Below are positions 1-64,000 of a stretch of DNA of 64,000 nt, one piece after another. The notes beneath the pieces are model-generated. The model was given only the letters and a program-made list of their open reading frames with translations. It was not told the DNA's origin and did no database searches. The stretch lies in contig NZ_CP026923.1 in assembly GCF_002950575.1 (NCBI RefSeq), positions 558,001 through 622,000 on the forward strand. Direction: 5' to 3'. The DNA is from Pontimonas salivibrio. Lineage in GTDB: Bacteria; Actinomycetota; Actinomycetes; Actinomycetales; Microbacteriaceae. Position numbers and translations under genes: made by a program. Each line of letters begins with the position of its first letter. Positions within the stretch are counted from its first letter, which is position 1.

Positions 1-637
1 GCATAAACCACGGCTCAATGGCGAACACCATCCCGGGTTTTAACAGTGGGCCAGTACCTGGATCACCGTCATTGGGGATTGACGGTTCTTCGTGCATGGT
101 GCGGCCCACACCGTGGCCACCAAAGTCGGTGTTGATGGCGTAGCCATAGCGACGGCCCACCTGGCCGATCGCGGCCTGAATGTCACCCAGGCGCCTACCG
201 GGCCTGGCCTGTTCGATTCCTGCCCACAGGGCTTCTTCTGTGGCGGCAATGAGGGTGTGGTCTTCTGGTTGACCCTCACCGACAACGACGCTTCTCGCCG
301 AGTCGGCAACCCACCCGCCAAGCTCGACGGCAAAATCCACGGAGAGGAGGTCCCCTGGCTGAAGGGTGTAGTCGCGGGGAAGTCCGTGAAGGGCAGCATC
401 GTTAACCGATGTGCACAAGACTTTTCCAAACGGCGACGCCCCAAACGAGGGGTGGTAGTCGATGTAACAACTGGTGGCATCCGCTGTTCGGATGCGCTCG
501 TGGGCAAGTGCATCCAGCTCCAGAAGGTTCACTCCTGGCTGGGCGGCGTCAACAAGTTCGCGAAGGACGTTGGCCACGAAAGCACCAGCGGGGCGCATCG
601 CCTCAATGTCGGATGCGCGCAGCCTTGCAATACGCAC
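1..637 (-). CDS. map: Methionine aminopeptidase type I (3' end outside window)
   Basis: This enzyme removes the initiator methionine from new proteins in the cytoplasm and uses two metal ions. The minus strand reads about 212 codons before the window edge. Visible signatures are the N-terminal EAMRPAG, the substrate His in YHPSFGASPFG, the metal ligands in VDFAVELGGWVADSA (two Asp), the His of GHGVGRTMHEEP and the Glu of AIEPW. The last metal-ligand Glu lies beyond the edge. I chose the GTG at 637-635 because it begins just before the conserved N-terminus and only 3 nt after the stop of the upstream TetR gene, so the two are probably co-transcribed. In many relatives map sits in the secY-adk-map cluster, so this could be that gene moved or a second copy. 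Confidence 0.9.
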   Translation of the reverse strand, partial: MRIARLRASDIEAMRPAGAFVANVLRELVDAAQPGVNLLELDALAHERIRTADATSCYIDYHPSFGASPFGKVLCTSVNDAALHGLPRDYTLQPGDLLSVDFAVELGGWVADSARSVVVGEGQPEDHTLIAATEEALWAGIEQARPGRRLGDIQAAIGQVGRRYGYAINTDFGGHGVGRTMHEEPSIPNDGDPGTGPLLKPGMVFAIEPWFM

Positions 638-640
638 GAA

Positions 641-1270
641 TTATTTGATCGGGACGCTGCTGCGCAGGTAGTCACCGATGACTCTGCGCGCTTCTTCGAT
701 GATTTTCGGGTCACCCTCGGGGTTTCGCCTAAACGCTTCGGTCATCAACGCCTGCCCCATTGCCACAGCAATTTCGAGGTGGAAAATCATTTCCTCGGTG
801 ACCGGGATGGAATGAGTCTCCGAGACGAGTTTCGCGAACTCTTTGGCGATGATGGAGTTGTTGGGCTCTTCTTCGCTGAGGAAGCGGTCGGTGATGAGTT
901 CACCGAAACGAAGGTGCAAGAAACTGGGTTCTGATCGACACAAACGAACAAAAGCATCCAAGGTGAGGTCCCACGACGACCATGGCTCATTGGGCGTGAG
1001 GTCGCTTCCTTCTTGCACTGCCTGGAGGTAAAGGTGGAGGTTTCTGGTGGCCAATTGGCGAAGAAGGGCGTCGACGTTGGGGAAGTAGCGGTAGAGCACA
1101 CCGACGGAGGAACCGCTTCGGTAGGCGACAGCGGTGGTCGTTACTGCGTCAATGCCACCCTCGTCAATGAGTTTGGCGGCAGCGTCGAGCAGTGCCTCCA
1201 TGCGGTCGGCGCTGCGTTTCTGAACAGGGACATTGCGTAGCGAGGAACCTGGGTCGATATCGATGCTCAC
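641..1270 (-). CDS. TetR-family transcriptional regulator
   Basis: A 209-residue one-domain-plus-ligand-domain repressor of the TetR family. The N-terminal helix-turn-helix lies around residues 20-70, including [16 protein letters not shown] and the recognition-helix region [11 protein letters not shown]. The C-terminal all-helical part has no residue pattern that identifies a ligand. The start is a GTG at 1270-1268. The gene runs directly into map (3-nt gap). No target can be named; by family habit it may control itself and a nearby gene, but no operator palindrome is obvious upstream. Confidence 0.85.
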
Positions 1271-1355
1271 TTCACACCACTCTTCTCACACCGTTTCGGG
1301 ATTTATTTCTTGATTCGACGCAGAGTATCAGGTGTGGCACACTGAAGCGTTGGAA

Positions 1356-1423
1356 CTTCTGGTTTCTGCCACGGGGGAGAGCGCCAGAAGACCACATTCG
1401 AGCCGGGAAAAGTCCTTTTTCCC
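1356..1423 (+). promoter_or_regulatory. Possible rplS leader structures
   Basis: The 190-nt space before rplS holds two inverted repeats: CTTCTGG at 1356-1362 with CCAGAAG at 1384-1390, and GGGAAAA at 1405-1411 with TTTTCCC at 1417-1423. They could fold in the 5' untranslated region and serve L19 autoregulation, but this is inference from position only. No strong -35/-10 pair was recognised here. Confidence 0.3.
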
Positions 1424-1461
1424 CCTACGCTGGCAGCCCGTGGTGCCTGGAGAGAACAATC

Positions 1462-1809
1462 ATGCAGACCTTAGATGCGCTTGACGCACAGTCACTTAAG
1501 TCCGACATTCCCGATATTCGCCCCGGCGATACTGTCCGAGTGGACGTGAACATCGTGGAAGGTAACCGCTCGCGTATCCAGGCCTTCCAAGGTCTGGTCA
1601 TTAGCCGCTCTGGTCACGGACTCACCGAGACAATCACGGTGCGCAAAGTGAGCTTCCAGGTCGGCGTGGAGCGTACGTTCCCGCTGCACTCGCCCATTAT
1701 TGATGCCATCGAAATTCTCTCCCGCGGTGAAGTGCGCCGAGCAAAGCTTTACTACGTGCGAAGCCTGCGCGGCAAGAAAGCGCGCATCCGCGAAAAGCGC
1801 GAGTCTTAA
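1462..1809 (+). CDS. rplS: 50S ribosomal protein L19
   Basis: A 115-residue protein of the large ribosomal subunit, at the interface with the 30S subunit. Family hallmarks are [11 protein letters not shown] near the N-terminus, RIQAFQG, FPLHSP and the basic tail [18 protein letters not shown]. The open frame extends upstream, but the ATG at 1462 follows a GGAGAG ribosome-binding site at about 1449-1454 and gives the normal family length. It stands alone before a weak terminator and lepB, as in relatives, where trmD and rimM often precede it; they are not here. Confidence 0.95.
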
Positions 1810-1825
1810 ACTTAGGACATATCGC

Positions 1826-1847
1826 GACCCCATTAGGGTCCTTTTTT
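1826..1847 (+). terminator. Short hairpin plus T6 after rplS
   Basis: GACCC and GGGTC flank a 5-nt loop and are followed by C and six Ts (1842-1847). The stem is only 5 bp, so it may act as a partial terminator that lowers read-through into lepB. Confidence 0.55.
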
Positions 1848-1870
1848 GAGGCTCCAGGGGGTGTGACGCA

Positions 1871-2602
1871 GTGGCTCAGAAAGCACCACAGGGTCTGATT
1901 AGTCGCCTGGGTCGCTACCTGTTTGTCATTGTCAGGGATCTACTGATCATTGTCTTGGCCGCCCTTGTGGTGTCGTTTCTGATCAAAACGTTCCTCATTC
2001 GCTCGTTTTCGATCCCCACCTCGTCCATGGAGGAAACCCTTCAAATCGATGACCGGGTGATTGTCAGCCAGCTCACCCCGGGTCTCATTGACCTAAACCA
2101 CGGCGATGTGGTGGTGTTTGTGGACCCTGGTGGGTGGTTACCCAGTGGGCTTGCCAACGAAGATGACCCATTGACCCGGTTGTTTAATTGGGTCGGGCCA
2201 CGGCTCGGGCTTCCCGATGAATCCGGTGACCAACACTTGATTAAACGCGTCATTGGCCTTCCCGGTGACACGGTGGTGTGTTGTGATGCGCTGGGTGCAC
2301 TCAGTGTTAACGGGGTTCCCCTCGAAGAGTCCTATGTGTCGCTTCCTGAGGGGGTGACCGAGGTGAGTGGTTCCAGTTTCTCGGTGGTGGTTCCAGACGA
2401 TGCACTCTGGGTCATGGGTGATAACCGTTACAACTCGGCAGATTCCAGGGCCAACCTGTCTAAACCAGGTGGCGGTTTTGTGCCCATCGATAATCTCGTA
2501 GGTCGCGCCATTGTTGTGAGCTGGCCGGCGGAGAACTGGGCCTGGTTGGCCAACTTCCCCACTGTTTTTCAGGGCATTCCCGACAACCCTGTGCGCGGAT
2601 GA
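1871..2602 (+). CDS. lepB: Signal peptidase I
   Basis: A 243-residue membrane serine protease that cleaves signal peptides from exported proteins. One transmembrane helix (about residues 18-42) is followed by the catalytic Ser box (S52 in IPTSSMEETL), the general-base Lys box (K125 in HLIKRVIGLPGD) and the C-terminal MGDNRYNSADSR box. Start is GTG at 1871. Its TGA stop overlaps the ATG of rnhB (ATGA), so translation of the two is probably coupled. The short proline-rich N-terminus and single helix fit the actinobacterial form. Confidence 0.95.
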   Translation: MAQKAPQGLISRLGRYLFVIVRDLLIIVLAALVVSFLIKTFLIRSFSIPTSSMEETLQIDDRVIVSQLTPGLIDLNHGDVVVFVDPGGWLPSGLANEDDPLTRLFNWVGPRLGLPDESGDQHLIKRVIGLPGDTVVCCDALGALSVNGVPLEESYVSLPEGVTEVSGSSFSVVVPDDALWVMGDNRYNSADSRANLSKPGGGFVPIDNLVGRAIVVSWPAENWAWLANFPTVFQGIPDNPVRG

Positions 2603-3261
2603 GTGCGCCTCACCTGGAAGCCGAACAGGCCCTCGTTGATGCGGGTGCGCAGTATGTGATCGGTGTGGATGAGGTCGGTCGAGGCGCCATTGCCGGACCC
2701 GTGTGGGTGAGCGCTGGTGTCTGGAATCCTGGATGCGGGCCGGTCCCTGAAGGACTACGCGATTCGAAACTCATTCCAGAAAAGCGCCGGGGAGACATCG
2801 CACAGCGTGCCCAGCAGTGGCTGGTGGCGGCAGCCTCTGGGAGAAGTGAAGCCTCAGCCATCGACTCCGATGGCATCATGGCAGCCCTGGGTGCTGCCGG
2901 AGCCAGGGCCGTGCGGCAGGCGTGGCGCAGTATCGGCGAGCCGGCTTCCGCCGTGGTGTTGCTCGATGGGAATCAGGATTGGCTCTCAGCTCACTTGCCT
3001 CCCGGTCTGTCCGTAGTGACCCGCACCAAAGCCGATCTCACCGCGGCAGCCGTATCGGCTGCGTCGGTGATTGCAAAAGTCTCGCGTGATCAGGTGATGA
3101 TTGATGCCGATGGGCACTATCCCGGCTATGGTTTCGCCGGGCACAAAGGCTACGGCTCAGCTGCTCACCGGGAGGCGATTGTGCGGTTGGGACCCTGCCC
3201 GCTGCACCGCTTGACCTGGATTTCCTCCCTGAAAGACCCCGCCCCATCGGGACTAGACTGA
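2599..3261 (+). CDS. rnhB: Ribonuclease HII
   Basis: A 220-residue endonuclease that cuts RNA in RNA-DNA hybrids and removes misincorporated ribonucleotides. The active-site carboxylates are visible as D24 and E25 in GVDEVGRG, D123 in LLDGNQDW and D146 before SAASVIAKVSRD. The KGYG motif near the C-terminus is also present. It overlaps lepB by 4 nt and is followed 7 nt later by the DUF2469 gene, the classic actinobacterial order. Confidence 0.95.
   Translation: MSAPHLEAEQALVDAGAQYVIGVDEVGRGAIAGPVWVSAGVWNPGCGPVPEGLRDSKLIPEKRRGDIAQRAQQWLVAAASGRSEASAIDSDGIMAALGAAGARAVRQAWRSIGEPASAVVLLDGNQDWLSAHLPPGLSVVTRTKADLTAAAVSAASVIAKVSRDQVMIDADGHYPGYGFAGHKGYGSAAHREAIVRLGPCPLHRLTWISSLKDPAPSGLD
3254..3259 (+). 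promoter_or_regulatory. -10 element before DUF2469 gene
   Basis: TAGACT overlaps the rnhB stop region and lies 9 nt before the ATG at 3269, so this transcript would have almost no leader. See the finding on leaderless genes. Confidence 0.5.
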
Positions 3262-3268
3262 GGCGCCC

Positions 3269-3589
3269 ATGGACGAAGAATTTGACGACTTTGATCGGGA
3301 AGCGGAACTCGCGCTCTACCGCGAGTATCGAGACGTCGTTAACCAGTTTCAGTTTGTGGTGGAAACCGAGAGGCGCTTTTACCTCGCCAACGACGTCACC
3401 CAAAGTGTCCAAGAGCGCGGAGGTGATTTCTACTTCGAACTGGTGTTAAACGACGTATGGGTGTGGGATATATACCGTGCGGATCGTTTTGTGAAGTCTG
3501 TCAAAGTGTTGACCTTTAAAGACGTCAATGTGGAAGAACTGGGCAACAAGGAATTGAAACTGCCCACCGACCTCGCCTTAGACGAGTAG
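3269..3589 (+). CDS. DUF2469 family protein
   Basis: A 106-residue acidic cytoplasmic protein of the actinobacterial DUF2469 family, recognised by its start MDEEFDDFDREAE and the LYREYRDVV and VWDIYR blocks. Its function is unknown; it almost always sits right after rnhB. In most relatives yraN and comM follow it, but here the next gene is dprA, so those two genes are missing from this locus. Confidence 0.9.
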   Translation: MDEEFDDFDREAELALYREYRDVVNQFQFVVETERRFYLANDVTQSVQERGGDFYFELVLNDVWVWDIYRADRFVKSVKVLTFKDVNVEELGNKELKLPTDLALDE

Positions 3590-3676
3590 TCCACAGCTCT
3601 TTGGCAGAGGGCCTCTCTGCACCTGTGTGCCTGCGGCCCCTGTGGGAGATCTGCCGCTGCGCCACGGTAGCCGACC

Positions 3677-4633
3677 ATGACCCTCCAGCAACCCGAACGC
3701 CTGGCACGCCTCTGGCTCTCGCTGTGCAGTCCACCGGGAGATCCTCTCGTGGGCGAGTTGGTGGCCACCCTTGGAGCCGTCAGGCTTCGTGACATTCTGT
3801 CGGCAGGCTCCCCCACACCTCTTTCCGGTCGTCCAGAAGCGTGCCTCAAGAGACTTCGCGAGAGTGGTCTCACCGTGCCCCACGACGGACACATGCCCTA
3901 TGTCCTGGACGCTATTTCCCGGGAGGGGCTCCAGGTGCTCACACCCGGTGACACCCACTGGCCGGCAAGCCTGAAGGATTTAGGCACTAAAGCACCCCTC
4001 GCGTTGTTCTTCCGAGGGGCCGCTGAAGTATTAGGGCGGACTGGGCGAAATGTCGCCATTGTGGGAACCCGGACGCCCAGTGCGCTCGGGTTAAATGCCG
4101 CACGGGAGATTGCCTGGCATCAGATCAACGCCGGGCGCACCATTGTCTCTGGTGGGGCGAAAGGAATTGATGCGGTTGGTCACATGGTGTCCCTGGAATC
4201 TGGGGTGCCCACCATCGCGGTGCTCGCTCAGTCACCCAACCGGCCCTATCCACCCGAACACCGCGGGATGTGTGCCGAGATTGCCCACCGGGGTGTGGTC
4301 GTGTCTGAGGTGCCACCCGGGATACACCACGGGGGTAAGGGGTTCTTGGCCAGAAACCGTCTCATTGCGGCACTCGCCACCCTCACGATTGTTGTGGAAG
4401 CACCGCTCAGATCCGGGGCGATTAGTACAGCGGCCCATGCGGCCCACCTTGAGCGTGAAGTGATGGCAGTACTGTACAAAAAAAGCGAAGCACATTCAGG
4501 TGCAACCCAGGTTGAGGCCGAAAAAAAGGGCACCATTGGGCTACCCGGTGACAATCGTGGCGCAGAGCGTGTCATTGAACAGTGGGCTGGGGAAACCATA
4601 TTGTGGCCCCCGGAAATCAGTCAGAAAGCCTAA
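3677..4633 (+). CDS. dprA: DNA-processing protein DprA, with an unusual insertion
   Basis: DprA binds incoming single-stranded DNA during transformation and loads RecA. The Rossmann-like core is clear: VGTRTPSALGL, SGGAKGIDAVGHM, FLARNRLIAAL and EAPLRSGAISTAAHAA. At the end of the core the usual continuous GREV-AVPG block is split: EREVMAV is followed by about 20 extra residues (KKSEAHSGATQ...) before LPGDN. The DNA of this segment is A-rich and holds two A7 tracts (4478-4484 and 4521-4527), unusual in this G+C-rich setting. At 318 residues it is shorter than many homologues and lacks the C-terminal winged-helix extension. The ATG at 3677 leaves an 87-nt gap after DUF2469. Confidence 0.88.
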   Translation: MTLQQPERLARLWLSLCSPPGDPLVGELVATLGAVRLRDILSAGSPTPLSGRPEACLKRLRESGLTVPHDGHMPYVLDAISREGLQVLTPGDTHWPASLKDLGTKAPLALFFRGAAEVLGRTGRNVAIVGTRTPSALGLNAAREIAWHQINAGRTIVSGGAKGIDAVGHMVSLESGVPTIAVLAQSPNRPYPPEHRGMCAEIAHRGVVVSEVPPGIHHGGKGFLARNRLIAALATLTIVVEAPLRSGAISTAAHAAHLEREVMAVLYKKSEAHSGATQVEAEKKGTIGLPGDNRGAERVIEQWAGETILWPPEISQKA

Positions 4634-4636
4634 TCT
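4631..4636 (+). promoter_or_regulatory. -10 element before metallophosphoesterase
   Basis: TAATCT ends 6 nt before the GTG at 4643 and overlaps the end of dprA; it fits a leaderless transcript and supports this start. Confidence 0.55.
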
Positions 4637-4642
4637 GTAACT

Positions 4643-5584
4643 GTGAACACCCCTCTGAGTCAGCATCCCGATCCCAGGATGTCGCTCCTGCACATCAGCG
4701 ACACCCACCTCCTCGGAGGGGATCGCCAGCTGTGGGGGTCTATCGACGCAGCTGAACGTCTTACGGCACTGCTCGAGCGGGTCGTCGCTAGTGGTGAGAG
4801 ACCCTCCGCGCTGGTATTCACCGGTGACCTCGCCGATATCGGCGAAGAAGAGGCCTACCGCACTCTTCGCCGCAGCGTGGAGCCCTTTGCCGAGACTTTG
4901 GGTGCGCAAATAATCTGGGTGATGGGAAATCACGATGAACGCGAGCCTTTCGCCCGCATACTTTTTGACGAGGACAACAACGGGAAGCCTCTCGACCGCG
5001 TGTATGACATCGATGGTCTTCGCGTCATCGCCCTCGATACGTCCGTGCCCGGGTTCCACCACGGTGAACTCAGTGCCGGTCAGCACGAATGGCTGAGAGG
5101 AGTGTTAGCCACCGACGCGCCTCACGGCACGCTCGTGGCGATGCACCATCCCCCGATCCCCACGCCCATCGACATGATGGGCGTGATCGAACTCGATGAC
5201 CAAGCCGCACTGTGGCAGAGCATTGCGGGAAGTGACGTGCGAGGCATTCTTGCTGGCCACCTGCATTACTCCACCTTTTCGGCCTACCAAGGCATTCCCG
5301 TATCGGTGGCGGCAGCCATGTGTTACAACATCGACATGGTCGCCGCAGCCGATGCTTTGCTCAGCGGCATCGATGCCGGCCACAGCGCATCTCTGGTGTC
5401 TGTGTACCCCGAACAGGTGGTCTTTTCCGAACTGGTCGTCGGGGACCTTCCGGTGGTCTTCACCCAGCCCAAAAATCGTCTCTCTGAGTTTCGGACGTGG
5501 AGTCCCGAACAGCGCAGAGCAGTCTTTTCCGACAAAAATTCGGACTTCAACAAAGGTGAACAGGCCGCCCAGTCAGGCGGATAG
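4643..5584 (+). CDS. Metallophosphoesterase, CpdA-like (3',5'-cyclic AMP phosphodiesterase type)
   Basis: A 313-residue calcineurin-like phosphoesterase with all five metal-binding blocks: ISDTH (D20, H22), FTGDLAD, GNHDE, MHHPP and GHLHY. This arrangement is that of the CpdA/class III cyclic nucleotide phosphodiesterase group, which hydrolyses cAMP or other phosphodiesters. No signal peptide is seen, so it should act in the cytoplasm. It lies between dprA and xerC, in the place where relatives may have other genes. Substrate is inferred from family only. Confidence 0.85.
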   Translation: MNTPLSQHPDPRMSLLHISDTHLLGGDRQLWGSIDAAERLTALLERVVASGERPSALVFTGDLADIGEEEAYRTLRRSVEPFAETLGAQIIWVMGNHDEREPFARILFDEDNNGKPLDRVYDIDGLRVIALDTSVPGFHHGELSAGQHEWLRGVLATDAPHGTLVAMHHPPIPTPIDMMGVIELDDQAALWQSIAGSDVRGILAGHLHYSTFSAYQGIPVSVAAAMCYNIDMVAAADALLSGIDAGHSASLVSVYPEQVVFSELVVGDLPVVFTQPKNRLSEFRTWSPEQRRAVFSDKNSDFNKGEQAAQSGG

Positions 5585-5657
5585 TCAGATCCGTCGACTG
5601 GGAGCCCATCCGGTGTGTCGCACGGGTCTCACCGTTTCGCTCGAAACACTAGAGGCT

Positions 5658-6563
5658 ATGACCCTGGGGGCTGCCATTCGTGCTTACCTGGATGCGAGAG
5701 CAGACAGTGCTGAGCTCTCCGAGCATTCCCTGCGCGGCTACCAGCAAGACTTAGAGTCGCTCGTGGACTACGCCGAGGCTGCCGGGGTCGAGAGTATGTC
5801 CGGTGTGGACGCCGAATTGTGTCGCTCGTGGTTGTGGGACCAAGCAAGCGCTGGCCTCGCTCCCAGGACATTGCGCAGAAGGGTTTCCAGCCTTCGAGGG
5901 TGGTCCACATGGGCACACCGCCAAGGACTTCTCGCCGTTGATATCGGCGCAGGAATCCACCAACCGAGCGCACCCAAACGCTTACCCCGTGTCCTGACCG
6001 AACACCAACTGTCAGAGATTTTCGACGTGCTCGAGCAGCGCGCTGCCACCGGCGACCCGGTGGGCCTTCGTGACCGCGCCATCGTCGAGTTGCTCTACTC
6101 CTCCGCACTTCGTGTGGGCGAGCTGTGCGGTCTCGAAATGGACGCCGTCGATTTCACCGAGCGCACCCTGCGCGTGGTGGGCAAGGGAAACCGTGAACGG
6201 GTCGTGCCGATGGGTGGCCCCGCCCACACAGCGCTGACTGAATACTTCGAAGCGGGCCGAGAGGCGCTGTTGGCGGGAAAAACCTCGAAGAAAATCTTCC
6301 TGAACTCACGCGGTGGGCCGTTAGGCCCACGCACGGTCTACCAACTGATCGCCGCGTTGTTGGAGCCCTACCCGGGTAATGGCCCGAGTGGCCCCCACAC
6401 CCTGCGTCATTCTGCCGCCACCCACCTGCTCGATCACGGTGCCGATTTGCGAAGCGTTCAAGAATATTTAGGCCACCAATCTTTGGCCACCACCGAGCTG
6501 TACACCCACGTGTCTATCGAGCGACTGCGCAGCGCTTTTGACCAAGCTCACCCTCGGGCGTAA
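5658..6563 (+). CDS. xerC: Tyrosine recombinase XerC/XerD
   Basis: A 301-residue site-specific recombinase that resolves chromosome dimers at dif. The catalytic set is complete: R152 (SALRVGEL), K176 (VVGKGNRE), H247 and R250 (HTLRHSAATHLL), H273 (LGHQSLATTE) and nucleophile Y282 (LYTHV). The N-terminal SAM-like DNA-binding domain spans about 1-105. The frame is open far upstream, but ATG 5658 gives the normal length and a natural N-terminus (LGAAIRAYLD). The dprA-xerC-M23-rpsB context is that of XerC. The 3' end overlaps the convergent M23 gene by 16 nt. Confidence 0.93.
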   Translation: MTLGAAIRAYLDARADSAELSEHSLRGYQQDLESLVDYAEAAGVESMSGVDAELCRSWLWDQASAGLAPRTLRRRVSSLRGWSTWAHRQGLLAVDIGAGIHQPSAPKRLPRVLTEHQLSEIFDVLEQRAATGDPVGLRDRAIVELLYSSALRVGELCGLEMDAVDFTERTLRVVGKGNRERVVPMGGPAHTALTEYFEAGREALLAGKTSKKIFLNSRGGPLGPRTVYQLIAALLEPYPGNGPSGPHTLRHSAATHLLDHGADLRSVQEYLGHQSLATTELYTHVSIERLRSAFDQAHPRA

Positions 6564-7117
6564 CCCGCACGGTGTGACAGGCGGTGTGACAGGCGGTGGG
6601 TAGTGCCGCTGGCCAGACCACCCTTCGGGTAATTCCCGTCGGCGGTGTAGCCACTGTTGGTGAACGGCAGAAGCCTCGCTCGGCGAAGTATCCCCAGCTC
6701 GCGTGCCGGTGAGCGGTATTCGCCCTCCACACGCAAGCCAATGTGAAGACAGCCTCCCGGGCAGTGGCCCGGTGCGACACGTCCAATGCGTTGGCCCGCT
6801 CGCACGCGAGAGCCCACCTCGCCATCCACTCGCACGGGTTCCATGCTGACCAGCCAACCTGAGGCCGTCCGGATGGTCACCACTGCGCGGTTGACGACGT
6901 CACCGGTGAAGTGAATACGGCCTGACACGGGTGCGACCACCACGGTTCCTACCGAGGCGCGAAGGTCCAGGCCGCGGTGGCCTGGACCCCACTCACTTTC
7001 CGGGGCGTCAAAATCCCGCACGACTTCCTTTTCGGTGGCGACCGGCCAAGTCCACACGGCAGGCGGAGGCGCCACCAGGCTGGCGATTAGTACAGCAGTG
7101 AGCAGTGGACGGATCAT
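6548..7117 (-). CDS. Exported M23-family peptidase (peptidoglycan endopeptidase-like)
   Basis: About 189 residues. The start at ATG 7117-7115 gives a clean signal peptide (MIRPLLTAVLIASLVAPPPA), so the protein acts outside the membrane. The lysostaphin-like fold shows the zinc block GHRGLDLR (His and Asp) and the second block CLHIGLRV, where the first His of the usual HxH is Cys. Related Microbacteriaceae proteins at this locus have the same ACLH pattern, so this need not mean loss of activity. The C-terminal tail RLSHRLSHRAG comes from a 12-bp tandem duplication (6571-6594) and the last 16 nt overlap xerC. It probably trims peptidoglycan cross-links. Confidence 0.85.
   Translation of the reverse strand: MIRPLLTAVLIASLVAPPPAVWTWPVATEKEVVRDFDAPESEWGPGHRGLDLRASVGTVVVAPVSGRIHFTGDVVNRAVVTIRTASGWLVSMEPVRVDGEVGSRVRAGQRIGRVAPGHCPGGCLHIGLRVEGEYRSPARELGILRRARLLPFTNSGYTADGNYPKGGLASGTTHRLSHRLSHRAGYARG
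6571..6594. repeat. Two tandem copies of a 12-bp unit
   Basis: GGTGTGACAGGC occurs twice in a row just after the xerC stop, inside the 3' end of the M23 gene on the other strand, where it encodes the duplicated RLSH tail. It looks like a recent slippage event. Confidence 0.85.
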
Positions 7118-7271
7118 CCCCGGATTATCAGGCCAGGGCATCGTGGTGCCCACGCAGGAGTCCATACCTGGTGATTGGCTCTTTGGTGGGCTCGCCTGTG
7201 GAGAGGCGTTGCCTGGCACGGAGCCGGCTGGCGAGCCTTGTGCGGCCTGGTGTCAGCCCGGTAAAACCCGC

Positions 7272-7277
7272 TATGCT
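7272..7277 (+). promoter_or_regulatory. Putative -10 element of the rpsB operon
   Basis: TATGCT in a T-poor context about 160 nt before the rpsB start; initiation about 7 nt downstream would give a leader of about 150 nt containing both hairpins. No convincing -35 hexamer stands at 16-18 bp. Confidence 0.5.
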
Positions 7278-7338
7278 CTACCCAGCAGCCGATTCGTCGG
7301 CTGACTTCGCGTGTCGATCACGAGATCTGACCCTCGGT

Positions 7339-7363
7339 CCTCGACAACATCATGTTGTCGAGG
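7339..7363 (+). promoter_or_regulatory. Perfect 12-bp inverted repeat in rpsB leader
   Basis: CCTCGACAACAT and its exact complement ATGTTGTCGAGG are separated by one base. No T run follows, so it is not a simple terminator. It could be an RNA hairpin for S2 feedback or a DNA operator. Confidence 0.6.
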
Positions 7364-7386
7364 GAAGGTTGGGCTCCGGCACCAGG

Positions 7387-7407
7387 GCGTGTTCCGCCGG
7401 AACACGC
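7387..7407 (+). promoter_or_regulatory. Second perfect hairpin in rpsB leader
   Basis: GCGTGTTCC and GGAACACGC (9 bp) flank a 3-nt loop (GCC), 30 nt before the rpsB start codon and about 16 nt before its ribosome-binding site. Confidence 0.6.
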
Positions 7408-7436
7408 ATAAACCGAGAACATGAAGGAGCACGGCC

Positions 7437-8489
7437 ATGGCCGTCATTACTATCCGCCAGCTACTCGATAGCGGCGTTCACTTTGGACACCAGACCAGGC
7501 GCTGGAATCCCAAAGTCAAGCGATTCATCCTCACTGAGCGCAGTGGCATTCACGTCATCGACCTGCAGCAGTCGCTCACCTATATCGACAAGGCCTATGA
7601 CTTTGTCAAAGACACTGTCGCCCACGGCGGAACCGTGTTGTTTGTGGGAACAAAAAAGCAGGCTCAGGAAGCCATTTCCGAGCAGGCTACCCGTGTCGGC
7701 CAGCCCTACGTGAACGAGCGTTGGTTGGGTGGTTTGCTCACCAACTTCCAAACCGTGTCAAAGCGTTTGGGTCGTATGAAAGAACTCGAAGAAGTCAACT
7801 ACGACGACACCACCCAGGGCTTCACCAAAAAAGAACTCCTGATGAAAAAGCGTGAACTCACCAAGCTTCACAAATCACTGGGTGGTATCCGCAACCTCCA
7901 GAAAACCCCCAGTGCGATGTGGGTGGTTGACCCCATTCGCGAGCACCTTGCGATTGACGAAGCCCGCAAGCTTGGAATTCCGGTAATCGGAATTCTCGAC
8001 ACCAACGCGGACCCCGACGACTTCGCCTACCCGATTCCCGGAAACGACGATGCCATTCGCTCGGTCGCACTGTTGACCAAAGTGATTGCCGACGCCGTGG
8101 CTGAGGGGCTCATCGAGCGCCACCAGAAGCCTGAACAAGAAGGCAACGTTTCCGCGGTTGAGCCGTTGGCCGAATGGGAGCGCGAGCTGCTAGAAGCCGG
8201 TCAGGAGTCGACCACAGAAGCTCCTGCTACTGACGCACCTGCTGCTGATGCTCCGGCCGCCGAAAAAGCGGAAACCGACGCCGCCGCCGTGGCAGAAAAG
8301 CCTGCTGCGAAAAAGCCCGCAGCAAAGAAACCTGCCGCGGAAAAGAAGCCTGCTGCGGAGAAAAAGCCGGCCGAAAAGAAACCTGCCGCGGAAAAGAAGC
8401 CTGCTGCGGAAAAGAAGCCTGCGGCTGAGAAGAAGCCTGCTGCTGCGAAAAAGCCTGCGGCAAAGAAGACCGAGACCGAGAAGAAGTAG
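7437..8489 (+). CDS. rpsB: 30S ribosomal protein S2 with long Lys/Ala/Pro tail
   Basis: The first 245 or so residues are a standard S2 ([18 protein letters not shown] at the start, [25 protein letters not shown]), a late-assembling 30S protein at the head-body neck. From about residue 262 the protein runs into a low-complexity tail of roughly 85 residues, first rich in A, D, E and P, then made of KKPAAE-type repeats ending in TETEKK. Usual S2 is 230-290 residues; this one has 350. The ATG at 7437 follows AAGGAG. It opens the rpsB-tsf-pyrH-frr-cdsA series; a structured leader precedes it. The tail may bind rRNA or help assembly, which is inference. Confidence 0.95.
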
Positions 8490-8500
8490 AGGAACCACGC

Positions 8501-9328
8501 ATGGCGAATGTCTCCCTAGAAGACGTCAAAAAGCTCCGGGAGCTCTTGGGCACCGGAATGGTTGACACGAAAAATGCCCTCGTCGAAGCCGGCGGGGATC
8601 TCGAAAAAGCGACCGAGCTTCTTCGCCTCAAAGGTGCGAAAGGTAACGCCAAGCGCGCAGACCGCTCCACCAGCGAAGGACTCGTCGCTGCCAAAGACTC
8701 GGGTGGCAACGCCTTCATGATTGAACTGGCATGCGAGACAGACTTCGTCGCAAAAAACGAGAAGTTCATTGCGTTGGCCGACAAGGTTCTGGACGCGGTC
8801 GTCGCGGCTGGAAGTGCCGATGTCGCCTCTGCCCTTGCCGCACCGCTCGAGGGTTCGACGGTGTCGGAAGCGATCGAAGGCGAAGCGGCAATCATCGGTG
8901 AAAAGGTTGAGCTGCGTCGCGTCGCACACCTTGAGGCCGAAAAGTTCGCCATCTACCTACACCGCACCAACAAAGACCTGCCCCCGCAGGTCGGCGTCGT
9001 GGTGGGCTATAGCGGAAGCGATGACGACACGGCCAGAGGAATTGCTCAACACATTTCCTTTGCGGACCCCCAGTACCTCACCCGCGACGAGGTCCCGGCC
9101 GACGCAGTGGAAAAAGAGCGTGCGCTGGTCGAAGAAATTAGCCGATCCGAGGGTAAGCCAGAAGCGGCTTTGCCCAAGATTGTTGAAGGGCGTCTCGGCG
9201 CTTTCTTCAAACAGGTTGCGCTGATGGATCAGGATTACGCCCGCGACAACAAACTGTCGATCGCGCAGGTTGTGGAGCAGGCCGGACTGAGTGTGAGCGG
9301 GTTCGCTCGCTTCCGGGTGGGTTCCTAA
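8501..9328 (+). CDS. tsf: Translation elongation factor Ts
   Basis: EF-Ts recharges EF-Tu by exchanging GDP for GTP. The 275 residues begin with the UBA-like domain ([19 protein letters not shown]), then the core motif [15 protein letters not shown] and the dimer-like core. It lies 11 nt after rpsB with AGGAACC upstream of ATG 8501, so the two are cotranscribed, as almost everywhere in bacteria. Length is normal for the group. Confidence 0.97.
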
Positions 9329-9392
9329 CCCACCAACAAGACCGCGAGGCGCTAACCTTCTAGGCGACACCTCGATGACGCAAGGAGGAGCG

Positions 9393-10097
9393 ATGGCGAA
9401 CCGCAGACGCGTCTTGCTCAAACTCTCCGGCGAATCCTTTGGTGGCGGAGCACTCGGAGTAAACCCCGACGTGGTCGCCCAAATCGCCAGAGAGATTGCG
9501 GAAGCAGCGACAGAAGTAGAAATCGCTGTCGTCGTGGGTGGTGGAAACTTTTTCCGCGGAGCTGAACTCAGTCAACGCGGCATGGATCGTCGTCGCGCTG
9601 ACTACATGGGCATGTTGGGCACCGTGATGAACGCTCTGGCGCTCCAAGACTTTTTGGAGCAAGCCGGAGCTCAGGTGCGCGTGCAGTCAGCGATTTCGAT
9701 GACCCAGGTCGCTGAGCCCTACATCCCCCTGCGCGCTGTGCGCCACCTGGAAAAAGGTCGTGTTGTGGTCTTCGGTGCCGGCGCCGGGTTGCCGTATTTT
9801 TCCACCGATACCGTGGCTGCCCAACGTGCACTCGAGATTCTTGCCGACGAAGTCCTCGTCGCCAAAAACGGTGTCGATGGTGTCTATTCTTCTGACCCAA
9901 AAACAAACCCCGATGCCCAAAAATTCGACCGGTTGAGCTACCAGGAAGCCCTGGTCAAAGGACTCAAAGTGGTCGACTCCACGGCCTTTAGTTTGTGCAT
10001 GGACAACAACATGCCCATGCTGGTCTTTGGGATGGAACCGGCAGGCAACGTCACCCGCGCCCTATTAGGTGAGCGCATCGGAACCCTGGTGTCCTAG
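9393..10097 (+). CDS. pyrH: Uridylate kinase (UMP kinase)
   Basis: Hexameric bacterial UMP kinase that makes UDP for RNA, DNA and sugar-nucleotide synthesis. Hallmarks: [10 protein letters not shown] (phosphate loop), [29 protein letters not shown], and GTGNPYFSTD-like [11 protein letters not shown]. An in-frame ATG exists at 9375, but the strong AGGAGG at 9382-9387 lies between it and ATG 9393, so the latter is the start (234 residues). A -10-like TAACCT at 9353-9358 may give an internal promoter. Confidence 0.95.
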
Positions 10098-10151
10098 CAC
10101 TGGCCACAAAGCAACGCTCGTTACACTCAAAGTCAACACCGGGAGGCTGGA

Positions 10152-10706
10152 ATGATCGAAGACGTACTAACCGAAGCTGGCGAAAAAATGGGCAAGGCAG
10201 TCGACGCCGTCCACAACGATTTTCAGAATGTCCGCACCGGTCGAGCCAACCCGTCGCTCTTTCAAAAAATCATGGTCGAGTATTACGGCACACCGACCCC
10301 GTTGGATCAGCTTGCAGGCCTGCAGGTCCAAGAAGCCCGCACGATGGTTATCACCCCCTATGACAAGTCGGCGGCCAAAGACATCGAAAAAGCAATCGTT
10401 GCGGCGCAACATTTAGGGGCAACACCCCAAAATGACGGGGAAGTCATCCGTGTCACCATGCCGGAGCTCAACGAAGAACGCCGGAAAGAGTACGTGAAGC
10501 TCGCCCATCAGAAGGCTGAAGACGGGCGTGTTTCTGTGCGCAGTGTGCGTCGTAAAGCAAAGGATGACCTTGAGGCCCTCACCTCGGAGGTCGGCGAGGA
10601 CGACGTCTTCCGCGGAGAAAAAGAACTTGAGGCAATGACCAAGGCCCACATCGATCGAATCGATGAGGCGCTGAAGAGAAAAGAAGAAGAACTCCTCGAA
10701 GTGTGA
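10152..10706 (+). CDS. frr: Ribosome recycling factor
   Basis: RRF splits post-termination ribosomes together with EF-G. The 184-residue, mostly helical protein has the family blocks [24 protein letters not shown] and the C-terminal [21 protein letters not shown] at 10141-10146 precedes ATG 10152. A TACACT hexamer about 30 nt upstream could add a promoter between pyrH and frr. cdsA follows after 6 nt. Confidence 0.97.
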
Positions 10707-10712
10707 CCTGCG

Positions 10713-11669
10713 GTGACTACAGAATCCCGCCAAGACGACTTACCCCCAGAAAAACCGGGGGAGCGTAGCCCACTCGACAACGTGTTGGGTGGCGTTGAGG
10801 CTCAATATCACGAGTGGGAACACCAGGTTCGCGAAGCCAACGAACGAATTGATCAAGCGGCCGGGCGCCCGCTGTGGCAAGCCATTGCGGTTGGCCTGGC
10901 ACTTGGTGGGGTTTTTCTCGTTGCGTTACTGGTCTCGCCGCTTTTGTTTGGTCTTTTCGCCGGCACACTCCTTGTGTTTGCTGTCGTGGAATTGGTCGGG
11001 GCAATGCGACTGGGTGGGGCCAGGCTGTCGCGAACCCTGCTGTCGCTGGTCTCACTGGGCATCCTCGCCGGCGCCTACTTTTACGGTGGTGACGGCCTCT
11101 TCACCACACTGTTTGCCGGCATTATTTTGATTGCTTCGGGCCGTACTGCGCTCATGGTTCAACCCCGCGCAAGGACCGGTGTGGCGCGGGATATTCAGCA
11201 GGGTTGGTTTGTGCTGATGTATTTGCCCTTCATGGGTTCCGCCGCGGTGGCCCTCAGGCTCTCGGATGGCGGTGCCTGGTGGATTTTCGCAATCATCATC
11301 ATCGTGGTGAGTGTTGATACGTCCGCCTACGCCGTGGGGCGAAGTCTGGGACGCCACAAGCTCGCCCCCACAATCAGCCCCGGAAAAACCTGGGAGGGCT
11401 TCGCCGGCGCCAGCGTGGCAGGAGCCATCGCTGGAGTGGCGACCGGTACGTGGATGATTGATGTGGGCCCGTGGTGGGGTCTAATGATTGGTGGGATTGT
11501 CGTCGTGACCGCGACACTGGGTGACCTGTTGGAGTCGTTCATCAAACGTGAGGTGGGAGTGAAGGACATGTCGAGTGTTCTTCCGGGACACGGTGGGGTG
11601 CTTGACCGTTTGGATTCGGTCTTGCCCTCCCTCGCGATCGGCTATCTGCTTTACCAATTCCTGGGCTAG
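10713..11669 (+). CDS. cdsA: Phosphatidate cytidylyltransferase (CDP-diacylglycerol synthase)
   Basis: This integral membrane enzyme makes CDP-diacylglycerol, the branch point for phospholipids. The 318 residues start with a soluble acidic stretch of about 55 residues, then about eight membrane segments. The CDS signature is intact: SPGKTWEG and the C-terminal KRE-VGVKDMS---PGHGG-LDRLD block with its acidic and His metal ligands. Start is GTG 10713, 6 nt after frr. The pyrH-frr-cdsA order is common to most bacteria. Confidence 0.94.
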   Translation: MTTESRQDDLPPEKPGERSPLDNVLGGVEAQYHEWEHQVREANERIDQAAGRPLWQAIAVGLALGGVFLVALLVSPLLFGLFAGTLLVFAVVELVGAMRLGGARLSRTLLSLVSLGILAGAYFYGGDGLFTTLFAGIILIASGRTALMVQPRARTGVARDIQQGWFVLMYLPFMGSAAVALRLSDGGAWWIFAIIIIVVSVDTSAYAVGRSLGRHKLAPTISPGKTWEGFAGASVAGAIAGVATGTWMIDVGPWWGLMIGGIVVVTATLGDLLESFIKREVGVKDMSSVLPGHGGVLDRLDSVLPSLAIGYLLYQFLG

Positions 11670-11719
11670 GTCCCCTGGTGGCACCCACAATGCGCGAAAA
11701 GGTGTCCCAGGGTGTGTGA

Positions 11720-12304
11720 ATGCGGGCTGTAGGCATCACCAGCCAGCAGAATGGGGGAGTGGATGAGCTGTTTCCAGATGCCCCAAAAGGTCAAGCCGGT
11801 TATGACAAAGGTGAAGTCCGCGATTTCTTGAACCGTGCAAAGCGCGCCTACGAGGGCATCGACGAGGGTATTACCAGCTCAGATATTCGTCAGAAGGTTT
11901 TCACTACCAACTCCAAAGAGGGTTTTGACCCGTACGCCGTCGATCAAGCACTATGGCGATTAGAGGAAGCGTTTGCCTCCAGAGAGCGAGAAGGCGTGAC
12001 TGAAGAAACGGGCGAGGCCGGCTACTACAAACGCATTCGCCAGCAAGCCCAAGAGATTTTGGACCGAGTCGCCAGGCCTCGCACCGAAAAGTTTCGCCGA
12101 GCAAAACCCCTGCGGCCCGGCTACCACCCCGTTGATGTCGATGCGTTCTGCGATCGGCTCGTGCGTTACTTCCAAGGTCAAGAAGCTGTGTCCGTGGCGA
12201 CCGTGCGCAACCAAAAGTTTCGCACTCGCCTAGGTGGGTACGAAGAAAGCCAAGTAGACCGCGTCTTAGATGACACTGTGTCGGTAATCCTCGCCGTCCG
12301 TTAG
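11720..12304 (+). CDS. DivIVA-domain repeat protein
   Basis: A 194-residue cytoplasmic protein with four copies of a G-[YF]-x4-VD/VR-x-[FAV]-L pattern: AGYDKGEVRDFL, EGFDPYAVDQAL, PGYHPVDVDAFC and GGYEESQVDRVL. This is the DivIVA-repeat family found next to cdsA in Microbacteriaceae. DivIVA-type motifs bind curved membrane at poles and septa, so a role in polar growth or division is likely but not shown. The ATG at 11720 is used here; a GTG at 11759 (VDELFPDAPK) fits homologue N-termini about as well. Confidence 0.8.
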   Translation: MRAVGITSQQNGGVDELFPDAPKGQAGYDKGEVRDFLNRAKRAYEGIDEGITSSDIRQKVFTTNSKEGFDPYAVDQALWRLEEAFASREREGVTEETGEAGYYKRIRQQAQEILDRVARPRTEKFRRAKPLRPGYHPVDVDAFCDRLVRYFQGQEAVSVATVRNQKFRTRLGGYEESQVDRVLDDTVSVILAVR

Positions 12305-12322
12305 GTTCCCACCCACCCCGGC

Positions 12323-12328
12323 TACACT
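12323..12328 (+). promoter_or_regulatory. -10 element before transglycosylase-like gene
   Basis: TACACT ends 7 nt before the GTG at 12336, the spacing expected for a leaderless mRNA. Confidence 0.6.
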
Positions 12329-12335
12329 GAGACGA

Positions 12336-12929
12336 GTGTTTACCAGGAATCTGGCCCACCCCGCCAGCCACAGTCGACAGCGCCACTTTGGTGTGCGTGA
12401 CAGGCTGCTGTCGTTTCTTGCGCTGGGTAGCGTGGCAGCTTTTCTTGCCTGGCCACTGGTGAACCCCCATCTGGACCCTGCCAGCGCGTATTTCGCACAC
12501 GGGGAAGAAGTCGGTGACACCCAAGAGTTCACCGTCACCGGAGATGCCGGCCAAATTATCCGCGACGGTTCATGGAGTGTGACTCGTGCCGCGAGTGCCA
12601 CAGCTCCCGCGGTCGGCACTCCTGACCCCGGCAGCGCGCAAGCCATCGCGCGTGAACTGGTGGTGGCGAGAGGCCTGGACGATACCGAATATCGCTGCCT
12701 GCACGCACTCTGGTCGAGGGAGTCAGGGTGGAACCATTTTGCGCAAAACCCCAGTAGCGGTGCCTACGGAATCCCTCAAGCCCTACCGGCAACGAAAATG
12801 GCCAGTGCGGGTGATGATTGGGCGACCAATCCAGAAACCCAAATCCGTTGGGGGCTGGGCTACATTGACGCCCGCTACGGCACCCCTTGTGCCGCGTGGG
12901 AGCACTCTGAAGCAAAGAACTGGTACTGA
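12336..12929 (+). CDS. Membrane-anchored lytic transglycosylase-like protein
   Basis: 197 residues. A basic N-terminus and one hydrophobic segment (about 23-42) form a signal anchor. The C-terminal 95 residues are a lysozyme-like (SLT/aggregation-promoting-factor type) domain: catalytic Glu E129 in WSRESGWN, then GAYGIPQALPATKM and QIRWGLGYIDARYGTPCAAW. Two Cys (121 and 178-ish) may form a disulfide outside the cell. Such proteins cleave peptidoglycan glycan strands during growth. The GTG start is supported by a -10 element 7 nt upstream. Confidence 0.85.
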   Translation: MFTRNLAHPASHSRQRHFGVRDRLLSFLALGSVAAFLAWPLVNPHLDPASAYFAHGEEVGDTQEFTVTGDAGQIIRDGSWSVTRAASATAPAVGTPDPGSAQAIARELVVARGLDDTEYRCLHALWSRESGWNHFAQNPSSGAYGIPQALPATKMASAGDDWATNPETQIRWGLGYIDARYGTPCAAWEHSEAKNWY

Positions 12930-12934
12930 GCCCA

Positions 12935-13222
12935 ATGCCTCGCCGACACCGCCGCGACCGAGATCAGGATGTTGAGGCGCTCGATATTGAGCGGCTTCGC
13001 ACCGGTGTTCGTCGAGTGGAAACAAAACGCGGCACCCGTTACGTGGTGCAACCCATCGGCGAAAAAAATGCGTTGAAGGATTACCGCTGCCCAGGATGCG
13101 ACCAGATCATTCCCCCCGGACAGGCCCACGTGGTGTCCTGGGAAGAAGAATCCCTTCGGGGTTCGCATCGCGCGGTAGAAGAAAGACGGCACTGGCACAA
13201 CCACTGTTGGCGAATTGCCTAA
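12935..13222 (+). CDS. Small zinc-binding-type protein of unknown function
   Basis: A 95-residue basic protein starting PRRHRRDRD. It has a CPGCDQIIPPGQAHVV knuckle and a C-terminal RHWHNHCW, together a plausible Cys2-His/Cys zinc site. Similar actinobacterial genes are sometimes labelled ATP/GTP-binding, but no nucleotide motif is visible. It starts 5 nt after the transglycosylase-like gene and its end overlaps the following hydrolase frame, so it is probably cotranscribed with both. Confidence 0.8.
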   Translation: MPRRHRRDRDQDVEALDIERLRTGVRRVETKRGTRYVVQPIGEKNALKDYRCPGCDQIIPPGQAHVVSWEEESLRGSHRAVEERRHWHNHCWRIA

Positions 13223-13235
13223 CGAGGACATGACG

Positions 13236-13970
13236 ATGACGATGATTCGAAGCTCCACGGTGCTGCCCGCGCGAAGGTCAGACATCTCCTTCCAGACCTC
13301 CGATGGTCTCACCCTGGTCGGTGAGCTCGCCCTCCCCGTAACCGGTACCCCGGCGGCGACTCTGCTGTGGTGTCACCCGCTGCCCACTGCTGGGGGATAC
13401 ATGGACTCTCATGTGATTAGAAAGGCAGCGAACCGCCTGCCCGCCATGGCGGGCATCGCGGTATTGAGGTTCAACTTCCGAGGGGTGTCTTCCCCACGTG
13501 GAACCTCCGAGGGTACTTTTGGTGACGGTGAACAAGAAGGCCTCGACCTTGAGGCCGCATTGCGCTTCCTCGCCGAGTCGGGCCTCCACTCACCGTGGCT
13601 GGTCGGTTGGTCCTTCGGTACCGAAGTAATCCTGAAACACGCTCCAGATAGCGCCTACCCCTTCAGCGGGGCCTTTTTGCTCTCACCGCCTCTTCATCGC
13701 ACCACTGAGTCGGACCTCACCCGCTGGGTGGGACGGCCAGAACCGGTAGTGGCGCTTGTTCCCGAACACGACGATTTTCTTCAACCCGCTGAAGCCACCA
13801 GGCGTTTTGCCGCCATTCCACATGCAGAAGTCATCCCCGCCGCGGGCGCAAAACATCTGTTTGTGGGAGAAAAATACACTCACCTTGCTCTAAGCGAAAT
13901 TGTGGCGAAGGTGGCACCTGACGTCTTGCCCCTCCCCACAGAATGGCCAGAAGGCCAGTCAGAAGCCTAG
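13236..13970 (+). CDS. Alpha/beta hydrolase
   Basis: About 245 residues with an alpha/beta-hydrolase fold: oxyanion region WCHPLPTAGG, FRGVSSPRGTSEG, nucleophile elbow VGWSFGTE (Ser), acid in VPEHDDFLQP and catalytic His in AAGAKHLFVGE. It resembles the KANL3/dienelactone-hydrolase-like group of small cytoplasmic hydrolases; substrate unknown. Starts at 13230, 13236 and 13242 are all ATG; CGAGGA at 13223-13228 best fits 13236. Its TAG stop is shared with the convergent coiled-coil gene (CTAG 13967-13970). Confidence 0.8.
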   Translation: MTMIRSSTVLPARRSDISFQTSDGLTLVGELALPVTGTPAATLLWCHPLPTAGGYMDSHVIRKAANRLPAMAGIAVLRFNFRGVSSPRGTSEGTFGDGEQEGLDLEAALRFLAESGLHSPWLVGWSFGTEVILKHAPDSAYPFSGAFLLSPPLHRTTESDLTRWVGRPEPVVALVPEHDDFLQPAEATRRFAAIPHAEVIPAAGAKHLFVGEKYTHLALSEIVAKVAPDVLPLPTEWPEGQSEA

Positions 13971-15241
13971 GCTTCGGGTGTACTTGGGGGCGCTTCGGCG
14001 TTCTGTGCGGCCTCGTCTACTACCTGCACAACGTTGCGAAGTGTTTCGATGTAACCGGCGATTGTTTCTTTTTCCACCCGAAGTGCGGCGAGTCTCTTCT
14101 CGGCATCAGAGAGCTTCTGGTTCGCCTCCTGCGTGGCCGCGTCGACGAGCGCTTGGGCTTGTGTTTCGGCTTCCTCGATGGTTTCCCTGGCCTGAGTCTG
14201 AGCGGCATCGCGACCCGTGTTGTTCAACTCGGCGATTGACTCCTCCAGCTCACGTTGGGCTTGCCGTATGGCGTCCAACTGGGCGGTGAGCTCTTCGCGT
14301 TGCGTGGTGGCTTCAGTGATGAAACTGTTGTTGAGTTCAACAGCTTTCTGGTGGGCTTCCAGCAGTTCGCGCTCATTTTCCGCTCGACGGGCTTTGAGTT
14401 CCAGATCCAAATCTGAACGAGCCTGCGAGGCTACACGGGCTAAGGCGTCAGCTTGCTTTTCATTGTCGTGTTGAAGTTTGGCGTGAGTGGCAGCAATCTC
14501 TTCTTCCATTTGGGTTTTTGCCAACGCGGCTTCCTCTTGGATTTTTTTCAGAGTCAGTTCGTGGGTCGCCCGTTCGACCGCAATGTCTTTTTGAAGCGCT
14601 GCCGCTTCACTTCTAGCCTGACCCAGTTCGCGTTCGGCCACGCTGCGTTGCTCCGCAATGGCCCGCTCCGCTTCGGCACGCAACGACTCCGATTCGCGTT
14701 TTGCTGAGGCTCGAAGCTGCGCGGTTTCCGTCGTCACAGCGCCCCGGATGGACGCTGCCTCCTCGATGGCCTCGTTTCTCAGGCGTTCGGCTTCCGCTTT
14801 CGCGTCAGCGATAAGTTTTTCGGCCTGCTCCTCCGCCGACTCTCTGCGAGCTTTTGTTGACGCTTCTGTTTCGGAGACAAGCCTCTCGGCTTCTTTTTCG
14901 GCGGCGTCAATAGCTGCTTCGGCCTGTGCTTTCGCCTCCTGGGTCACGCGATCGGCATCGATATCGGCTTGAGCGATGATGCGTGTGGACTGTTCCTCAG
15001 CGATACGCAAGACGGCTTCCAGCCGGCCGCCGAGACCCGCGTAGCTGGGAGTTTGGTTTTCGTGCTGGACGCTGCGTAGCTGCTCTAATTCGGTTCGGGC
15101 TGCCGTGAGGTCTTCGAGTGCTTGAGCGCGATCCTTCGCGGCTTGCATCAATTCATTGCGAAGCTCCGCAAGGGTAGCTTCCACGTCTGCGCGGCGATAG
15201 CCGCGCAACTCCGTAGGGAACTCGCCTTGGTCGATACTCAC
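13967..15241 (-). CDS. DivIVA-like long coiled-coil protein
   Basis: 424 residues, almost entirely coiled coil rich in A, E, Q and R. The N-terminus FPTELRGYRRADVEATL matches the membrane-binding DivIVA/Wag31 start, and long heptads follow (about 25-400), many as EAEAERL-type repeats. Such proteins (Wag31, Scy, FilP-like) organise polar growth in actinobacteria by self-assembly at curved membrane. A GAGGAG ribosome-binding site lies upstream of GTG 15241-15239, and TAGACT (rc of 15276-15281 region) may be its -10. This is too long for the main DivIVA (usually 200-300), so a second, scaffold-type paralogue is more likely. Confidence 0.85.
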   Translation of the reverse strand: MSIDQGEFPTELRGYRRADVEATLAELRNELMQAAKDRAQALEDLTAARTELEQLRSVQHENQTPSYAGLGGRLEAVLRIAEEQSTRIIAQADIDADRVTQEAKAQAEAAIDAAEKEAERLVSETEASTKARRESAEEQAEKLIADAKAEAERLRNEAIEEAASIRGAVTTETAQLRASAKRESESLRAEAERAIAEQRSVAERELGQARSEAAALQKDIAVERATHELTLKKIQEEAALAKTQMEEEIAATHAKLQHDNEKQADALARVASQARSDLDLELKARRAENERELLEAHQKAVELNNSFITEATTQREELTAQLDAIRQAQRELEESIAELNNTGRDAAQTQARETIEEAETQAQALVDAATQEANQKLSDAEKRLAALRVEKETIAGYIETLRNVVQVVDEAAQNAEAPPSTPEA

Positions 15242-15371
15242 CGAAATCTCCTCAGGGGATGAAGGACGAAGCTGAGTCTAGTTGGACTGGTCGCAGGATG
15301 TTCCCAGATGGTCGGTTACCCTGGATGGTTGACCCAGCCCCTTTGGTGGGCTTCCGGGAGAGGAGTGTGCC

Positions 15372-17180
15372 GTGCGACTGGTGTCGGCCATTCTCATTCT
15401 TCTTGCCTCAATCATGTCGTTGGGTTCGGGTATCGCCCTTCGCACCGTCTGGGCAGGGCCCGACAGCATCGTGAAGTCGGTTGAGATTGACCACACGGCC
15501 CCTGCGGTGTTAATCGACGGAAAGACCCTCACGGCCTACCCCGGTCGCCAAACGATCACCGCGATCGATGATCAAGGTGACCCTGAAGCGGGAGTCGTTC
15601 TTGTCTACGGGCGGTCCACGGACGTGATTGCCTGGGTCACCCCCGCGCGTTTTACCGCCGTGCGGCACAACCAAGAAACAGGCGAACTCTATGCGGTGCC
15701 CAGGCTGGGCGCAGAGTCCACCCTGCCCAGCCCGTTGGGTTCGGATCTGTGGCTTGAGCAATATCGCGAAACCGATGCGGTGCGCACTTCGCTGACTGCT
15801 GATTCGGGCATCACGGTGGCGGTATTTGCCGATGGGGAGCGCGCTGCCCCGAAATCGATCCAAATTTCCTGGCCGCTGGATAACATTTCCCCCCTTTCTG
15901 GGGTGTTGGTGGCTTTGGGCATTGTGGCGATGGCAATCGGTTTTGTCCTTCTCGGTCTTGCCCTCACCGACGTGCGCAGGCGTCGCGGGCCGAGGCGAAA
16001 AATCACCCTTGCGCCCAAACGCCGCGCGCCAAGGCGCGGCCCTTACGGCTCCAGGCGGGGCTCAACCGGCTCAGCGCGCAGTAGACGGATGACCCGGAGC
16101 GTTGTCACCATGCCCCTTTTGGGTGTGTTGTTGGCAGGCGGTTGTGTCGCTCCAGAGGCTGGACAAAACAGTGAAGGTCCTGCGGGGGGCACCCCCACAG
16201 GCCAAAGCTCAGACCTAGCCGGCCCCTCAGAGGGTGCATCGGGTGATACCGACAGTGCTACGGGTGCTTACCCCGCGGTGACCCAGGCCCAATTTGAGCG
16301 CATTATGGGCCGCGTGGCCAACCAAGTGTCGCTGGCTGATCAGAGTCTGGATGCGCAGTTATTGACTGAGCGCTTCATCGAACCCAGCTTGAGCCATCGC
16401 AGTAGTCAGTATCGACTTCGATCGTGGGACGGCGAGTTAGGGCAGCTGGTGGGAATTCCTGCAGAGCCCATCCGGTTACTGGTGCCCCAACAAACGAGTA
16501 GTTGGCCGCGCACCGTGATGGCCGTCATTCAAGAAGGCCCCGAATTGAATGCGCCGACCATTGCCGTGGTGTTGCGTCAAGAAACCCCGCGGGAAAACTA
16601 CCAACTGTCGTATTCGACGCTGTTAGCACCGGACGTCATTTTGCCCCCAATGCCACCGGCTGACGTGGGAAGCCCGCGGTTAGCCCGGGATTCGAAACTC
16701 GTCTCGCTCAGTCCAGAAGAGACCGTGTCGATTTACGGCGATGTTCTTCGCCGTGGACCCGATTCCAGGGGTTGGTTAGATTTCGACACCCTCACCGACG
16801 ACCTTTATGCCCTGGTGGGTCCCGACGGACGTGACCTCAGACGAGAGTCCCTCGGATCCGAACTGGAGCTCAGCGCCGACATTTTGCCCACCGACTATCC
16901 GGTAGTCGCACTATCAACGGCCGATAACGGAGCGCTGGTGTTTGGCACGCTGGAAGAAACCGAAGTGGTTCGCCCCCTTGAAGACGGTGCGGCCATCAAT
17001 GCGACTCCGTCCGTTCGGGCGCTGACAGACCTGCCATCATCAACCGAAGGCTTTGTCGCGCGCTACGAGATGCAAATAGTCTGGTACGTGCCACCAATTG
17101 GCTCCGACGAGCGGGCACGAGTTGTCGGCTACGGATACCTGTTGGTGGATGCCAGTGAGCTCGAACCCATTGAGGACTAA
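15372..17180 (+). CDS. Composite membrane protein with internal lipobox (DUF8094-like)
   Basis: 602 residues, no enzyme signature. Segment 1: signal anchor (about 3-24), an extracytoplasmic beta-rich part (30-170), a second membrane helix (about 176-198). Segment 2: a strongly basic cluster (201-240). Segment 3: a hydrophobic stretch MPLLGVLLAGGC with a lipobox Cys (C258), a Gly/Ser/Thr linker and a 320-residue outer domain. The third part reads exactly like a lipoprotein that could begin at the internal ATG 16089 (MTRSVV). Similar Microbacteriaceae proteins lie before the thioredoxin/TPR gene. The GTG 15372 follows GAGAGGAG. Function unknown; an envelope role is inferred. Confidence 0.75.
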   Translation: MRLVSAILILLASIMSLGSGIALRTVWAGPDSIVKSVEIDHTAPAVLIDGKTLTAYPGRQTITAIDDQGDPEAGVVLVYGRSTDVIAWVTPARFTAVRHNQETGELYAVPRLGAESTLPSPLGSDLWLEQYRETDAVRTSLTADSGITVAVFADGERAAPKSIQISWPLDNISPLSGVLVALGIVAMAIGFVLLGLALTDVRRRRGPRRKITLAPKRRAPRRGPYGSRRGSTGSARSRRMTRSVVTMPLLGVLLAGGCVAPEAGQNSEGPAGGTPTGQSSDLAGPSEGASGDTDSATGAYPAVTQAQFERIMGRVANQVSLADQSLDAQLLTERFIEPSLSHRSSQYRLRSWDGELGQLVGIPAEPIRLLVPQQTSSWPRTVMAVIQEGPELNAPTIAVVLRQETPRENYQLSYSTLLAPDVILPPMPPADVGSPRLARDSKLVSLSPEETVSIYGDVLRRGPDSRGWLDFDTLTDDLYALVGPDGRDLRRESLGSELELSADILPTDYPVVALSTADNGALVFGTLEETEVVRPLEDGAAINATPSVRALTDLPSSTEGFVARYEMQIVWYVPPIGSDERARVVGYGYLLVDASELEPIED

Positions 17181-17194
17181 CCGGAGGACAGCCC

Positions 17195-18127
17195 ATGAGT
17201 AATCCGCCACTGCCAGGCAATTTCGCGGGAGCGATGGACCTCTCAGCGTTGGTTAACCGCGCCAAGGCGGCGCAGGCGCCCGCCTCGCCCGCAGCCCCCA
17301 CAACCCCCGCAGGGGCTTCTTCCTACGTGCGCGACATCAACGAATCGGAAATGGGCCAGATCGTTGAACTCTCCAACACGGTCCCCGTCATCCTGGAAAT
17401 TTACGGTCAAGGTGTCACACCCCAACTGGGTGGTCTGATCGAGAAATACCAGGGCAAGCTTCTGCTCGCCACACTGAACGCTGATCACGCCCCGCAACTA
17501 GTTCAGGCACTGCAAATACAGGGGATACCCACTGTGTTTGCCGTGATTCAAGGCCGCCCGGCACCACTGTTTCAAGGCCAAGCCCAAGAAGCGGAAATCA
17601 CTCCGGTATTGGACGAAGTGTTGAAAGTGGCCGCTCAAGTGGGAGTGACCGGTGTGTTGCCGGCGCCAGAAAATTCTGACCACGACACCCCAGAGGCGCC
17701 GACAGAGCCCCCGCTTTCGCCCGAACACCAGAGGGCTTTCGATGCACTGAGTGCAAACGACTGGGACGGTGCAGAGGCTGCCTACCGGGACGCGCTCGCC
17801 AAAGCTCCCGCGGATACTGACGCACAAGCAGGCCTCGCCCAAGTGGGCCTGCTCAAACGCCTCGGCAATCAATCGGCTGACACAATTCGCGCCGAGGCGG
17901 CTAAGGATCCAGGAAACCTTGACGCCCAGTTACTGGTGGCAGACCTCGATGTCTCCGGTGGTCACCTGGACGATGCGTTCACCAGGCTGTTGGGTATCTT
18001 CACCACCCTCGATACTGACGGTCGAGAAACCCTTCGCACACGCATGCTCGACTACTTCGCCATCGCCGGGCCGACACATCCCTCCGTGATTGCCGCACGC
18101 CAGCGTTTGACCTCGCTGCTCTACTGA
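17195..18127 (+). CDS. Thioredoxin-fold/TPR protein (YbbN-like co-chaperone)
   Basis: 310 residues: a Pro/Ala-rich lead of about 45, a thioredoxin fold (50-155) and C-terminal TPR-like helices (175-310). The redox CxxC is absent: the site reads IYGQGVTPQL, so it cannot act as a dithiol reductase. The cis-Pro loop IPTVFAVIQG is kept. This matches actinobacterial YbbN/CnoX-type proteins, which hold unfolded proteins. GGAGG at 17182-17186 precedes ATG 17195. It is followed after 8 nt by the cysteine desulfurase gene. Confidence 0.85.
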   Translation: MSNPPLPGNFAGAMDLSALVNRAKAAQAPASPAAPTTPAGASSYVRDINESEMGQIVELSNTVPVILEIYGQGVTPQLGGLIEKYQGKLLLATLNADHAPQLVQALQIQGIPTVFAVIQGRPAPLFQGQAQEAEITPVLDEVLKVAAQVGVTGVLPAPENSDHDTPEAPTEPPLSPEHQRAFDALSANDWDGAEAAYRDALAKAPADTDAQAGLAQVGLLKRLGNQSADTIRAEAAKDPGNLDAQLLVADLDVSGGHLDDAFTRLLGIFTTLDTDGRETLRTRMLDYFAIAGPTHPSVIAARQRLTSLLY

Positions 18128-18135
18128 GGCCACCC

Positions 18136-19338
18136 GTGAGTGTCTACCTAGACCACGCGGCGACCACGCCGATGCCCGAAAACATCCGGGACACCTACAC
18201 CCGGGCGTTAGCCGGTGTGGGAAATCCGTCATCGATTCATCAAGCCGGTCAAGACGCCAGAGCACACCTCGAAGTGGCCCGGGGAGAAATTGCGGGCCTT
18301 CTCGGCCTCGACCCCATGGAGCTGGTGTTCACCTCCGGGGGGACCGAATCAACCAACACCTGGATTAAAGGACGCACTTTTTCCATGCGCAAGGAAGGAA
18401 TCCAGACCCCGGTATGGATTTCCACGGCAGCCGAACATCACGCCACCCTCGATGCCCTGAACTGGTTGGAAGCCCACGGCCTGGCCCGGACCCATTTCGT
18501 GGACGTTGACCGCTGGGGTGTGTGTGATCTGGAGTCGTTGGAGAGTGCGTTGGATGCCTACCCGGCTGCCGAAATTGCGGGGGTGACAACCCTGGTGGCC
18601 AACAATGAAGTGGGCAGTATCCAACCGGTGGAGGCGATCGCCGCGCTCGCGGCCACCCGCGGGGTATCTGTCCACATTGATGCGATTCAAGCCTTCGGCC
18701 ACGTGGAGCTTCCCATTCGCCAGTGGGGTGTTCATGCGGTGAGCATTTCGGCCCACAAAATTGGTGGACCGGTGGGTATTGGAGGGCTTGTGGTGACCAG
18801 GGACGCCCCCGCGATTGAAGGCCTTCACCACGGGGGCGGTCAACAGTTGCACCGCTCGGGGACTCTCGATGCTGCCGGTGCAGTGGCCTTTGCTCACGCA
18901 GCGCGGTTAGCAGAATCGACACGACTCGAACGAGAAGCACACCTCCAGCGGCTGTCTGGTCGCTTGAGGGAAGGGTTAGTGGGTGCCAGCCAGGGTGTGA
19001 CTCCCAGTGGTCACCCCACCCACCGCGTAAACCACATCGTCCACATCACCGTGGATGGTGTGGAAGGAGACGTCTTGTTGTATTTGCTGGATGCCCAAGG
19101 TATTCGGGTGTCTACGGGCTCCGCGTGTCAGGCGGGTGTCCCTGAGCCCTCCCATGTTCTGGTGGCGATGGGGTTGTCCGAGCAGTCCGCCCGTGGCGCC
19201 CTCCGGTTCAGCGTGGGGGCCCAGACCACTGACGCCGACATTGACCGGGTGCTTGAAGTGTTTCCGGGCGTCGTTGCGGCCGCCAGGGAGGCCGGTATGG
19301 CTGATGCTCCCAATCCCGATGGAGTATTCGCCCAGTAG
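18136..19338 (+). CDS. Cysteine desulfurase (NifS/IscS type)
   Basis: A 400-residue PLP enzyme that takes sulfur from cysteine as a persulfide. PLP Lys K208 is in [10 protein letters not shown], the cofactor-contact block is TSGGTESTN, and the catalytic Cys C331 lies in [15 protein letters not shown]. The long active-site loop points to the IscS/NifS (group I) class. mnmA starts 22 nt downstream, so the sulfur is most likely passed to MnmA for tRNA 2-thiouridine; no iscU or suf genes are in the window. Start GTG 18136. Confidence 0.93.
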
Positions 19339-19347
19339 TCCACTGCC

Positions 19348-19353
19348 TACACT
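19348..19353 (+). promoter_or_regulatory. -10 element before mnmA
   Basis: TACACT ends 7 nt before ATG 19361, in the short gap after the cysteine desulfurase stop; indicates a separate leaderless transcript and supports this start. Confidence 0.6.
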
Positions 19354-19360
19354 GGTGGTC

Positions 19361-20518
19361 ATGAAAGTTCTTGCAGCCATGAGCGGCGGTGTCGATAGTG
19401 CGGTGGCGGCTGCCAGGGCCGTCGATGAAGGCCACGAAGTGGTCGGGGTTCACCTGGCACTTTCTCGTATGCCGGGCACCCTGCGGACGGGCTCGAGGGG
19501 CTGCTGCACCATTGAAGATTCGATGGACGCGAGGCGGGTTGCCGGTCAGTTGGGTATTCCTTTTTATGTGTGGGACTTTTCCGATCGTTTTAAAGCCGAC
19601 GTTGTCGATAATTTCATTGAGGAATACCGCGAAGGCCGCACCCCCAACCCGTGTTTGCGCTGTAATGAAAAGATCAAGTTTGAAGCGGTCGTGGATCGGG
19701 CGATGGCGTTAGGTTTTGATCGTGTGGTCACCGGGCATTACGCGGTTGTGCGCGAAGATGCCGATGGCAATCCTGAATTACACCGCTCCGCAGAGTGGGC
19801 CAAAGACCAGTCTTACGTCTTGGGTGTGTTGACCACAGAGCAGGTGCGACACTGCTACTTCCCGCTCGGCGAAACCCCCTCAAAAGATGACGTCCGGGCG
19901 GAGGCCACAGAGCGTGGATTTAGTGTGGCCAGCAAACCCGACAGCCACGACATTTGTTTCATCCCCGACGGCGATACGCAAGGATTTTTGGACGACAAAC
20001 TGGGCACCGACCCGGGAGACATTGTTGACCGTGATGGCGCAGTGGTGGGCTCACACGAGGGCACCCACCGTTACACGGTCGGTCAGCGAAAAGGGTTGCA
20101 GATTGGCTACCCCGCTGAGGATGGCAAACCCCGCTACGTTCTCAACATCCGCCCGGTGACCAAAGAAGTGGTGGTCGGCCCTAAAGAGGCACTCGACACC
20201 ATCGAACTCTCCGGTAGCCGGATTAGCTTTGCGGGCATTGACCCGATAGCGACCGGTCTATCGACCGGGAGCTATGACGATGGGGTGTTGAGCTCCTGTG
20301 AACCCTTCGCCTGCGAGGTTCAGGTGCGAGCCCACGGCGATACCTACCCGGCGACGGCGTGGATTGAGTCCGGCCAGCTTCGGGTGCGTGTCGAAGACCC
20401 CATTTCGGGTGTGGCCCCCGGCCAATCGGCCGTGCTGTATGTGGGGACCCGCGTGTTAGGACAGGTCACCATCGACCACACGGTCTCGGCCGATCAGGGG
20501 TCCCTAAGCCGTGCGTAG
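19361..20518 (+). CDS. mnmA: tRNA-specific 2-thiouridylase MnmA
   Basis: 385 residues. MnmA thiolates U34 of tRNA Lys, Glu and Gln. The PP-loop is [13 protein letters not shown] (residues 8-13), the two catalytic cysteines are C101 ([12 protein letters not shown]) and C199 ([11 protein letters not shown]), and the C-terminal beta barrel ends with GQSAVLYVG. The frame is open 102 codons upstream inside the desulfurase gene; ATG 19361 is chosen from homologue N-termini and the -10 hexamer 7 nt before it. Its last 8 nt overlap the start of dxr. Confidence 0.95.
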
Positions 20519-21602
20519 AGTCCTCATACTGGGCTCGACAGGGTCTATCGGGACCCAAGCGATTGATATCGCCACAGCCCACCCTGAACGGTTTTCCATC
20601 GTGGGTCTCTCCGCCGGCTCAAAGGCGGAGATGCTGGCACACCAAGCCCAACAGCTGGGTCTGCCAGAATCTGCCACCGCGCTTGGAGCCGAGGGTGCAT
20701 CGGATCTGATTAAGCGGCTCGAGCCAGATGTTGTCTTAAACGCCATCACCGGGTCGGTCGGTTTGGGCCCCACCTTGGTCGCTTTGGATTCTGGTGCGGT
20801 CTTGGCACTGGCCAATAAGGAAAGCCTGATTGTGGGCGGGCAGTTGGTCACCTCCCGGGCCCAAGAGGGCCAGATCGTTCCTGTCGATTCCGAACACTCT
20901 GCCTTAGCCCAGGCATTGATGGCCGGGAAGTCCTCTGAAGTGAACCGGCTCATTGTCACCGCCAGTGGGGGCCCGTTTCGTGGGCGCAGTGCCAAGGAGT
21001 TAGAAGCGGTCTCGCCGGGTGATGCACTGGCTCACCCCACCTGGAACATGGGGCGGGTGATTACCACCAATTCGGCCACCCTGGTCAATAAGGGTCTGGA
21101 AGTCATTGAGGCCCACCTCCTGTTTGGCATTGACTACGACCACATTGAGGTCACTGTTCACCCCCAATCAATCGTGCACTCTCTAGTGGAGTTCATTGAC
21201 GGGTCGACCATGGCTCAGTGTTCACCGCCTGATATGCGACTGCCCATTTCTCTGGCGTTGGAGTGGCCCAAGAGGGTTCCTGGCGCTGTTGCCGGACTGG
21301 ATTGGACGGCCGCACACACCTGGACTTTTGAGCCGCTGGATGATGACGTATTTCCGGCGGTGTCGATGGCGAAGGCGGCAGGAATCAAAGGGGCAACTTT
21401 TCCCGCCGTGTTCAATGCCGCCAACGAGCAGGCCGTTGATGCCTTCCATGACGGGGCGCTCAGCTTCCCCGGTATCACCCAAGTAATCGCTGAAGTACTG
21501 GGTGAGCATCAACCGGAGCCAATGACCCTTGAAGGCGTGTACGCGGCCGAAGCGTGGGCGCGTTCGCGTGCCGATGAGGTGATCGCCACACGCCGCTTCT
21601 GA
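20511..21602 (+). CDS. dxr: 1-deoxy-D-xylulose 5-phosphate reductoisomerase
   Basis: Second enzyme of the MEP isoprenoid pathway, making 2-C-methyl-D-erythritol 4-phosphate with NADPH. The 363-residue protein shows the NADPH motif [26 protein letters not shown], metal-binding [18 protein letters not shown] and [17 protein letters not shown]. Start GTG 20511 overlaps the end of mnmA by 8 nt. It is followed by the site-2 protease and ispG, so two MEP steps are close together. Product could supply quinones, undecaprenyl phosphate and possibly carotenoid/retinal precursors. Confidence 0.95.
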
Positions 21603-21622
21603 GCATTCTCAGTGGTGGGGAT

Positions 21623-21628
21623 TATGGT
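21623..21628 (+). promoter_or_regulatory. -10 element before site-2 protease
   Basis: TATGGT ends 6 nt before GTG 21635, the leaderless spacing. Confidence 0.5.
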
Positions 21629-21634
21629 TACGGC

Positions 21635-22990
21635 GTGGAGTCAACCATCTGGTTCATCGTCGGAGTTCTTGCCCTCATTGTGGGGTTGGGGATTTCGATT
21701 GGGTTACACGAGTGGGGTCACTTTTACCCCGCGAAACGCTTTGGCGTGGGTATCACCAAATTCATGGTGGGCTTTGGGCCCACACTGTGGTCGACCAAGC
21801 CCGGTGAAACGGAATTTGGCATTAAAGCCATTCCACTGGGCGGTTATGTCGCCATGCACGGGATGTTTGCGCCCAGCGAAAAAGGGGCCAGCGAAAAAGG
21901 GGCCGGTGAAGTAGGAGCCAATGAGAGGGCGCCGAGGCGCGGTGGTGCCGGTACTGATTTTGCCGGTTTAGATGATCAGCCAGACTCCGACGAGTTTGAT
22001 GATTCGAGAAGTTTTTACCGCTTGAGTGTCTTTCGTCGCATCGTCATCATGCTGGGTGGCCCGGCCATGAATCTCATCATTGCGACCGTGTTGTATGCGG
22101 TGTTGCTGATGGGTTTTGGTGTCGTCCAGCCGAGCCTCACCGTGGGTTCTGTGTCCCAGTGTGTGCTGCCGGCAACAGAAACGCGCACCGACTGTCGCCC
22201 CGGGGACCCTGCTGCTCCAGGGAACCAGGCCGGTATGGAGCCGGGCGATGTGATTCTTGCTGTCGATGGCCAAGAAGTCGACAGCTGGTTGGTGTTGACC
22301 GAAATCATTCGCGATCACCCCGGTGAGACTCTTGCTCTGACGATTGACCGTGAGGGCACCACTCGCGAGATTCGCATCACGCCTCTGCTGACGGAGCGCT
22401 TCGCGATGGACTCCAGAGGTCAAGTCGCAGTGGACTCGGACGGGCAACCCATGGTGGAACCGGTGGGGTTTGTGGGAATTGGTGCGGCACTGGAAACCGC
22501 GCGCCAACCCATCAGCCAAGTACCGGTCGCGATTGGGGACAACGTTGAAGGTGTCACCAGGGTGATCCTGACTCTGCCCCAACGCATGGTGCAAGTGTCC
22601 CAGGCGGCATTCGGGGACGACGAACGAGACCCGAACGGCCCCATCAGTGTGGTGGGCGTGGGACGTATCGCCGGTGAAATCGCGTCAATCGACGACATCG
22701 AAAACCATGACCGCATTGCCAGTTTCATTGCCCTACTGGCTTCGCTGAATATTGCCCTGTTCGTGTTCAACCTGATACCCCTGCTGCCCTTGGATGGTGG
22801 ACACGTCGCCGTGGCCCTCATCGATGGCATCCGTCGAAAAATTGCCTCCATTCGAGGCTCGCCGCCACCCAATCCGACCAACCCGCAAAAACTCATGCCC
22901 CTCACCCTCGTGGTTGTTGCGGCGTTGATCAGTATGAGCGTGTTGCTGATGTATGCCGATATTGTCAACCCGATCAGTCTGATTCAGTAA
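21635..22990 (+). CDS. Site-2 membrane metalloprotease (RseP/Rip1-like)
   Basis: 451 residues. An intramembrane zinc protease that cuts anti-sigma factors or other membrane proteins. H25-E26-W-G-H29 gives the HExxH site in the first helix, and LLPLDGGH near residue 385 supplies the LDG Asp. Between them lie a low-complexity loop (GASEKGAGEVGANE, about 85-125), a membrane helix and one PDZ domain (about 185-265) with GMEPGDVILAVDG. Its place between dxr and ispG is the usual actinobacterial one. Substrates are unknown here; no anti-sigma gene is in the window. Confidence 0.93.
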   Translation: MESTIWFIVGVLALIVGLGISIGLHEWGHFYPAKRFGVGITKFMVGFGPTLWSTKPGETEFGIKAIPLGGYVAMHGMFAPSEKGASEKGAGEVGANERAPRRGGAGTDFAGLDDQPDSDEFDDSRSFYRLSVFRRIVIMLGGPAMNLIIATVLYAVLLMGFGVVQPSLTVGSVSQCVLPATETRTDCRPGDPAAPGNQAGMEPGDVILAVDGQEVDSWLVLTEIIRDHPGETLALTIDREGTTREIRITPLLTERFAMDSRGQVAVDSDGQPMVEPVGFVGIGAALETARQPISQVPVAIGDNVEGVTRVILTLPQRMVQVSQAAFGDDERDPNGPISVVGVGRIAGEIASIDDIENHDRIASFIALLASLNIALFVFNLIPLLPLDGGHVAVALIDGIRRKIASIRGSPPPNPTNPQKLMPLTLVVVAALISMSVLLMYADIVNPISLIQ

Positions 22991-23101
22991 ACGTTTCGTC
23001 ATTCGACACCCTCGAACCCCAAATTACCCAGCGGTCCTTCACTGCGCTTCGCTAACATGGGCAGGCCGGCCATACCGGTAGGAACGTGAAGAGGAGACGC
23101 T

Positions 23102-24250
23102 GTGCCCGCTGTGAATCTGGGAATGCCCAAAGTTGCCGAAACGTTGGCGCCTCGGCGAAAAACCCGACAAATCAAAGTGGGCAACCTCCTTGTCGGTGGT
23201 GACGCTCCCGTCAGCGTCCAATCGATGACGACCACTCAGACCACAGACATCAACGGCACCCTTCAACAAATCGCTGAACTCACGGCCACAGGCTGTGATG
23301 TTGTCCGGGTTGCAGTGCCCACCCAAGACGACGCCAACGTGTTGCACATCATCGCCAAGAAAAGCCAAATTCCGGTGATCGCCGACATTCACTTCCAACC
23401 CAAATACGTCTTTTCGGCCATCGACGCTGGTTGCGGTGCTGTGCGGGTGAACCCGGGCAACATTAAGAAATTCGATGACCGGGTGGGAGAAATTGCGAAA
23501 GCCGCCAAAGACGCTGGGGTCAGCCTTCGCATTGGGGTGAACGCCGGTTCGCTGGATCCACGGCTGTTGCAGAAATATGGCAAACCGACTGCTGAAGCGC
23601 TCGTCGAAAGTGCCGTCTGGGAGGCAAGCCTCTTCGAGGAACACGACTTCCACGACTTTAAGATTTCCGTCAAACACAACGACCCTGTCGTCATGGTGAA
23701 GGCCTACAGGATGTTGTCGGAGCGCGGTGACTGGCCCTTGCACTTGGGTGTCACCGAAGCGGGACCGGCTTTCCAAGGCACCATCAAATCCTCGGTAGCG
23801 TTTGGAACCCTGCTCGCGGAAGGCATTGGCGACACGATTCGAGTGTCGCTGTCGGCCCCGCCGGCAGAAGAAGTCAAAGTGGGCCTGAAGATTCTAGAGA
23901 GTTTGAATCTTCGTGAGCGAAAGCTTGAGATTGTTTCCTGCCCCAGTTGTGGTCGGGCCCAAGTCGACGTCTACACGCTCGCTGACTCTGTCACCAAAGG
24001 CCTGGAGGGCATGACTGTGCCACTTCGAGTCGCGGTGATGGGGTGTGTGGTGAATGGCCCGGGAGAAGCCCGTGAGGCGGACCTCGGTGTGGCCAGTGGA
24101 AACGGTAAAGGCCAGATTTTTGTGAAGGGCGAAGTCATTAAGACTGTTCCCGAAGCCGAAATTGTCCAAACCCTGATCGAAGAGGCCAACCGCCTGGCCG
24201 CCGAAATGCCCGATGTGCCCTCTGGAGAACCAGAAGTCATCACCGGCTAG
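23102..24250 (+). CDS. ispG: 4-hydroxy-3-methylbut-2-enyl diphosphate synthase
   Basis: IspG, the 4Fe-4S enzyme of the penultimate MEP step. The TIM barrel begins with [20 protein letters not shown]; the cluster ligands are C280 and C283 ([12 protein letters not shown]), C315 ([12 protein letters not shown]) and E322. Length 382 is normal for the bacterial two-domain form. A GAGGAG site lies about 8 nt before GTG 23102, so unlike its neighbours it has a leader; TAACAT around 23052 could be its -10. Confidence 0.95.
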
Positions 24251-24256
24251 TGGCGC

Positions 24257-24262
24257 TAGTCT
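24257..24262 (+). promoter_or_regulatory. -10 element before proS
   Basis: TAGTCT ends 6 nt before GTG 24269, directly after the ispG stop; leaderless spacing. Confidence 0.55.
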
Positions 24263-24268
24263 GGGTCG

Positions 24269-26038
24269 GTGCTTGAAAGACTCAGTCATCTCTTCGTTCG
24301 AACCCTCCGGGAAGACCCCGCTGACGCCGAAGTAGCCAGCCACAAATGGCTGGTTCGCGCCGGATATATCCGGCGCCAAGCACCAGGGATTTTCGCCTGG
24401 TTACCTTTGGGTCTGCGTGTTCGACAGAAAATCGAAGCAATCATTCACGAAGAGATGCGACTGGCGGGAGCTCAGCAGGTTCACTTTCCCGCCCTCTTAC
24501 CCCGCGAGCCTTACGAAACCACTGGGCGGTGGGAAGAGTACGGCCCCAACATTTTTCGACTCAAGGATCGCCGAGAGGCCGACTACCTGTTAGCGCCCAC
24601 CCACGAGGAAGTGTTCACTCTCACGGTGAAAGACCTCTACTCCAGTTATAAAGACCTCCCCCTCACGATCTATCAAATTCAAGACAAATATCGCGACGAA
24701 GCGCGGCCACGGGCGGGACTGCTGCGCGGTCGAGAATTCTCGATGAAAGACGCCTACTCGTTTGACTACACCGACGAGGGCCTAGATGTCAGCTACCAGG
24801 CCCAAAGGGACGCCTACGAGCGTATTTTTCAGCGCTTAGGACTCGAATATGTCATTGTTCGCGCCGATGCCGGCGCGATGGGTGGCTCCAAATCCGAAGA
24901 GTTCCTTCACCCCATCGCCGTCGGTGAAGACACGTTTGTGCGAAACGATGCCGGTTACGCCGCAAACGTTGAAGCGTTTCGGGTCGCTGCCACAGAGCCC
25001 CTGCCACTAGAGGGCCTGCCTGAAGCAGAAATTCACGACTCCCCAGATACCCCCACGATCGACACCCTGGTGGCACTGGCCAATCGCGATGTTCCACGAA
25101 GCGATAGGCCATGGGCTGCAGAGGACACACTGAAAAATGTGGTGCTGGCTCTGGTGGATGCTGACAAAAACCGCGAACTGGTTGTTGTCGGACTTCCCGG
25201 TGACCGCGAGGTCGACATGAAGCGTGCGGAGGCATGGTTTGGCCCACGTGATGTGGAACCCGCTACCGAGGCTGACTTTGTCCAACACCCCGCACTGGTG
25301 AAGGGCTACATTGGCCCCTGGTCCACAGAAGGTCCCGTTCTTGGCCTAGAGAGTTCCAGTGGTATCGCCTACTACCTGGACCCCCGGGTAGTGGAGGGCA
25401 CCCAGTGGGTGACTGGCGCGAACATCCCCGAAAAACACGTCTTCCACTTAGTTGCCGGACGGGATTTTCACTCCGATGGCGTCGCCGATATTGCCAATGT
25501 TCGAGACGGTGACCCGGCGCCGGACGGTTCCGGACCAGTCAACACTGCCCGTGGGATGGAAATTGGTCACGTCTTCCAGTTGGGCCGCAAATACGCTGAA
25601 GCCCTCGGCTTGCAAGTCCTTGACGAAAACGGCTCCCTCGTCACCGTGACCATGGGCTCTTACGGCATCGGTGTCACCAGAATTTTGGCGATCATTGCGG
25701 AGGGTCACCACGATGACAAAGGCCTGATCTGGCCTGAAGCTGTTGCACCCTACGACATTCACGTTATCCAGGCAGGAAAAGACGAACAGGTGGCTACTGT
25801 GGCCGAGGAATTGGCTGAAGCTCTTGTTGCGGCCGGAAAAGATGTATTGCTCGATGACCGCGCAAAGCTTTCCCCCGGTGTGAAATTTGCCGATGCGGAA
25901 GTTATTGGCATTCCCCACATCGTGATTGCCGGTCGGGGAGTGGCTGAGGGCAAGGTTGAACTGTGGGATCGAGCCAGTGATGAACGCCGCGAAGTAAACA
26001 TTGCTGACGTCGTGGGAGCCCTGGTAGGCAGGGACTGA
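24269..26038 (+). CDS. proS: Prolyl-tRNA synthetase (bacterial type)
   Basis: 589-residue class II synthetase charging tRNA-Pro. Motif 2 is visible as [17 protein letters not shown] and motif 3 as [12 protein letters not shown]. The insertion between them (about 220-390), with an EHHHxxx-free [20 protein letters not shown] stretch, is the INS editing domain of bacterial ProRS, which clears Ala-tRNA-Pro. The C-terminal anticodon-binding domain follows (about 490-589). Placed between ispG and nusA as in other actinobacteria, but rimP, which normally separates proS and nusA, is not present. Confidence 0.95.
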
Positions 26039-26140
26039 CCCCACAGTCCTGGCGCGGGCACAGACGCTGGGGCTAAGCTGTGTCGACCGGTGAGATGTGT
26101 ATCACCGCCCACAAAAACAATCAAATAGGAGGTGTGTGCC

Positions 26141-27151
26141 GTGGACATCGACCTCAGTGTGTTGAAACTGATGGAATCCGAACGGGACATCCCTTTCGAT
26201 GAGCTTGTCATCATCATCGAACAGGCCATTCTCACTGCATACGAAAAACACACCGGCCTTGCCGATCATCGAGGGCAACGCGTCGACCCCGATGCCCCTC
26301 GAGCTCGCGTGGAACTCGACCGTAAAACCGGTCACGTCACCGTGTTTGTACCCGAACTCGACGACGAAGGCACCCTCATTGGTGAAGGTGTCGACAGTCC
26401 TGAAGGCTTTGGTCGTATTGCCGCCCAAGCAGCCAAACAGGTCATCAATCAGCGCATCCGCGACATCGGCGACGACCGTATTTTGGGTGAATACCGGGGC
26501 AAAGACGGCGACATTGTCTCGGGAATCATCCAGCAAGGGCCAAACCCCCGGATGATCCACATTGATTTGGGTGACGTGGAAGCACTGTTGCCGCCGGAGG
26601 AGCAGGTTCCGGGCGAAGCCTACGAACACGGCACACGGCTTCGCACTTTTGTCACCAAAGTAGACAAAGGCCTTAAAGGGCCTTCCATTACCGTCAGTCG
26701 TACCCACCCCGGTTTGGTGAGGCGTTTGTTCGAAATGGAAGTACCCGAAATCAGCGAAGGTTCGGTGGAAATCACCTCCATTGCCCGCGAAGCGGGACAC
26801 CGCACGAAAATCGCGGTCCGAGCCCTCGTGCCCGGGGTGAATGCCAAAGGCTCGTGCATTGGCGAGTTAGGCCAAAGAGTTCGCGCGGTGCAATCCGAAT
26901 TGGGTGAAGAAAAGATTGACATTGTCGACTTTTCCGAAGATCTCGCCACTTTTGTCGCCAGCGCGCTCTCGCCGGCAAAAGTCAGCAGCGCCTTTGTGAT
27001 CAACGAAGAACTCAAGCAGGTGCGCGCGTTGGTTCCCGACTATCAGCTGTCGCTGGCAATCGGAAAAGAGGGGCAAAACGCCCGCCTAGCCGCAAAACTC
27101 ACCGGGGCGAAAATCGACATTCAGCCCGATTCGGTGATGGAAGGCGAGTAG
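26141..27151 (+). CDS. nusA: Transcription termination/antitermination factor NusA
   Basis: 336 residues: N-terminal RNA-polymerase-binding domain, S1 domain (about 110-185), then two KH domains with the GELGQRVRAVQSELGEEKID and IGKEGQNARLAAKLTG signatures. NusA controls pausing, Rho-independent termination and rRNA antitermination. An upstream GTG at 26132 overlaps the AGGAGG (26127-26132); the GTG at 26141 has correct 8-nt spacing and is preferred. No C-terminal acidic repeats, as usual for actinobacteria. It heads a nusA-ylxR-infB-rbfA group that lacks rimP. Confidence 0.95.
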   Translation: MDIDLSVLKLMESERDIPFDELVIIIEQAILTAYEKHTGLADHRGQRVDPDAPRARVELDRKTGHVTVFVPELDDEGTLIGEGVDSPEGFGRIAAQAAKQVINQRIRDIGDDRILGEYRGKDGDIVSGIIQQGPNPRMIHIDLGDVEALLPPEEQVPGEAYEHGTRLRTFVTKVDKGLKGPSITVSRTHPGLVRRLFEMEVPEISEGSVEITSIAREAGHRTKIAVRALVPGVNAKGSCIGELGQRVRAVQSELGEEKIDIVDFSEDLATFVASALSPAKVSSAFVINEELKQVRALVPDYQLSLAIGKEGQNARLAAKLTGAKIDIQPDSVMEGE

Positions 27152-27183
27152 GGCGGGAGGGTCCCACCCGTCCGAGGAGTAGT

Positions 27184-27459
27184 ATGGTGCCAGTAAGGTG
27201 CTGTTTGGGCTGTCGACAACGCGAATCTAAGGACCTGCTCCTTCGAGTCGTGGCAGAAAACAACCGGGCAGTGCTCGATGATTCGGCAACACTTCCGGGT
27301 CGCGGAGCTTATGTTCACCGCAACGCAGAGTGTGTCGAGGCATCGCTTGGAACAAAGGCGTGGCCGAGGGCTCTTAGGGAACCCCGACTCGACCTAGAAG
27401 AACTAACCCTCCTCGTACACAACGAGGAGCACACGAAGAAGAACAGGCTGAACGGCTAA
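27184..27459 (+). CDS. YlxR/RnpM family RNA-binding protein (DUF448)
   Basis: A 91-residue basic protein between nusA and infB, with the family marks RCCLGCRQRE, LPGRGAYVHR and a buried Cys pair. In Firmicutes the homologue (RnpM) binds RNase P RNA and modulates its activity; here this is inferred. The GAGGAG at 27174-27179 serves ATG 27184 or the adjacent GTG 27187. Spacing to infB is about 85 nt. Confidence 0.9.
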   Translation: MVPVRCCLGCRQRESKDLLLRVVAENNRAVLDDSATLPGRGAYVHRNAECVEASLGTKAWPRALREPRLDLEELTLLVHNEEHTKKNRLNG

Positions 27460-27543
27460 TGGACCTTTCATGAGTGGCTCGAAATGAGTCCCGTTCGGAC
27501 ATAGTGGTGTGCCCTGCCTGGGGTTCACCCAGACAGGAGAGTT

Positions 27544-30180
27544 GTGGCGGCAAAACCACGCGTTCACGAAATCGCGGCTGAATTAGGAATTGACAGCAAG
27601 CGGACGCTTGAAAAGCTGAAAGAAATCGGCGAGTTCGTCAAAGGACCGTCTTCTACGGTTGAGCCTCCCGTTGCCCGGAAACTGAAAGCCGCTTTCGCGG
27701 AAGAAGGCGTCGTCCCTGTCCCCAAAGACGAGCAAAAAAAGGCCGAGCCCAAAAAGCCTGCACCCAAGCCCGCAGCTCCCGCGCCAGCGCCCGAGGCGGA
27801 AGTAGCTCCAGAGCCAGAGCCCGAAAAGTCTGAAGCCCCGGAAAGCCCGTCAGCTCCTGGTGCTCCCGAATCAGGTGGCGCAACACCTTCCTCCATTCCT
27901 ACACCGGGAATTCCTCGCCCCGGTAACAACCCCTACGCCTCCAGCCAAGGAATGGGTCGCCCCGGAATGCCCAGGCCTGGCAACAACCCCTACGCCTCCA
28001 GTCAAGGAATGGGTCGCCCCACTCCGGCGAACGCCCGCGCGGGCGCGGAGCGGACCGAAGCGGCAAATCGTGCCACCCCAAGCCGTGGCGGTGCCCCGGG
28101 CAGCAAACCTCCCTTCCAACAGCGTCCTGGTGGACCCGGTCGACCCGGTGCTGGTGGCCCTCCCGCTGCGGGTGGTCCGGCACGTCCTGGTGGCGGTGGT
28201 GGCGGTCCGCGCGGTCGCGGCCGTGGCCCCGGTGGTGGCACCGCAGGAGCGTTTGGTCGTGGAGGCTCGAAGAGCAAGTCGCGTAAGTCGAAGCGGACAA
28301 AGCGCCAAGAGTTTGAAATGCGCGAAGCCCCCTCGTTGGGTGGTGTGAGTGTTCCGCGCGGTAACGGTGACACTCCGGTCCGACTTCGTCAGGGTGCCTC
28401 CATCAGTGACTTTGCGGAAAAGCTCGAGACTCTCACCGGGATGAACGTCCCTCCCGGCAACCTGGTAACTGTGTTGTTCCAGCTGGGTGAGATGGCGACC
28501 GCGACCGAGTCGTTGGACGGGTCGACCTTTGAAGTCTTAGGTGCGGAGCTCGGTTACAAAATCGAAATTGTCTCGCTGGAAGATGAAGACAAAGAGCTTC
28601 TCGAAAGCTTCGATATTGCCTTCGAAGTTGAAGAAGACGAAGAAGACCTACAAATTCGCCCACCTGTGGTGACCGTCATGGGTCACGTCGACCACGGTAA
28701 GACGAAACTGCTGGATGCGATCCGTAAAGCGGATGTGACCGCGGGCGAAGCCGGCGGAATCACCCAGCACATTGGTGCCTACCAGGTGTGGACCGAACAT
28801 GACGATATTGAACGGGCCATCACCTTTATCGACACCCCCGGTCACGAAGCCTTTACGGCGATGCGTGCGCGTGGTGCAGACGTCACCGACATTGCGATCC
28901 TTGTGGTCGCCGCCGATGACGGCATCATGCCCCAGACCATTGAAGCGCTGAACCACGCTCAAGCAGCGGGTGTGCCCATCGTGGTGGCGGTCAACAAGAT
29001 CGACGCCGAGGGGGCCAACCCCGACAAGGTGCTTCAGCAGCTCACCGAATATGGCTTGGTTGCCGAAGAATACGGCGGGGACACTATGTTCCGCCGCGTG
29101 TCAGCGTTGAAGGGTGAAGGCATCAACGAACTGTTGGACGCCGTGTTGCTCACCGCTGACGCTGGGTTGGACTTGAGGGCAAACCCCAATCGTCAAGCCC
29201 GCGGTGTGGCCATTGAAGCCAAGCTCGATAAGGGCCGCGGTTCTGTTGCGACCGTGCTCATTCAGTCGGGAACACTGCGCGTGGGTGATGCGATTGTAAC
29301 CGGAACCGCCTACGGACGCGTCCGGGCGATGGTTGACGAACACGGTGAACACATCGAAGAGGCGATGCCCTCGAGGCCCGTTCAAGTTCAGGGTCTCTCC
29401 AGCGTGCCCAGGGCTGGCGATTCGTTCATCGTCACCGACGATGACCGCACTGCGCGCCAGATTGCGGAAAAGCGTGAAGCCGCTGAGCGTAACGCTCAGC
29501 TGGCGAAAGCTCGTAAGCGCATCAGCCTGGAAGACTTCACCAAGGCTCTCGAGGACGGCAAGATTGAATCGCTGAACCTCATCATCAAGGGTGATGTCTC
29601 GGGTGCTGTTGAAGCACTGGAGGAATCGCTGTTGAAGATCGAAGTTGACGACACGGTTCAACTGCGCATTATTCACCGCGGAGTTGGTGCCATCACCGAA
29701 TCCGACGTGAACTTGGCGACCATCGACAACGCCATCATCCTCGGGTTCAATGTGCGCCCCGACACCAAAGCGAGGGAGCGTGCGACCCGCGAAGGTGTCG
29801 ATATCCGGTTCTACTCGGTTATTTACAACGCCTTGGACGAAATCGAAAGCTCACTCAAGGGCATGCTCAAACCCGAATTCGAAGAGGTGCAATCCGGTGT
29901 CGCCGAGGTGCGCGAGATATTCCGCTCCTCCAAAGCCGGAACAATCGCGGGGTGTATTGTCCGCTCGGGCACCATCACCCGCAACGCCAAGGCTCGCATC
30001 ATTCGCGACGGTGTGGTGATTGCCGACGGTTTAGCCATCGAGTCGCTTCGTCGTTTCAAGGATGACGTCACCGAAGTGAAGACCGACTACGAATGCGGTA
30101 TCGGCTTGGGCAAAATTAAAGACATCGAGGTGGGCGATGAGGTCGAAACCATCGAGATGAAAGAGAAGGTCCGTGAGTAA
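27544..30180 (+). CDS. infB: Translation initiation factor IF-2
   Basis: IF-2 is the GTPase that brings fMet-tRNA to the ribosome. The 878 residues comprise an N-terminal IF2N domain ([18 protein letters not shown]), a low-complexity Pro/Ala/Gly linker (about 60-255) with two copies of [16 protein letters not shown], a second IF2N-like region (about 290-330), the G domain ([24 protein letters not shown]) and domains II-IV. The [11 protein letters not shown] repeat is common in Microbacteriaceae. AGGAGA precedes GTG 27544. The stop overlaps the start of rbfA by 8 nt. Confidence 0.96.
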
Positions 30181-30610
30181 TTCACCCCGGGTGAGGAAAA
30201 TGGCGGACCAGATCCACCGAGTCCTCGCCGAAAGGCTCCAAAAGGGGCTTCGCGACCCCGACATGGGGTACGTGACAATCACTGACGTGAAAGTCACGGG
30301 TGACCTCCAACACGCCACCGTGTTTTACACGGTGTTGGGAACAGACGACGAGCGCGAAGCCAGCGGCAAAGCACTCGCCCGCGCCACAGGAATGTTGCGC
30401 ACTGAGGTCGGTCGGCATATGAGGGTGCGGTTGGTACCGACGCTTGAGTTTGTCTTGGATGCTTTGCCGGGCACGGTTGAAGACATCGACAGGCTGTTGG
30501 ATGAGGCGAAGCAACGCGATGAGCAGCTGCGCGATGTCGCCGCTGGAGCACAACCAGCCGGGGATGCTGACCCATATCGGTCTGAAGATGCTGACGACTC
30601 GGCTCGCTAG
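30173..30610 (+). CDS. rbfA: Ribosome-binding factor A
   Basis: A 145-residue KH-fold protein needed for late 30S maturation and cold growth. Marks: [39 protein letters not shown] and [11 protein letters not shown]. The GTG at 30173 lies inside the infB end, so translation is coupled. The acidic C-terminal tail (about 120-145) is disordered. Confidence 0.95.
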
Positions 30611-30627
30611 AAAGAGGAGAGACCCAA

Positions 30628-31416
30628 ATGTCTATGGAACGCGATGATGCACGCGAGTATCACATTGAGGTGGGCAAAGGTGATGTCGGTCGCTACGTTT
30701 TTCTTCCCGGCGATCCTGGCCGCTGCGAAATGATTGCCCAGTATTTTGACTCTCCCGCTTTTGTCTCCAGACACCGCGAATACGAAACGTGGACCGGGTA
30801 TTTGGATGGCGAAAAGGTTTCTGTGACCTCGACTGGTATCGGCTGTCCTTCAGCGGTGATTGCGATGGAAGAACTCGTCAACGTAGGTGCGGACACGTTC
30901 ATGCGGGTGGGCACTTCCGGTTCTATGCAACCTCACATCGCCCCCGGTGATTTAGGGGTGATTACCGCCGCGATTCGCGACGAGGGCACCACCAGCCACT
31001 ATTTACCCATCGAGTTTCCGGCTGTGGCGAATTTTCCCATCACACAGGCTCTCTGGCAGGCCGCCACCGATAGTCGTCTGAGGGTGCACTTAGGCGTCAG
31101 CCAGTCCAAGGACTCTTTCTACGGTCAACATTCGCCAGAGCGGATGCCCGTCGCCAAAAGGCTTCACGAGCGCTGGGAGGCCTGGATGGCAGGGGGCGCC
31201 ATTTGTTCCGAAATGGAAGCCGCCGGTTTATACATCACCGCCCAAGTGTTAGGGGTTCGTGCGACCGGCATCATGATGATCATGGGCCACCCCGACCAGT
31301 CGCCGATGACCCCAGAAGAGTGGGAAGCCTCCAAAGTGGAACACGCCCTGCCGGTAGCGATTGAAGGAATGCGGGAGATTATTCGCCGCGACCGGGCTGC
31401 TGCCACGAAAGGCTAA
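30628..31416 (+). CDS. udp: Uridine phosphorylase
   Basis: 262-residue member of the nucleoside phosphorylase I (PNP/UDP) family, splitting uridine to uracil and ribose 1-phosphate in pyrimidine salvage. Evidence: phosphate-binding FLPGDPGRCE, MRVGTSGSMQP, and the ribose/base contact SEMEAAGLY. AGAGGAGAG precedes ATG 30628. The last 38 nt overlap the convergent mutY end. A role in scavenging dissolved nucleosides is plausible. Confidence 0.88.
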   Translation: MSMERDDAREYHIEVGKGDVGRYVFLPGDPGRCEMIAQYFDSPAFVSRHREYETWTGYLDGEKVSVTSTGIGCPSAVIAMEELVNVGADTFMRVGTSGSMQPHIAPGDLGVITAAIRDEGTTSHYLPIEFPAVANFPITQALWQAATDSRLRVHLGVSQSKDSFYGQHSPERMPVAKRLHERWEAWMAGGAICSEMEAAGLYITAQVLGVRATGIMMIMGHPDQSPMTPEEWEASKVEHALPVAIEGMREIIRRDRAAATKG

Positions 31417-32281
31417 AACGCTCTTCGCCGTCTGCGCGGCTGTCGCGCTGGATTAAACCATCTCGAACCAGCGACTCCACCGCCCGCATCCGCTGTGTCG
31501 CCTGCGGCCAAAGGCTCTCCAGGGTGTCACGCTCGAGCGACTCCGGATTGTCTCTTAGCCAACCGAGGATGATGCCCCGAACTTGGCGGTCGCTGCCCTC
31601 ATAGCGTGCTTGCACGCGCGGTTTCACCGAAGGGTCCTCCGGGTAACCCTCTGCTTTCCACCGACAGCTGTGTTGGAGGGGGCATTGGCCACACTTCGGG
31701 CTTCTGGCTGTGCAGACCAATGCTCCAAGTTCCATTAACCCGCGCTGGGTCTGGCAATAATCTGTCGCACTACCCGTGGCGCTCACCTGATCGACCCGGT
31801 CCAACCCAAAACCCACACTCCAGTGTCCGGCCGCCTGATCGCCGTCCTCCACCCGAGCAACGACCCGTTTCACGTTGGTGTCGACTACTGGGACGGGAAC
31901 ACCGTAGGCAAAGCAGGCGATCGCTCTGGCCGTATAGGTGCCAATACCGGGCAGTGTTTCTAACGCCTCCACATCCCGGGGGAGTTCACCCCCATAGTCT
32001 TTGGCCACAATCTGTGCGGTCTGGTGCATATTTTTTGCCCGCCTGGGATACCCCAGGCGGTTCCACTGCGAGAGCACCTCACCGAGGGAAGCCTTACTCA
32101 AAGAGTGAGCGTCTGGCCATCTCTCACACCACGCCTGCCAGGCGGGAATCACTCTGGCCACCGGGGTTTGTTGCAGCATCACTTCACTGGTCAGAATCTG
32201 CCACGCCGAAATCCCTTCAGCCCGCCACGGCAGGTCACGCTGATGTGTCGAATACCACTGCCGAACTAACGCTGTGTCCAC
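31379..32281 (-). CDS. mutY: A/G-specific adenine DNA glycosylase MutY
   Basis: MutY removes A paired with 8-oxoG. The 300-residue HhH-GPD protein has catalytic E33 (TSEVMLQQTP) and D134 (VVDTNVKRVV), the HhH motif LETLPGIGTYTARAI and a C-terminal 4Fe-4S loop (CTARSPKCGQCPLQHSC). The NUDIX-like C-terminal domain of larger MutY is reduced to a small winged-helix-like piece, as in many actinobacteria. The frame is open to 32371, but that would overlap the divergent gene; GTG 32281 has a -10 hexamer 6 nt before it. Its end overlaps udp. Confidence 0.93.
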   Translation of the reverse strand: MDTALVRQWYSTHQRDLPWRAEGISAWQILTSEVMLQQTPVARVIPAWQAWCERWPDAHSLSKASLGEVLSQWNRLGYPRRAKNMHQTAQIVAKDYGGELPRDVEALETLPGIGTYTARAIACFAYGVPVPVVDTNVKRVVARVEDGDQAAGHWSVGFGLDRVDQVSATGSATDYCQTQRGLMELGALVCTARSPKCGQCPLQHSCRWKAEGYPEDPSVKPRVQARYEGSDRQVRGIILGWLRDNPESLERDTLESLWPQATQRMRAVESLVRDGLIQRDSRADGEERFSLSWQQPGRGE

Positions 32282-32287
32282 GCCCCG

Positions 32288-32293
32288 ATGGTA
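32288..32293 (-). promoter_or_regulatory. -10 element before mutY
   Basis: TACCAT on the minus strand ends 6 nt before GTG 32281, which fixes the start. It is back to back with the -10 of the divergent SDR gene 48 bp away. Confidence 0.55.
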
Positions 32294-32341
32294 GTCACTC
32301 CACACCGGAAAGACTCTCGGCCAGTGTGGACGTGAGGGGCA

Positions 32342-32347
32342 TACGCT
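32342..32347 (+). promoter_or_regulatory. -10 element before SDR/DUF2867 gene
   Basis: TACGCT ends 7 nt before GTG 32355; leaderless spacing. Confidence 0.5.
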
Positions 32348-32354
32348 GTGGAGG

Positions 32355-33854
32355 GTGAAAGCTTTAGTCACTGGTGCATCAGGTTACGTCGGTGGGCGAC
32401 TCGTCCCGCGCCTGCTCGAGCAGGGCTTCGAGGTCAGTGTGATCGTACGAGACGCCCATCGTTTAGACGACGTGCCCTGGCGCTCCCAGGTGACAGTGTT
32501 CGTGGGCGATCTGCGCGACGAAGAGGCGGTAGCCAAAGCGGTTACAGGCCAAGACATCGTCTACTACTTGGTCCACTCGATGAGCCACGCTGACGATTTC
32601 GCCAGTGTGGAGCGAGAAATCGCTCACATAGTGGCCAGGCAAGCAGCGAAACACAACGTGTCCCGCATCATCTATTTGGGTGGGCTACACCCCGCAGGGC
32701 CGCTATCGACGCACTTAGCCTCCAGAAAAGAAGTGGGCGAAGTGCTCTTAGCCTCCGGGGTCCCGACCATTGTGTTGAGAGCCGGAGTGATTATTGGTTC
32801 CGGGTCGGCCAGTTTTGAAATGATTCGACACCTCACCGAAGTACTCCCCTATATGCCTGCACCCAAATGGGTGCGGAACTTTATCCAACCCATTGCCATC
32901 CGAGACGTGCTGCACTACCTGATCAAGGCCGCCTCGATCGACCCCTCCATCAACCGTGGATTCGATATTGGGGGACCGGACGTATTCCGCTACGGCCAAC
33001 TAATGAACGGCTACGCGCTGGAGGCGGGGCTCAGCCAGCGCCCGATTGCCGCCCTGCCGGTACTCACCCCCTGGTTGGCTTCGCAGTGGGTCAACCTCGT
33101 CACCCCCATTCCCCGGTCGCTCGCGGTTCCCATCATCGAATCCCTGCTACACGACGCGGTGATGAAAAACCACGACATTGACGACATCATCGCCCCACCC
33201 CCAGAAGGCCTTATTGGCTACCGCAAAGCCGTTCGACTGGCTTTGGGCAAAATGCGTGCGGGCGAAGTCGAAACCTCGTGGCGTGATGCTCAGATTGCTG
33301 GTGCACCACAAGACCCCCTTCCCACCGACCCCGAATGGTCGGGCCACACCGTGTACACCGATGTGCGCACGGTCGAGTCTGAGGCCAGCACTACCGACTT
33401 GTTTCGGGCAGTGGAATCAATCGGCGGCGACAATGGCTGGTATTCCCTGCCGGGGGCGTGGGCGCTGCGGGGTTTCATCGACAAACTAGTCGGGGGTGTG
33501 GGGCTCAGGCGGGGTCGTCGTGACGCCGATCATCTTGTCACCGGAGACGCTCTCGACTTCTGGCGGGTTGAGCGCGTAGAAGCCGGACACCTGGTCCGAC
33601 TGCGCGCCGAAATGAAACTTCCGGGCTTGGCGTGGTTAGAGTTCCAGGTTGACGAGGCCGAGTCGGGGGGAAGTATCCTCACCCAACGGGCCACCTTTTT
33701 CCCCCACGGATTAGGCGGTCGGCTTTACTGGTTGGCCGTGATGCCTTTTCACGGGATTGTGTTTGAAGGAATGGCCAGGGGTCTTGCCCGAAAAGCTGAG
33801 GCCTATCAGGATGAACCCCAAGTGGCGGCATCTGCTGGCAACCCGCTAGAGTAG
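32355..33854 (+). CDS. NAD(P)-dependent SDR epimerase fused to DUF2867 domain
   Basis: 499 residues. The N-terminal half is an atypical SDR/NmrA-like Rossmann domain (TGASGYVGGRLVPRLLEQG, YLVHSMSH, IIYLGGLHP, VLRAGVIIGSGSASFE). The C-terminal part from about residue 330 matches DUF2867 (GWYSLPGAWALRGFIDKLVGGVGLRRGRRD, with a WR-V----G--LRL-AEM pattern). Such fusions are widespread in actinobacteria; the substrate is not known. Single gene with its own promoter. Confidence 0.87.
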   Translation: MKALVTGASGYVGGRLVPRLLEQGFEVSVIVRDAHRLDDVPWRSQVTVFVGDLRDEEAVAKAVTGQDIVYYLVHSMSHADDFASVEREIAHIVARQAAKHNVSRIIYLGGLHPAGPLSTHLASRKEVGEVLLASGVPTIVLRAGVIIGSGSASFEMIRHLTEVLPYMPAPKWVRNFIQPIAIRDVLHYLIKAASIDPSINRGFDIGGPDVFRYGQLMNGYALEAGLSQRPIAALPVLTPWLASQWVNLVTPIPRSLAVPIIESLLHDAVMKNHDIDDIIAPPPEGLIGYRKAVRLALGKMRAGEVETSWRDAQIAGAPQDPLPTDPEWSGHTVYTDVRTVESEASTTDLFRAVESIGGDNGWYSLPGAWALRGFIDKLVGGVGLRRGRRDADHLVTGDALDFWRVERVEAGHLVRLRAEMKLPGLAWLEFQVDEAESGGSILTQRATFFPHGLGGRLYWLAVMPFHGIVFEGMARGLARKAEAYQDEPQVAASAGNPLE

Positions 33855-33960
33855 GGGGGAGCTCATCACCGGTTGTTGCCGGGTCTGGTGGGCGTGAGGA
33901 CACCCAGAGAGAGCGTTTCTCGGTTCGTTGGTGGTGTCACGGTGCAACACAAGGAGATGC

Positions 33961-36105
33961 ATGGCCCACACAGGTGCCGCGAAAACGGCGTCGCGCAACG
34001 GCTCAAAGTCGAAATCGCGTAGGCGCCCCTTAGATGACGAGGGCATTATTCCCGTGCTCGCGCGGGCTGTGCGTGAGGTCGAATCGCAAGCCGCAAGAGG
34101 CAAAGTCAACGCCCAAAACCGCACAAAGTTCCAGGTCGCCGCACTTCTGGTGCGCGAAGAGCGAAACCGCGTCAAAGATGACGCTGAAGTGTCGACCCAA
34201 GAACGCGCTGAAGTACTCAAACGCCTGGATGGTTTGGCGGCCATCATGGCAAAAACCGCGGCTAAAGACACCAGCCTGATTGCCCTGTTGGCACCGGAAG
34301 CCAAAGTGTCGGAAGCTGCGAAGCGGCTTCGACGCGATTTCCTCCTCGCCAGTGGCGCCCAGCTCGCCCCCGAAGAGCTCATCATTGTGGATCGGGTGGA
34401 AACACCCAGCCCTGAGGCGGCAAAACAGGTGGTGCCACAGTCGGTGCGTCAAGCACAGCTGGCCAACCCTTTTATGGCCCCCGATTTCGCGGCCTACGCC
34501 CAGTCCACTGGGCGCGCCGAAGGACGACTGGTCAACTGGGAGCTGATCGAACCGCTCTTTAGAGCGTTCGAACAGGGCTCCGGCGGTGGTGCGGCGAGTA
34601 TGGAATTGCCTGAACCGGCTGGCCTTTCCACACCAGGGGGCATCGAATTGATGCCCCACCAATCGAGCTTTGTGGAGGCTGCGAAAGCGGGTCACCGGAC
34701 CTTCCTCCTCGCCGATGAGCCTGGTCTGGGTAAGACAGCTCAAGCGTTGATGGCTGCGGAAGTCGCCGAAGCCTTCCCGCTCCTTGTCGTGGTGCCCAAC
34801 GTGGTGAAAACGAACTGGGCCCGGGAGGTCGAGAAATGGATTCCCGGCCGTCGTGCCACGGTTGTTCACGGTGATGGCGGCGAATTGGATGCTTTTAGTG
34901 AAGTGTTTATTGTGAACTACGACATTCTCGATCGACACGTCGGATGGCTGTCAAAGTTTGACTTCCGAGGCATGGTCGTTGACGAAGCCCACTTCATCAA
35001 AAATCGCGAATCACAGCGTTCCAAAATGGTTCAGGCTGTGGCGGGCACTATTCGGGCGAGGCTCGGACACCCCCTCTTGGTGGCCCTCACGGGAACACCC
35101 CTGATTAACCAAATCGAAGACTTTCGAATGATTTGGCAGTTCCTGGGGTGGATTGACGACAAGAAACCCCTGACCGAATTGATGGCCAAATTGGAAAACA
35201 CGGGCCTCACACCGGTTGATCCCGGGTTCTTCGCCGAAGCCAGGCGGGCAGTGATTTCCATGGGCATTGTCCGTCGTCGAAAAGAAGACGTTGCCGGCGA
35301 TATTCCTGCCCGTCGTATTGCCGATATTCCGGTCGAGTTGGACGATGAGGCGGGTCGATCCATTCGGGACGCGGAGCGTGCTCTTGTGGAGCGCCTGATG
35401 GCCCGTTACGACCGAGTGGTGGCCGCCCGGGGAACACCGACACCCACAATCGATACCGATTTGGTTCGCTTGGTCTGCCATTCAGAGATTGAAGAGTCTA
35501 AGCAAGACGACAGTTCACAAAACGTGTTCGCCTTGGTGCGCACAATTGGTAAAGCCAAAGCATTGATGGCGGCTGATTACACCGCTCAACTGGCGAGAAA
35601 CGTCGGCAAGGTTGTCTTCTTCGCCAAACACATCGACGTGCTCGATGTCGCCTACCAACACTTTGTCGACAAAGGTTTCAACCCCACCCAAATTCGTGGT
35701 GACCAAACCAGTCAGGTGCGCCAAGACGCCATCGACCGGTTCACTACCGACGAATCGGTGGGCGTCATTGTCTGTTCCCTCACCGCGGCGGGCGTCGGCG
35801 TTAACCTTCAAGCAGCCTCCAACGTGGTCCTCGCGGAGCTCAGTTGGACCAGTGCGGAACAAACCCAAGCCATCGACCGGGTCCACCGAATTGGCCAAAA
35901 TGTGCCCGTGACGGCCTGGCGGATCGTGGCCGCACAGACAGTCGATCAGCGCATCGCTGAACTCATCGACCAAAAATCTGGTTTAGCTCTTCGCGCCCTC
36001 GATGGGGATGAAGAGGCCAGCACTGTGGAAGGCACGATGCAGGAAGCAGCGCTCGGAAACCTCCTTATCCAGGCCTTAGAGGCCAGAGGAGAAATCCGCG
36101 GGTAG
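33961..36105 (+). CDS. SNF2-family DNA helicase/translocase
   Basis: About 714 residues. The first 230 are a helical, basic region without a recognised domain. Then come the SNF2 motifs: I LADEPGLGKTAQ, Ia VVVPNVVKTNW, II VDEAHFIKN, III LTGTPLIN, V CSLTAAGVGVNLQAA and VI QAIDRVHRIGQ. It resembles the SMARCAL1/HepA-type ATPases that move on DNA without unwinding it. AAGGAG precedes ATG 33961, preferred over an upstream in-frame start at 33928. No partner methylase or nuclease gene is adjacent. The end overlaps the convergent membrane gene by 30 nt. Confidence 0.88.
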   Translation: MAHTGAAKTASRNGSKSKSRRRPLDDEGIIPVLARAVREVESQAARGKVNAQNRTKFQVAALLVREERNRVKDDAEVSTQERAEVLKRLDGLAAIMAKTAAKDTSLIALLAPEAKVSEAAKRLRRDFLLASGAQLAPEELIIVDRVETPSPEAAKQVVPQSVRQAQLANPFMAPDFAAYAQSTGRAEGRLVNWELIEPLFRAFEQGSGGGAASMELPEPAGLSTPGGIELMPHQSSFVEAAKAGHRTFLLADEPGLGKTAQALMAAEVAEAFPLLVVVPNVVKTNWAREVEKWIPGRRATVVHGDGGELDAFSEVFIVNYDILDRHVGWLSKFDFRGMVVDEAHFIKNRESQRSKMVQAVAGTIRARLGHPLLVALTGTPLINQIEDFRMIWQFLGWIDDKKPLTELMAKLENTGLTPVDPGFFAEARRAVISMGIVRRRKEDVAGDIPARRIADIPVELDDEAGRSIRDAERALVERLMARYDRVVAARGTPTPTIDTDLVRLVCHSEIEESKQDDSSQNVFALVRTIGKAKALMAADYTAQLARNVGKVVFFAKHIDVLDVAYQHFVDKGFNPTQIRGDQTSQVRQDAIDRFTTDESVGVIVCSLTAAGVGVNLQAASNVVLAELSWTSAEQTQAIDRVHRIGQNVPVTAWRIVAAQTVDQRIAELIDQKSGLALRALDGDEEASTVEGTMQEAALGNLLIQALEARGEIRG

Positions 36106-36795
36106 CGCCGCAGACTGTGACATCGCTCGAGTAGAGCGCAGTCGACAATACAGCCGGTTCAGCATGAGGCCTGCTGCCAACAGCGCACTAATGAACAGCG
36201 CTATTCCTAAGACGTGTGCGCCCACACCCGACCACCCTGCGGGGTTACTGGGATTGAGAAAGGCGTAGGGGTACCAGCCGGCGAGGTCGCCCCGCACAAG
36301 CGTCCCGCCCAACCATCCAATCGGGTAGACAAGCCCCCACGCCATCGAACGCCACGGAAGTGCGGCACCGTGTGGACTGAGAATCCAGTCCAGCACCAGG
36401 TATGCCGGGATGACGACGTGGATGACTTCATTGGGAAAAGCAATATCTGAGACAAACCCACCGGGCTTTGGGGGTAAATCCCGTAGTAACAGGTTGTAGA
36501 CCGAGCCGGTCACGATCGCGTACGCGACCAGCGAATGGCGCACCCCCACAAGCGCAGGAGAATCCATGTGGGACTGAAGCTGGTGAAGCCCAGTAATGGT
36601 CAGTACCACCATGTTGGCGATTGAGGTTTGGATAGAAAAATAGGAAAAATACTCTTCGGGAACAAAAGCCTGATGGTGGATTTGGTCCGAGATTTGGGTG
36701 AAAAGGGCGACAGCGAGGGTGGCAGCGGCCACCAGTGCGAGGACACCGAGACTCTGACGCAACAGTCCAGGACGAGGTTCCACGACGTTCACCAT
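36076..36795 (-). CDS. Pr6Pr family integral membrane protein
   Basis: 239 residues with six predicted membrane segments, of the Pr6Pr (FAR-17A/AIG1-like) family: marks are EEYFSYFSIQTSIANMVVL, a TGSVYNLLLRDL block and PIGWLGGTLVRGDLAGWYPYAFLNP. Function unknown. The frame is open to 37065 through the divergent Nudix gene; ATG 36795 just before the first helix is the natural start. 3' end overlaps the helicase gene. Confidence 0.82.
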   Translation of the reverse strand: MVNVVEPRPGLLRQSLGVLALVAAATLAVALFTQISDQIHHQAFVPEEYFSYFSIQTSIANMVVLTITGLHQLQSHMDSPALVGVRHSLVAYAIVTGSVYNLLLRDLPPKPGGFVSDIAFPNEVIHVVIPAYLVLDWILSPHGAALPWRSMAWGLVYPIGWLGGTLVRGDLAGWYPYAFLNPSNPAGWSGVGAHVLGIALFISALLAAGLMLNRLYCRLRSTRAMSQSAALPADFSSGL

Positions 36796-36853
36796 TTCGT
36801 GTAGGGGTTTCCACACGTTAACAGGTGGGCTAGCCCCAGCCAAGGCCTGACGA

Positions 36854-36859
36854 TAGCCT
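36854..36859 (+). promoter_or_regulatory. -10 element before Nudix gene
   Basis: TAGCCT ends 7 nt before ATG 36867; supports that start over the TTG at 36861. Confidence 0.5.
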
Positions 36860-36866
36860 GTTGCGA

Positions 36867-37337
36867 ATGTACGACGTCGTAGTGGTCTACCCCCTTCTCC
36901 AGTCTGAGGGCACCGAACACATCCTGTTAGGTGAAAAAAAGACCGGGCTTGGACAGGGCCGGGTCGTTGGCCCTGGCGGGAAGGTCGAATCCGGCGAAAG
37001 CCTGAGACAGGCGGCCGTGCGCGAACTTTTTGAAGAAACCACGCTGGTGGCCGAGGAAACATCACTCATTCCCATCGCCACCCTCCACTATCCCTTTCCC
37101 ACCAGGCCACATCTGTCCCAGCGCTCCCACGCCTTTTTAGTCAGAGAGTTTGAGGGTGAGCCCACCCCCAGCGATGAGCTCATCCCCCAGTGGTGGCCTA
37201 AAACCCAGATTCCTTTTTCCCGAATGTGGCCCGATGCCAAATTGTGGTTGCCCTCCGCTCTCGCGGGTGGGTTTATTCGAGCAACCGTCACTATTGGCGA
37301 TGACGACGGTGTTCTCGGTGTCGAATGGGCGTCCTAA
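36867..37337 (+). CDS. Nudix hydrolase (8-oxo-dGTPase/MutT-like)
   Basis: About 156 residues. The Nudix box is complete: GPGGKVESGESLRQAAVREL followed by FEET, with the metal-binding REx2EE. GEKKTGLGQGRVVGPGGK resembles the MTH1/MutT group that cleans oxidised nucleotides, which would complement MutY nearby; this is inference. Start ATG 36867 follows a -10 hexamer at leaderless distance. Its stop shares CTAA (37334-37337) with the convergent HNH gene. Confidence 0.85.
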   Translation: MYDVVVVYPLLQSEGTEHILLGEKKTGLGQGRVVGPGGKVESGESLRQAAVRELFEETTLVAEETSLIPIATLHYPFPTRPHLSQRSHAFLVREFEGEPTPSDELIPQWWPKTQIPFSRMWPDAKLWLPSALAGGFIRATVTIGDDDGVLGVEWAS

Positions 37338-38182
37338 AACCCCGGAAGTGACCCCGGTCGAAACATGCCGTGTTGATCTGGGGTGAGCGCGGGTGGATTC
37401 CCGCATTCGCTGAGGATGGTATCGATTCGTTCAAATTCCGGCGGCGTTACCCACAGGTCGTAGTGGGCTTTCACGGCCACTTGCCTCGCGACGTATTCGC
37501 ACCAAAAGTCACCCTTGGGCGGTAACCAGGTCGCAGCGTCACCGTCGCCCTTTTGAGCGTTTAGCCGACCAGACACGGCAATCAGATTGAGCGGATCGTT
37601 GGCAAAACTGAGACGGGTTTCGGCGTCCAGTTGAGCCGCACCGGTCTGCCAGGCGTTGGATAGTGCCACGACATGGTCGATTTGCACAAGGATTGAGGTG
37701 GCTTCTCCGCGTTCAAAGTCGATCACTTCGCCACTAAACGGGTCGTCGAGAGTGCCAGAAAGTACTGTGCACTCGCGTTCGAGGACCAGGTTGTCGAGGT
37801 CCCGCTGCAAAATGTCGTTTCTTGTGTCGCACCCATTGGCGTCCACGTCGAACCACGCACGTCCAAACTGACCTTCCCTGTCGTAGCCGGTCTTTGGGGC
37901 GCGACCTTTAATGGGAATGCTCTGCAACATCTCTCGGGCGCTCAAATCGTCGGGTTCCCTGCTGCGGCTGTCCGGCTGCTCGAGGTTGCCATCTGGTCCA
38001 CCCTCCACAGGAGCATCAGGGCTGGAGCCCTCTGATGACTGAGTATCCGTGTGAGGCTGCGTTACTGGCGCCGGTGGGAAGGGGTCATCGGCTCCGGTGA
38101 TGACCGCAGAAAGTGCGTTGATCACGAAGAGCGCGATCAGGCCCGCAGCACCCCACAGGAGGCCTCGTCGAATCGGATGCAT
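37334..38182 (-). CDS. Surface-anchored or secreted HNH nuclease (DUF1524/GmrSD-C-like)
   Basis: 282 residues. The N-terminus RRGLLWGAAGLIALFVINAL is a signal anchor, followed by a Pro/Ser/acidic linker (35-85) and a nuclease domain: CDTRNDILQRDL, QIDHVVALSNAWQTGAA (the His/Asp core) and SFANDPLNLIAVSGRLNAQK with the Asn and Lys. Two Cys pairs fit an oxidising outer environment. Homologues in actinobacteria are exported DNases; DNA uptake as phosphate source is a possible role. Start ATG 38182. Confidence 0.85.
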   Translation of the reverse strand: MHPIRRGLLWGAAGLIALFVINALSAVITGADDPFPPAPVTQPHTDTQSSEGSSPDAPVEGGPDGNLEQPDSRSREPDDLSAREMLQSIPIKGRAPKTGYDREGQFGRAWFDVDANGCDTRNDILQRDLDNLVLERECTVLSGTLDDPFSGEVIDFERGEATSILVQIDHVVALSNAWQTGAAQLDAETRLSFANDPLNLIAVSGRLNAQKGDGDAATWLPPKGDFWCEYVARQVAVKAHYDLWVTPPEFERIDTILSECGNPPALTPDQHGMFRPGSLPGF

Positions 38183-38303
38183 CGTTTCTTAGCGGGCCTT
38201 TCTGGAACCACACGCCGTGGCCTTAGCGCCAGTGTAAAAGGGTCGGCTCGTAGACTGCCCACGCCGTGGATCCACAGTGTCGAGACAGAGGGGAGCAGTA
38301 GTC

Positions 38304-38528
38304 ATGCCAAGCCGTATGGACAATGCCGGTTTAGTGGAACTTGAGGCGCGAATGCGTGAGCTCGACGAGTGGACCCGAGCCCTTGAGGGTGAGCACGATG
38401 ACCTAGAAGAACTTCGCCTCAAGGTGTTTCCCGATGGGGAAGACCCGTTAGATGACTGGAATGACTACCACCGCGTGCGAAGCGAATACGACCGCCGCGC
38501 AGCAGAAGAGTTTGACCTCGGCCAGTAG
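38304..38528 (+). CDS. Small acidic protein of unknown function
   Basis: A 74-residue, highly charged protein (LVELEARMRELDEWTRALE) with a helical/coiled start. GAGGGGAG at 38288-38295 precedes ATG 38304; an upstream ATG-like start at 38277 is less likely. The stop codon lies in the first copy of an 18-bp tandem repeat. No family recognised. Confidence 0.6.
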   Translation: MPSRMDNAGLVELEARMRELDEWTRALEGEHDDLEELRLKVFPDGEDPLDDWNDYHRVRSEYDRRAAEEFDLGQ

Positions 38529-38578
38529 CCCCACTGTTCCCAGTAGCCCCAGTGTTCCCAGTAGCCGCGAGGTGCCCA
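38522..38578. repeat. 18-bp tandem repeat, about three copies
   Basis: Units at 38522-38539, 38540-38557 and 38558-38575 share CCAGTAGCC; the first two are nearly identical (CCAGTAGCCCCACTGTTC and CCAGTAGCCCCAGTGTTC), the third degenerate, and a partial fourth follows. It fills the space between two convergent genes and covers the stop of the small acidic gene. Confidence 0.85.
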
Positions 38579-38586
38579 GTGTGTGC

Positions 38587-40182
38587 TTAGTGGGGTGTTT
38601 CTTCTATAGCTCTTCGCTCCAGTAGCCAGTGATGCAGGGCCCTCGTGGAGAGTGTGTCAAGGCGGTTGTAGTCAAGAATGGTGTGACTAATCCGCTTCGC
38701 TTCAGAGTGGTTCCCAGATTGCGTGGCCTTGAGGTAGCGGCTAAAGGCAAGAACCGATTCGCCTCCGCCACTAATACCTGAGCGTGTGTCTGGCTCAAAA
38801 TAGAGTGCTTCTAAATCTTTTAGCGCATACCCCGATGTCCCCACCGCCACGCTCGCCATCACCAAGCGGTAGAGGTCGACAAGTGTTCCCCCCGATTCGA
38901 TCTGGGCTATGACATTCCGGGGGTCTGCGTGACGTTCGGCCAAGCGTCGCAGGGCTGTGGCTTCATAGTCTGCGTAGTGGTAAATCGACATGGTGGGGTA
39001 GTTGCTGAGGCGGTTAGCGATCCAGTCCAGAAAATCCCGAAACGCTGTGGCTTCAGAGGCGAAGTCGCTGGACCACCACGAGTGGTATTCCCCACTGTCG
39101 CCCTCCATTACGCCAATGAGATAGTCGATACCCAACCACGACTGGGCCCCCTCAGCCCTAGGGTTCCACGCACTGCCATCGGGCCATTCGTGGTAGGCAG
39201 GATCACCCTCGAAGTCCAAATAGATATCACCTGGCTGGAGGGTATTCAGCGTGGCCAATCTGGTGGAATTGACCACGCTGGTTGCGGGTCGGCCCCCTCC
39301 TGAGCGCTTGGTGAGGACTTGAAGGGTGGCTTGACGGTGGGAGCTTTGAACCTCGACCGGGTCGGCGCCGGCCAATACGTCATCGATTTCATCGGAAGAT
39401 GCTTCCGCGAAGGCGGTCATGGTGGTAATCCCCCGCGCACGAAGAATCCGCCGGTGGGTTCTTCGAAGCCGGGCAATGAGGAACAGATCGTCGTGCGGGG
39501 ACAGCTCGATTTGGCACCACGCGCAGCTTTGCCGTCCGCACTGATCCAGTGGCGTCGTGGACCACTCCAGTGACAACTCGCCTTGGTGATAAGCCCGCAC
39601 AGCCTGGGCTAAGCCATCACACGCAGTCCTCCACGCATCCCATGAGTCCTGCAGTTCAAAGCGCTGGCGACCCGTGTGGGCAAAATTCATCACCGCGGTG
39701 GGTGAGAGGGCAACCCCTAACTGTGTGAACCCGCTGTGTAGCCCGGCGAGCTCGATCAGTTGCCGCCGCATCGTGGACTTGCCCAAACGGGCCTGCTCCA
39801 TTTCGTAGGCCCCATCCAGATGGGAGATCAGCGCATCGGCCCCTCCTTCAATGAGTAACCCGTGATCAGGGTCGACCCATTCGATGGTGGGGGCAAGAAC
39901 TGACGTCTCACCGTCTAGAAGATCCGGCAGGGCTTGAGCCCCGTCTGTATCCCTCCAGTTCGCGATGGTCGGGTTGTTGTGGCGCCAAAACTGTTCCACC
40001 CGCAGCCTGTGGTCTCGAAGGGCGCGGCCCATGAGTTGCGCAATGGGCCGACTGATGGCGGCCACTGGTGTGGTGCCCTCCACCAGGCAGGCGTAGTTTT
40101 TCAGCGCCGCGTAGGGGCAACGGTCGCTTTCACTAATGTCTCGAAGCGTCCACAGCACCGTGCCATCTGCGCGGGTTTTCAC
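38587..40182 (-). CDS. TM0106-like RecB-family nuclease without helicase part
   Basis: 531 residues. The N-terminal half shows a RecB-like (PD-(D/E)XK) nuclease region with late Cys residues (CGRQSCAWC) of the iron-sulfur type; the C-terminal half is an RNase-H-like 3'-5' exonuclease domain with YLDFEGDPAY, IYHYADYEATALRRLA and ILDYNRLDT. In the usual TM0106 family protein an AAA/UvrD-like helicase follows, giving over 1000 residues; here the gene stops before it. Start GTG 40182; no promoter recognised. Confidence 0.78.
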   Translation of the reverse strand: MKTRADGTVLWTLRDISESDRCPYAALKNYACLVEGTTPVAAISRPIAQLMGRALRDHRLRVEQFWRHNNPTIANWRDTDGAQALPDLLDGETSVLAPTIEWVDPDHGLLIEGGADALISHLDGAYEMEQARLGKSTMRRQLIELAGLHSGFTQLGVALSPTAVMNFAHTGRQRFELQDSWDAWRTACDGLAQAVRAYHQGELSLEWSTTPLDQCGRQSCAWCQIELSPHDDLFLIARLRRTHRRILRARGITTMTAFAEASSDEIDDVLAGADPVEVQSSHRQATLQVLTKRSGGGRPATSVVNSTRLATLNTLQPGDIYLDFEGDPAYHEWPDGSAWNPRAEGAQSWLGIDYLIGVMEGDSGEYHSWWSSDFASEATAFRDFLDWIANRLSNYPTMSIYHYADYEATALRRLAERHADPRNVIAQIESGGTLVDLYRLVMASVAVGTSGYALKDLEALYFEPDTRSGISGGGESVLAFSRYLKATQSGNHSEAKRISHTILDYNRLDTLSTRALHHWLLERRAIEETPH

Positions 40183-40237
40183 GCCGATGGCCCCGGCAGC
40201 TCATTGGTGCACAACGAGAACAGAGTGGGGTTCAGGG

Positions 40238-40492
40238 CTAAATCAGATTCAGCTCTGTCAACTTTTCCTGGAGAAGCGGGCTTGACGGTTCACTCAGGTG
40301 ACTGCCGTCGGGGAAGAGAAGGACGGGAATTTTCTGCAACCCGCTGATTTCGATGGCACGTGCTTTGTCGGCTTCGCTGGCATCGATGTCGTGGTAATTG
40401 AAATCCACACCGAAGTGCTCCATTAAGGCTTGAGCCCGGCGACAGTCGCCACACCATTGGGCTCCATAAAATTCGATTGTGGGCTCAGACAT
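40238..40492 (-). CDS. Glutaredoxin/mycoredoxin-like protein (CGDC)
   Basis: 84-residue thioredoxin-fold protein: active site QWCGDCRRAQ, cis-Pro IPVLLFPDG. Mycoredoxin usually has CGYC and NrdH CxQC; CGDC is a less common variant. It probably reduces mixed disulfides with mycothiol, or other thiols. AAGGAGA precedes ATG 40492, so the longer frame to 40528 is not used. Confidence 0.85.
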   Translation of the reverse strand: MSEPTIEFYGAQWCGDCRRAQALMEHFGVDFNYHDIDASEADKARAIEISGLQKIPVLLFPDGSHLSEPSSPLLQEKLTELNLI

Positions 40493-40671
40493 GGGTGATC
40501 TCCTTCGCTGTGTTGATACCCCGAGCATAGGAGCGAACCCTGCTTATCCACTAGATGTGAATTGGTCACATAGCTGTTGCTCGATAACGCCGCAGTGTTC
40601 GGTCCCGGTTAAGACCCAAGCTCCTATGCTGGGCTCGAGCAGGACCAGTGAAGCGTGAGGCGGAGGCCAGC

Positions 40672-42201
40672 ATGGTGGACACCACGGGACCAGGACCCAC
40701 AATTGACCAAGACGGGACGGGACGTGCTGTTTTCCACCCGGGGCTTGGCAGCGAAGAAGCCAACGTCGCCATGCGTGTGGAGCGTGACTCTCTGGGTGAG
40801 ATGGAGGTTCCCGCCGATGCCTACTGGGGGGTTCACACCGCCAGGGCCTTGCACAACTTCCCCATTAGTCGCCGGGCAATCTCTAACTACCCTGACCTGC
40901 TAGTCGCCTTGGCGCGAGTAAAACAGGCTGCCGCCAGAGCCAACCGCGATTTGGGTGTCTTGGAAAAAGACAAAGCGGACGCGATTGACGCGGCCTGTCA
41001 GGAAATTATTGACGGGTACTTGCACGACCAGTTTGTGCTCGGCGCCATTCAAGGTGGTGCGGGGACATCGACCAACATGTGTGCGAATGAAATCATCGCC
41101 AACCGTGCCCTGGAACTGTTGGGACACCACAAGGGCGAGTATCAGTACCTCCACCCCATCGATGACGTCAATCGCTCACAGAGCACCAACGATGTCTATC
41201 CGACCGCAATCAAATTGGCCATGGTGCGTGGCATCCAGGCCCTCCTGCCCGAACACCGCGCTCTGGCGGAAGCCTTTGGGGACAAAGCCGTTGAATTTCG
41301 GGACGTCCTGAAAGTGGGTCGCACCCAGCTTCAAGACGCGGTGCCGATGACTCTCGGTCAAGAATTTGGTGGTTTTAAGACCACCATCTCGGAAGATTTC
41401 GATCGCCTCGGTGAAGTGATTGCCTTCCTGTGTGAGGTCAACATGGGCGCCACCGCCATCGGCACCGGGATTACCGCCGATTCCCGCTACGCGGAAGCCG
41501 TCCGGTCCCATTTGGCAGAGGTGACAGGGCTCGACATCCGCACGGCACCAGATCTGATTGAAGCGACCAGCGATGTCGGTGTGTTCATGACCCTCAGTGG
41601 TGTGTTGAAGCGCTCGGCCGTAAAAATCTCGAAGATCTGCAACGACCTGCGCCTACTCTCCAGCGGACCCCAAGCGGGGTTGGGGGAAATTAACCTTCCC
41701 GCAGTCCAAGCGGGTTCGTCGATCATGCCCGGCAAGGTCAACCCGGTGATTCCGGAAGTCGTGAACCAGGTGGCCTTTTCGGTAATTGGTTCCGATGCGA
41801 CCGTGTGTGCGGCAGCTGAAGCGGGACAGTTGCAACTCAACGCCTTCGAGCCGGTGATGGCGGCGTCCATCCTTCAATCCTTGATGTGGATGACGAAAGC
41901 CTGTCGCACACTGCGCGTGAACTGCGTGGTGGGAATCACCGCCAACGAGGATCGACTGGCCGCCCAGGTCGCTTCCAGTGTGGGTGTCGTCACGGCGCTC
42001 ACGCCAGCAATTGGCTACCGCAAAGCTGCCGAGTTGGCCCATAAAGCGCTGGAGGGTCACCGGTCTATTCGCGAATTGGTCCTCCAAGAAGGCCTGATGG
42101 AAGAAAGCGAGTTGGATAAGGCTTTGCACCCGGATCGCTTGAGTGGCCTCAGTGATGCGACCAGTCAGATTGTTCTGCCCGCTGTCGACCCAGACGACTA
42201 G
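40672..42201 (+). CDS. aspA: Aspartate ammonia-lyase
   Basis: 509 residues of the fumarase/aspartase superfamily, converting aspartate to fumarate and ammonia. Marks: GAGTSTNMCANEI, DDVNRSQSTNDVYPTAI, KVGRTQLQDAVPMTLG, and the SS-loop signature GSSIMPGKVNP with catalytic Ser. Compared with the usual about 470 residues there is an N-terminal extension of about 40 that lacks conservation. GCGGAGG precedes ATG 40672; GTG 40648 and ATG 40771 are alternatives. Aspartase over fumarase is favoured by GAIQGGAGTSTNMCANE and the QLNAFEPVM block. Confidence 0.88.
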   Translation: MVDTTGPGPTIDQDGTGRAVFHPGLGSEEANVAMRVERDSLGEMEVPADAYWGVHTARALHNFPISRRAISNYPDLLVALARVKQAAARANRDLGVLEKDKADAIDAACQEIIDGYLHDQFVLGAIQGGAGTSTNMCANEIIANRALELLGHHKGEYQYLHPIDDVNRSQSTNDVYPTAIKLAMVRGIQALLPEHRALAEAFGDKAVEFRDVLKVGRTQLQDAVPMTLGQEFGGFKTTISEDFDRLGEVIAFLCEVNMGATAIGTGITADSRYAEAVRSHLAEVTGLDIRTAPDLIEATSDVGVFMTLSGVLKRSAVKISKICNDLRLLSSGPQAGLGEINLPAVQAGSSIMPGKVNPVIPEVVNQVAFSVIGSDATVCAAAEAGQLQLNAFEPVMAASILQSLMWMTKACRTLRVNCVVGITANEDRLAAQVASSVGVVTALTPAIGYRKAAELAHKALEGHRSIRELVLQEGLMEESELDKALHPDRLSGLSDATSQIVLPAVDPDD

Positions 42202-42204
42202 TCT
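42199..42204 (+). promoter_or_regulatory. -10 element before PrsW-type gene
   Basis: TAGTCT overlaps the aspA stop codon (TAG 42199-42201) and ends 7 nt before ATG 42212. Confidence 0.55.
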
Positions 42205-42211
42205 CTAGCGG

Positions 42212-43336
42212 ATGAGTGCAGCCAAAAAGCCTCCGGGTGGGGGCTCGCCGTTTGGAAGAACGCTCGCCATCAGCGCTCTTGTGATTGTGGGTTTTGTCCT
42301 GGTGGGGGTTGCCACCCTGGTCGCGTTGGACACGCTGGCAGGTAATTTGGGCGGCCCACTGCTGGTGATTTCTGCCGTCGTGGCGCTGGTTCCTCTCGCC
42401 ATTGTGGCGTGGGGGATTCGATGGATTGACCGATTCGAACCAGAACCCCCGGCAGCGACCTGGTTCGCCTTCCTTTTTGGCGCAGGGGTTGCGGTGGTCA
42501 TTGCCTTAGGTGTTGATGCCTGGGTGTGGGGTAGCTCGGCACTGGCGGGCAGCCCAGAAGCTCTATCGGCTGTGCTGGGGCCCACCGTGCAAGCACCGCT
42601 AGTGGAGGAGTTTGGTAAAGGTCTTGCGGTGTGGGTGTTGTTTTGGGTTGGGCGCAACCGCCTCGATGGCCCGATCGATGGTGTGGTGTACGCGGCCTGG
42701 TCGGCGGCAGGTTTTGCGTTTAGCGAAAACATTCTCTACTTCGGTGCCGCCATTGCCCAGGGCGGGGACGTGTTTGTTGAAACGTTCATCGTGCGGGGGT
42801 TAATGTCACCGTTTGCCCACGTGATGTTCACCGCCCTCATTGGTTACTCGTTGGGCCGCGCAGCAGAAAAAGGCGTGCGGCGTGTAGCCCTCGGGGCGTT
42901 CCTCAGAGGGTTTATTCCGGCCGTGTTGTTGCACGCGCTGTGGAACGGCGCGCTGTTTGTAGTCAGTTCTTTCTACGTGTATTTCTTCATCGTCCAGGTC
43001 CCGCTCTTTATCGGCGCGGTGCTGTTGGTGTGGTGGCTTCGCAACCAGAAAGCCGCCATTTTGCGGGAAAATCTTGGCTACTACGCCAGAGCAGGTGTGA
43101 TTGCTGACCAAGAGATGGGTTTCCTCACCACCGCATCCGGTCGCGTGGTCGCCCTTCGGTGGGCCAAAAAGCGAGGGCTCACCAAACAGCTCGATCGGTT
43201 TATTGCCGTCGCGGTTCGCTTAGCACTCACTCGACACCGGGATGAGCGGGGGGTGCCTCCTGGCCGGGAAGACTGGGAAGGGGCATTGGTGGGCGAGCTC
43301 ATTGACGCACGTGATCGGTTGCACTTCGGGCACTAG
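42212..43336 (+). CDS. PrsW-family intramembrane glutamic protease
   Basis: 374 residues with about eight membrane helices. The PrsW signature is E132-E133 with K136 (LVEEFGKGLAV), then FAFSENILYF, HVMFTALIGY and the late HALWNGALF. Such proteases cut membrane proteins, for example anti-sigma factors; the target here is unknown. The soluble C-terminus (about 285-374) is basic. The leaderless start is supported by TAGTCT upstream. Confidence 0.87.
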   Translation: MSAAKKPPGGGSPFGRTLAISALVIVGFVLVGVATLVALDTLAGNLGGPLLVISAVVALVPLAIVAWGIRWIDRFEPEPPAATWFAFLFGAGVAVVIALGVDAWVWGSSALAGSPEALSAVLGPTVQAPLVEEFGKGLAVWVLFWVGRNRLDGPIDGVVYAAWSAAGFAFSENILYFGAAIAQGGDVFVETFIVRGLMSPFAHVMFTALIGYSLGRAAEKGVRRVALGAFLRGFIPAVLLHALWNGALFVVSSFYVYFFIVQVPLFIGAVLLVWWLRNQKAAILRENLGYYARAGVIADQEMGFLTTASGRVVALRWAKKRGLTKQLDRFIAVAVRLALTRHRDERGVPPGREDWEGALVGELIDARDRLHFGH

Positions 43337-43358
43337 CAGCGACCGCATCGGATGCTGA

Positions 43359-43521
43359 GGCTCCAGCGGGAGCCGTAAAAAAGAACCCGATCGCAGCCCC
43401 AGAAAAGAACCTCGCCGCCCAGTGGTGGGGCGATGCCTCCGACTCTCCTGGGCGGCGAGTAACTTCTCTTCAGTGTGAACCCGTTGGCGCCTTCTGGTCA
43501 AGAGTTTTTGTGGTCACAAAA
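43359..43521 (+). other. Structured spacer between convergent genes
   Basis: This part of the 219-nt spacer holds three inverted repeats: GGCTCC/GGAGCC (43359-43374, loop 4), a 12-bp pair CTCGCCGCCCAG (43411-43422) and CTGGGCGGCGAG (43448-43459) with a 25-nt loop, and TTTTGTG/CACAAAA (43506-43521). Some may end the transcripts from either side, but the long, perfect 12-bp arms could also belong to a small RNA. Confidence 0.5.
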
Positions 43522-43555
43522 CGGTCACAAAAACCAGCCGCTTGGAGGGGGCGCT

Positions 43556-43963
43556 TTAGCTCCTGCGGAAGCGCCGACCCGTGATGTGGGTGGGATTTAT
43601 TCGCACAACCCGAGGACGCTCGGTCGGAAAAAGATCCGGAATTCCTAACGTTTTCGCTTGGTCGACTTCCGACATGGTGTCCAACTGTTGGGCGTGACCG
43701 TGAAGCACCACACTGTAACCCTCGCGGTCGTCGTAGTGGTCGATTTCGAACGCGACGTTTTCGTTGATGGTCAGCTCCACGAGCTTTGTTCCTGGCCCGG
43801 TGCGGAATACCAACGATTCGTTGTCCACGACGTAGGTAATGGGGAAGATATCCAACACACCGCCCGCCGTGGTCGCTAACCGGCCCACTTCGTGTGAGGC
43901 CAGTAACTGCCAGCACTCTTCTGTGGTGAGTTCGGTGACGGGGCTATCCGATGACGTGTCCAT
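43556..43963 (-). CDS. Pyridoxamine 5'-phosphate oxidase-like flavin-binding protein
   Basis: 135-residue PPOX-superfamily split barrel: EECWQLLASHEVGRLATT, IFPITYVVDNESLVFRTG, VAFEIDHYDDREGYSVVLHG and the RVVRINPTHITGR end. Members bind FMN or F420; the physiological substrate is open. An AAGGGA site lies before ATG 43963. Its end faces the structured spacer. Confidence 0.85.
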   Translation of the reverse strand: MDTSSDSPVTELTTEECWQLLASHEVGRLATTAGGVLDIFPITYVVDNESLVFRTGPGTKLVELTINENVAFEIDHYDDREGYSVVLHGHAQQLDTMSEVDQAKTLGIPDLFPTERPRVVRINPTHITGRRFRRS

Positions 43964-44188
43964 GACCTAATCCCTTATTTGGCGAGTGACTTGAGACCAG
44001 GTTAGTGCCAGGTGCACGGCGGAGGAAAGGGTGTGGGCAGGGGGTCTGATTCACCGACTTCCGTGTGGGGGAGGGTGGGTGATTGCGGTGCTAAGCTAGG
44101 GCGTTGCGCCGTGTAACGGCCGCGGATAAAGAGAGCTTCAACATCGGGTTGGGGCGCCGCGCAGCGAGAGAGCAAAGGTGGGTTCACT

Positions 44189-44458
44189 ATGAGCATTAGT
44201 CCCGAGACCAAAAAGTCCATCGTCGAGCAGTACCAGACCCACCCCGGTGACACGGGTTCACCCGAGGTCCAAATTGCTCTCATGACGCACCGGATCACTG
44301 AACTTACTGAGCACCTGAAGACCCACAAGCACGACCACCACTCGCGTCGTGGACTGCTGCTTCTGGTGGGTCAGCGTCGCCGCCTGCTGGGTTACCTCCA
44401 GCGTGTCGACATCGGTCGTTACCGCGTACTGATTGAGCGCCTGGGCCTTCGCCGCTAG
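44189..44458 (+). CDS. rpsO: 30S ribosomal protein S15
   Basis: 89-residue primary 16S rRNA-binding protein, with [36 protein letters not shown] and [21 protein letters not shown] 44189 follows AAAGGTGG. It precedes pnp by 246 nt as in most bacteria; the two may share a promoter with processing in between. Confidence 0.97.
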
Positions 44459-44650
44459 GCACTATCCCGCTTTTTCCGCCGCCGCCTGCTAGCCTGGGGG
44501 AGCGCGCTGTTGCGCGCGGAAAAAACTGCATACCTTCGCGTCTGGAACGCTCCGGCATGAAGCTGGTCACCGGTGGTGGTCTACTGTCAGGTCAACCTCA
44601 CAGTGCACTTCTACTGTTGGCCAGTCTCCCCGAGTCATCCAGACCGTGAT

Positions 44651-44673
44651 TCTGCGCGGCATCGCCGCGCAGA
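44651..44673 (+). promoter_or_regulatory. Perfect hairpin in pnp leader
   Basis: TCTGCGCGGC and GCCGCGCAGA (10 bp) flank ATC, 20 nt before the AAGGAG of pnp. A second pair GCGCGC-TGTT-GCGCGC stands near 44503-44518. In E. coli a double-stranded pnp leader is the target of RNase III and PNPase feedback; a similar role here is inferred. Confidence 0.6.
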
Positions 44674-44704
44674 CGGTGTGCGATGACATAAAGGAGATAC
44701 ACCT

Positions 44705-46951
44705 ATGGAAGGTGACGACATTACGTTTGCCGAGGCTGTTTTAGATAACGGTTCGTTTGGTAAGCGCACGATTCGCTTTGAGACTGGGCGCCTCGCCCAG
44801 CAAGCCCAAGGAGCCGTCGCGGCATACCTGGATGAAGAAACCATGTTGCTCTCGGCAACTAGCGCGGGAAAGCACCCTCGTGAAGGGTTCGACTTTTTCC
44901 CACTGACCGTTGACGTCGAAGAGCGTCAATACGCTGCCGGCAAGATCCCCGGATCGTTCTTCCGCCGTGAGGGTCGCCCCTCCACGGAAGCCATTTTGGT
45001 CTGCCGTTTGATCGACCGGCCACTGCGTCCCTCGTTTGCCACGGGCCTTCGAAACGAAGTGCAGATTGTCATCACCGTGCTCTCGATTGCACCCGGTGAG
45101 TTCTACGACGCTCTCGCAATTAACGCGGCAAGTGCATCGACCCAGATTTCCGGTTTGCCCTTTAGCGGTCCCATTGGCGCAGTGCGTATTGCGCTGATTG
45201 GTTCGCAGTGGGTCGCGTTCCCCACTCACGCCCAGCTCGACGAAGCGGTCTTCGACATGATGGTCGCCGGTCGTGTAGTGAAACAAGACGATGGCACCGA
45301 CGACGTCGCAATCATGATGGTCGAAGCGGAAGCCACTGAAGGTAGCTGGAACCTCATCCAGGCTGGTGCAACCAAGCCCGATGAGGACGTCGTTGCTGGT
45401 GGTTTGGAAGCGGCGAAACCCTTCTTGCGTCAACTCATTGAGGCCCAGGCCGCAATGGCCAAAGACTCCGCCAAAGAAGTCCAGGACTACCCCCGCTTTG
45501 CGGACTACACCGATGAGGTCTACAAGGCCGTTCAGGACTTGGCGGCAACCGATTTGGCTGCGGTCTACCAAATCGCCGACAAGCAGGAGCGTCAGGCCAA
45601 AGACGATGAGCTGAAAACTCAGGTTAAAGCCACAATCGCCCAAAAGGTGGAGGCCGGAGAGCTTCCTGAGGAAGCCAACGCCATGGTGGGTGCTGCGTAC
45701 AAGTCCGTCACCAAATCGGTGATGCGCCGCCGCGTGCTCACCGAAGGTATCCGTATGGACGGTCGCACCCCGGAGCAGATTCGTGGGCTAGACGCCGAAG
45801 TGGAAGTTATTCCCCGAGTACACGGTTCCGCACTGTTCCAACGAGGTGACACTCAGATCCTGGGTGTGACCACGCTGAACATGTTGAAGTTGGAGCAGCA
45901 ACTTGATTCGTTGAGCCCTGTGACGAGCAAGCGTTACATGCACCACTACAACTTCCCGCCCTACTCGACAGGTGAAACCGGTCGTGTGGGTTCGCCGAAG
46001 CGTCGAGAAATCGGTCACGGTTTCTTGGCCGAGCGGGCACTTGTTCCGGTTCTTCCGACCCGTGAAGAGTTCCCCTACGCCATTCGTCAGGTATCCGAGG
46101 CCCTTGGCTCCAACGGTTCTACTTCAATGGGTTCGGTGTGCGCATCGACCCTGTCGATGCTGGACGCCGGTGTGCCACTGCGTGCCCCGGTTGCGGGTAT
46201 TGCGATGGGTCTGATCAGCGAAGAGGTTGACGGAAAGATGCACTACAGCGCATTGACCGACATCCTCGGCGCCGAAGACGCCCTGGGCGACATGGACTTC
46301 AAGGTCGCCGGCACGAAGGACTTCATCACCGCAATCCAGTTGGACACCAAACTCGATGGTCTTCCCGCGAGTGTCCTGTCGGGCGCGTTGGGTCAAGCCA
46401 AAGAGGCTCGACTCAGCATTCTTGACGTGATGAATCAGGCCATTAGTGAGCCCGATGAGATGGCACCTACCGCGCCGCGCGTGATCAGTGTGCAAATCCC
46501 TGAGGACAAGATCGGTGAACTCATCGGACCGAAGGGTAAAACCATTAACGCCATCCAAGACGAGACTGGTGCTCAGATCTCGATTGAGGATGACGGCACG
46601 GTGTACATCGGTGCGACCGACCAGGCGATTGCCGACGAAGCCCGTTCACGGGTGAACGCGATCGCTAACCCGGTCACGCCGGAAATCGGTGAACAGTACC
46701 TCGGTACTGTCGTCAAGCTGGCCACCTTCGGCGCATTCGTGTCGCTGATGCCCGGTAAAGATGGCCTCTTGCACATCTCAGAGGTGCGCAAGCTCGCCGG
46801 TGGTAAGCGCGTGGAGGACATTGAAGAAGTGCTCTCCGTGGGCCAAAAAGTCCAGGTGGAAATCACCAAGATTGATGACCGTGGCAAGCTTTCGCTGAGC
46901 CCCGTGTTGGATCAGGGTGCTCCATCAGGAGATGACGGCGAAGACGGCTAA
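44705..46951 (+). CDS. pnp: Polyribonucleotide nucleotidyltransferase (PNPase)
   Basis: 748-residue phosphorolytic 3'-5' exoribonuclease. Two RNase PH domains (about 30-160 and 345-560) with [36 protein letters not shown]-like block and [17 protein letters not shown], then a KH domain ([17 protein letters not shown]) and an S1 domain ([25 protein letters not shown]). AAGGAG stands 8 nt before ATG 44705. A strong terminator follows. The next gene is the rhodopsin instead of the usual M16 peptidase. Confidence 0.97.
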
Positions 46952-46968
46952 GAGAACCAATCAGTTCA

Positions 46969-46994
46969 AAGGGGCGGAAATTTCCGCCCCTTTG
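46969..46994 (+). terminator. Rho-independent terminator of pnp
   Basis: A perfect 26-bp palindrome (13-bp arms starting AAAGGGGCGG) ends in TTT and is followed by GCTGTTTCTT. As it is symmetrical it may work in both directions. Confidence 0.85.
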
Positions 46995-47242
46995 CTGTTT
47001 CTTGACCCTTATCCACATCGCTTTTGTCGATTACCTACAAAAGGTTCCCAGTTTCTTTTCAGGTGAATTTGGGGTTTCACCTAGACATTGGTTCACGCCA
47101 TCGCGGTAGCCTGTGGGGCGCTAGTCGTGGAGGGCAGTTTGACTCCGTCGATTAGTGCGGGGGACCACCCCCACCACCCGCCGACATTCCGTCGTGGCGG
47201 CGGGCGGACAAGTAAAAACCCAAAACCTTTCGAGGGAGAACA
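46995..47242 (+). other. Upstream region of the rhodopsin gene
   Basis: About 248 nt. Visible: an inverted repeat AGGTGAA (47061-47067) and TTCACCT (47076-47082), a weak -10-like TAGCCT (47107-47112), a C-rich run, a CCCGCCG (47177-47183)/CGGCGGG (47198-47204) stem and the ribosome-binding site GAGGGAG (47232-47238). No clear -35/-10 pair and no small gene. Confidence 0.55.
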
Positions 47243-47947
47243 ATGGATCTGCTCGCTATTACGCAGGCATTCTTCATGCTCGGATTTGTGGCCATGGCCG
47301 CGGGAACGCTGTACTTCGTTCTCGAGCGCAATGACATCAAGCCCGAACACCGCATGACTGCAACCTATGCCGGCATCATCACCTTCATCGCCGCGATTAT
47401 GTACTGGATCATGACCGACTTCGTCGGCTTCTTTGACCAGGCCACAACCGCTGATGTTGGTGCAACGATGCCCTACCGTTACATTGACTGGCTGCTCACC
47501 ACCCCGCTTCTGCTGGTGGAATTTGGTCTCATTGTTGCCATCGCTGGTGGCGCGACCAAGAGCTTCATGACCAAGATCATCGTGGCGGACATCATCATGA
47601 TCGTCACCGGTTACCTCGGTGAAGTTGGAGAACCAGGTTCAGCGAACAACTGGATCTTCTTCATCATTTCCAGCCTCGCGTGGTTCTACATCGTGTACGC
47701 GGTGTACCAGGTGAAGCTCGACGGAATGCCCGACTACGCAGCACGCGCCGTACGCATCATGCGTCGCTTCGTGCTCTTCGGTTGGACGATCTACCCCGTC
47801 GGTGTTGCTGTTGAGGAATTCCTCACCCTTGGTGGAGCGGATGTCGGCCTCGCCGTCAGCCTCGCCGCAATCATCTTCGTCATTGCCGACGTGTTGAACA
47901 AGGTGGGCTTCGGAATGGTCGCGGTTGCCGCTGCCAAGAAGGCCTAA
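47243..47947 (+). CDS. Proteorhodopsin-type light-driven proton pump
   Basis: 234 residues, seven helices (about 6-26, 42-60, 78-101, 109-124, 135-157, 172-195, 203-230). Helix C RYIDWLLTTPLLLVEF gives R79, proton acceptor D82, T86 and donor E93: the DTE set of outward proton pumps. L90 at the tuning position predicts green absorption. K220 in ADVLNKVGFG binds retinal, with D216 as second counter-ion. The helix-B His that partners the acceptor in proteorhodopsin appears to be M53. Helix E reads FIISSLAWFYI, like proteorhodopsin, with bulky residues where actinorhodopsin/xanthorhodopsin have the antenna Gly, so no carotenoid antenna is expected. No retinal genes are in the window. Confidence 0.93.
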   Translation: MDLLAITQAFFMLGFVAMAAGTLYFVLERNDIKPEHRMTATYAGIITFIAAIMYWIMTDFVGFFDQATTADVGATMPYRYIDWLLTTPLLLVEFGLIVAIAGGATKSFMTKIIVADIIMIVTGYLGEVGEPGSANNWIFFIISSLAWFYIVYAVYQVKLDGMPDYAARAVRIMRRFVLFGWTIYPVGVAVEEFLTLGGADVGLAVSLAAIIFVIADVLNKVGFGMVAVAAAKKA

Positions 47948-47964
47948 GCACCCGTAATAGCCTG

Positions 47965-47993
47965 TGGGCCGGAGCGAGAGCTCCGGCCCATTT
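47965..47993 (+). terminator. Terminator of the rhodopsin gene
   Basis: TGGGCCGGAGC and GCTCCGGCCCA (11 bp, perfect) flank a GAGA loop and are followed by TTT. Together with the pnp terminator it makes the rhodopsin a closed single-gene unit. Confidence 0.85.
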
Positions 47994-48044
47994 GGCGTTT
48001 CTGGAGACTTCGTATCCGTGCAGGCGCTGCTGACTTTCTGCCAG

Positions 48045-48050
48045 TAGGCT
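48045..48050 (+). promoter_or_regulatory. -10 element before M16 peptidase
   Basis: TAGGCT ends 8 nt before GTG 48059; near-leaderless spacing. Confidence 0.5.
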
Positions 48051-48058
48051 CGGCGATT

Positions 48059-49411
48059 GTGTCTGAAGCTATTGATCTTCCCCTTGACGTTCCAGAAATC
48101 GCGAGCACCATTTCTCAGGGGGCACACTTTCGTCGCACCGTGCACCCTTCAGGGCTACGCATCCTCACCGAATGGGTACCGGGCGCTGCAAGCACCTCGG
48201 TGGGCTTCTGGGTGCCCGTCGGGAGCCGTGATGAAGACGCTGTGGCATACGGCTCCACCCACTTCCTCGAACACCTCCTGTTCAAAGGCACGCCCCGTCG
48301 CACGGCGATGGATATTGCGGTGGCCTTTGACCGCGTCGGTGGTGAACACAACGCGCTGACGGCAAAAGAGCACACCTGCTACTACGCCAAAGTGCAAGAC
48401 CGCGATGTGGACATGGCCATTGATGTTCTGGCCGACATGGTCTCCTCATCATTGATTGACGTGGACGAATTCGACGTTGAGCGTCGGGTCATCCTCGAAG
48501 AGCTCGCCATGGCCGATGACGACGCTGCGGATGTTGCCCACGAGCGGATTGCCGAAGCGGTGATGGGTGACCACCCGCTGGGGCGCCCGATCGGCGGTTC
48601 GCCGGAAAGCATCGAAGCCGCATCCAGGGATCAAGTCGTCGCCCACTACGAGCGCTACTACCGCCCCGATCACCTTGTGGTGACCCTGGCAGGCGCCGTC
48701 GACCACAACCACGCCGTACGGACACTGTTAGAGGCCCTAGAGCGCTACGGCTGGCCACTCGACCAGCAGGCACCTCCCGTGCCAAGGCGCACGACGGTGG
48801 CACCGACCCTCCCACAAGAACCCACTAAGAAGCTCATCCATCGACCGTTGGAACAATCCACGGTGGTGTTGGCCACACCAGGGCTCACCCAGACAGATGA
48901 ACGACGCTCCACCGCGGCCGTGCTGACCACCGTGCTGGGTGGTGGGATGTCGTCGAGGCTATTTCAAGAGATTCGCGAGAAGCGCGGCCTGGCCTACAGC
49001 GTCTACGCCTACTCAGGCCACTACTCCGATGCGGGGCTGTTTGGGATGGCCGCTGGTACCGGACCTGAATACGTCGACACTGTCGTTCGCGTGATGCAGG
49101 ACATTTTCCGAGAGATCGTTGCAGAGGGAATCACCGAGGAAGAACTCGAGCGCACACTCGGCAACCTCCAGGGTGCGAGCTCCCTGGCGCTGGAGAGCAC
49201 AGACACCCGGATGGTGCGCTTGGGCCGATCCGAGATTCACACGGGTGAATTTGTCGACCGAGATGAAGCCTTGAGGCGACTCGACTTGGTGACCCTGGAT
49301 TCTGTGAGGGACTTGGCAGCGAGTGTTGCCGGAGGGCCACTCAGCGCGGTCGCGGTGGGAGCGATCAGCGACACGGCCCTCGACAGCGTGGGGTCACTCG
49401 TAGCAGACTAG
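48059..49411 (+). CDS. M16-family zinc peptidase (processing-peptidase-like)
   Basis: 450 residues, two homologous halves. The inverted zinc site is H68-F-L-E71-H72 (THFLEHLLFKG) with the distal Glu in the downstream ELAMADDDAADVAHE region; the substrate-binding GGGMSSRLFQEIREKRGLAY block marks the second half. Similar to mitochondrial processing peptidase beta and actinobacterial PqqL-like proteins that follow pnp. It probably degrades small peptides. In most relatives dapB comes next; here a phosphatase gene does. Confidence 0.92.
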   Translation: MSEAIDLPLDVPEIASTISQGAHFRRTVHPSGLRILTEWVPGAASTSVGFWVPVGSRDEDAVAYGSTHFLEHLLFKGTPRRTAMDIAVAFDRVGGEHNALTAKEHTCYYAKVQDRDVDMAIDVLADMVSSSLIDVDEFDVERRVILEELAMADDDAADVAHERIAEAVMGDHPLGRPIGGSPESIEAASRDQVVAHYERYYRPDHLVVTLAGAVDHNHAVRTLLEALERYGWPLDQQAPPVPRRTTVAPTLPQEPTKKLIHRPLEQSTVVLATPGLTQTDERRSTAAVLTTVLGGGMSSRLFQEIREKRGLAYSVYAYSGHYSDAGLFGMAAGTGPEYVDTVVRVMQDIFREIVAEGITEEELERTLGNLQGASSLALESTDTRMVRLGRSEIHTGEFVDRDEALRRLDLVTLDSVRDLAASVAGGPLSAVAVGAISDTALDSVGSLVAD

Positions 49412-49469
49412 GAGCCGGTTCGATTGCCCACTCACTGTGGGTCGACCTCCTCGGAAAGTGAGACACACG

Positions 49470-50072
49470 GTGTCGCGGTATCTCTACCTTGTACGACATG
49501 GTGAACAAGTCGACGCCGAATACGGCCTCCCGGAAGGGCCGCTGTCTCCGCGGGGTATGCGCCAAGCCGAGGCCATCGCCGAGCGCCTGAGCGGGGTGCC
49601 CTTCACCCACGCGTACACCTCACCGCTTCAGCGCGCGCTGGACACTGCCCACACCATGACTAACCGCCTCCCGTCACTCACGCCGGAGCCTTCCGCATTG
49701 CTGATGGACTGTGTTCCCAGTGGGCCAAGCGCAGATATGCCTGGCGTGTTTGAGTCGTTCTTTGGTGGAGTGAGTGACGAAGAAATTCAGGCCGGTGAAG
49801 CCCAAATGGCTGACGCCACAGCGGAATGGCTTTCTGTGGGACAAGGTGACACCCACGAACTATTGATCACTCACAACTTTGTGATTGCCTGGTTTGTTCG
49901 CGAAGTGTTCGGGGCCGCGCCGTGGCGTTGGATGGGAATCAACCAAGCCCACTGTGGCTTGACCATCATTCGCGTGCGCACGGCAAAACCGGCGGTGCTG
50001 ATCACTCACAACGATCTTGGCCACCTCGCCGCCGAGTTGCGCACGGGAATGCCCGACGAGCAGCCCTTCTAA
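49470..50072 (+). CDS. Histidine phosphatase family protein
   Basis: About 200 residues of the phosphoglycerate-mutase-like superfamily: LVRHGEQVD (phospho-His), TSPLQRALDTA, and the second His in LLITHNFVIAWFV. The short size and lack of the mutase insert suggest a phosphatase. The frame is open to 49437, but GTG 49470 (SRYLYLVRHG) matches family N-termini. Follows the M16 gene by 58 nt. Confidence 0.85.
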   Translation: MSRYLYLVRHGEQVDAEYGLPEGPLSPRGMRQAEAIAERLSGVPFTHAYTSPLQRALDTAHTMTNRLPSLTPEPSALLMDCVPSGPSADMPGVFESFFGGVSDEEIQAGEAQMADATAEWLSVGQGDTHELLITHNFVIAWFVREVFGAAPWRWMGINQAHCGLTIIRVRTAKPAVLITHNDLGHLAAELRTGMPDEQPF

Positions 50073-50117
50073 AGCGTCCTGATGTTTTCCCAACCCAGGT
50101 CGGTCACACCGCCGGTT

Positions 50118-52358
<2,241 letters not shown>

Positions 52359-52418
52359 GACCACAGCCCACGCCCCCTAAACTATGGGGGTTAGCGGGTC
52401 GATTAAGTAGAGGGCGTT

Positions 52419-52718
52419 ATGTCGGAAATTACCCCGGATCAGGTGCGACACCTTGCGGGCTTAGCCCGCATTGCTTTGGATGAGGGCGAAATCACGCGAC
52501 TTGCCGGGGAACTGGGCGCCATCGTTGACGCCGTGGAAAAAGTGAGTGCTGTGGTCTCTGAAGGTGTCGAACCGACCAGCCATCCGATTGGTTTAGGAAA
52601 CGTGTGGCGAGTCGACGAAGTCGGCGACACGTTGACCACTGAGCAGGCCCTGGAGGGTGCGCCCGATCATGACGGCTCGCGTTTTCGAGTCACCGCAATC
52701 CTGGGTGAAGAACAGTGA
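52419..52718 (+). CDS. gatC: Asp/Glu-tRNA amidotransferase subunit C
   Basis: 99-residue subunit that clamps GatA and GatB together. Begins [19 protein letters not shown] and ends near [20 protein letters not shown]. The ATG 52419 follows AGAGGG; the spacer also has TAAACT (52377-52382) as a possible -10. Overlaps gatA by 4 nt. Confidence 0.95.
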
Positions 52719-54247
52719 GCGACCTTCATCGGCTTTCCGCCCTCGACCTTCAAGGCTTGTTGCAGTCGGGTGAAGTCTCTGCCACCGAGGTGACCCAAGC
52801 ATTTGTGGACCGCATTGCGGCCGTAGAACCCGTGTTGAACGCGTTCGTGCACGTCAATGAGGGAGCACTCGCTGAGGCCAAAAAGATTGACACCGCACGT
52901 GCTGAGGGCAAAAGTCTTCCCCCCACCGCCGGGCTTCCCCTAGGGGTCAAAGACGTGCTGTGTACGGTGGGGATGCCCACCACAGCGGGGTCACGCATTC
53001 TGGAAGGCTGGTATCCGCCCTACGACGCGACAGTGGTGAAAAAATACCGTGACGCCGGGATGGTGGCACTGGGTAAGACGAACATGGACGAATTCGCTAT
53101 GGGTTCATCCACAGAACACTCCGCCTACGGTCCGACCACCAACCCGTGGGACATTGAGCGTGTGCCCGGCGGTTCCGGGGGAGGTTCCGCTGCGGCGGTA
53201 GGGGCATTTGAGGCACCGATCGCGCTCGGTAGCGACACTGGTGGGTCCATTCGACAGCCTGCAGCCCTCACCGGAACGGTAGGAATGAAGCCCACATACG
53301 GCGGAGTGAGCCGTTACGGTGTGATTGCGTTGGCGTCCTCCCTCGACCAAGTAGGACCGGTCGCGAGGAGCGTCGCTGACGCCGCACTACTCCACGACGT
53401 CATCGCCGGTCACGACCCCCACGATTCGACGTCAATTCCTGATGCTTGGCCGTCCATGTTGGAAGCAGCACTTCGATCGGGAGCAGAACCTGACTTGCGC
53501 GGGGTGCGCCTGGGTCGAGTGAGACAGCTTGACACTGACGGCTTCCAACCCGGGGTTCGCTCCCGCTTTGCTGAGTTGCTCGAATTGGCCAGTGCCCACG
53601 GCGCCGAAATTATCGATGTCGACTGCCCACACTTTGACTATGCGGTGGCCGCGTACTACCTGATTCTGCCTGCGGAAGCCTCGAGTAATCTCGCGAAATA
53701 TGATTCTGTCCGGTTTGGGATGCGCACCACCCCCACCAATGGTCAGGTCACTGTCGAAGACGTGATGGCGGCGACTCGTGAGGCCGGCTTCGGTGACGAA
53801 GTCAAACGGCGCATCATTTTGGGCACCTATGCACTGAGTGCGGGTTACTACGATGCCTATTACGGCAGTGCCCAACAGGTGCGCACCCTCATCCAGGGCG
53901 ACTTCCAAAGAGCCTTCGAACAAGTTGATGCTCTGATCACCCCCTCCGCTCCGACCACGGCGTTTAAGTTGGGCGAACAGTTGGATAACCCGTTGACGAT
54001 GTATGCCAACGACCTGACCACTATTCCGGCAAACCTTGCCGGAGTTCCGGGGCTGTCACTTCCCATTGGCCTGGCGCCAGAAGATGGCCTCCCGGTCGGT
54101 GCTCAACTCATGGCACCCGCCTTCCAAGACCAACGCCTTTACAGCGTGGGAGCAGCCTTGGAAGCACTCATGATTCAGCGCGACGGCTCCACACTCAGCG
54201 CACTCGTGCCAGAGCCTGGTCAACAACGACAGGGGGTGGCTCAGTGA
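52715..54247 (+). CDS. gatA: Asp/Glu-tRNA amidotransferase subunit A
   Basis: 510-residue amidase that releases ammonia from glutamine. Ser-cisSer-Lys triad: Lys in LPLGVKDVL, Ser in [12 protein letters not shown], and the Gly/Ser-rich [28 protein letters not shown] is also conserved. Start GTG 52715 overlaps gatC; its stop overlaps gatB by 4 nt (GTGA). Confidence 0.96.
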
Positions 54248-55752
54248 ACACTCTCGTCGATTTAGATGTTGCACTGGAGCATTTTGATCCGGTCATCGGA
54301 CTGGAAGTGCACGTCGAGCTCAGTACGACAACAAAAATGTTTTCTCCCGCACCCAACCCGGCTGCATCACTGGAAGATTTTGCCCCCAATACGGCCATCT
54401 CACCGGTGTGCCTGGGATTACCGGGCTCCTTGCCGGTGGTGAACGCTGAGGCGGTGCGCTCCAGCATTGCCCTCGGTCTGGCCCTGGGCTGTGAGATTCG
54501 TCCCACCTCACGTTTTGCAAGAAAAAACTACTTCTACCCCGACCTGGCCAAGAACTACCAAATCAGCCAATACGACGAACCGATCGCCCACGACGGTGTC
54601 GTCGAAGTGGAACTCGATGACCAGAGCGTGTGGAGTGTGGAAATCGAGCGCGCCCACATGGAAGAGGATGCCGGGAAACTCACCCACGTGGGAGGCAACA
54701 CCGGACGTATCCAAGGTGCCGAGTATTCTCTGGTCGACTACAACCGGGCGGGTGTGCCCCTAGTGGAAATTGTGACCCGGCCGATTGCGGGCGCCGGGGA
54801 GAAAGCACCCCAGTTGGCTCGCGCCTATGTACAAACCATCCGCGACATCGTGATCGCACTGGGTGTGTCCCAGGCGCGCATGGAGCGTGGAAATCTGCGC
54901 TGTGACGCTAACGTCTCTCTGATGCCCAAGGGCGCCACCGAGTTCGGTACCCGCACGGAAACCAAGAACGTCAACTCGTTTCGCTCTATCGAGCGTGCCG
55001 TGATTTACGAAATCCGGCGGCAGGCCACCCTGCTGTTGGAGGGTACGGCCATCACTCAGGAAACCCGGCACTGGCACGAAGACACCGGTCAAACCAGCCC
55101 GGGTCGTCCCAAATCAGATGCCGATGATTACCGCTACTTCCCGGAACCGGACCTCCTGCCGGTGAGTCCCGACCCGGACTGGGTGGAAGAGATCAGGCAG
55201 TCCTTGCCAGAAACCCCGTCCGTTCGGCGCCGGCGACTGCGCGAAGCATGGCAGCTGGCCGAAACGGACTTCCAAGCCCTCATCAACGCGGACCTGTTGG
55301 ATGTGGTGGAGGAGACCATCAACCAGGGCACCACGCCGGCGTCAGCCAAAAAATGGTGGCTGGGTGAGCTCTCCCGGATCGCCAACGACCGTGATGTGCT
55401 GGTGACCAGCCTGTTGACCCCTGCGCAGGTTGTTGAGCTCGATAGCCACATCACCCAGGGCACCATCAACGACAAAATGGCGCGGGAAGTCCTTCTCGCC
55501 ATGGTTGACGGCGAAGGCACCGCGGCGGAGATTATTGACGCCCGTGGTCTCGCGGTGGTCAGTGACGACGGGGCGCTCCGCGCAGCGATTGATGAGGCGC
55601 TGAGTGCCCAACCCGACGTCTTAGAGAAAATTCGCGAAGGCAAAGTGCAGGCCGCGGGTGCCATTATCGGTCAGGTGATGAAAGCCTTGGGTGGTCAAGC
55701 AGACGCTCAGCGCGTGCGAGAGCTCATTCTCGAACAAGCCTCACAGTCTTAA
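54244..55752 (+). CDS. gatB: Asp/Glu-tRNA amidotransferase subunit B
   Basis: 502 residues. The kinase-like catalytic part starts [18 protein letters not shown] and has [16 protein letters not shown] and RSDANVSL-like [12 protein letters not shown]; the C-terminal YqeY/tail domain (about 350-502) binds tRNA. GatCAB corrects Glu-tRNA-Gln and/or Asp-tRNA-Asn; no glnS or asnS is in the window. A weak 5-bp hairpin lies after the stop (55755-55770). Confidence 0.96.
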
Positions 55753-55782
55753 CACCTGAAGCGTCTCAGGCTGGCTGCACAG

Positions 55783-56556
55783 CTAGTTGGTGAGGTCCGG
55801 CACGAGAAGTGTGGTGATCGCTTCGATTGCTTCCGCTCGGGAAAGCTTGGGTGTGCCATCACCGCTTTGTGGCCCGTAATCAGCAAACGAGGCATGGCTT
55901 GCGCCCTCAATGGTGACCTCTCGGTAGTTTTCCGGCATCAAGGCCCTCGCAGCGGCGAGTTCATCCTGGTCGATGAGTTCATCTTCGGATCCCTGCACAC
56001 TCAACACTGTGAGGGTGGTCTCCTGAAGGTCACTCGCACAGTAACTGGCCATCAAGACGAGCCGTTCAACGTCGGGATGGAGTGCCAGACTGCACGCCCT
56101 GACGCCACCCATGGAGTGGCCACCCACCATAGTGATGGGAGTGTCGGGGATGAGTTGTTGGAAATCGTCAACGCTTCGTCCGTCGGCGAGAGCAAGGTTC
56201 GCCAGTGGTCGGGGAACAAGGACGGTGAGGCCCGTTTCGGTCACCACCTCGTGAAAAGTGGCCGCATAAGCGTGGGGGCTCACTCTGGCACCAGGGAGAA
56301 ACACCATCGCCTCACCTTCAAGTGGGCCGTCCTGGTTGATCGGTGCCATCACGACGAGGTCCGGGGTAATCGACCAGGCAACCTCCTCCCTGGCAAACAA
56401 GTCTCGTAGGGGTTCAGGTTGGTCGGGGTAGGGCGTGTAGGCCCAGACGAGAAACCCCACGATGGTCACGAGGAGACTAGACAGTGCGGTCCAGCCGGTA
56501 ATGCGGATACGACGAATTTTGAGCCGTTGTTTTGCTGACCGGTTAGGTGGCGCCAT
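55783..56556 (-). CDS. Membrane-anchored alpha/beta hydrolase
   Basis: About 257 residues. A basic start and one hydrophobic helix (about 22-43) anchor it outside the membrane. The hydrolase fold has GGHSMGGVRAC (nucleophile Ser), SVQGSEDELID (acid) and EGASHASFADYGPQSGDG (His). This last block is typical of PF12695-like hydrolases in actinobacteria; substrate unknown. GTG 56559 is directly before ATG 56556; the latter is chosen. Faces gatB. Confidence 0.83.
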   Translation of the reverse strand: MAPPNRSAKQRLKIRRIRITGWTALSSLLVTIVGFLVWAYTPYPDQPEPLRDLFAREEVAWSITPDLVVMAPINQDGPLEGEAMVFLPGARVSPHAYAATFHEVVTETGLTVLVPRPLANLALADGRSVDDFQQLIPDTPITMVGGHSMGGVRACSLALHPDVERLVLMASYCASDLQETTLTVLSVQGSEDELIDQDELAAARALMPENYREVTIEGASHASFADYGPQSGDGTPKLSRAEAIEAITTLLVPDLTN

Positions 56557-56592
56557 CACAACACTTTCTTAGTGTGGGATACTGGGGGGACC

Positions 56593-56769
56593 ATGAATAT
56601 CTTCCTCTTCATTCTCTCATCGGTCATCTTCCTCGCATCGTTTCCGATGTTCACCTACGCCTTTGTTGTCCCCGAGGAATACGCCGCATTGCTCTTCACT
56701 GCCGGGATTTTCACCTCGTCGGCTGCTTTTTGGATTCCCATGGTCATTCTGGGACGTTCAGAGCGCTAA
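56593..56769 (+). CDS. Small two-helix membrane protein
   Basis: 58 residues: two hydrophobic helices (about 3-23 and 30-50) joined by VVPEEYAA, with a short basic end GRSER. The ATG 56593 follows GGGGGGA. No family recognised. The upstream frame from 56572 is less likely. Confidence 0.6.
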   Translation: MNIFLFILSSVIFLASFPMFTYAFVVPEEYAALLFTAGIFTSSAAFWIPMVILGRSER

Positions 56770-56873
56770 CACTCGAGCTCGTTTTGCTGAGAGAGCCACT
56801 ACCAAACAGGGGTCGCCCCTTTGGATTCGCCTCTTGGGGTTCGCCTCTTAGGTTTTGGACTCACCCGCTACTC

Positions 56874-57368
56874 TCAACGGTCGTTTCGCACGCGTGCCGT
56901 GAAACCCGACAGGCGTTTCAGCACGCCCTCGGCGAGCAGCCTCCTGGTGTGCTCCGAGTCAATCGGCCGAGCAAGCTCGTCTGATTTCTGACGCATCAAA
57001 ATGGGGCAATTTAAGTCCCGACACAAATAGGTGCCGACAGTGTCGCCCTTCTTGCCTGATGCGCCAGCTTTGGGGGCGACAAAGAGGCTTACTTGGGGCG
57101 CAGGTTGCTGGGTGTGACACAGCGAACACATCGCCGGTCTACCAGCCGGCATAGTGGACTCGGCCGCCCTCACCCACACACCTACCGGGGTGTCGCCGTC
57201 CCAAAACACAAGGTAGCCGCGGTGGGGCCGCTCAGGGTCACGCCAACCGAGGAACTCCCGCTCGTCCCACACGGTCTCGTGAAGACCGGGAAGGGGAATC
57301 TCTTGCCGCTCAGAGTCGTCAATGTTCACAATGGACCCACGAATCTCATCAGGATCGAGCGGGCGCAT
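56874..57368 (-). CDS. FBP-domain (EF-G-binding, FusB-like) zinc protein
   Basis: 164 residues of the FusB/FBP C-terminal domain family: VWDEREFLGWRDP, a treble-clef zinc site made by MCSLCHTQQPAP and TYLCRDLNCPILMR. In staphylococci such domains bind EF-G and rescue it from fusidic acid; in actinobacteria the role is unproven. A -10 hexamer 7 nt before ATG 57368 suggests a leaderless mRNA. Confidence 0.82.
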   Translation of the reverse strand: MRPLDPDEIRGSIVNIDDSERQEIPLPGLHETVWDEREFLGWRDPERPHRGYLVFWDGDTPVGVWVRAAESTMPAGRPAMCSLCHTQQPAPQVSLFVAPKAGASGKKGDTVGTYLCRDLNCPILMRQKSDELARPIDSEHTRRLLAEGVLKRLSGFTARVRNDR

Positions 57369-57375
57369 TGACCAC

Positions 57376-57381
57376 AGTCTA
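57376..57381 (-). promoter_or_regulatory. -10 element before FBP-domain gene
   Basis: TAGACT on the minus strand ends 7 nt before ATG 57368. Confidence 0.55.
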
Positions 57382-57408
57382 GAACCTGCGGGTCAGGAGA
57401 AAACAAAA

Positions 57409-57434
57409 CCCCCGGTGCGTGGGGCAACCGGGGG
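57409..57434 (-). terminator. Second terminator after cold-shock gene
   Basis: On the minus strand CCCCCGGT and ACCGGGGG flank a 10-nt loop and TTTTGTTTT follows. It backs up the terminator at 57456-57487. Confidence 0.75.
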
Positions 57435-57455
57435 AAGAAAAAAGCCCCTACAAAG

Positions 57456-57487
57456 CACTGTGGCCAGCCCGGAGGCTGGCCACAGTG
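57456..57487 (-). terminator. Main terminator of cold-shock gene
   Basis: A perfect 14-bp stem (CACTGTGGCCAGCC with GGCTGGCCACAGTG) and a 4-nt loop lie 14 nt after the stop; on the minus strand TTTGTAGGGGCTTTTTT follows. Confidence 0.85.
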
Positions 57488-57501
57488 TTACTCCAACCGT
57501 T

Positions 57502-57705
57502 CTAGAGCGGTTGGATGTTCTCTGCCTGAGGGCCTTTCTGGCCCTGGGTGGTTTCGAACTGAACCTTCTGGTTCTCTTCGAGGCTTCGGTAACCACTCGA
57601 CTGAATGGCGCTGAAGTGGGCGAAAACGTCCGCTCCGCCATCGTCGGGGGTAATGAACCCGTAGCCTTTATCGGCGTTGAACCATTTCACGGTTCCGGTT
57701 GCCAT
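57502..57705 (-). CDS. Cold-shock protein, CspA family
   Basis: 67-residue OB-fold RNA chaperone with [12 protein letters not shown] (RNP1) and DVFAHFSAI (RNP2). AAGGAAAG stands before ATG 57705. A long leader of about 140 nt is likely (see next entry), as for other csp genes where it gives thermal control. Expression is probably high, as two terminators follow. Confidence 0.95.
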
Positions 57706-57737
57706 GTACTTTCCTTACTTTCGGGGTATATCTGGTA

Positions 57738-57857
57738 GGAGTTTCGAACGACGAAACAACTCGTCGAGACTCCCAGTGTGATCTCCCAGAAAGTAGGTCC
57801 GTATGGGCACCCACAACACCGACTGACCACTGGGCCTTTCAACGCACCCACAGCCTA
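57738..57857 (-). promoter_or_regulatory. Promoter and leader of cold-shock gene
   Basis: On the minus strand TAGGCT (57857-57852) is a possible -10 about 147 nt before the start codon. The leader contains a stem with CGACGA/TCGTCG arms (57749-57766) inside GGAGT/ACTCC (57738-57742 and 57769-57773). Fits the long csp leaders of other bacteria, but the promoter is inferred. Confidence 0.45.
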
Positions 57858-57951
57858 GCGGGAAATGGGCTCCACCGAAATGGTGCGCACGATTTTCTAA
57901 GCTTTCGCTGTCAAAGAGCCCTTAACGTGGGGGTTTCGTGAAGGGATTGTG

Positions 57952-58434
57952 ATGGCCGAAAAAGAATACGCTCCGGAATCGGTGTGGGACTACCCCAGGC
58001 CTCCGGCCATGGATGCCAGTGACGAACGCGTCGTCGTGACTCACGGTGGTGTGGTGATTGCTGATTCGACGGACACTATTCGGGTGTTGGAAACCAGCCA
58101 CCCTCCGACGTACTACATCCCTTTGAAGGATTTCACCCCAGGGGTGTTAGAGCCTGTGGCGGGGCAAACAATGTGCGAATTTAAGGGCGCGGCGTCTTAT
58201 GCCGATGTGGTTGTGGACGGGCAGCGCCTATCCCGCGCGGTGTGGTGGTACCCGACGCCTCACCGCGATTTCACCCGACTTGCTGACCATGCCGCGCTGT
58301 ATCCGGGAATGTTTGACGATGTGCGGGTCAACGGCGAAAAGGTTGTCGCTCAGGAGGGTGACTTCTATGGTGGCTGGATTACCTCGCGGGTGAAGGGCCC
58401 CTTTAAAGGCGCACCGGGCACCTGGGGTTGGTGA
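57952..58434 (+). CDS. DUF427 family protein
   Basis: 160 residues. The DUF427 fold (beta-tent) is recognised from DTIRVLETSHPPTYYIPLKDF, CEFKGAASYADV and the WWYPTP region. The function is unknown; the domain is common in actinobacteria. GTG 57949 overlaps ATG 57952; AAGGGA upstream fits the latter. Confidence 0.85.
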   Translation: MAEKEYAPESVWDYPRPPAMDASDERVVVTHGGVVIADSTDTIRVLETSHPPTYYIPLKDFTPGVLEPVAGQTMCEFKGAASYADVVVDGQRLSRAVWWYPTPHRDFTRLADHAALYPGMFDDVRVNGEKVVAQEGDFYGGWITSRVKGPFKGAPGTWGW

Positions 58435-58445
58435 CCCGAGCTTGG

Positions 58446-58451
58446 TAGGCT
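58446..58451 (+). promoter_or_regulatory. -10 element before GNAT gene
   Basis: TAGGCT ends 6 nt before GTG 58458. Confidence 0.5.
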
Positions 58452-58457
58452 GGCGCG

Positions 58458-58997
58458 GTGGTCACACCCCCCAGTACTTCTGAAGCGAGTCTCGGTTCAC
58501 CCGTCGCGGTCCGAGACACACTGCCAGGAGATGCGTCCCGGCTGGTCCAGTTGAACAACGGCGCAGTACCAGCTGTTCCCGAAGTGTCTCTCGACGAGAT
58601 GGCCACACTGTTAGAGGCATCGTCGTGGTCGATTGTTGCTGAACGTGACGGCCAAGTAGTGGGCTTTGTGATCTGTTTTGACCCCGGTGTTGACTACGAC
58701 TCGGAAAATTACCGCTACTTCGAAGGCCGCTACACCAGCCACTTCTACATCGACCGGATTGTGATTGATCCCCGCTACAGGGGAATGAAGCTGGGTGCGA
58801 CGCTCTACCAAGAAGTGTTTAACCGAGCCCAAGATCAAGGCCACGCCCAGGTCACCTGCGAGGTGAACCTCGAACCTCCCAACCCGGCGAGCATCGCTTT
58901 TCACCGTAGGTTGGGGTTTGTGGATATCGATACTCAAGCAACTAAAGGCGGCAGCGTCGTGGTGCAACTGATGGCTGCCCCAGCACGCCATGTCTGA
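58458..58997 (+). CDS. GNAT-family N-acetyltransferase
   Basis: 179 residues. Acetyl-CoA site VIDPRYRGMKLGATLY, followed by VTCEVNLEPPNPASIAFHRRLGF, a pattern of small-molecule or amino-acid acetyltransferases. Substrate unknown. Its last 8 nt overlap the glycosyltransferase gene. Confidence 0.85.
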   Translation: MVTPPSTSEASLGSPVAVRDTLPGDASRLVQLNNGAVPAVPEVSLDEMATLLEASSWSIVAERDGQVVGFVICFDPGVDYDSENYRYFEGRYTSHFYIDRIVIDPRYRGMKLGATLYQEVFNRAQDQGHAQVTCEVNLEPPNPASIAFHRRLGFVDIDTQATKGGSVVVQLMAAPARHV

Positions 58998-59838
58998 GGC
59001 TCCTGTCGTGAGCGTGGGAATTGTCATTCCCGCATACAACGAAGAGGACACCATTCGTGCCTGTGTGATGGCCGCGCTGGGCCAAACAGTCCCCGCGGAT
59101 GAAATCATCATCGTGGATAACCGGTCCCGTGATCGCACTCGCCACATCGTTGAGGAACTCATCGCCCAACACCCCGACGCGCCGATTCGGGTTCTGAGCC
59201 AAGAATCCGAACAGGGCATTACCCCGACCAGAAATATGGGGTTCGACGCTGTCGAATCCGACGTCATTGGTCGGATTGATTCGGATACGTTGTTGGAGCC
59301 CAACTGGGTCGAGCAGGTCAAAAATGTTTTCGCAGATTCGAATGTGCACGCCGCGACCGGGCCAGTGATCTACTACGACATGCCCCTTCGTCGCTACATG
59401 GCCAGAGCCGATGACACGATGCGAAAAGCAATGTTTCGCTTAGCGACCAGCTACAAGTTCCTGTTCGGGACAAACATGGCTCTTCGCCGGGACGCCTGGT
59501 GGGCGGTGCGAGACGAAGTGTGTCTGGATTCAGACGACGACATGCACGAAGACATTGACCTCTCTGTGCACCTCTACGACCAAGGTTTTAAGGCGATCTA
59601 CGCATCACACATGGTGGCGGGTATGTCGGCCAGGCGAGTCGAAGATACTCCGAAAGATTTTTACGACTACGTGCAACGCTTCGATCGCACCTACCGCCAC
59701 CACGGGATTCGCAAACGACGCCTCAGGGCACCGGCGTGGGTGTATTTGGCCATTTACCCCATCGCCAAAGGTATGCGCTGGAGTCACAAGCTTCGAGAAA
59801 ATCAAGTCTTCAAAATTCCCCGCATCGATCTGCGCTAA
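58990..59838 (+). CDS. Family 2 glycosyltransferase
   Basis: 282 residues. GT-A fold with VGIVIPAYNEEDTIRACV, the metal-binding DSD-like GRIDSDTLLEPNW and a DDMHEDIDLSVHL block that is typical of processive or polyprenyl-linked GT2 enzymes. The C-terminal part has a possible amphipathic helix (YLAIYPIAKGMRW) rather than true membrane spans. The acceptor is not known. The TPP riboswitch begins about 10 nt after the stop. Confidence 0.85.
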   Translation: MSEAPVVSVGIVIPAYNEEDTIRACVMAALGQTVPADEIIIVDNRSRDRTRHIVEELIAQHPDAPIRVLSQESEQGITPTRNMGFDAVESDVIGRIDSDTLLEPNWVEQVKNVFADSNVHAATGPVIYYDMPLRRYMARADDTMRKAMFRLATSYKFLFGTNMALRRDAWWAVRDEVCLDSDDDMHEDIDLSVHLYDQGFKAIYASHMVAGMSARRVEDTPKDFYDYVQRFDRTYRHHGIRKRRLRAPAWVYLAIYPIAKGMRWSHKLRENQVFKIPRIDLR

Positions 59839-59848
59839 ACTATTTCTG

Positions 59849-59934
59849 TAACACGGGAGTCTCGAGAAAGAGGCTGAGAGGAAGCAAACGCTTCGACCGT
59901 CGAACCTGATCCGGATCATGCCGGCGCAGGGAGG
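59849..59934 (+). ncRNA. TPP riboswitch
   Basis: The conserved core is plain: ACACGGGAGTC, GAGGCTGAGAGG, GACCGTCGAACCTGATC and CGGATCATGCCGGCGCAGGGAG. It senses thiamine diphosphate and lies upstream of the thiamine transporter genes. Downstream, CGTGCC (59944-59949) can pair with GGCACG (59972-59977), covering part of the GAAAGG ribosome-binding site before ATG 59980, so control is probably at translation. Confidence 0.95.
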
Positions 59935-59979
59935 ACCTCTACCCGTGCCACGTTATCAATCGATTACGAAAGGCACGTA

Positions 59980-60933
59980 ATGAAGAAAATTGCGTTACTA
60001 CTCGCCGGCCTGATGGTGTTGGCCGGCTGCACGGCACCAGAAAACACTCTGGTGCGCTTGGCCGCACACGACTCGTTTGTCATCAGTGACGAACTTGTCG
60101 AACAGTTCGAGACCGATACTGGTTATGACCTAGAAATCATTCGCCTGGGTGATACCGGTTCGCTCACCAACCAGCTTGTGCTCACCAAGAACGCACCCGT
60201 TGCGGATGCGTTCTTTGGAATCGACAACACTTTCTTTGGTCGAGCCGAATCCGAAGGGGTCTTTGATTCCACTCCGTCGGCTATTGACTATTCGGATGTG
60301 TGCGTTAACTACGACATTGCCTGGTTTGACGAGGCAGGCATGACACCGCCTGCAACCTGGCGGGATCTGGTGAACGAGGACTACCGGGGGCTCACAGTGG
60401 TGACCAACCCGAACACTTCCTCACCCGGTTTGGCGTTTCTGGCGACCACACACGCCGCTTTTGACACCTCGGACGAGGTGCTGGGCTTTTGGTCCGCGCT
60501 GCGCGATAACGACGTGAAAGTGGCCGGGTCGTGGGAGGACGCCTACTTCTCCGACTTCTCCCGGTACGGCGGTAACTATCCCGTCGTGTTGAGCTACGCC
60601 TCATCGCCGTCGGCTGAAGTAAATGAGGATGGCAGTCCCGGTTCGAAGGCCCTATTGGATGAGTGTTTCCGGCAGACCGAGTATGCGGGCGTGATTGCCG
60701 ACTCGGACAACATTGCGGGGGCGGAAGCTCTCATCGACTTCATGCTCGGGGATGATTTTCAACGCTCGGTCCCAGAAGCCATGTATGTCTATCCGGCAGT
60801 AGAGGGGACAGAGGTCCCCGCGGCGTGGGCAGAGTTTGCGACCCCCGCCACATCCACTCTCGGTGAAGACCTCGACATTAACGCCAACCGGGAAGCATGG
60901 TTAGACGAATGGTCTGAGGTGTTCGCTGGCTAG
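59980..60933 (+). CDS. thiB: Thiamine ABC transporter, substrate-binding lipoprotein
   Basis: 317 residues. Lipoprotein signal with LAGC (C17), then a type II periplasmic-binding fold with FVISDELVEQFE, GDTGSLTNQLVLTKN and YPVVLSYASSPSAE, which match ThiB/TbpA. Regulated by the TPP riboswitch. It is followed by the permease without a gap. Confidence 0.92.
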   Translation: MKKIALLLAGLMVLAGCTAPENTLVRLAAHDSFVISDELVEQFETDTGYDLEIIRLGDTGSLTNQLVLTKNAPVADAFFGIDNTFFGRAESEGVFDSTPSAIDYSDVCVNYDIAWFDEAGMTPPATWRDLVNEDYRGLTVVTNPNTSSPGLAFLATTHAAFDTSDEVLGFWSALRDNDVKVAGSWEDAYFSDFSRYGGNYPVVLSYASSPSAEVNEDGSPGSKALLDECFRQTEYAGVIADSDNIAGAEALIDFMLGDDFQRSVPEAMYVYPAVEGTEVPAAWAEFATPATSTLGEDLDINANREAWLDEWSEVFAG

Positions 60934-60970
60934 CGGAGAACTGTTTGTCACTACCGCGCTGATCGCGACG

Positions 60971-62335
60971 ATGAGCGCGGTAGTGACAATGCTCCTTGGC
61001 TACCCGGTGGGCTTATGGCTGGCCTCGCTTCGGCGGGGAAGGAAGCTGGTCACCAGTGTCCTGCTCTTGCCCTTTTTGTTGCCCGCGTTTTTGATCGGGC
61101 TGGCCTTTCGCCCACTGTTTGGCGCGTGGTTGGATGACACCCGCGTGGGCATCCTCGCGGTGGTGGCTGCGCATGCGCTGATGAATGCGGGCTTTATCGC
61201 CGTGGTGACAGCTGCCTCCCTGGTGCCAAGAGACCAGGTGGAGGCGGCAGCTCTCGATGGTGCTTCGCCCGGTCAGACCAGGCGTTTCATCGAAATACCC
61301 CAACAGCTGCCTGCGCTGAGCGCGGCGGCCCTGCTGGTTGCGCTCTATTCGGCAACCAGTTTCGGCTTGGTGGTCTCTTTGGGGCAGGGGTCGATCAACA
61401 CCCTCGAGACGGGTATCGCCATCGTGGCCCTCCAGCTGCTTGACCTGCCCACTGCCGCATGGCTCGCCGTGTTACAAAGCCTGTTGACGGTTGCTTTCTT
61501 CCTCATCTCGAGACGCCTCGGGGCAACACCCACGGTGTTGTTTGGTGACAGCGAGGCGGTGTCCCGCCGTTTTGTGCCTGGAATGCTGATCGGTGGTGTG
61601 GTGATTGGCGCGGTGACGTGGTTGGTGTCCGGCGTGGTCTATCGAGCAGTCACCGCGGGGCCTGGGCTGTGGGGAAACATGGTCAACCTCGCCGGGCGTG
61701 GATCGAGAGACATTCTCAATCTCAGCGTGATCGACGCGATGGGGAATTCGCTTCGCAACCTCCTTGTGGCGCTCGCCATTTCCCTCCTGGTCGCGTGGTG
61801 GTTAAGTGCGAAGCGTGTGGGCTTAGCAGTGTTAGCGCCGATTGGTATTTCGCCTGTCGCGATTGGCTTGACGGCTCTGGTGCTCTCGGGTTATTTACCC
61901 GCCACCATTTCCGGCAGTTGGCTACTTCTGCCCGCTGTTCAAAGCATTTTTCTCACCCCGTTAGCGTTTCAGATCATTGCTCCCGCCAGGCGTTCGCTCT
62001 CACGTGAATTACTCGAAGCGGCACGCCTGGACGGAGCCAACAGCCTTCAGGTGTTTTCGTTGGTGGAGTTGCCCACCCTGGCAAAACCCCTCACCGCGGC
62101 TGCAGCACTCGTGAGTTTGGGTTCGCTGGGTGAGTTTGGTGCTGCCAGCTTCCTGGCTTACGGCTCTGACCAAACCTTGCCTTTGGTGATGTTCCGACTG
62201 ATGTCCCGCCCGGGGGCGGAAAATGTGGGAATGGCGATGGTCGCCGCCACGGTGTTTATTGCCCTTGCGATTGCGGTGGTGTGGTTTATCTCGTCGGTGG
62301 GTAGTAGGACGGGTCGAGTCGATGTCGATCGCTGA
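60971..62335 (+). CDS. thiP: Thiamine ABC transporter permease (ThiP-like fused permease)
   Basis: At least 454 residues and about 12 membrane helices, two copies of the BPD permease domain, each with an EAA loop (EAAALDGASPGQTRRFIEIP near 90 and EAARLDGANSLQVFSLVELP near 345). ATG 60971 is inside the first helix: in frame, GELFVTTALIAT precedes it and is open to 60905, but there is no ATG, GTG or TTG. A CTG at 60926 overlapping the thiB stop is a possible start. The gene ends 14 nt inside the next gene. No thiQ follows. Confidence 0.88.
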   Translation: MSAVVTMLLGYPVGLWLASLRRGRKLVTSVLLLPFLLPAFLIGLAFRPLFGAWLDDTRVGILAVVAAHALMNAGFIAVVTAASLVPRDQVEAAALDGASPGQTRRFIEIPQQLPALSAAALLVALYSATSFGLVVSLGQGSINTLETGIAIVALQLLDLPTAAWLAVLQSLLTVAFFLISRRLGATPTVLFGDSEAVSRRFVPGMLIGGVVIGAVTWLVSGVVYRAVTAGPGLWGNMVNLAGRGSRDILNLSVIDAMGNSLRNLLVALAISLLVAWWLSAKRVGLAVLAPIGISPVAIGLTALVLSGYLPATISGSWLLLPAVQSIFLTPLAFQIIAPARRSLSRELLEAARLDGANSLQVFSLVELPTLAKPLTAAAALVSLGSLGEFGAASFLAYGSDQTLPLVMFRLMSRPGAENVGMAMVAATVFIALAIAVVWFISSVGSRTGRVDVDR

Positions 62336-62825
62336 GAGTGGGACTGCCAGGCAGTTGGTCCTGGTCGATGGTCGCTCGGGCGCGGGAAAAACGCAGTGGG
62401 CCAGTGCGTTAGCCCGTGAGTCAGGCTTCACCCTTTTGAGTCTTGATGAGGTCTACCCGGGCTGGGATGGGTTGGATGCTGGCCACTGGCACACCTACCA
62501 ACACGGGATTGTGCCCTGGAGTGAAGGGCGGGTCGCTCGACTACGCATGTGGGATTGGGCCAGAAGTCGCCCCGGCGGAGTGCGGGAAATTGGCCCGGAG
62601 GTGAACCTCATCATCGAAGGATGTGGTGCTTTATCCACCTTCACTGCGCTCTACGCGACAACGCGCTTGTGGGTGGACGCAGATGATGAGGTAAGGAAAC
62701 AGCGAGCCCTCGATCGCGATGGTGAGCAATTCGCCCCCCACTGGCTGCGGTGGGCACTACAAGAGGAGCGGTTTTACCGAATCCACCAATCGCGGAGTCT
62801 CGCGGATTCAATCATCACCGCTTAA
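62322..62825 (+). CDS. P-loop kinase-like ATP-binding protein
   Basis: 167 residues. Walker A DGRSGAGKT (K23), SLDEVYPGWDGL, an IIEGCGALS beta-strand and a late RKQRALDRDG block suggest the uridine/cytidylate-kinase-like group. It lacks LSGGQ and Walker B of ABC ATPases, so it is not ThiQ. It overlaps thiP by 14 nt and is therefore probably under the same TPP control. Related actinobacterial proteins occur beside thiBP, function unproven. Confidence 0.75.
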   Translation: MSIAESGTARQLVLVDGRSGAGKTQWASALARESGFTLLSLDEVYPGWDGLDAGHWHTYQHGIVPWSEGRVARLRMWDWARSRPGGVREIGPEVNLIIEGCGALSTFTALYATTRLWVDADDEVRKQRALDRDGEQFAPHWLRWALQEERFYRIHQSRSLADSIITA

Positions 62826-63133
62826 CCCCAGCCCAACTCGTGAAGCTGTTGGTCGTCAATGCCGTAATAGTGGGCAATTTCGTGCACCAGCGTGACGTGA
62901 ATTTCGTGTACGAGGCGCTCTAAGGATTCCGATTGTTCGATTAGTGGTTGACGGTAAAGCACGATGCGGTCGGGTAATTCGCCGTAGCCGTAGTCACCGC
63001 GTTCGGTCAGCGCGACGCCCTCATAAATCCCCAAGACAGCCTCGGACTGTTCCGGCATGTCTTGGACTAAGAACACTAAGTTGTCGAGGCCATCGACCAT
63101 CTCGTCGGGCAAACGATCGAGCCCTTCCACCAC
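62822..63133 (-). CDS. Zincin-like metallopeptidase (DUF1025/PF06262 family), start uncertain
   Basis: The body has the HExxH site VHEIAHYYGID and the usual FLVQDMPEQSEAVLGIYEG and ELPDRIVLYRQPL blocks. The family normally begins with a D/E-rich helix about 10 residues before residue 63133's Val, and the frame here is open past 63172 (SDWWPTLEQFEAL) into the tRNA-His gene, with no ATG, GTG or TTG in that part except a TTG inside the tRNA anticodon loop. GTG 63133 is given as the first canonical start outside the tRNA; a non-standard start near 63175 would restore the family N-terminus. Its stop shares TTAA (62822-62825) with the kinase gene. Confidence 0.75.
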   Translation of the reverse strand: MVEGLDRLPDEMVDGLDNLVFLVQDMPEQSEAVLGIYEGVALTERGDYGYGELPDRIVLYRQPLIEQSESLERLVHEIHVTLVHEIAHYYGIDDQQLHELGWG

Positions 63134-63202
63134 GAGGGCTTCAAACTGTTCGAGGGTGGGCCACCAGTCGGAGATGAGAGACCTCTTCGGGTGGGGCTTT
63201 GG

Positions 63203-63276
63203 GGTGAGTAACGGGGCTTGAACCCGCGACCTCCTGGACCACAACCAGGCGCTCTACCAGCTGAGCTATACCCACC
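63203..63276 (-). tRNA. tRNA-His (anticodon GTG)
   Basis: The minus strand folds as a cloverleaf: acceptor GTGGGTA/TACTCAC, D arm AGCTCAGCTGGTAGAGC, anticodon stem CCTGG/CCAGG with GTG at 63242-63240, T arm GCGGGTTCAAGCCCCGT. The extra G at -1 opposite C73, unique to tRNA-His, is present. The gene lies between orn and the zincin, a common actinobacterial arrangement. Confidence 0.97.
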
Positions 63277-63363
63277 ATGCGCCCGATGCTCGAGCTCCCA
63301 CAGTCTAATACAGTGCGGGTCACCAAGTGAGCGCCCTGTCGCGCGCGATGGGTGGGGCCCTGG

Positions 63364-63978
63364 TTATTCGAAGCGGGTGACGATTTCCTGGCTGATTTTC
63401 TTGATTTCACTGGTGCTAGGGCCAGGCTCGTCCACGAAAGCCACCTGGCGGTAGTAGGCGAGTTCTCGAATGGACTCCCGAATATCTGCCAGTGCCCGGT
63501 GGCCACCATTTTTTTCCGGTGCTTGGAAATACATCCGGGGAAACCAGTGTCGGGTGAGTTCTTTAATGGTCGATACGTCAATATTTCGGTAGTGCAGGTG
63601 GGCGTTCACCTCGGGCATATCGCGTTGGATAAACGCACGATCGGTGCCGATGGTGTTACCCGCTAAGGGGGCTGATTGAGGCTCTGGCACGTGGGAGCGT
63701 AGATAGTCCATCAGTTCGGATTGGGCCTGCTCCAAGCTAATCCCGCCTGCTAACTCGTCGAGTAACCCTGAGCTGGTGTGCATCTGACGGACAAAGTCGC
63801 CCATCTGCTCCAGGGCTTTCGCACTGGGGGCAATGACCCGGTGGAAACCCTCATCCAACACGGTGAGGTTGTAGTCGGTAATCAACACCGCGACTTCAAT
63901 CAGTTCGTCAGATTGGAGGTCGAGCCCGGTCATTTCCGCGTCGAGCCAGACCAATCTGGCGTTATCTGTCGAAGCCAT
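63364..63978 (-). CDS. orn: Oligoribonuclease
   Basis: 204-residue DEDDh exonuclease that finishes degradation of 2-5-nt RNAs and pGpG. Active-site acids in VWLDAEMTGLD, GNTIGTDRAFI (Asp) and GGHRALADI (His, Asp). Start ATG 63978 with -10 TAGAAT 6 nt upstream. tRNA-His lies 87 nt downstream and may share its transcript. Confidence 0.95.
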   Translation of the reverse strand: MASTDNARLVWLDAEMTGLDLQSDELIEVAVLITDYNLTVLDEGFHRVIAPSAKALEQMGDFVRQMHTSSGLLDELAGGISLEQAQSELMDYLRSHVPEPQSAPLAGNTIGTDRAFIQRDMPEVNAHLHYRNIDVSTIKELTRHWFPRMYFQAPEKNGGHRALADIRESIRELAYYRQVAFVDEPGPSTSEIKKISQEIVTRFE

Positions 63979-63984
63979 TCGAGG

Positions 63985-63990
63985 ATTCTA
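63985..63990 (-). promoter_or_regulatory. -10 element before orn
   Basis: TAGAAT on the minus strand ends 6 nt before ATG 63978; a near-consensus, leaderless arrangement. Confidence 0.6.
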
Positions 63991-64000
63991 GCGACCGGGG

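Follow-up and report, generated by a model that had tools for sequence, protein, structure and literature searches.

In the coastal actinobacterium Pontimonas salivibrio, the rhodopsin gene located between pnp and the gene of an M16-family peptidase most probably forms a stand-alone transcription unit with a leader of its own and, judging from its sequence, would encode a retinal-based outward proton pump driven by green light and devoid of carotenoid antenna. The features surrounding this gene in the window, i.e. the whole stretch of 64,000 nucleotides under analysis, are compiled in Table 1. The product of 234 amino acids is scored at 152.8 bits by the Pfam profile Bac_rhodopsin (PF01036; cut-off 24.6), and the gene is the only one with this domain found here, matching the single bacteriorhodopsin described previously (PMC6106888). 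As C3B54_11643 of strain CL-TW6T (CP026923), it was classified within the green-absorbing Exiguobacterium subcluster rather than among the actinorhodopsins (Cho 2018, PMC6106888), and the protein, WP_104913209.1, was expressed in 2021, with absorption at 538 nm in DDM at pH 7; the ion-transport (pH) assay of that study covered only four proteins, red-shifted by at least 20 nm, the shift of WP_104913209.1 being 18 nm (PMC7979833). Gene, affiliation and colour have thus been published before, and the core finding of a preliminary description of this DNA was already known. What appears unreported is the loss of the counterion histidine throughout a clade of these rhodopsins, the presence of an actinorhodopsin in the same slot in genus g67 and a two-hairpin leader in Pontimonas, three points that are modest but testable; the aldo/keto reductase gene as an occupant of the slot in other genera is new here as well.

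Table 1. Features in and around the pnp-M16 slot of Pontimonas salivibrio, numbered along the window.
Feature	Positions	Strand	Basis
pnp (guanosine pentaphosphate synthetase/polynucleotide phosphorylase), upstream neighbour	44705..46951	+	
Intrinsic terminator of pnp with a perfect stem of 12 bp and a T-rich tail	46967..46994	+	terminator scan
Promoter-like pair conserved in Pontimonas (candidate only): CTAGACA-type element and TAGCCT -10-like hexamer (47107-47112)	47081..47112	+	alignment
Conserved leader element upstream of the ribosome-binding site: hairpin P1 (47159-47172) and GC-rich hairpin P2 (47174-47207)	47154..47212	+	
Ribosome-binding site GAGGGAGA, conserved in Pontimonas	47232..47239	+	sequence, alignment
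ESR/proteorhodopsin-type rhodopsin gene, 234 aa	47243..47947	+	Pfam, alignment, tree, fold
Perfect 10-bp inverted repeat 3' of the rhodopsin stop, weak T tail	47966..47989	+	sequence
M16-family peptidase, downstream neighbour	48059..49411	+	

Regarding the limits of the transcription unit, the preliminary description had a perfect terminator on either side of the gene, which holds after pnp but not after the rhodopsin gene, where the tail of the hairpin, ATTTGGCGTTTC, lacks a proper T-run and the scanner made no terminator call. The two hairpins of the leader are common to all Pontimonas rhodopsin leaders. P1 varies, with a single pair compensated from A-U to G-C, and P2, located shortly before the ribosome-binding site, is nearly invariant. 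With so little variation in P2, its covariation evidence is nil, so that a binding site for a protein would be an equally good reading. Compared with shuffled sequences, the leader of the window has the more stable fold (z -3.3), and a covariance model gives one clear match per genome in six Pontimonas genomes, the rhodopsin leader each time (E 1e-11 in the genome of the window), with no match in two further Pontimonas drafts, both of which have the rhodopsin gene at or near a contig end. No Rfam entry came near its gathering score in a search with the leader, and a scan for sigma-70 promoters detected none, and so did not call the candidate pair upstream of P1.

The predicted structure of the window rhodopsin (pLDDT 88.7) comprises seven long helices, with a further short one at residues 69-73, and its nearest match in the PDB, by sequence as well as by fold, is the rhodopsin of Exiguobacterium sibiricum, ESR (4hyj; TM 0.87). 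With its seven helices, a Schiff-base lysine in helix G and a D/T/E motif in helix C, the protein has the attributes of a type-1 microbial rhodopsin, namely D82 as proton acceptor, T86, L90 at the green position, E93 as proton donor and K220 as retinal lysine. These residues, reported at the outset for a 234-residue rhodopsin between pnp and the M16 peptidase gene and confirmed by the alignment, are kept in 34 out of 34 members of the clade to which the protein belongs, as is F140. The latter sits at the column of the antenna glycine of Gloeobacter rhodopsin (GR), and the alignment bears out the replacement of this glycine by Phe that had been pointed out; since Phe140 closes the fenestration, no carotenoid antenna is expected. 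Helix E reads FFIISSLAWFY and not the WG..STIPF of the actinorhodopsins, so that the dissimilarity to WGTLSTIPF first noticed there is real.

In a tree of 76 rhodopsins, the window protein falls within a clade of 34 Microbacteriaceae sequences (support 100/99), which makes up a larger clade together with ESR and its alphaproteobacterial and Comamonadaceae relatives (98/93). This ESR-type clade then joins the proteorhodopsins (100/99), the other half of the tree being composed of actinorhodopsins (ActR), xanthorhodopsin (XR) and GR; some long-branch joins were flagged by the program, and the separation from actinorhodopsin is independent of those joins. Identity amounts to 43% with ESR, 33% with green proteorhodopsin (GPR) and 25-26% with ActR and XR (25.7% with ActR). 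Both tree and identities place the protein on the proteorhodopsin/ESR side, in line with the initial proposal, and the grouping inside the actinorhodopsins that would have spoken against it was not seen.

Membership in the ESR subcluster is indicated by the position in the tree, by the best fold match and by the published MicRhoDE result, and D/T and L90 are shared with ESR. Two attributes of that subcluster are nonetheless absent: the lysine donor, Lys96 in ESR, is Glu93 in the window protein and Glu in the entire clade, and the histidine that pairs with the counterion (His57-Asp85 in ESR) gives way to Met in 29 and Leu in 5 of the 34 members, Met53 in the window protein aligning with His57 of ESR and His75 of GPR. 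The DTE motif, the leucine at the green position, the phenylalanine at the antenna position and the glutamate donor are all found in GPR (2l6x), which however keeps His75 and belongs to a separate clade (99/92). Actinorhodopsin (9hfk, Luna/g67-type) and XR likewise carry the DTE pump motif, and some actinorhodopsins occur in the same family, those of g67 even in the same slot, but these proteins retain the histidine and, in most cases, the antenna glycine. As for MAR/MacR (5jsi), a light-driven proton pump of marine actinobacteria, its identity with the window protein is 26% and its structural match ranks below that of ESR.

Within the Microbacteriaceae, the ESR type occurs in the genera g1 (Pontimonas), g74, g83, g46, g38 and g13, and in a phylum-wide sample of 397 genomes no ESR-type homologue was detected outside this family, the best match reaching 32% identity. 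A single clade of the ESR-type genera is rejected by pnp (AU test, p 0.011), which implies that the type was lost or transferred several times among the Microbacteriaceae. The ESR relatives of Alphaproteobacteria and Comamonadaceae (L019-L027) are also without counterion histidine, which is replaced by Asn, Met or Ile, and their donor residue is Lys, Val or Met; on some Polaromonas-type contigs, a second rhodopsin of GPR type lies about 0.5 kb downstream.

The rhodopsin gene is present in 17 of 19 Pontimonas genomes, including 6 of the 6 good ones, and occupies the pnp-M16 slot in every genome with usable flanks; the order pnp-rhodopsin-M16 is complete in 14 of them, and in another three the part visible, at a contig edge, is rhodopsin-M16. 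In the pnp tree, Pontimonas and g74 are sisters (96/97), and in g74 the rhodopsin gene is located downstream of pnp too, at 0.4-3.4 kb, M16 having been lost; in G236, an aldo/keto reductase gene (PF00248) and then a histidine-phosphatase gene follow. Two g74 genomes (among L061-L064) have ABC-transporter/TetR-like genes inserted between pnp and rhodopsin. As the slot is shared by Pontimonas and the rhodopsin gene lies beside pnp in g74, the arrangement predates the genus. Outside these genera, and with g67 set apart, a rhodopsin gene between pnp and M16 was found in none of 34 sampled genomes of other genera, and pnp-rhodopsin-M16 is accordingly not the ancestral order of the family that the synteny comparison proposed beforehand could have revealed. 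The usual adjacency of pnp and M16 assumed at that stage stands as far as the two genes lie on the same strand in the 34 sampled genomes, but the gap is below 250 bp in only 12 of these 34, and many of the others hold one intervening gene, often an aldo/keto reductase. The slot behind pnp is therefore variable, and its occupancy by rhodopsin is derived within the family, neither recent nor family-ancestral, the gene having entered before Pontimonas and g74 split. Syntenic orthologues are published for Yonghaparkia and acMicro-4, together with the conclusion that the gene was inherited from Microbacteriaceae ancestors (PMC6106888).

In genus g67, the same slot houses a rhodopsin of the other half of the tree. 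A rhodopsin gene is found in 7 of 15 g67 genomes; M16 follows it in all seven, and pnp immediately precedes it in the six whose contigs extend that far. Both the tree and the match to 9hfk (406 bits) identify it as a real actinorhodopsin. No rhodopsin gene is present in G067, a g67 genome of two contigs and 99% completeness, in which the slot amounts to a gap of 483 bp. The g67 arrangement was seen at L058 (G131, 6320-10908) and L078-L084, and the antenna position holds Leu in six of the seven genomes and Gly in G257 (L078). It is conceivable, if on balance rather unlikely, that rhodopsins replace each other at this site, the ESR type of Pontimonas and g74 and the actinorhodopsin of g67 then occupying a single ancestral rhodopsin locus through exchange in situ. 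That all seven g67 genes directly precede M16, six of them within a complete pnp-ActR-M16 order, fits such an exchange, as does the survival of a clade of g67, g1 and g74 in the AU test on pnp (p 0.33), and lineages that "exchanged" the gene are mentioned in the literature (PMC6106888). The pnp tree, however, leaves g67 unplaced, its grouping with the Luna-type genera g11, g14 and g81 surviving as well (p 0.22), the leaders preceding the Pontimonas-type and g67 rhodopsins are unrelated, and two independent insertions behind the pnp terminator fit the data equally well.

Coming back to the proton pump of Pontimonas, the position of His57 in ESR and His75 in GPR is occupied by histidine in ESR, GPR, XR, GR and every aligned actinorhodopsin, which sets apart the Met or Leu of the Microbacteriaceae clade. 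In the open literature searched, no report of a clade-wide substitution of this histidine by Met or Leu was found, which is not proof of absence, and nothing was found on an "H75M" proteorhodopsin or on rhodopsin gene replacement in these clades, most subscription papers lying outside the search. In ESR, the H57M mutation raises the pKa of the counterion to 6.3, with absorption at 565 nm at pH 5 and 517 nm at pH 8.5 (PMC10743670), and the K96E mutant still pumps, with an M decay about tenfold slower (PMC8387761). Combining Met53 with Glu93, the window rhodopsin resembles ESR H57M/K96E; in a clade devoid of the histidine that holds down the counterion pKa in ESR, the pKa of D82 would be expected to lie close to neutrality and the properties of the protein to match those of this double mutant. 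By analogy, it would be red-shifted and pump poorly at acid pH, and be green and pump at the pH of seawater. The 538 nm recorded at pH 7 may then mix two protonation states, and the reported red shift may be in part a protonation effect. The expected pKa shift is extrapolated from mutants of a protein sharing 43% identity, and other residues may compensate for the absent histidine.

From the conserved residues and the biochemistry of GPR and ESR, the photocycle would start with isomerisation by light of the retinal bound to K220, whereupon the Schiff-base proton would pass to D82 and a proton from the cytoplasm would reach the Schiff base through E93. Regarding the chromophore, a gene for a Blh-type beta-carotene dioxygenase is present at G000:C1:858631-859413 (L151), about 250 kb from the rhodopsin gene, hence retinal can be made in the cell and would presumably be supplied by its own Blh; the carotene/retinal genes are described as a later horizontal replacement (PMC6106888). 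Beside the Blh gene, short reverse-strand reading frames resemble lycopene-cyclase genes, by eye only. A search for heliorhodopsin gave no match, all controls likewise remaining without match.

Instead of pumping for energy, the protein might act as a light sensor coupled to a transducer. A role of this kind has been suggested for the Exiguobacterium protein, described as a poor pump and as a sensor (PMC6106888), and the absent counterion histidine could slow or weaken pumping; such a sensory role is nevertheless very unlikely, considering that all 34 members keep the donor Glu and the acceptor Asp, that the gene stands as a unit of its own in a slot devoid of any transducer gene, and that neither a signal transduction system nor motility genes were found in the genome study (PMC6106888). 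Weaker still, and barely credible, is the idea put forward first, namely that this streamlined strain recently took up a proteorhodopsin cassette by horizontal transfer: the order is missing from the 34 sampled genomes of other genera and the ESR type has moved or been lost several times in the family, but the slot is the same in all checkable Pontimonas, the gene adjoins pnp in g74, its close protein relatives are found only in Microbacteriaceae-type genomes and its codon usage and GC3 (0.736) are native. Composition was also considered by itself as a sign of recent transfer, which was rejected on these native values. The initial observation is confirmed and its interpretation partly supported. 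The proton pump gene most probably came to lie next to pnp no later than in the last ancestor shared by Pontimonas and g74, and has been inherited vertically in Pontimonas since; an older transfer into that ancestor is possible.

Beyond the single gene, the whole actinobacterial clade may represent a natural counterpart of ESR H57M/K96E, with a counterion titrating near neutral pH, so that the pump would turn off and red at acid pH, a structured leader RNA in Pontimonas and a slot visited by two unrelated rhodopsin branches, a tentative picture whose chances are somewhat below even. That unrelated rhodopsins turn up repeatedly in this slot is relevant to the question of how readily pumps are swapped among photoheterotrophic actinobacteria, and a clade-wide loss of the histidine would make the role of the counterion histidine testable in natural pumps rather than in mutants.
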